Origin: a virus | Reading direction: 5' to 3' (one strand) | DNA: 20,834 nt | IMG/VR virus record: IMGVR_UViG_3300035698_004502 | Location: 1-20,834 of that record | Shown here: piece after piece, positions 1-20,834 of the stretch | How positions within the stretch are numbered: the first letter of the stretch is position 1 | Layout: the number at the start of each line of letters is the position of its first letter | Program-made: the position numbers and the translations under genes | The notes under the pieces: generated by a model | Seen by the model: only the letters and a program-made list of their open reading frames with translations | Databases searched by the model: none | Told to the model about the DNA's origin: nothing

Positions 1-172
1 CCTTGTGGGTGTACTTGGCTCCGCCGTCCTCCAACTTCATCTGGTCGCCGTAGGACAGCGCCTTCAAGGTGAAGACGGTGGCGTCCGCCTCGTCCATCTT
101 GCCCGCCTCGATGGCCTTCTGGTCCTCGAGCGGGATGTGCTTGAACGGGATTTCCGGGTTGATGCCTTTCAT
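1..172 (-). CDS. Probable tail assembly chaperone, 3' part cut off by window edge
   Basis: The ATG at 172 is preceded by AAGGAG with 9 nt spacing, and the frame stays open for 57 codons to the window edge. The peptide begins MKGINPEIPFKHIP and holds TVFTLKALSYGDQMKLEDG. That stretch resembles the short beta-strand plus helix at the start of many siphophage tail assembly chaperones, which ask how much of a 'region' of capacity is used when the tape measure protein is folded. The position straight after the two tail-tube genes is the classical place for this gene, so the call rests on context and a short motif. If correct, the 3' end, outside the window, may carry a programmed frameshift into a second chaperone frame. 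Alternatively it could be any small tail protein. Confidence 0.5.
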   Translation of the reverse strand, partial: MKGINPEIPFKHIPLEDQKAIEAGKMDEADATVFTLKALSYGDQMKLEDGGAKYTHK

Positions 173-212
173 GTCTCTGTTGCTCCTTCCGGCCCCTCAA
201 CGGGGGCTCTGG

Positions 213-1511
213 TTATGCGGTCGTGCCTGCTCCCTGCACGATGAGGATTTCGTTGTCTCCATCAACACTATACAGGCGCCCGGTGATGTTCCAGACAGCC
301 ACGCCGTTGTCGCTACCGGGGGCGATGTCGTCGATGGTGGCGTATGGTAATCCGAAGTAGATGCGGTTGTGGGTGTCTGGTGTCCCGCCTCCGGTGCCGT
401 TGCCGATGATTGCGGACAAGGCCAGGGTGTCGCCCTCGTCTGGCAGTTGCCACATGTCTTTGGTGGTGGCCAGTACCTGCTCCATGGTGAGCGAGAAGGT
501 TGGCAGCCGGTCGGTGATGCAGAACCCGTAGGTCCCCTCTGAGTCCCAGAAGTTCAGGGTGATGCTTCCGGTCGGTCCCTCTGCCGCCAATGCGTCTCCG
601 GTAATGCAAGTGATGACCAGGGCTGACACGGTGGCTACAGTGTAACTGCCGTCGTTGCTCGCAGACTCGGCAACGGTGAACCGCATTCCAGGGACCACTC
701 CGTCGGTGATCCAGGACCCAGACGCTCTGGTGATGGTGTCGGGGTCGGCATCGGCAAAGGTCAGGTTGACGCCGCCTGCGAAGTACGGGCCGTTGACGTT
801 CGCCAACTTCGAGATCACGTTGCCGGTGTCGATGTTCAGGTTGCGGATGACGCCGGTCTGGTACCCATCGACGGTGGCGAGGATGCTCTGGACCTTGACC
901 GGGAGTGATGTCTGGTAGGACGCCGCGGTCCAGTCAACGGTGGTGTTGTCCTCTGGCGCTGTGTACTTCCCTTGGAAGGAGAAGGACGCCATCGGGATGC
1001 CACCGGCTGGGAGTTCGAACGAGACGTTCCCGACACCGCCCCGGAGGGTGTACTTGATGCTGGATGTGGCGGTTGCCCCGCCAAGGTGGTCTGTCAGCGC
1101 GATGGACTCTTGGGCATAGGACAGCGGCACGTAGGAGTCGTAGCCGTCCTCGTTACCTGCGCCGGTCTCGTCGTGGCTGGTAAATGAGTAACCGCAGGCA
1201 CGCAGGAGGTGACCTCCCTCCCACGCCGTGCCGTTGCCACCAGCACCGTCACCAGCAGCTGCCCCGCTGGTCTTCAACTCGGTGGTCAGGTCTACGCTCC
1301 ACGTTTTCGCCCCTTCGATCTCGCGCAGGGGGCTCAGCGTCGGGCGGTACCCGGACCTGGCGTTGGGCTCATGGACCATGGACCAGGCCGGCTCACTGGT
1401 CAGGATGTCGTGGCTGCTGACGGTAGGCCCGACTGCTGGCTGGCACCCGTACCCGTTGCCTTCCATGACTGCCGAGACGACACCGCGCTTGCTTAGAAAT
1501 GGGGAAGCCAT
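213..1511 (-). CDS. Tail tube protein paralogue with inserted beta domain
   Basis: The 432-aa product starts at the ATG at 1511, with AGGAG 6 nt upstream overlapping the stop of the preceding gene. It aligns along its length with the 348-aa product at 1521-2567. Shared marks include STLSPLR and TLSPLRE near residue 58, K-TSG near 80, ITDR-PTF at 332-339, ATKDMW at 348-354 and IVQGAGT at the C-terminus. I call both tail tube (major tail) subunits from size, position before a chaperone-like gene, and beta-rich composition. The main difference is an extra block at residues 241-323 that contains DTITRASGSW and ASNDGSYTVATV, a module seen in many phage structural proteins. This copy may be the main tube protein, a decorated variant, or a tube initiator or terminator. 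The function is inferred, while the paralogy is visible directly. Confidence 0.65.
   Translation of the reverse strand: MASPFLSKRGVVSAVMEGNGYGCQPAVGPTVSSHDILTSEPAWSMVHEPNARSGYRPTLSPLREIEGAKTWSVDLTTELKTSGAAAGDGAGGNGTAWEGGHLLRACGYSFTSHDETGAGNEDGYDSYVPLSYAQESIALTDHLGGATATSSIKYTLRGGVGNVSFELPAGGIPMASFSFQGKYTAPEDNTTVDWTAASYQTSLPVKVQSILATVDGYQTGVIRNLNIDTGNVISKLANVNGPYFAGGVNLTFADADPDTITRASGSWITDGVVPGMRFTVAESASNDGSYTVATVSALVITCITGDALAAEGPTGSITLNFWDSEGTYGFCITDRLPTFSLTMEQVLATTKDMWQLPDEGDTLALSAIIGNGTGGGTPDTHNRIYFGLPYATIDDIAPGSDNGVAVWNITGRLYSVDGDNEILIVQGAGTTA
543..791 (-). other. Inserted 'DTI..GSW.TDG' beta domain within tail tube paralogue
   Basis: Residues 241-323 of the 432-aa protein have no counterpart in its 348-aa paralogue. 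There the flanking sequences join directly (VITGRPDINSSG then GFFITDR, against VISKLANVNG then GFCITDR). The block contains DPDTITRASGSWITDG followed by SASNDGSYTVATV, a pattern typical of small surface-exposed beta domains spliced into phage virion proteins. A related block occurs in the product of 4195-4788. The boundaries are approximate, by hand alignment. Confidence 0.7.
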
Positions 1512-1520
1512 TGGCTGCTC

Positions 1521-2567
1521 CTAGATGTCGTTGGTTGCGCCTGCCGATGTTCCGGCGCCTTGGACGATACGGATCTCATCGTCGTCGCCGTACATCTTGC
1601 CGGTGATGGTGTAGGTGGCGATGCCTCCGTCGTTGCCGGGGGTCACATCAGAGACCGTGCAAGTTGGCAGCGAGAAGTAGATCCGGTCCTGAACGCTGGA
1701 GTTGGAGACGATGGCGGTCACCGCCAGGGTGGCGCCGGTGTCTACCGCGTCCCACATGTCCTTCGTCGCAGCCAACAGAGCCTCGACCACCATGTTGAAT
1801 GTCGGGGCCCTGTCCGTGATGAAGAACCCGGCCATGCTCCCGCTGGAGTTGATGTCGGGGCGGCCGGTGATCACGTTGTTCAACTCGAAGCCGAAGCTCC
1901 GGACGGTCAGGCCGGCGTAGGTGTCGAAGGTGCAAGCCAGGGACTGGATCTTCTGGGGCAGGTTGGTGTCGTAGCCTGCGTCGGTGGTCCAGTTGGTGCC
2001 CGCGTCATCCGCGGGCTTCGTGTAGAGCCCCTGCATCGAGAAGTTGACCTTGGGGATGCTGCCAGCCTCAAGGGAGAAACCGCAGGTTCCCACGGCGCCT
2101 CGGAGTTGCCGATGCAGGCTGGAGGTTGCAGTCTCCATGCCGATCCACTGCTCGATTGAGCAGGAGTTGATCGGAGTGGCCTCTGCCGCCAGGCTCCGGG
2201 GTTGGTAGCAGATGAACCCGTCGTTGTCGGTTCCCGTCTCTGCTGTCCGAGTGGCGTCTAGCCCGCAGGCCACCAGCAGCGGGTAGAGGTTACAGACGTC
2301 GGTTGCTCCACCATCGGCAGCGGTGCCGCTCGTCTTGAACTCCGCGTCACAGTCGAAGGCGCCAGTCGCCATGCCGGGGATGGCTCGCAGGGGGCTCAAG
2401 GTGCTACGCTGCCCGGTGCGCTCCACCACCTCCTTTTTGGGGGTGATGCCGGCGTCGGAGTTGACGAGCATCGCATAGCTGGTGATGTCCACGGTCGGGT
2501 CTGACCCGTAGGTGGTCTCAATCCGCGATGCGTGGACGGTACGCTTAGTCAGGGGTGGCGCTGCCAT
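1521..2567 (-). CDS. Major tail tube protein (probable)
   Basis: The 348-aa product starts at the ATG at 2567. The sequence TAGGAGAACACCATG joins the previous stop codon, the ribosome site and this start. The protein is beta-rich with few charged runs, as expected for a tube-forming subunit. It lies after the neck and terminator candidates and before a second tube paralogue and a chaperone candidate. No sheath gene precedes it, which argues for a long non-contractile tail. It has several cysteines (CDCDAEF-like start near residue 73, VCNLY, LVACGL, CSIEQW, ACTFD). The shared ITDRAPTF and ATKDMWD motifs fall in the C-terminal half. The tube role is inferred from order and paralogy rather than from a diagnostic motif, and I cannot tell which of the two copies is the bulk subunit. 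Confidence 0.65.
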   Translation of the reverse strand: MAAPPLTKRTVHASRIETTYGSDPTVDITSYAMLVNSDAGITPKKEVVERTGQRSTLSPLRAIPGMATGAFDCDAEFKTSGTAADGGATDVCNLYPLLVACGLDATRTAETGTDNDGFICYQPRSLAAEATPINSCSIEQWIGMETATSSLHRQLRGAVGTCGFSLEAGSIPKVNFSMQGLYTKPADDAGTNWTTDAGYDTNLPQKIQSLACTFDTYAGLTVRSFGFELNNVITGRPDINSSGSMAGFFITDRAPTFNMVVEALLAATKDMWDAVDTGATLAVTAIVSNSSVQDRIYFSLPTCTVSDVTPGNDGGIATYTITGKMYGDDDEIRIVQGAGTSAGATNDI

Positions 2568-2576
2568 GGTGTTCTC

Positions 2577-3098
2577 CTATGTCGCCTGGACCACGCGCTC
2601 GTGGACCGTGACGCGAATGTCTCCGCTTGCAAAAATGTCGCCCGGCACGTCGAACGGAAGGTTCTTCGCGCTCTCCAGACCGTAGGACAGATTAGGGTCG
2701 GTCACCTGGGTAATCGACACGTCGTCGCCGCAGTAGCTCTCGAACAGCCACGCCTTGAAGATGACGCGCTTCATCGCCAGCGCCGCCCGCTCGGCTATCT
2801 TCTTCATCGCTTGACGATCCTCGCCGTGGAAGCAGTAGGCGCAGTACAACTGGTGGACGTGATCCTCGTAGCCATTGGTGTCCAAGAACTCGATGTCGGT
2901 GTCTTCGATCACAAACAGACACCAGGGCCACCCCTTGACCTGGCCCATCTTCGGTTCCTCTGTCCGGTACTCCAGAGGGGAACCCAGGGTGTACTTGACG
3001 GTCTCGACCGTGGTCAGGGCTGCCAACTGCACATCCAGACCGGACGTCGCGTCGTCCATCGCGTCGATCAGCCGGTTGGTTACGTTCTCGGCAGGCAT
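2577..3098 (-). CDS. Probable tail terminator / tail-to-head joining protein
   Basis: The 173-aa product starts at the ATG at 3098, sharing one base with the previous stop (TGATG) and preceded by CGGAGGAG. It opens with a helix (VTNRLIDAMDDATSGLDVQLAALTT), then alternates short strands and helices. Notable are GWPWCLFVIEDTDIEF near residues 56-71 and a helical HGEDRQAMKKIAERAALAMKR at about 91-111. It ends with strand-like VRVTVHERV-type residues (IRVTVHERVVQAT). This size and mixed fold match tail terminator proteins (lambda gpU-like or HK97 gp10 neighbours), which sit between the Mu gpG-like or HK97 gp10-like protein and the tube protein. No family motif is decisive, and the assignment is mostly positional. 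Confidence 0.5.
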   Translation of the reverse strand: MPAENVTNRLIDAMDDATSGLDVQLAALTTVETVKYTLGSPLEYRTEEPKMGQVKGWPWCLFVIEDTDIEFLDTNGYEDHVHQLYCAYCFHGEDRQAMKKIAERAALAMKRVIFKAWLFESYCGDDVSITQVTDPNLSYGLESAKNLPFDVPGDIFASGDIRVTVHERVVQAT

Positions 3099-3718
3099 CA
3101 GAGGCTCCTCCGTGCTTTCGTGCCGAAGTTGCGCATCACCTTCCGTTGGATCAATCGAGCTATGTTGCGGGTGTCATGCTTGGTCACGCCGATCAGGCTG
3201 CGCTTGACTAGGCTCCACTGGACCTTGCTTGAGCCAATGCCGCTGGCGTACTGACCCCGGCCGGCGTGGTGCTTGCTGGCCCAGGGGGTCTTGGACCCGA
3301 CCTCCATCCGCCGCTTCTTGGAAATGAAGACGTGATCCTTGTGCTTCACGTTGACGAAGGAGGGGTACAGCCGTTCCTTGGCCTGCGGACGGATGCTCTT
3401 GCTCTTGGTCCAGCGCAGCATCGGGGTGCCGTCCCAGCCGTCTTTGGCCCGCACCTTGAACGCCTTGAACCGAAGCAGGTAATGCCACTCTTCCTTGGTG
3501 TAGGGCGCCCACTTCGTCCCGCCGTACCCGCCATGGGTCCGGAAATGGTCTCGCTCGATCTGGATGAAGTTGCGGAACTGGGGCAGGCCACCCTTGTTCT
3601 TCGGGCGCCCATTGTGGAACTGACGCCACACCGTCCGCATGTCACCCATGGCTTTGCGTGCCATGCCGATATGCGTGATGGCTGCGTCGAGGCCCTTGGT
3701 CCTCGTTCGTAGTCCCAT
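3098..3718 (-). CDS. Virion morphogenesis / tail completion protein (Mu gpG or HK97 gp10 type)
   Basis: Starting at the ATG at 3718 gives 206 aa (MGLRTRTKGLDAA). The reading frame is open further upstream, but that part is proline/serine/threonine-rich, overlaps the preceding gene and looks like a shadow. A GTG five codons earlier is an alternative, because a GGAG lies at the previous stop about 13 nt before it. The protein is basic and has HFRTHGGYGGTKWAPYTKEEW, then MLRWTKSKS, VFISKKRRMEVGSKTPWASKHHAGRG. This 'G..W.p...', 'L..T.', 'VGS..pYA..H..G' order is the signature of the phage virion morphogenesis/gp10 family. These proteins complete the head-proximal tail end. It sits between the head-tail adaptor and the terminator candidate. 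Confidence 0.72.
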   Translation of the reverse strand: MGLRTRTKGLDAAITHIGMARKAMGDMRTVWRQFHNGRPKNKGGLPQFRNFIQIERDHFRTHGGYGGTKWAPYTKEEWHYLLRFKAFKVRAKDGWDGTPMLRWTKSKSIRPQAKERLYPSFVNVKHKDHVFISKKRRMEVGSKTPWASKHHAGRGQYASGIGSSKVQWSLVKRSLIGVTKHDTRNIARLIQRKVMRNFGTKARRSL

Positions 3719-3752
3719 GAGGTGTTCGCCTGCCACTTGCTTTGCCTGTCTC

Positions 3753-4190
3753 CTAGTACTCGTCGTCCATGGTGAAGATGCTGTCTTCTCTGTCGCCGCC
3801 GGTGGCGAAGTCGGAACTGATCCGCGGGTTGCTGTCGGGGATGGCGATGCCCAGGTGAATCTTCTCATCCACCAGGTCTTTCTTGAAGTCGCGGTACTTC
3901 TTGGCCCACGGTGCGGCCTGGGCATCATCGTTCTTCCCCAGATACATCATCTCGAGCGCGCCGAAGATCTGGCCGTTCCTGACGCGCAGGATAGCCGTTG
4001 CGTCCGTCAAGGGGGTGGCCAGGCCCTTCCCCTCTATCAGGGAGTTGACCTCTTCGAACACCAGGGTGAGCATCGCCTCGAACTGGGTCAGCGTCGGCTT
4101 CGCCCCAGTGGCCGTCACCTCGACATTCGGCACGTACACCAGAGCGTCCGCTGCGGTGACGTAGGTCTGCGCGGGTACGGTGAGCGCCAT
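3753..4190 (-). CDS. Head-tail connector / adaptor protein (gp6-like)
   Basis: The 145-aa product starts at the ATG at 4190, with GGAG 7 nt upstream and 4 nt after the previous gene's stop. It is mostly alpha-helical after a short N-terminal strand. KPTLTQFEAMLTLVFEEVNSLIEGKGL spans about residues 31-57, followed by TPLTDATAILRVRNGQIFGALEMMYLG at 59-84. This 'KPT..QVE..L......ld..l...G...P..d......lk..n..gAa......' layout is typical of head-tail adaptors that form the ring below the portal. The tail is acidic (DDEY). Neighbours on the tail side are the gpG/gp10-like protein and the terminator candidate, in the usual connector order. Confidence 0.68.
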   Translation of the reverse strand: MALTVPAQTYVTAADALVYVPNVEVTATGAKPTLTQFEAMLTLVFEEVNSLIEGKGLATPLTDATAILRVRNGQIFGALEMMYLGKNDDAQAAPWAKKYRDFKKDLVDEKIHLGIAIPDSNPRISSDFATGGDREDSIFTMDDEY

Positions 4191-4194
4191 GGGC

Positions 4195-4788
4195 CTACTC
4201 CTGCGCCGTCAGGGAGACGTAGCCCAGCACAGCTGCACCACCCTCCCACAGCCTGACGATGAGCGACTTACCAACACCACCGACGATGGGGGCCAAGGGG
4301 TCGATACCAGGGAGCCACGCTACCGACCGCTTGATCGGCTTGTAGTAGGTGATGGTGATGCCTGCAGCCGCAGCAACCGTGGTGACCGCCTCGATGGCGT
4401 CGAGCACCAACTGCGATGCCCCGGCGGTGGCAATGAGGAAGATGCCGTCGTTGGTCCCGCTGCCAGTCCCCGCCACTTCAGCAAGGTAGCCGGCGCGGGC
4501 TCCGTCAGTGAGGAAACTCCCGGTGGCCGAGTCGATGGTGTCAGGCCCTGAGTTGTTGGTCGCGACGTCCCGCCCGCTGGTGCCGGTTCCGACCTGTTCG
4601 AACAAGGTCATCTGGCCGCCAGCAGCGGGGTCATCGTAGCCCCCATCCATCCGCAGGGCTGCCATCCGCAGGGTCGAGGTAGCAGTGCGCTTGGCGGTGG
4701 CCGGCGTGTTGACCGCACTGGAGACGCCGTTCGCGATGTCGCCAGCCTCTACGAAGGTGACGAGGTTCCCTGCGTTCTTGATAGCCAT
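4195..4788 (-). CDS. Uncharacterised structural protein with 'DTI..GSF.TDG' module
   Basis: The 197-aa product starts at the ATG at 4788 with GAGGAG 9 nt upstream. I do not recognise the whole protein. The N-terminal 70 residues are Ala/Thr-rich. Residues about 72-148 hold PDTIDSATGSFLTDGARAGYLAEVAG and GTNDGIFLIATAG, then a strand-rich ITITYYKP. This is the same kind of beta module that is inserted in the tail protein at 213-1511. The C-terminus has two hydrophobic strands (PLAPIVGG, AAVLGYVSL). It lies between a composite hairpin and the head-tail adaptor gene, so a head-surface, neck or connector role is possible. There is no signal peptide. Its virion location is inferred from context and the module only. 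Confidence 0.55.
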   Translation of the reverse strand: MAIKNAGNLVTFVEAGDIANGVSSAVNTPATAKRTATSTLRMAALRMDGGYDDPAAGGQMTLFEQVGTGTSGRDVATNNSGPDTIDSATGSFLTDGARAGYLAEVAGTGSGTNDGIFLIATAGASQLVLDAIEAVTTVAAAAGITITYYKPIKRSVAWLPGIDPLAPIVGGVGKSLIVRLWEGGAAVLGYVSLTAQE

Positions 4789-4814
4789 GGCCTGCTTCTC
4801 CTCTCAAACTACAA

Positions 4815-4855
4815 GGGGCGTCCGCTCGGCCCGTGAGCGGACCCAGGGACGCCCC
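4815..4855 (-). terminator. Terminator-like composite hairpin in 94-nt intergenic gap
   Basis: A 9-bp GC stem (GGGGCGTCC with GGACGCCCC) encloses a second inverted repeat (GTCCGCTC with GAGCGGAC). The two share a few bases, so they can stack or compete. On the minus strand the hairpin is followed by TTGTAGTTTG, which is only weakly U-rich. It lies 27 nt after the stop at 4883 and 26 nt before the ATG at 4788. A partial terminator or an mRNA-end stabiliser inside the structural operon are both plausible. Confidence 0.5.
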
Positions 4856-4882
4856 GGTATGCTCTGTTCTGGTGGTCGAAAG

Positions 4883-5335
4883 CTACTCGCCCTCCGCACT
4901 CTCGTCGGCATCCTCCGGGGGAGCCAGGCGCTTGTTGCACGCCTCGACCACACCCTTGCGGCTCTTGCCCTTCTTGCCGGTCTCGTAGATGAACACGTCC
5001 TTGACCTGGCGGTCGTTCAAGTCCTTCAACTTGGCCACCACCTGGTCAACCGTCAGGGAGGGGTAGTTCGCCAGGGGCTGAATCTCGTCAGCCTCGGGGA
5101 GATCCTCCATGATGAGCTTCTCTTCCACGATCAGCTCGATGATGCCGAGGAACGCCTTCGCCTCGTCGTCGAGGGGCTTGATGATCCCTTCCTTGAACAA
5201 CTGCTGGCAACAGTCTTCCGCGTCACCCGGGAAGCCCATCGTGTCGAAGTGCTTCATGGTCAAGCCGCGCTTCGGCTGGATAGGGGGCTGCCCCGTGCTG
5301 TTGCGGAGGATGGTGCCAATGGTTTCGAAGTGCAT
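4883..5335 (-). CDS. Hypothetical protein with C-terminal SAP/Rho-N-like helical domain
   Basis: The 150-aa product starts at the ATG at 5335 with AGGAG 9 nt upstream. The N-terminus (FETIGTILRNSTGQPP) is beta-like. The middle is helical and acidic (DDEAKAFLGIIELIVEEKL). Residues about 91-138 hold YPSLTVDQVVAKLKDLNDRQVKDVFIYE, then a GKKGKSRKGVVEACNKRL helix. The 'LtvdqvvakL..Ln..qv..v..YE......R..v......L' layout resembles short helical-hairpin domains, related to SAP or Rho-N, at the C-terminus of small phage proteins near capsid genes. The end is strongly acidic (EDADESAEGE). It follows the signal-peptide gene and precedes a terminator-like hairpin. The exact role is unknown. A small head or head-tail protein is likely from position. 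Confidence 0.5.
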   Translation of the reverse strand: MHFETIGTILRNSTGQPPIQPKRGLTMKHFDTMGFPGDAEDCCQQLFKEGIIKPLDDEAKAFLGIIELIVEEKLIMEDLPEADEIQPLANYPSLTVDQVVAKLKDLNDRQVKDVFIYETGKKGKSRKGVVEACNKRLAPPEDADESAEGE

Positions 5336-5364
5336 GTTATCTCGCTCCTGTGGCCTCTAGGGCT

Positions 5365-6594
5365 CTATTGGAAATCCAACAAAAGAGTGCAGCCCTCGGC
5401 GCAGGTCGCACCAGAACTGTCGCAGTCACTCACGATTGCCAACTCATCGCCAGCGCTGAACGCCAAGGTCAGCGACCCGGTGTGGTCGCAGTAGTTGCCG
5501 TCAGCCTGGGTGTAGTAGGTGACGTCCTTCGTGGTCGCGTTCCATATCGTCAGATGGACTGGGACTCCGCTGTTGGCCACCTCGCAATTGGACGACACCC
5601 CGACAAGGGTGCCTGCCGTGGCAACCTGTGGAAGATCCTCATCGGTCACTGCGGGTAGGATCACAGTTACTTGGTCCATAATCGCGACCTGTGTCACAGC
5701 TGTTCCGGTGAGCACGAAGCGCACGCAGAACCCGGAGTCCGCAGCCATCGCCTTGGTTCCGCCGGTGGCGTTCTCGAACCAGTTCTCCGGCATGGCGAAC
5801 AGGACGCGGCCAGTCTGCTCCTGCGTGTCGTGGGCACTCAGACTTCCGTCGGATAGCTCGGTCAGGTCGGCCCAAGTGTCGTCAGCGGTGGGATACTGGT
5901 ATTTCCCAGCCCCCCCAGAATAGGTGGCAGCAGTGCCAGTAATGGTGTAGCCAAGCCCGTGGAACCGGGATGCTGCGCAGTAGTAAAGAGCGTCACCAGA
6001 CGCCTCAGCCCCTGCGCTGGCGAACGTGTCGCAGTCGTCAGCAGTTGCGCTGTTACATGCCGCTGCCTGCTCGCTCGCTGCGATGCTTGCCGCTCCAGCC
6101 CCATCGTCGAGATAGGCGTAAGTCAGGTCAGCCTCAGCCGCAGTCGATGCGGTAACTGTCAACTGGCCAACAACCGCACCCTCCTTTGTGCCGTCGCCCA
6201 ACTCGGGGTCCTGGTGGAACGAGCGGGAGACTGGGAAGTTCGCGGCGGTGCCGGTCCCAAGGGTTGTGTCTCCACCGACAGTCAGGTCATTTTCAAGTTG
6301 AATGTCACCCGCCGCGAGGCCGGCGACCGAATCGGTCCCCACGTTCAGGAAGCCCTGCACGTAGAAGGAGTGAGTGACCCCTTTCACGAAGGAAACCACG
6401 GCTTGCGGGATAACCAACGGACCCCAGGCGAGCGAGGCCAGCAGCGGACCAGAGGCATCAAGAGGCCCCTGGTCGGCCACCTGCTCCAGGGGGACCGCCT
6501 GCGCGTCGTTGTTGTGGGTGGCGGCATGGCCGCTCCCGATGAACACCGCCAGCAAACCGGCGGCCAGCACCATCATGGTGGTGAGCTTACGCAT
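5365..6594 (-). CDS. Secreted or envelope-targeted protein with Sec signal peptide, cysteine-rich
   Basis: The start is the ATG at 6594, preceded by TAGGAGG with 6-7 nt spacing. A longer frame from upstream codons has no such site. The product (409 aa) opens with a clear Sec signal peptide: MRK, a hydrophobic core about residues 7-20 (MMVLAAGLLAVFIG), then SGHA before A25 as a type I cleavage site. Downstream, NDLTVGGDTTLGTG near residue 100 resembles repeats of fibre-like and surface proteins. The C-terminal two thirds is Ala/Thr/Asp-rich and strand-rich. It has at least nine cysteines (AAC, DDC, YYC, FC, NC, YC, DC-ATC-GC), which suggests disulfides in an oxidising compartment. It lies between the capsid gene and connector genes, where a signal peptide is not expected. 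I do not recognise the family. Possible roles are a cell-surface protein, adhesin or superinfection exclusion factor. Confidence 0.6.
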   Translation of the reverse strand: MRKLTTMMVLAAGLLAVFIGSGHAATHNNDAQAVPLEQVADQGPLDASGPLLASLAWGPLVIPQAVVSFVKGVTHSFYVQGFLNVGTDSVAGLAAGDIQLENDLTVGGDTTLGTGTAANFPVSRSFHQDPELGDGTKEGAVVGQLTVTASTAAEADLTYAYLDDGAGAASIAASEQAAACNSATADDCDTFASAGAEASGDALYYCAASRFHGLGYTITGTAATYSGGAGKYQYPTADDTWADLTELSDGSLSAHDTQEQTGRVLFAMPENWFENATGGTKAMAADSGFCVRFVLTGTAVTQVAIMDQVTVILPAVTDEDLPQVATAGTLVGVSSNCEVANSGVPVHLTIWNATTKDVTYYTQADGNYCDHTGSLTLAFSAGDELAIVSDCDSSGATCAEGCTLLLDFQ

Positions 6595-6617
6595 CGCGAT
6601 CCTCCTAGAACCCAAGC

Positions 6618-6626
6618 CTACTATTA
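6618..6626 (-). other. Three consecutive in-frame stop codons ending the capsid gene
   Basis: The capsid gene ends ...GTA GCC TAA TAG TAG, read on the minus strand. Three stops in a row block readthrough of what should be the most heavily translated gene, just before the signal-peptide gene. This is seen directly in the sequence. Whether it is selected for is inference. Confidence 0.85.
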
Positions 6627-7607
6627 GGCTACGGGAGATTCGATCCAGTAACCGAGGGCAGTGGACAACACCTTGAAGACCATCTTCATGGTCGCCTGGA
6701 TGTAATCGACGGTGATTTCCTCGTCGGTCCAGGTGCGGTGGTGGAACTGCTGACCCTCGAACTTGCGCCAGAACATCGCACCCGCATTCGGCCGCAACTT
6801 CATGGGGCCGGTGCCGGGGTTGCCGTCGAGGTGCAAGAGCAACATGCCGTTGCCGTAGTTCCGGCTGTACGAAGCCGTCACGTTCTTGGCAGAGCTGTTG
6901 TAGAAACCTTCAGGCACGAACCAGCGTTCGACCCCGGTCGCCGCCGCCAGGTCCTCCAGGTCGCCCATGGCGCGGGAGGTACCGCCGGTGCGGTTCTGAA
7001 CCCAGTCGCGGATCGCGGGGTGGCGCCGGAGCTTCTTCCAGACCTCCAGACCCAGGATGCCGGTGTTGACCCGACGACCAGTGTTGTCACTGATCGTGGT
7101 GTCTGCGGTGTCGATGTCCTCGAGCGGGGTGGAGGCTACGCCGCTATCCGACCACTTGTTGGTGATCGACGCACTGGTTCCCCACTTGCCGGTGATGAAG
7201 GCGTCCGCGATGAAACTCGACTCGATCTCCATGTGGACCTGCATGTCCACGAACTCACGGAGATTCTGAGCGTCGGTGACTTCGTTGACGTCCGAGTCGT
7301 CCTCGACCTCATGGCTCATCGGGGTCTTGGCCCAGTGCTTCACGCACTCGTAGGACCCGCTCGACACGCCGAACTCGACGGTCGGTGCCTTGTCGTACAG
7401 ACCACCAGTGCTCGCCTGCACCCGCTTCCAGTCCTCAAGGTTCACTTCCAGGTAGGTACCAGACGACTTCTTGGCCTCCACCTCGGGGAAGATGTTGCCG
7501 GTCGCTGCCGGGTACCGCTTGACTGACTCATCCGTCTCGCGCCATGCCAACCCAAAGTCGTCATGGAGCGCGTCGGTGTGGACGTCGCCTCTGGTGATGT
7601 CGGCCAT
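6624..7607 (-). CDS. Major capsid protein (HK97-type fold expected)
   Basis: The 327-aa product starts at the ATG at 7607, with GGGAG 7 nt upstream. It has the profile of a phage major head subunit: no signal peptide, an N-terminal helical part (LAWRETDESVKRYPAATGNIFPEV), and a mid-protein helix VNTGILGLEVWKKLRRHPAIRDWVQ near residue 180. That helix matches the 'pNt.vlG..vw..L..HP.i.d...' segment common in capsid proteins. It is followed by a V-rich loop (ATGVERWFVPEGFYNSS). The C-terminal region ends with strands EITVDYIQATMKMVFKVL. It follows the protease/scaffold gene and two decoration genes, the normal order. There is no delta domain to be cleaved in an obvious way, as expected when scaffold is a separate product. 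The gene is closed by three stops in a row. Confidence 0.8.
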   Translation of the reverse strand: MADITRGDVHTDALHDDFGLAWRETDESVKRYPAATGNIFPEVEAKKSSGTYLEVNLEDWKRVQASTGGLYDKAPTVEFGVSSGSYECVKHWAKTPMSHEVEDDSDVNEVTDAQNLREFVDMQVHMEIESSFIADAFITGKWGTSASITNKWSDSGVASTPLEDIDTADTTISDNTGRRVNTGILGLEVWKKLRRHPAIRDWVQNRTGGTSRAMGDLEDLAAATGVERWFVPEGFYNSSAKNVTASYSRNYGNGMLLLHLDGNPGTGPMKLRPNAGAMFWRKFEGQQFHHRTWTDEEITVDYIQATMKMVFKVLSTALGYWIESPVA

Positions 7608-7687
7608 TGTGTAGCTCCCTTTCTGAAGGTCCGGGGCTCGAATGGCCTCTGGGGACGAATGCTAAAGCGTCGTATTTCCGCTAAGGA

Positions 7688-8098
7688 TCAGGGTCCGATT
7701 GTTCCGTGCTCGTCAAGGTCTACCTGGATGTAGACCCCATCCGCTGTTGCAGCCTGCAAGGCCCGGCAGCGGTAAATCTGACCGTCGGTATCCTTCAGGA
7801 CTCCGTGGCCAGTATTGGATGTCCCGATCATGTCACCGATGGCGATGTTCGAGGAGTTGGCGTCCACGAGCAGCCAGGAGCGCCCCGTGGTCTGGCAGGT
7901 GTCGATCTGCCCACTCTCGGGCTTGCCTTGGTTGATGCCCCAGGGAACGTCGGTGGCCGCGTTGGGCACGGTCGCAGTGAGAATGTTCCCGGTGGATGCG
8001 TTCGCGGTAGGCTGCTCGATGAAATGGTACTGGCTGCTGGACAGGTCTGCGGAAGCCTCGAAAGGCAACCCCTCTCCACCTAGTGATACGTTCGCCAT
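7688..8098 (-). CDS. Capsid decoration protein, copy 2
   Basis: The 136-aa product starts at the ATG at 8098 (AGGAG upstream). It is near-identical in length to the protein at 8115-8525, and by hand alignment about 110 of 136 residues match. Conserved features are GLPFEASA, SQYHFIEQPTA, GNILTATV, DVPWGINQGKP, TCQTTGRSWLLVDANS, a GTxxxGHGVLK turn, IYRCRALQAATAD and a VDLDxHGTIGP end. The layout (short N-terminal strand, then a compact beta core with 'GI.QGKP', a 'G..v.VdA' strand and 'G.AL.aATAD') fits DUF2190/gpD-like trimeric decoration proteins that cement the expanded capsid. Position between the protease and the capsid protein agrees. Both copies use different codons throughout, so the duplication is not recent. 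Confidence 0.7.
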   Translation of the reverse strand: MANVSLGGEGLPFEASADLSSSQYHFIEQPTANASTGNILTATVPNAATDVPWGINQGKPESGQIDTCQTTGRSWLLVDANSSNIAIGDMIGTSNTGHGVLKDTDGQIYRCRALQAATADGVYIQVDLDEHGTIGP

Positions 8099-8114
8099 GG
8101 TGCGCTCCTATGGA

Positions 8115-8525
8115 TCAGGGCCCGATGGTCCCGTGCTGATCCAGGTCAACTTGGATGTACATGTCGTCAGCGGTCGCCGCCTGCAGAGCCCGGCAACGGT
8201 AGATGTCGCCGTCACTGGATTTCAGAACCCCGTGGCCATCGGCATCAGTCCCTACCATCCCGCCGATGGGAATGTTCGGGCTGTTGGCGTCGACGAGCAA
8301 CCACGAGCGGCCGGTGGTCTGACAGGTGTCAATCGACCCGCTTGCCGGTTTGCCCTGATTGATGCCCCACGGCACGTCGTCCGCATGGTTGCAGACGGTC
8401 GCCGTGAGAATGTTCCCAGACGTCGCGTCGGCAGTCGGTTGCTCAATGAAGTGGTACTGGCTGGTTGCCAGGGACGCACTTGCCTCGAAAGGCAGCCCGC
8501 TTCCTCCCAGGGGTACATTCGCCAT
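8115..8525 (-). CDS. Capsid decoration protein, copy 1
   Basis: The 136-aa product starts at the ATG at 8525, with GAGGAG 8-10 nt upstream. It lies one short gap (16 nt) before its paralogue at 7688-8098. The sequence has the same architecture: GLPFEASA, SQYHFIEQPTA, then DVPWGINQGKP, a TCQTTGRSWLLVDANS strand, GHGVLK and RCRALQAATAD. Differences cluster in loops (for example TDADG against TSNTG, SSDGD against DTDGQ), the pattern of two surface variants on a shared core. Both copies keep cysteines in TCQ and RCR, so the pair could be a disulfide or structural element. I infer a decoration role from family resemblance and location. Two copies might form mixed trimers or occupy different capsid sites. 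Confidence 0.7.
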   Translation of the reverse strand: MANVPLGGSGLPFEASASLATSQYHFIEQPTADATSGNILTATVCNHADDVPWGINQGKPASGSIDTCQTTGRSWLLVDANSPNIPIGGMVGTDADGHGVLKSSDGDIYRCRALQAATADDMYIQVDLDQHGTIGP

Positions 8526-8596
8526 GATGCCGCTCCTCTATTGGTTGATCGGGTCTGGGCTCTGCGGCCTCTGGGATCCGTTCGTCGTCGTTGTGG

Positions 8597-9289
8597 TTAC
8601 TTGCCAGCGAGCGCCGAAGCGTTCTCGCGCGCAGCCTGGCTCATCGCCTCGTAGCGGGAGATCCCAGGGGTCTCCTTCATGATCTCGCTGGAGCGCTTCC
8701 GGGTAGCTTCGGCTCCCTCGGCCTTCTTGCTGGTGTCGGTGTTGATGCCTGTGGGGCCAACGCCGTGTCCCTTCATCCCGCCAACGTCGACCACGGGGCC
8801 GCGGTCAGCACGTTCCTTGACGTCGCGCTTGTACTCTTCGGGGTCGCGCATCAGCATCGCCACCAGGTCACCCTTGCGGCTCGCCTCGGCCAGACCCTTG
8901 TCGAGCACTTCGCGCTGTACCTGGTACTCGGCGGTCTGGGTCGCAGCCGCCCGGTCCATCGCGTCGAGCCGGCCAGTCATGGCCTCGATGTTCTTGTTGG
9001 CTTTCGCCAGGTCACCGGCGGTGGCGGTGGCGGTCTGGGTCTGCTTGTCAGCCTCCGCCTGCGCCTTGTCGGCCTCGGCCTTGTTCGCGTCCGCCTGCTC
9101 CTTCATGGCGGTAACGGCTGCGCCCACTTCCTCGGCGGTCGCTTTCTCGTTCAGGCCCAGGGTCTCCAGCACGCCAGCGGCTCGGTCAGCCTCGGGACGG
9201 GCGTCCAACTTGGCCAGGTGTGCGACGATGGTCGCCTCGTTGGCGTCCTCGGGCAACCGGGCTGCCTTGGCGATGTTCTTGAAGTCCAT
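8597..9289 (-). CDS. Nested in-frame scaffold protein (Mu gpZ-like)
   Basis: An ATG at 9289 (codon 337 of the protease gene, in frame) begins MDFKNIAKAARLPEDA. It is preceded by GTGGAGG with 8 nt spacing, a stronger site than several true starts here. It would give a 230-aa protein of only coiled-coil, Ala/Glu/Gln/Lys-rich sequence (EADKAQAEADKQTQ and RLDAMDRAAATQTAEYQVQ). That is what a capsid scaffold looks like. In phage Mu the I gene has the same arrangement, with the scaffold gpZ made from an internal start. A C-terminal helix (ISRYEAMSQAARENASALAGK) is where capsid binding usually resides. The ribosome site and composition are seen directly, and the analogy is knowledge of Mu. Confidence 0.72.
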   Translation of the reverse strand: MDFKNIAKAARLPEDANEATIVAHLAKLDARPEADRAAGVLETLGLNEKATAEEVGAAVTAMKEQADANKAEADKAQAEADKQTQTATATAGDLAKANKNIEAMTGRLDAMDRAAATQTAEYQVQREVLDKGLAEASRKGDLVAMLMRDPEEYKRDVKERADRGPVVDVGGMKGHGVGPTGINTDTSKKAEGAEATRKRSSEIMKETPGISRYEAMSQAARENASALAGK

Positions 9290-10297
9290 TTCGTCGTCCT
9301 CCACCTGTGTGGCGTTGTTGTTCTCAGGATTGGCTGAGGTACCCTTGATGTGTGACATTGTAACAAAGAACGGTACGTTGGTCAGGCCGCCCGCCACTAA
9401 CGTCTCTCCGAGGTACCCTGTTTGGCTGTTCGGATCGGAGTAGTTCCAGGACCACTCCGGCGAGTAGAAGTTGGCGTTCCCCGACACGATCTTATCGCGG
9501 GTTTCCTCGCTCCATGCGGGAAGGCACCAAAGCGACCCGTCATCCTTCCTAAACGCAGTACCGGGAAGGTGATAGCCCACAGCATCACTGGCCGCACCCT
9601 TCTCGAAAGACCCATGGTTTCGGTCGATCGGAAGGAGCGACGGAACACGGTTGTTGTTGATGCCGTCTTCAACGTTATCGAGCATGGCGTCGGTGATGTC
9701 CCAAAGAACCTTCGTCCCGGAACCTGTTTCACGCCACCAACTGCTCGGCTCGGGGAACAGTTGCAGCGGCTCACCGATGAAGAAGTCCGACCCGACCAGG
9801 GTGATCTTCTTCGGGTCGTCGGAGATCTCCACCACCGACGTAAACGCACCGCGAGTCCCGAGCGAATCACGGGACGCTTGGGCGTTCTGCTCCTTCGAAT
9901 AGTACTCGACCCATTTGCCGCCGCCTTGGTCGAGGTAGCGCCCGTCGATGTAGTCCGACACCAGGTCAACCATCTTCGCTTCGGCCAGGTGTGGGGACAG
10001 GTCGCTGAACCTCCACCAGGCGTTCTCGAGCAGCCGCTCCGGGTACTTGTCGGTGAGCCCCTTGGGCAGGTCTGCCGGGAAGTCATCCCACCTAGCCGCG
10101 GTGCTGGTAGCAGTCGCCACCACCCGCTTCTGCCAGGCTTCGTCCACCAGTTCAAAGACGCGCCCGACAGCCGCCCACGCCGTTTTGATGGCGCTTGGCT
10201 TGTCGGAATGCCCGGACGCCACGATGGAGTCGTAGACATTCTTGGCGAGGGACACTGCCTCCGCCGGCAACCCACTGAACACGTCTTTGAACAACAT
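8597..10297 (-). CDS. Capsid maturation protease (Mu gpI-like) with N-terminal ChaB-like domain and C-terminal scaffold
   Basis: The start is the ATG at 10297, overlapping the previous stop by one base (TGATG) with AAGGAG 7 nt upstream. This gives 566 aa. Residues about 9-50 (GLPAEAVSLAKNVYDSIVASG then AIKTAWAAVGRVFEL) look like a ChaB-type domain. Residues about 215-315 are the Mu I-like serine protease: IDRNHGSF with H228, VGYHLPG, then NANFYSPEW with S279, and GGLTNVPF. This matches the 'YFSP' and 'LTN.P' motifs of Mu gpI. From residue 337 on, the protein is Ala/Glu/Lys-rich coiled coil, the scaffold part. The protease processes the scaffold during capsid assembly. Its gene lies directly before the decoration and capsid genes. 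The ChaB fusion is unusual. Confidence 0.78.
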   Translation of the reverse strand: MLFKDVFSGLPAEAVSLAKNVYDSIVASGHSDKPSAIKTAWAAVGRVFELVDEAWQKRVVATATSTAARWDDFPADLPKGLTDKYPERLLENAWWRFSDLSPHLAEAKMVDLVSDYIDGRYLDQGGGKWVEYYSKEQNAQASRDSLGTRGAFTSVVEISDDPKKITLVGSDFFIGEPLQLFPEPSSWWRETGSGTKVLWDITDAMLDNVEDGINNNRVPSLLPIDRNHGSFEKGAASDAVGYHLPGTAFRKDDGSLWCLPAWSEETRDKIVSGNANFYSPEWSWNYSDPNSQTGYLGETLVAGGLTNVPFFVTMSHIKGTSANPENNNATQVEDDEMDFKNIAKAARLPEDANEATIVAHLAKLDARPEADRAAGVLETLGLNEKATAEEVGAAVTAMKEQADANKAEADKAQAEADKQTQTATATAGDLAKANKNIEAMTGRLDAMDRAAATQTAEYQVQREVLDKGLAEASRKGDLVAMLMRDPEEYKRDVKERADRGPVVDVGGMKGHGVGPTGINTDTSKKAEGAEATRKRSSEIMKETPGISRYEAMSQAARENASALAGK

Positions 10298-10512
10298 CAC
10301 GAACTCCTTTTCCGCCTGCGCCTCTGTAGGGACGCCAGGCTCTGTGGGTTGGCTGGGGCCAGTTCTGTCATCCCCGTTACGCCGATCTGGATGGACCATT
10401 TCGCCTTGCAGGTCTGACAGACAATCTCAACTACACCACCTGGCTCCTCGGCTGACTCGTCGAACAGTCGCCGGTTGCAGCCAGGGGTGAGGCAGTGTCG
10501 CTGGGTTGGCAT
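10297..10512 (-). CDS. Com-like zinc-ribbon protein
   Basis: The 71-aa product starts at the ATG at 10512, with its only nearby purine run being TGGTGAAG. It has C7-x4-C12 (HCLTPGCNRRL), then a second pair in EIVCQTCKAKWSI near residues 32-35, and a basic end (RRRRKRSS). The pattern 'C..CN..L......g.veI.C..Ck....' matches the Com family. In phage Mu, Com binds the mom mRNA and promotes its translation. Here it overlaps the protease start and has no mom partner in view. It may act as an RNA-binding regulator of the overlapping protease gene, or just as a small zinc-ribbon head protein. Confidence 0.55.
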   Translation of the reverse strand: MPTQRHCLTPGCNRRLFDESAEEPGGVVEIVCQTCKAKWSIQIGVTGMTELAPANPQSLASLQRRRRKRSS

Positions 10513-10513
10513 G

Positions 10514-10894
10514 TTACTTCACCAGGATCGGGGGCTGGTGGGTTCCTTCCTCGGCCGGGACGCCAGTTTTTCGGATCTCTTGCCCGCCAGCGGTGACCAG
10601 ACCTGTCGACACGCCCATCTGGGCTGCAGCCATGACGGCCATCCTGCGCATCACCAACCCGGCGGTCATCTCGGCGGTCCTCTCCGCGATCTCCCGGTTG
10701 TTGATGGACCCGGTGAGCTCCTTCGACTTGGAGTCGAACGCGGCCACGGCCTCTTGCTCGCTCGGGACCCGGACTGGCTTCCCGTCTCTTTCGACCTTCT
10801 CGGTTCCGTAGTGAATTTGCCCGTCCGCAGTTCTCACGCAGACCACTTCGATGGCGAAGATCAGTTCTGTGGTTTCCTGGGTCTTGTCAGTCAA
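10514..10894 (-). CDS. Hypothetical 126-aa protein, TTG start
   Basis: The frame starts at a TTG at 10894 that overlaps the portal stop (TTGA). GGAGG lies 8 nt upstream, and no ATG or GTG is in a better position, so a TTG start is most likely. The N-terminal half is beta-like (ELIFAIEVVCVRTADGQIHYGTE). The C-terminal part is helical and has a long methionine/alanine run (AERTAEMTAGLVMRRMAVMAAA) that could pack in a bundle. No catalytic motif is visible. It lies between portal-MuF and the Com-like gene. I do not recognise the family, and a role in head assembly is suggested only by position. Confidence 0.6.
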   Translation of the reverse strand: MTDKTQETTELIFAIEVVCVRTADGQIHYGTEKVERDGKPVRVPSEQEAVAAFDSKSKELTGSINNREIAERTAEMTAGLVMRRMAVMAAAQMGVSTGLVTAGGQEIRKTGVPAEEGTHQPPILVK

Positions 10895-13179
10895 GGTTCA
10901 TCCTCCGGCCCTCCTGGGGCTCTGTTGATGATTTCGTAGAGCCAGATGCACAGGCAGCGGTTCTTCCCGTGGCACCGGCGATTAGGTGGCATCAGTGATT
11001 CGTAGAGCGGGCTCCCGACTGTCGTCACGGTCCCGTTGGCGGCCACGCACTCCGTGCATGTGATCTTGTCCTCGAGCACACTGGAGTAGATGGCCTTCTC
11101 GATGTACTCGGAGTTGGCGACTGCTGCGGAGTGCCGCCCTGCGTTGTAGGCCGCAGAGGAAAGGTATCCGAACGCCACTGCTGCGACGACGAGCACCTTC
11201 TCCTCAAGCGACAGACGGAGCCCTTCCTCGTCGAACTCGCCAGTCCGTTGGAAGTCTGGGGCGTCGTCCTTGGCAACATTGGCCAGGCCATCAGCGACAC
11301 GGGTCAGGGACCGGCCCACTGTGTAGTCCGCGAAGTCCTGCCAACCGTCGCCGGTGTAGTCCTCTTCGGAGAAAACCGCAGTCGCCCGGCTGTTCCCTCG
11401 GATGGCCACGGCGAGCTCTGGATCTCCGTTCGCTTCCGCCTGGTCCGCCAACTCCTCAACGACGTGTCGGGCGCCGGCTCTTTTCACGTTGTCGAGCACC
11501 GGCGTCAACCGCGCGGTGTGGGCCTTGATCAACTCATCGCTGACACCCACGTCGTTGAGGCTGTCGAGCCCCTTGCCCTGGCGTTCTGCGACCTGGGCCA
11601 CGATGTCGTCGATGGCTATCTTTTGGAAGTCGGTGGACAGCGCCAGCAACTTCCGTTCGGCGTCGGCTTTGATGCCCCTGACTTCCGCCTGTGCGACCTG
11701 CGCCGCCATGCGCTCATGTTGGGACGTAGTGGAGTCCGCAACCGCCTGCGCCAGGACGTCCACCTGGGGGGCTGTTGCCTGCGCTGTGGGGCGTGGCGCT
11801 CTGGCCAGGGCCTCGGCTTGGACAGTGGCCGTGTCGTTCGGCTGCTTCGGCTGCTTCGGGTCGATCAGTTTGTCGGGGGAGTCCTTTGGGTCGCCGCCGA
11901 GATCCCACTCAGGCACAACCTCGATGGCGTCCTTCGACGGGGTGATCATCCCCAACTTGTCCCGGAACATCTTCTCGTCTTCGTCGTAGAACTTCAGCAC
12001 CTTGTGGGACAGCAGGACGTTCAGGGCGTTGATCAGTTCCTGCAGCGTCGGGTCGTCGAGGCCAATGGGCTTGCAGTCTGGGGTGCGGACGTCTTCGGCA
12101 AAGCCGTTCCAGCGTTTGATCCCTTCGAACATGTCGCGCTTGATCGACTTGCCAATCGAGCGGCCGTGGGACAACACCGCGCGGATGAACGCCTCGACGA
12201 ATGTCTCGTAGACGTTCTGGGCACCAGATGTGGACCCGCCGCCGAAGATGAGGAACTGCACCAGGGCGTTGGTTGCGATGGCGCGGTCGTGGGCATCGAC
12301 TGCCGGCCCGATCTCTTTGAGCGCGGTGCCGCTGACCTTGGTGTCCAGGACATCGATCTCACAATCATCCGTGTGGAGAAGGAAGCCCTGCTTGCTGACC
12401 CGGACGCTGCGGCCAAGGTTCTCGTACTCTGCCTTCTTCTCGTTGTAGAGGTGGGAGGGGACCTTGATCTTCGGGATGATCGTGGATGCCCGCTCGATGG
12501 CCACCGCCTGGCAGTTCAACTCGTGATACTTCATCTTCCAGTTTCGGTGGGATGCCCGCTGGAAGCCTACGCCCACAAGCGCGTTGCCGACTTTCCCGTG
12601 GGTGTAGATGATGCAGTTCTGGCGTGGGATGGGGTCCTTTACCGTCGCCCGGAAGTTCCAGGTGTCCTGCACGAGCGACAGGACGTTCCCTCGGTCGTCG
12701 GTGATGAAGTCGTTGATGCTGCCTGGGTAGCGCATCTCGCTGCCGATGGGTAGGAAAGCCTGCTCCTCATCGACCCACTCGACCTGCATCTCGACGATGG
12801 CCCAGGACCACAGGATGCCCATGGTCAACTCGTGGATCAGGTCGTCCCCTGACGCATTGGGTTGCTGGTAGAGCCCGCGCTCGCACAGGTCGCGGAGCCG
12901 GGTCTCCTCCGGGGTAGGCTCCTTCGGTGGGTCCACCCGGTAGGTGAGGCTGTCGAGCCAGAGTTTGATCACGTTCCAGACTGACTGGCACTGGCTGTCG
13001 CTCCGGACCATCTTCTCGTAGGTGGCGATGGCCGTCCGGAAGTTGGCGAAGTCGCGGTTGTACTCCGCCGGGTCGATCCCACTCCACATGGTGTGCGAAG
13101 AGTACGGCAGCCCGATCATCTTCTGCAGCTTCTGCGGGATGGGGATGTCGATGGTCTTCGGTGCTTTGTCGTCTGCCAT
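10891..13179 (-). CDS. Portal protein fused to a MuF-like head morphogenesis domain
   Basis: The start is the ATG at 13179, 2 nt after the terminase stop with GGAG 8 nt upstream. This gives 762 aa. Residues about 30-440 look like a portal of the DUF935/Mu gp29 kind: YEKMVRSDSQCQSVWNVIKLWLDSL at 54-78, GILWSWAIVEMQVEW at 121-135, FQRASHRNWKMKYHELN near 206-222, and a helix-rich part with FLIFGGGST at 309-317. A proline/alanine-rich linker (about 440-490) follows. Residues about 615-762 match the MuF minor head protein: AGRHSAAVANSEYI, SSVLEDKITCTECVAANG, PPNRRCHGKNRCLC. Portal and MuF are normally separate genes. Here no stop or frameshift separates them. The fused protein would serve both as the DNA gate and as an internal head protein. 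Confidence 0.75.
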   Translation of the reverse strand: MADDKAPKTIDIPIPQKLQKMIGLPYSSHTMWSGIDPAEYNRDFANFRTAIATYEKMVRSDSQCQSVWNVIKLWLDSLTYRVDPPKEPTPEETRLRDLCERGLYQQPNASGDDLIHELTMGILWSWAIVEMQVEWVDEEQAFLPIGSEMRYPGSINDFITDDRGNVLSLVQDTWNFRATVKDPIPRQNCIIYTHGKVGNALVGVGFQRASHRNWKMKYHELNCQAVAIERASTIIPKIKVPSHLYNEKKAEYENLGRSVRVSKQGFLLHTDDCEIDVLDTKVSGTALKEIGPAVDAHDRAIATNALVQFLIFGGGSTSGAQNVYETFVEAFIRAVLSHGRSIGKSIKRDMFEGIKRWNGFAEDVRTPDCKPIGLDDPTLQELINALNVLLSHKVLKFYDEDEKMFRDKLGMITPSKDAIEVVPEWDLGGDPKDSPDKLIDPKQPKQPNDTATVQAEALARAPRPTAQATAPQVDVLAQAVADSTTSQHERMAAQVAQAEVRGIKADAERKLLALSTDFQKIAIDDIVAQVAERQGKGLDSLNDVGVSDELIKAHTARLTPVLDNVKRAGARHVVEELADQAEANGDPELAVAIRGNSRATAVFSEEDYTGDGWQDFADYTVGRSLTRVADGLANVAKDDAPDFQRTGEFDEEGLRLSLEEKVLVVAAVAFGYLSSAAYNAGRHSAAVANSEYIEKAIYSSVLEDKITCTECVAANGTVTTVGSPLYESLMPPNRRCHGKNRCLCIWLYEIINRAPGGPEDEP

Positions 13180-13181
13180 GG

Positions 13182-15017
13182 CTACCACTCCGATTCCAGA
13201 CTGATGTTCAGGGGCTGGAACTGCTCGCGGGCACCGTGGCCATAAAGCCGTCGGAGCCGATCTGCTTCGCTCTCACCAGACCCGCCTGCGTCCACATGGA
13301 CTGCCCGGTGCGTCCCGCCCCGCATCTGCGTCGTGGCGATCCACCAGGCCATCAGCAGGTCTGGGGGGTGGCCCGTGTGGTTGTAACCACAGGCATCAGC
13401 AACCAATTTACGGATCGGGTCTGTCGCTTTCTTGTCGTCGGACTCGACCATCGCCATCCACTCGCCGCCGCCGACCTGGGGCACCAGCCCGCGGAGTCCG
13501 AGGAATGGATCGTGCTTCTCTGCGGTCGTCATCCTTCCGACGATCTGCCTATCGACGATCTGTTGATTGAGCCCAAACGCCTCTTGAACTGGTCTCATGT
13601 TAAGGGTCTGGATCAGCAGTCGCTGGGCTGCGTTGTTCTCCACCACCATCAACCCGCCCCACTTCAACACCTGCCCGGCAACGTTCTCCAGGATCTCCTC
13701 TGCCTGCCAGTTGCCGTAAACGACGTCGAGTATGATCTTGTCGGCACCGCTGTGATGGCGCTTCAGTTTGGCGCAGGTCACGATGGCGGTTTCGTCGCCA
13801 ATGCTGACGTGCTCGCCTGTGGCGATGTCAACCCCGTGGACCACTTCCGCACCTTTCGGCAGCAGGGGGTGGTCGTCGGTCCTGTCGATATGGTTCATGC
13901 GCTGGTAGAACTGCCCCAGCACATAAGCCTTGTGCCACCACAGTTCGTTGTAGCCCCCAAGCACGCTGCCGGGGAGTTCGATCAGCAGTTGGCGGGTGAA
14001 CTCGGCATCGCCGTAGTCAGTGAGCAGGGCGTGCAGAAAGCGCTTCGGGGTCCAGCCGTACTCTGGCCGGTGGGACTCTTCCTGGCAGTTCTTCGTGTCG
14101 CAGGCCGGGTGGACGCAGATGTCCTGGGCCGGGAAGGCGATGTTGGTGAACGACGACTCCTTCGGGATGATCCGCCCGTCGGGGTCGCGAGCAGCAACGC
14201 AGGCTGGGAAGTCGTAGGGGAACCAGCCGGGCCGCTTCAGGAACCGACTGCCCGCGTCGTCTTCGTGCCAGGGGATGCCGGGCATGATGAACACGCCGAG
14301 GGGGACCAGCCGGGACAGGACCACGCGGGTGATCCAGTTGAAGGTGGAGTCCCTTCCGTTCTTCGTGCGGGTGTTGCGCTCCTCGAGCACGTCGTCGAAG
14401 CAGACGTAGTTGAGGCGGGTACCAGTGACACGCCCGATGTCGCCGGCGGCCTGGACCGTGTAGTCACCACGCTTCAGCGAGCCTTCTGCCTGCTCGCGGT
14501 GAACCAACATCTTAGTGTTCGTCCACTTCGCCTCGCTGGGCCTGACCTCCGGGAACACCTCGCTGTAGAGCAGGTGGATGTGCTCGAACTCGTCGGCGCC
14601 TTCGATGATGCCCTTGATCGTTCGTGACGCACGCTCGGCGTTGTCGATCGTGGATGACCCGAGCAGACAGCGGACGCCCTGGTCGCGGCCTATCAGCCAC
14701 AGCGGGACCACGATGGACAGCAGGGTGGTCTTTCCATGCTCGACAGGGACACGGACCACCAGCCGGCCACCGGGCTGGATGGCCAACTTGAGCAGGTCGC
14801 GGTGAAACTGGGACAGGAGAAAACCGAAGACGATCTCGGCAAACCGGCAGATGTCGGTCCTGGCTTCCTGGACCTGTAAGAGGGTGAATTGCTTCTCATC
14901 CCCAGAGACCCCCCGTTCCTCTATCCCCAAGTCGTCGGACATCTGCCCGAAGTACTCGTACATGTCTTCCATGAGGGCGCGGTCGTCGGTGGGTGACTTA
15001 GCCAACGATCTCACCAT
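13182..15017 (-). CDS. terL: Terminase large subunit
   Basis: The start is the ATG at 15017 (a TTG lies just before it), which overlaps the previous gene by 20 nt. The product is 611 aa. Residues 90-98 (VPVEHGKTT) are the Walker A loop and residues 204-210 (YVCFDDV) the Walker B. A coupling-type GIPWHEDD follows at 247-254. The nuclease half has D397 (GVDIATGE), E460 (VVENN) and D553 (PDLLMAWW) as likely metal-binding acids. This enzyme packages DNA through the portal and cuts it. A small cysteine cluster (C301, C306, C311) between the two halves is not usual. The next gene in transcription order is the portal, as expected. Confidence 0.9.
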   Translation of the reverse strand: MVRSLAKSPTDDRALMEDMYEYFGQMSDDLGIEERGVSGDEKQFTLLQVQEARTDICRFAEIVFGFLLSQFHRDLLKLAIQPGGRLVVRVPVEHGKTTLLSIVVPLWLIGRDQGVRCLLGSSTIDNAERASRTIKGIIEGADEFEHIHLLYSEVFPEVRPSEAKWTNTKMLVHREQAEGSLKRGDYTVQAAGDIGRVTGTRLNYVCFDDVLEERNTRTKNGRDSTFNWITRVVLSRLVPLGVFIMPGIPWHEDDAGSRFLKRPGWFPYDFPACVAARDPDGRIIPKESSFTNIAFPAQDICVHPACDTKNCQEESHRPEYGWTPKRFLHALLTDYGDAEFTRQLLIELPGSVLGGYNELWWHKAYVLGQFYQRMNHIDRTDDHPLLPKGAEVVHGVDIATGEHVSIGDETAIVTCAKLKRHHSGADKIILDVVYGNWQAEEILENVAGQVLKWGGLMVVENNAAQRLLIQTLNMRPVQEAFGLNQQIVDRQIVGRMTTAEKHDPFLGLRGLVPQVGGGEWMAMVESDDKKATDPIRKLVADACGYNHTGHPPDLLMAWWIATTQMRGGTHRAVHVDAGGSGESEADRLRRLYGHGAREQFQPLNISLESEW

Positions 15018-15537
15018 CAATCGCGCCTTGCTCGTCTACGGTGATCTCTCCGTTGTCGAGCATCCTGCGCATCTCAACCGGGTCGATTGGGAGCCGCGAG
15101 GCGGTCCTGATCAGACGGTTGGCTTCAGCGATCTTTTGGCGCGACACACCGACCTGTCGGAGGGCGGCAAAGACGACACCCATTCCGTCGAGCAAAGTCT
15201 TCCGTGCGCGGTTCCGTTCGAGCGCTTCCATGGACCGCCCAAAAGACTCTGCCTGACGCGGCATGTCTCTGGTGATCCCGGTGGCGAGTTTGTACCGCTC
15301 ACCGTCGGAAATGGTCTCGCTGTTCATCACCATGGGGAGCAGGCCACGGTTGATGGAGACGGCCTCGAGGATCAGGCGGGGGATGTCATCTTCGGTGAGT
15401 TGATCCTGGACGAGTCCCCCGAACGCCTTCTCGGTCTCCACCTGGTGCTTCGGACAGAAGGCACTGCCGTCAGACGCGGATCTATCGCACTTCCCGCCCC
15501 TCGGGCCGACGTAGATGCACTTCCGCTTTTTGGCCAT
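14998..15537 (-). CDS. Zinc-finger protein, candidate small terminase subunit
   Basis: The start chosen is the ATG at 15537 (MAKKRKC), because an earlier ATG (15579) adds a stretch of low-quality residues (HNARPGRGRE) without a ribosome site. The 179-aa product begins with a C7-x9-C17-x10-C28-x2-H31 cluster (CIYVGPRGGKC ... FCPKH), a likely zinc finger. It is followed by a helical body (IPRLILEAVSINRGLLPMVM, RQAESFGRSMEALERN, VFAALRQVGVSRQKIAEANRL). Its last codons overlap the terminase gene. Small terminases sit at this place and use a DNA-binding N-terminus and helical oligomer part, which fits, but the zinc finger is not the usual fold. An alternative is a regulator. Confidence 0.55.
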   Translation of the reverse strand: MAKKRKCIYVGPRGGKCDRSASDGSAFCPKHQVETEKAFGGLVQDQLTEDDIPRLILEAVSINRGLLPMVMNSETISDGERYKLATGITRDMPRQAESFGRSMEALERNRARKTLLDGMGVVFAALRQVGVSRQKIAEANRLIRTASRLPIDPVEMRRMLDNGEITVDEQGAIDGEIVG

Positions 15538-15630
15538 CGCGGCACACTCTCGCCCACGGCCAGGCCGGGCGTTGTGCACAGCTTACGCTCGTGGGCCTTT
15601 GTGCCATGGTAGCGGATGTCGCGGAAAGTG

Positions 15631-16008
15631 TCAGGCTGGCGGTGGTTTCGGCTGCTTGTCGAGCGCCCGGACAGCCTTCTGCGTGAGGCTTGCCGCGATG
15701 ACCAGTTTGGCGACCTCAATCCGAACGTCGCGGAGCACCATCTCGCGCTCTGTCCTGTCGTCGTCGCCGTCTTTTGACCAGAACGAGTTGCATTCGCTGT
15801 TGTAGACCGCGTGTTCGTTCCACAAGATTGCCTCGCAACTGCCGTTCGACCAGAAGGCGAACGGGGATGCGTCATCCTCCTGGGGGGCTGGTGGGATAAT
15901 CCACTCGTGATGTGGCCTGGCCAGTGACCGTGACACCAGCACATGCAGGCTGCCATCAGCCAGGATGGTGGCCGAAGCCCCCAGGTCATCACCACCCCAT
16001 TGGGCCAA
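15631..16008 (-). CDS. Hypothetical protein, start uncertain
   Basis: The frame ends at 15631 and the coding-like part runs from about 16008 downwards. I place the start at the TTG at 16008 (LAQWGGDDLG, 125 aa). The open frame continues to an ATG at 16086, but that would overlap the previous gene by about 98 nt. It would also add a proline/serine/threonine-rich stretch typical of a shadow frame. No strong ribosome site is seen for either start. The product has SLHVLVSRSL, WIIPPAPQEDD, FAFWSNGSCEAILW and a helical end (VRIEVAKLVIAASLTQKAVRAL). No family is recognised. It sits between a zinc-ribbon protein gene and the terminase block. Confidence 0.45.
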   Translation of the reverse strand: MAQWGGDDLGASATILADGSLHVLVSRSLARPHHEWIIPPAPQEDDASPFAFWSNGSCEAILWNEHAVYNSECNSFWSKDGDDDRTEREMVLRDVRIEVAKLVIAASLTQKAVRALDKQPKPPPA

Positions 16009-16642
16009 GTGGCAGGAGTTCGTGGTGGGGTAGGTCGGTCTTGGGCTCCTGCTCGCGGTGGTGGGCGAGGGCGTCTGCAATTTCATCGCACCACTGCTGG
16101 TCGTTGATGCTGGGAACCCACCCGCAGGCCATCCGGCGCAGGTAGGCCACCGCCTCCACCAGCGGCGCGGGGGCGGGGCCAGTTGTTTCCGGGATGGAAA
16201 CAGTTTCCCACCCCTTGAACGGCGAGCAGTACCGCCCGCACAGGATGATCAGCCGCTCCCATTCGTCGGGCAGCAGCGGGTGGCCCAGCACCAGAGAGTC
16301 GAGCAGCGCGCTGGCCTTCTCGCGGATCTCCCGCAATGGGTCAACAATCGCCTCCAGTTCAGCCTCCAAATCCTTGACCATCTCGGCATGGAACTTCCAG
16401 TCGGATGGTGGCTTCTCCGGTGCCCGCCACTTGCCGCTGCGGTCCTGCAGCGATCCGCACTCGGAGCACCACGCCCCCGCGCCGGGAGCCAACTCGACAG
16501 TGTGGCCGTGGTCGCAGTTGGCCAGCGCCTCCCACTCCGCGATCAGTGCGCTGGCGTAGCCGCACAAGTCGCAGCCCTCGCTCTCGTCACACGTCAGAGT
16601 GGCCCGCAGGTGCTCAATCGTCCGCTCTCGTAGATCACTCAC
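15989..16642 (-). CDS. Hypothetical cysteine-rich protein with zinc-ribbon-like motifs
   Basis: The 217-aa product starts at a GTG at 16642, overlapping the ATPase stop (GTGA) with GGAGG 7 nt upstream. The N-terminal part has C24-x2-C27 (CDLC) and then C43-x-H with C59-x2-C62 (CDHGH ... WCSECGS), a likely zinc ribbon with a 'GAWCSECG' finger often seen in small phage accessory proteins. The middle is helical and acidic (EMVKDLEAELEAIVDPLREIREKASALL). The rest has GRYCSPFKGW, MACGWVP and QQWCDEIADALAHH. I cannot assign a function. It is translationally coupled to the Rad50-like ATPase upstream, so it may work with the recombination genes. Confidence 0.6.
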   Translation of the reverse strand: MSDLRERTIEHLRATLTCDESEGCDLCGYASALIAEWEALANCDHGHTVELAPGAGAWCSECGSLQDRSGKWRAPEKPPSDWKFHAEMVKDLEAELEAIVDPLREIREKASALLDSLVLGHPLLPDEWERLIILCGRYCSPFKGWETVSIPETTGPAPAPLVEAVAYLRRMACGWVPSINDQQWCDEIADALAHHREQEPKTDLPHHELLPLGPMGW

Positions 16643-18558
16643 GCCACCACCTCCGCCCGGATCGGACCCAGGTCGTCGCCCACCAGTACAATCACCGGCC
16701 CGCCAACGTCGGGGAGTTCCTGGCCGGTCACCGACTGCGCTTCGTCCACAAACAGGGGCAGGTAGGGCAGGCCGATGGCGACCCGGATACGGGCACGGAG
16801 CGACAAGCCGCAGCAGATCCCTCGACCCGTGGCGGCCCGCTTGTAGTGCACGCCGTCGAACATCGGGACCACCGCCGGGGACTGCGCATCACCGGCGCCC
16901 CAGACCAAGGTGATCTCGGGGGGGAGCCCCAGGGCCTTGGCCTGACGGGCGGCAATCACGGAAGGAGCCTGGCGGACGGCATTGACCAGCGCCTTCATCC
17001 GGTCAGCCTCGGCAGCCGTGGTGGCTACCAGAGAGTCAGCCTTCGCCAGACGAGCCGTGGCGTTCGACAACTTGCCGCTGGCCTTCAGGGCGATGGCCTC
17101 CGCCGCGTTGTGCAGGGAAAGGGTCTGGTTGGCCTGGTCGATCTCGTCGATGGTGGGGGCTGCCATCTCCGGCGGGTTCGGGGCGGTGGGCTTGTCCATG
17201 ACTGTCGGCTTCGGGCCGATGGACTCGACGGCGCTATGGTATTCCTCGACCGGGATGTTGGCCAGCGCCAGGGCGGAGCGGGCGGTGTCTCGTTCCTGGC
17301 GGGCTACCACCAGCGCGTCGTCGTTGTCGTTGACGAGCTTTGCCGCTGCCTGATTAGCCTTCGACAACCCGTTCATCTCGTTCTGGTAGGCAGTCTCGGC
17401 AGAACGCTTCACCTGCTCAAGGTTGGCTCGCGCTGCGTCCACCTCATCCTCGGCATCCTTCCGCGCCTTCTTGGCTTGCGCCCAAGCCTTGCCACACGTC
17501 CCACACTTGCCATCGTCAGGGGTGCGCTCAAGCGTCTCAATGGCCAGGTGCAGCCTGTTGCGAGCAGCCACAGACTCGGGCCTGTCAGCAGCGATGGGGA
17601 CCTCACGGCACTTCAGCGCCGAGCGATCCTTTTTGACCCGCATGTCCGCCGCGAAGACTTCCAACTCGGCAACCTTGGCATCAGCCAGTCCGAAAGCCTC
17701 CGCCGCTGCATCCACACCCGCCCCATCCGGCACCGGACCCAGGTCGACCATAGCCTTGTTCCACGCCGCCACCTCGGCCTGCTGGTGGTCCCGCTCGATG
17801 ACGGTCGCTTCGTAGCCCGACAGCGCCTCGCCGTACCCGTCGTAGGCCAGCACCGCGTGGTCAACAGCCTTGGCCGCCGCCACAGCAGCAGGGGACACCG
17901 GCTCCGCCTGCTCTGCTTCCAGTTCCTCAACCTGGGTCTGGAGTTCCTCGAAGGCACCTGCGGCCTTGTTCTTGTCGCGGTTCGCTTCGGTGCGCCACTC
18001 GCCGGCCAACTTCTCGGTCGTGGGGTCGGTGGCCGTCATGAAGTGGAACCCGGCGGCCTGCATCAGCGCATCGATCTCCTCCCCGAGATCTTCCGTCGGC
18101 AGCAGCGACTGGAACAGGTCACGGAGTTTGCGGGCGTTGCCCTCCGCGAGATCCTTCCACGCCATCGGAACCATCGCGATCCGGGCCTCGAGCGCCTTCT
18201 CCCCGAGCGGGCCCATGGCCTTGAGCCAGGCACCCTTCGTCTTGAACTTCTCCACGGTGCCGTCGGGAAGCGTCCGGGACCGGGTGACCCGACCGCTTCG
18301 CAGCATCGATGTCGACAGGGTGACCCCGTTGACCAAGGTCATCTCGGACGTCATCTTGTCCTGGCCCGTGCGGATGGCCGAAACCGATGTGACGGTCCCC
18401 CACTGGTCGCAGCCCCACAGGATGTCGCAGGCGGCGGCCAACAGGGTGGTCTTCCCCGTCGCCGTCGGGCCACGCACCGTGGTCTTGCCCTTGCCTGCGA
18501 AGTTGATGTCAAGGGTCTCGTGAGCCCCACGGTTGGTGATGTGCATCGATGCGATCAT
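16639..18558 (-). CDS. SMC/Rad50-like ATPase with CxxC zinc hook
   Basis: The 639-aa product starts at the ATG at 18558, with the preceding stop inside its ribosome site (TAGGAGAACC). Residues 30-38 (GPTATGKTT) form a Walker A loop within an N-terminal RecF/Rad50-type head (MIASMHITNRGAHETLDINF). Long Ala/Glu-rich helices (about 180-310 and 360-430) suggest a coiled coil. A CGTC motif at 352-355 sits near its middle, as in the Rad50 zinc hook. The C-terminal head has a signature-like GRGICCGLSLRAR (579-590) and a Walker B LPLFVDEAQ (600-608). It is shorter than bacterial SbcC. No Mre11/SbcD nuclease gene is in view. It probably supports recombination or DNA-end processing. Confidence 0.72.
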   Translation of the reverse strand: MIASMHITNRGAHETLDINFAGKGKTTVRGPTATGKTTLLAAACDILWGCDQWGTVTSVSAIRTGQDKMTSEMTLVNGVTLSTSMLRSGRVTRSRTLPDGTVEKFKTKGAWLKAMGPLGEKALEARIAMVPMAWKDLAEGNARKLRDLFQSLLPTEDLGEEIDALMQAAGFHFMTATDPTTEKLAGEWRTEANRDKNKAAGAFEELQTQVEELEAEQAEPVSPAAVAAAKAVDHAVLAYDGYGEALSGYEATVIERDHQQAEVAAWNKAMVDLGPVPDGAGVDAAAEAFGLADAKVAELEVFAADMRVKKDRSALKCREVPIAADRPESVAARNRLHLAIETLERTPDDGKCGTCGKAWAQAKKARKDAEDEVDAARANLEQVKRSAETAYQNEMNGLSKANQAAAKLVNDNDDALVVARQERDTARSALALANIPVEEYHSAVESIGPKPTVMDKPTAPNPPEMAAPTIDEIDQANQTLSLHNAAEAIALKASGKLSNATARLAKADSLVATTAAEADRMKALVNAVRQAPSVIAARQAKALGLPPEITLVWGAGDAQSPAVVPMFDGVHYKRAATGRGICCGLSLRARIRVAIGLPYLPLFVDEAQSVTGQELPDVGGPVIVLVGDDLGPIRAEVVA

Positions 18559-18571
18559 GGTATCGGTTCTC

Positions 18572-18712
18572 CTAGAATGGGATGGATTCGTCGTCGAGTT
18601 CCCTCACGGGCGACTCGACAGGGGTGGTGGTCAGTTGGGGCGCGTCGGGCCAGGTGATGATGCCCGCGATACGTCCCTTTCCCATCAGATGCACGATTGC
18701 CCATTCAGTCAT
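18572..18712 (-). CDS. 46-aa mini-protein ending in an SSB-like acidic tip
   Basis: This short frame runs from the ATG at 18712 (GGAG upstream) to a TAG at 18572, 13 nt before the ATPase start. The product begins MTEWAIVHLMGKGRIAGIIT, recalling the 'ELMGH.r.AG.v' opening of a common small phage protein family. It ends in VRELDDESIPF, which resembles the SSB C-terminal tip DDDIPF used to recruit RecO, RecQ, PriA and nucleases. It has none of the OB-fold length of SSB. It lies between the RecT-like and Rad50-like genes. I infer that it could dock host SSB-binding proteins or compete with SSB. The coding call rests on the ribosome site, tight spacing and coherent sequence. Confidence 0.6.
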   Translation of the reverse strand: MTEWAIVHLMGKGRIAGIITWPDAPQLTTTPVESPVRELDDESIPF

Positions 18713-18727
18713 TGTCCAGTTCTCCGT

Positions 18728-18753
18728 GGGGCGCCCGGTCACCCGGGCGCCCC
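18728..18753 (-). other. Perfect 11-bp GC hairpin between annealing-protein and mini-gene
   Basis: GGGGCGCCCGG pairs with CCGGGCGCCCC around a 4-base loop. It lies 7 nt after the RecT-like stop and 15 nt before the mini-gene ATG. No U-run follows on either strand, so it is not a standard terminator. It could stabilise the upstream mRNA end or limit downstream translation. Confidence 0.6.
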
Positions 18754-18760
18754 GGTTGCG

Positions 18761-19816
18761 CTACATGTCTCCGAAGGTGGGCTGGCTTCCGCTGGCTTCC
18801 GCAGCCTTGGCGTCCTGCGCTGCGATGGCGCGGGCTGCCTCCCGATCCGCCTGCTCCTGCAGGTCCGGGCCTGGCTCCCAATCCTCAACCGGCGGGTCCA
18901 CCGGGAGTTCCGGGGCAGCATCGACCACCTCCCCGGTCTCGGACTCCACCACGTCCCCGGCGGGGGTGGTCTCGGTCTTGGGGGCGGCCTTCTTCTTCTT
19001 CGGGGCGGCTGCGCTGCGGACCTTCTCCCGCAGGTTGGTGGGCTGGCCACCCGCCTCCGGCTGCTCGAAGTGGTCGGACACCTGGGCCCGCTCCTGCTGG
19101 ATGGAACTGTAGATCTCTCCCAGCACCGGCACCTCGGCCCACACTGCGGACTCGATGGTGTGACCCAGCCGCGTCTCCAGCATCTCCTTGGTCACGCCGA
19201 TCTTGGCGAAGGTCCCCACGACTGTGCGCATCTTGTCCTGGATGGTCTCCTTGCTCTCGCCGGCCAGGGTCCGCTCGCACCACTTCCGGGCCTGGGCCAC
19301 CAGATCCCCCGGCAGCAGGGCGAGAATGCAGGACCGCTCACGGCGAGCTCCCACATTGGCGGTCATCTCGTAGATGTCCCGCGGGTCGGTGATCTCTGTG
19401 ATGTCGCCATACGCCTTGCGCTGGTGCTTGATCACGAAGCTGCGGACCTCGCGGACGTTCCGTTCCTTGTCCCAGCAGAAAGCCTGCATGTGGCTCTCGC
19501 CCTTCTTCTGCTCCAGCTCCGTGATGCCGAAGTCGAGGTTGCCGTAGCAGCGGGCCATGGCGCGGGCGAGGATCACGGTCTCGCCGGTGATCGTCTTTCC
19601 GCCCTTGGGATAGGCGTAGATGGCGCTTTCGGCCAGGCCCTGCCTCGAGCACTCCCGCTCGACCAGCGCCCAGACCTCGTTGTCGTCTCGGGGGAACTGC
19701 TTGGCCAGGAAGATGGAGCCCTGGACCTCCGCCAGCTGGCGGTTGGCCTCGGCTCCCATCATCCCCTGGGGCTGCGCCTGCGGGGCCATCAACTGCGTGT
19801 TCTTGTTCTCTGCCAT
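18761..19816 (-). CDS. Probable RecT-like single-strand annealing protein
   Basis: The 351-aa product starts at the ATG at 19816, with GGAG 10 nt upstream inside the end of the exonuclease gene. Its conserved core is TITGETVILARAMARCYGNLDFGITELEQKKGES at about 75-107, then AFCWDKERNVREVRSFVIKHQ at 112-131 and TDPRDIYEMTANVGARRERSCILALLPGD at 143-171. I recall this 'GPSIRLAE..A..WGN...G..E' and 'aWD...N' pattern from phage proteins next to YqaJ-type exonucleases. I therefore infer an annealing (RecT/Red-beta superfamily) function. The last 90 residues are a lysine-rich then acidic, probably disordered tail. It is not a RecT with standard motifs, so this stays a context call. Confidence 0.55.
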   Translation of the reverse strand: MAENKNTQLMAPQAQPQGMMGAEANRQLAEVQGSIFLAKQFPRDDNEVWALVERECSRQGLAESAIYAYPKGGKTITGETVILARAMARCYGNLDFGITELEQKKGESHMQAFCWDKERNVREVRSFVIKHQRKAYGDITEITDPRDIYEMTANVGARRERSCILALLPGDLVAQARKWCERTLAGESKETIQDKMRTVVGTFAKIGVTKEMLETRLGHTIESAVWAEVPVLGEIYSSIQQERAQVSDHFEQPEAGGQPTNLREKVRSAAAPKKKKAAPKTETTPAGDVVESETGEVVDAAPELPVDPPVEDWEPGPDLQEQADREAARAIAAQDAKAAEASGSQPTFGDM

Positions 19817-19819
19817 GAG

Positions 19820-20827
19820 CTAGTTACTCCAATGCTTCGGGGTATTTAGTTGGAGCACAGGGGCTCCGGTTTTGCTTGTCTTTCTGGTGGTGGTCAATCG
19901 CCCTTCTCGGGTTTCGATGCCACGGTGCCCACCTATGCGGTGGAGGGCTTCCTGCTTCAACCTGGCCACCGTCTCGATGGCCTCCCACTCTTCGATGCGG
20001 GCAGCCTTCAGCCTACGGACGAACGCCTCGTCGCTGGGGGTGGCCCGGCGGATCTGGTCCAGTTTCATCTCGTGGTGGCGCTTGGCCAGCAGGACCCGGG
20101 CGGCCTTGCTGCCGTCCCACTCGGGCTGGACGCCGCCCACCACATGCTTGAACCACCAGGACCGCGCCATGTCCACCAGAGCCTTCTCGTCGTTGGGGTC
20201 CCGGTAGATGGTGAACGCCCGCTTGTCGCTCTGGTCCAGCACGATGCCAGCTGCCTGATCCCAGGAGCACCCCCTGGCCAGCGCCGACTTGATTGTGATC
20301 TCCGAACCGTAGGGGACAATCCCGACGACCATCTGCCAGACGGGGAGGTTGGTGATCCACAGGGAGGCGTTGACCTGGATCGCATAGTCCGGGTAGGGCA
20401 CCAGCCGCTCTGCATCCAGCCCGAGCGCCTCGTCCCCATGCTCGCCCCAGCCCCGGCGGATGGTGCTGGTCTTGGCCTCTGCGCCCTCGATAGGCACCAG
20501 CGGCTCCCCGTCGAGCACGTAGCCGTCAGGGGTGCACGATGCCCACTTCTCGACCGCGTGCACAACCGTGTGGTCGGTGTTGTGGTAGATCGGCATCCCG
20601 AGATAGTCCGACAGCCAGGTGAGCAGGGGTCCCTCGCAGACGTGACCGCGGACGAAGATGTCCCTCTTCACCTCTGGCTTGGGCTCCGGGTGGTTGCCCG
20701 GGCCTTCCTTGCCTGCCCACACCTTCACCGGGCCGCCAAAGGTGGAGAACCCCAACCCCTGCCCCCACTCGGATGCGCAGTAGTGGCTTGGGCGCATGGC
20801 CAGCCAGGCTTCGTGGGCGGTGGTCAT
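19820..20827 (-). CDS. YqaJ-type viral recombinase exonuclease
   Basis: The ATG at 20827 lies 7 nt from the window edge and no stop precedes it there, so the true start could be further upstream. From it the product is 335 aa. Catalytic-core motifs of the PD-(D/E)XK YqaJ family are visible: G61HVCEGPLL with E65, SCTPDG with D101, GAEAKT with E117 and K119, and YAIQVNASLW with Q151. The C-terminal part is helical and basic (LAKRHHEMKLDQIRRATPSDEAFVRRLKAARIEEWEAI). Such enzymes chew one strand from double-stranded ends to give substrates for the annealing protein coded next. Together they form a Red-like recombination pair. Confidence 0.82.
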   Translation of the reverse strand: MTTAHEAWLAMRPSHYCASEWGQGLGFSTFGGPVKVWAGKEGPGNHPEPKPEVKRDIFVRGHVCEGPLLTWLSDYLGMPIYHNTDHTVVHAVEKWASCTPDGYVLDGEPLVPIEGAEAKTSTIRRGWGEHGDEALGLDAERLVPYPDYAIQVNASLWITNLPVWQMVVGIVPYGSEITIKSALARGCSWDQAAGIVLDQSDKRAFTIYRDPNDEKALVDMARSWWFKHVVGGVQPEWDGSKAARVLLAKRHHEMKLDQIRRATPSDEAFVRRLKAARIEEWEAIETVARLKQEALHRIGGHRGIETREGRLTTTRKTSKTGAPVLQLNTPKHWSN

Positions 20828-20834
20828 CGACGCG

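Follow-up and report, generated by a model that had tools for sequence, protein, structure and literature searches.

The stretch of DNA analysed here (the window) is a phage fragment of 20,834 nt, whose open reading frames were read in all six frames. It carries a tight operon of four genes on the same strand, which encode in order a YqaJ/RecE-like exonuclease, a RecT-like protein, a 46-residue product that we call P0002 and a Rad50/SbcC-like ATPase (Table 1). The original prediction had pointed to a 46-aa frame ending in ELDDESIPF at 18572-18712, lying between an annealing-protein gene and a Rad50-like gene, and had named no strand. The frame is confirmed, it is on the minus strand, and its neighbours are as described, with the phrog_3657 match upstream and the phrog_77 and AAA_23 matches downstream. 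Relatives of the window's RecT-like protein carry the annotation RecT-like ssDNA binding protein, while the exonuclease scores just below the cut-off against PF09588. The Rad50/SbcC-like protein has the CxxC motif KCGTCG, similar to a zinc hook, in its coiled-coil region; it also shows a weak similarity to the PADLOC model LmuB of Lamassu (E 2e-4). Relatives of the window phage were sought through its Rad50-like, terminase or YqaJ protein, and none were found.

Table 1. Features of the operon around P0002 in the window.
Feature	Position	Strand	Evidence or remark
YqaJ/RecE-like exonuclease	19820..20827	(-)	phrog_434, E 1.5e-27; upstream of the RecT-like gene
RecT-like single-strand annealing protein	18761..19816	(-)	phrog_3657, E 4.5e-85; upstream of P0002
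11-bp GC hairpin, perfect, GUGA loop	18728..18753	(-)	between recT and mini-gene P0002
Shine-Dalgarno-like GGAGAA of P0002	18720..18725	(-)	sequence
Mini-gene P0002, 46 aa	18572..18712	(-)	ATG 18712, TAG 18574-18572; codon score like that of the window's other genes
Head motif EWAIVHLMGKGRIAG, residues 3-17	18662..18706	(-)	aligns with strands 1 and 2 of the phrog_29525 barrel
SSB-like C-terminal tip ELDDESIPF, residues 38-46	18575..18601	(-)	no second tip of this kind in the window
AGGAGAA of the downstream Rad50-like gene	18567..18573	(-)	sequence; overlaps the P0002 TAG stop, tight coupling
Rad50/SbcC-like P-loop ATPase	16639..18558	(-)	phrog_77 5e-6, AAA_23 3e-5; downstream of P0002

P0002, whose translation is MTEWAIVHLMGKGRIAGIITWPDAPQLTTTPVESPVRELDDESIPF, is a real phage gene. 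When codon statistics trained on the window's other genes were applied to it, it scored 0.26 per codon, a value inside the range of real genes (of true stretches of 46 codons, 37% lie below it) and above that of every off-frame 46-codon stretch in the window. A longer version of the frame would begin with a GTG at 18742. The ATG is the likelier start, because GGAGAA lies nine bases 5' of it (counted from GGAG) and because the GTG sits in the loop of a hairpin. This hairpin reads GGGGCGCCCGG-GUGA-CCGGGCGCCCC; it has no T-run, and the folding of a 71-nt stretch that includes it gave an MFE z-score of -2.7. It may act in mRNA processing or stability.

P0002 ends like bacterial SSB (PF00436), whose tip is DDDIPF: acidic residues lead into a C-terminal I-P-F. 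Among all stop-to-stop segments of 20 aa or longer in the six frames of the window, P0002 alone ends in this way. The OB fold of SSB is absent: no SSB HMM matched in the window and no Pfam model matched P0002, the hits to Pfam 'Bombesin' and phrog_15659 being below significance. P0002 is therefore no SSB, since the OB core is missing, as the original prediction had held. Direct searches with the 46/56-aa frame gave no homologue by tblastn in phages and, in viral contigs, 49 pattern matches and no relative. An AlphaFold2 (AF2) model of the 46 residues alone has low confidence (pLDDT 69, pTM 0.18), with short strands at 4-7 and 17-20.

The head of P0002 leads to a family. Its pattern, EWAIVxLMGxxRxAG, corresponds to the start of phrog_29525, a phage and prophage family of uncharacterised function that includes gp57 of Ochrobactrum phage POI1126. 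The first bait for this family was influenced by the window's head; it found real phage proteins and phrog_29525, and for that reason it was swapped for real sequences. We then worked with 49 family loci from viral contigs and 18 from genome contigs, and with an HMM of 54 non-redundant members of 102-157 aa that left P0002 out; all members in the working alignment (53/53) match phrog_29525. In the window, P0002 is the sole match to this HMM, with 23.6 bits as an ORF and 24.3 bits (E=6.5e-7, among all window segments) as a stop-to-stop segment, the next segment having an E of 2.3. On 6,475 segments of other DNA the maximum was 6.8 bits, one true family member aside. The alignment covers residues 2-21 of P0002 only, and PHROGs' own phrog_29525 model did not report P0002.

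What P0002 shares with the family is the N-terminal strand pair, with the motif [EQ]WAxVExxGHxRxAG (more precisely, [EQ]WAxVE[LV][MF]GHxRxAG), and an acidic C-terminal tail, which in the family often has an SSB-like end. The remaining barrel strands (xRVDVP ... T.xYGxxAIYxxT) and the helices are absent from P0002, and whereas family members have a five-stranded barrel with helices, P0002 can be aligned for about 20 residues. Because nothing aligns past residue 21, we regard P0002 as a truncated relative of phrog_29525 and not as a full member. The POI1126 protein (L032 3959-4306) is annotated as an acetyltransferase; it is a small barrel of the phrog_29525 type and probably mislabelled.

For full-length members the prediction is a small beta-barrel with helices after it and, at the C-terminus, an acidic tail that is disordered. 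The AF2 model of one of them (L056), made with the family alignment, has five strands, two helices and an acidic end of low confidence (pLDDT 89, pTM 0.70). Foldseek with this model against solved structures and viral folds gave no significant match, the weak nearest ones being ribosomal L19, Lsm and Hfq, and searches of the family members against Pfam and PDB sequences gave no convincing relative. Unlike the OB fold of SSB, the family barrel is predicted without a helix between strands 3 and 4. P0002 would consist of the barrel's first hairpin and the tip, with strands 3-5 missing. We scanned 2.9 million viral contigs with a degenerate pattern for short genes that combine head and tip, and it matched one other short form (L078/L107, the same contig) and two full-length members, one of them ending in DNDIPM; a version with a longer spacer had no match. 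Three further loci (L079-L081) carry a 35-aa truncation with no tip. Since so few short forms were found, P0002 is a rare derived form and not a family of its own. The other short form is a 48-aa family frame (L078 5962-6108) in which barrel strand 3 runs directly into DDLPF, the protein ending in VRVDDLPF; because it has no ATG, GTG or TTG start, it is possibly decayed.

Because the members were collected by their N-terminus, their tails are independent evidence, and SSB-like tips recur among them. A terminal P-[FYLW] is present in 19 of the 54 members vs 5 of 645 other ORFs of the same loci (Fisher p 8.5e-19), an enrichment of about 70-fold by odds ratio. The strict form, an acidic residue followed by [ILVM]-P-[FLYW], is found in 10/54 members vs 2/645 control ORFs (p 2e-10), and the last 12 residues contain on average 5.0 acidic residues in the family vs 1.4 in the controls. 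Examples are DDDIPL, DDDEIPL, DDEIPL, DDEDIPY, DEDIPY and DDDMPF, as well as DADPIPF, DPIPF, DDGMPF, EFEVPF and DDDRPF; DDDIPL belongs to L049 and DDDMPF to L056. A terminal P-[FYLW] is missing from about two thirds of the members, and some have a plain run of acidic residues at the end; the tip is thus frequent in the family without defining it. The original prediction had staked its case on homologues sharing a D-D-x-x-I-P-F end, and the outcome is divided: the acidic tail is kept by most members, but the P-[FYLW] end by about a third and the strict tip by fewer. When the tip is mapped on a tree from which the tails were left out, 15 changes are required, of which well-supported branches force at least 6, and the tip is unclustered; this scatter points to repeated gain or loss and not to one inherited relic. 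At one locus with a family member, a different, 93-aa non-SSB protein (L092 3081-3362) ends in KDKDEDIPF.

The genes around the family members form a mixed early set of helicase, HNH, ParB, integrase, exonuclease, SbcC-like, RusA and one RecT. Of 44 family-bearing phage records, one has YqaJ, and within 6 kb of the family genes there is neither a RecT of the phrog_3657 type nor a match to the Rad50-like or the YqaJ-like protein of the window. The expectation that the tip would be conserved next to YqaJ and annealing genes thus did not hold, and given these mixed neighbours the link to a recombination cassette belongs to this window only. A PF00436 SSB was found in none of the 45 family-bearing phage records (L031-L109) vs 7 of 24 phage contigs that carry a relative of the window's RecT (p 3e-4), a control that may itself be rich in SSB. 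In one Pleomorphomonas genome, an SSB gene and the family gene are some 1 kb apart.

We also compared family tails with the tails of host SSBs, taken as the PF00436 matches in genomes that hold a family member. Most of these end in DDDIPF, and those of Frankia type in SDEPPF or SEEPPF. The most striking case is L087. In the bacterial class of its genome, SSBs mostly end in [DE]FD.[ST]DPFAD[EQ] (DFDDSDPFADE, for example), and the family protein ends in SDDFDDPFRNE, the best of the 54 family tails against the SSB of that class (score 21, the next 12). Family members of Frankia type have the ends FDDEGPF and DDEEAPF, and the same order also has DDEETTF, DEDPEF and EWPS. Over 22 genomes, true pairing of tails compared with shuffled pairing gave p 0.005-0.02 for the last 5-8 residues and 0.18 for the last ten; with the L087 genome left out, the pairing was not significant (p 0.12-0.38). 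Host matching is therefore one striking case plus a weak trend, noticed after the fact. In the class of MAG PMG_196 (L121, L131-L137), most SSBs have the lineage-specific tip [DE]FD.[ST]DPFAD[EQ] instead of DDDIPF.

In bacteria, the docking hub for DNA repair and the restart of replication is the SSB tip, which is also an antibacterial drug target and has RecO, PriA, ExoI and RecQ among its partners. In the form DDDIPF it serves many proteins of repair and replication as their docking ligand, its terminal Phe lying in a pocket of the partner (PMC5872125). The tail of the family could present this ligand, acidic residues with Pro-Phe at the end, to SSB-interacting proteins and their pockets; these may be host proteins such as RecO, PriA, ExoI and RecQ, or the annealing protein that the phage itself encodes. 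Such partners might be recruited to phage DNA or be competed off host SSB; the direction of action could be either. Two precedents, together with what is known of tip and pocket, lead us to propose this role. In phage HK620, annealing and recombineering by Sak4 need NDYPPF, the last six residues of the neighbouring SSB; a tip and a phage annealing protein come together there as they do here, but that tip sits on a true OB-fold SSB (PMC5928155). The PriB-SSBc chimera, a stronger stimulator of PriA than either PriB or SSB, joins a small nucleic-acid-binding barrel to an SSB tail as in the family, but it is man-made and its PriB has an OB fold (PMC8509808). A caution for any inference from a tip comes from Deinococcus DdrB, likewise a non-SSB protein described with an SSB-like C-terminal motif, which is unnecessary for radioresistance; DdrB itself is a ssDNA-annealing protein of a different fold (PMC3834827).

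Our preferred reading, to which we give about an even chance, is that P0002 is a stripped-down member of the tip-bearing family phrog_29525 that would offer an SSB-Ct-like ligand. As a first beta-hairpin plus a tip, it would be nearly a free peptide working next to the RecT-like protein. The original prediction had seen a free tip peptide fused to an 'LMG..R.AG' head. The head does belong to a real family, and one rich in tips; the free peptide does not extend to the full-length relatives, in which the tip stands on a small beta-barrel. A broader proposal is that phrog_29525 is a widespread class of small barrels from phages and prophages, each bearing a copy of the C-terminal SSB tip of its host lineage. 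These barrels would stand in for a phage SSB by capturing the SSB-interacting proteins of the host, with P0002 as the minimal form; this is tentative, and it is rather more probably wrong than right. The similar tips on many full-length relatives suggest that phages borrow SSB tips in order to engage DNA-repair proteins of the host.

Other explanations have to be weighed against this one. The acidic tail could instead be an intramolecular DNA mimic that shields the nucleic-acid surface of the barrel, the terminal hydrophobic residue being minor and no host SSB partner being involved. Acidic C-termini shield nucleic-acid surfaces in Hfq and SSB. For Hfq, autoregulation by the acidic C-terminal domain is known (PMC5606850), and in the family acidic tails are more general than the Pro-Phe end, with a weak, non-significant likeness of the fold to RNA-binding small barrels. 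A generic mimic, however, does not need the terminal P-F that is so enriched here, nor does it account for an L087 tail that follows the odd SSB ending of the host class or for a P0002 that kept the tip while most of the barrel is gone, and we consider it unlikely. The tip might also serve the phage's own annealing protein, with the upstream RecT-like protein docking on it as HK620 Sak4 does on SSB. The gene order in the window and the dependence of Sak4 on its NDYPPF tip (PMC5928155) agree with this, and in phages with relatives of this RecT, true SSB genes, most of them tip-bearing, lie downstream in 5 of 6 SSB-positive loci (L004, L005, L014, L024 and L030). It is in keeping with this that the window has no SSB, a point to be read with the window being a fragment, so that an SSB may lie outside it. 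Family members elsewhere do not adjoin this type of RecT, and we consider this explanation unlikely.

A different view is that P0002 is the remnant of an internal deletion in a full-length gene, functionless or merely coupling the translation of the Rad50-like gene. The loss of barrel strands 3-5, the existence of truncated relatives (L078 with 48 aa, and L079-L081), the lack of a close homologue of P0002 in any search and the overlap of its stop with the next Shine-Dalgarno all fit; we nevertheless doubt it, since the codon score is fully gene-like, the ribosome-binding site is good, the tip is intact and exactly at the stop, and L078 independently retained a head plus a tip. Finally, a short ORF could combine a family-like head and an SSB-like end by coincidence, which we hold to be very improbable. 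Only some 20 residues align, PHROGs' own model is silent, and the family was sought for its likeness to the P0002 head; against this stand the HMM E-value in the window, with the next segment so far behind, the rarity of the strict tip in the controls, and the coincidence of two independent features in a single 46-aa gene.

If the reading of P0002 as part of a tip-bearing family is right, a phage family with an SSB tip on an unrelated barrel, in one case in the unusual version of the host class, would be a natural mimic of SSB-Ct, and it would give a direct route to the SSB partners that phages need or must disarm. An unknown PHROG, with one member labelled as an acetyltransferase, would also gain a testable role. 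Our search of the open-access literature turned up neither a description of this family nor one of a natural phage family of non-SSB proteins that end in such tips, and the PADLOC models had no match for P0002 or for two full-length members of the phrog_29525 family. Elsewhere in the window, two adjacent 136-aa genes on the minus strand (7688-8098 and 8115-8525) are paralogous and represent a tandem duplication, probably of a structural gene.
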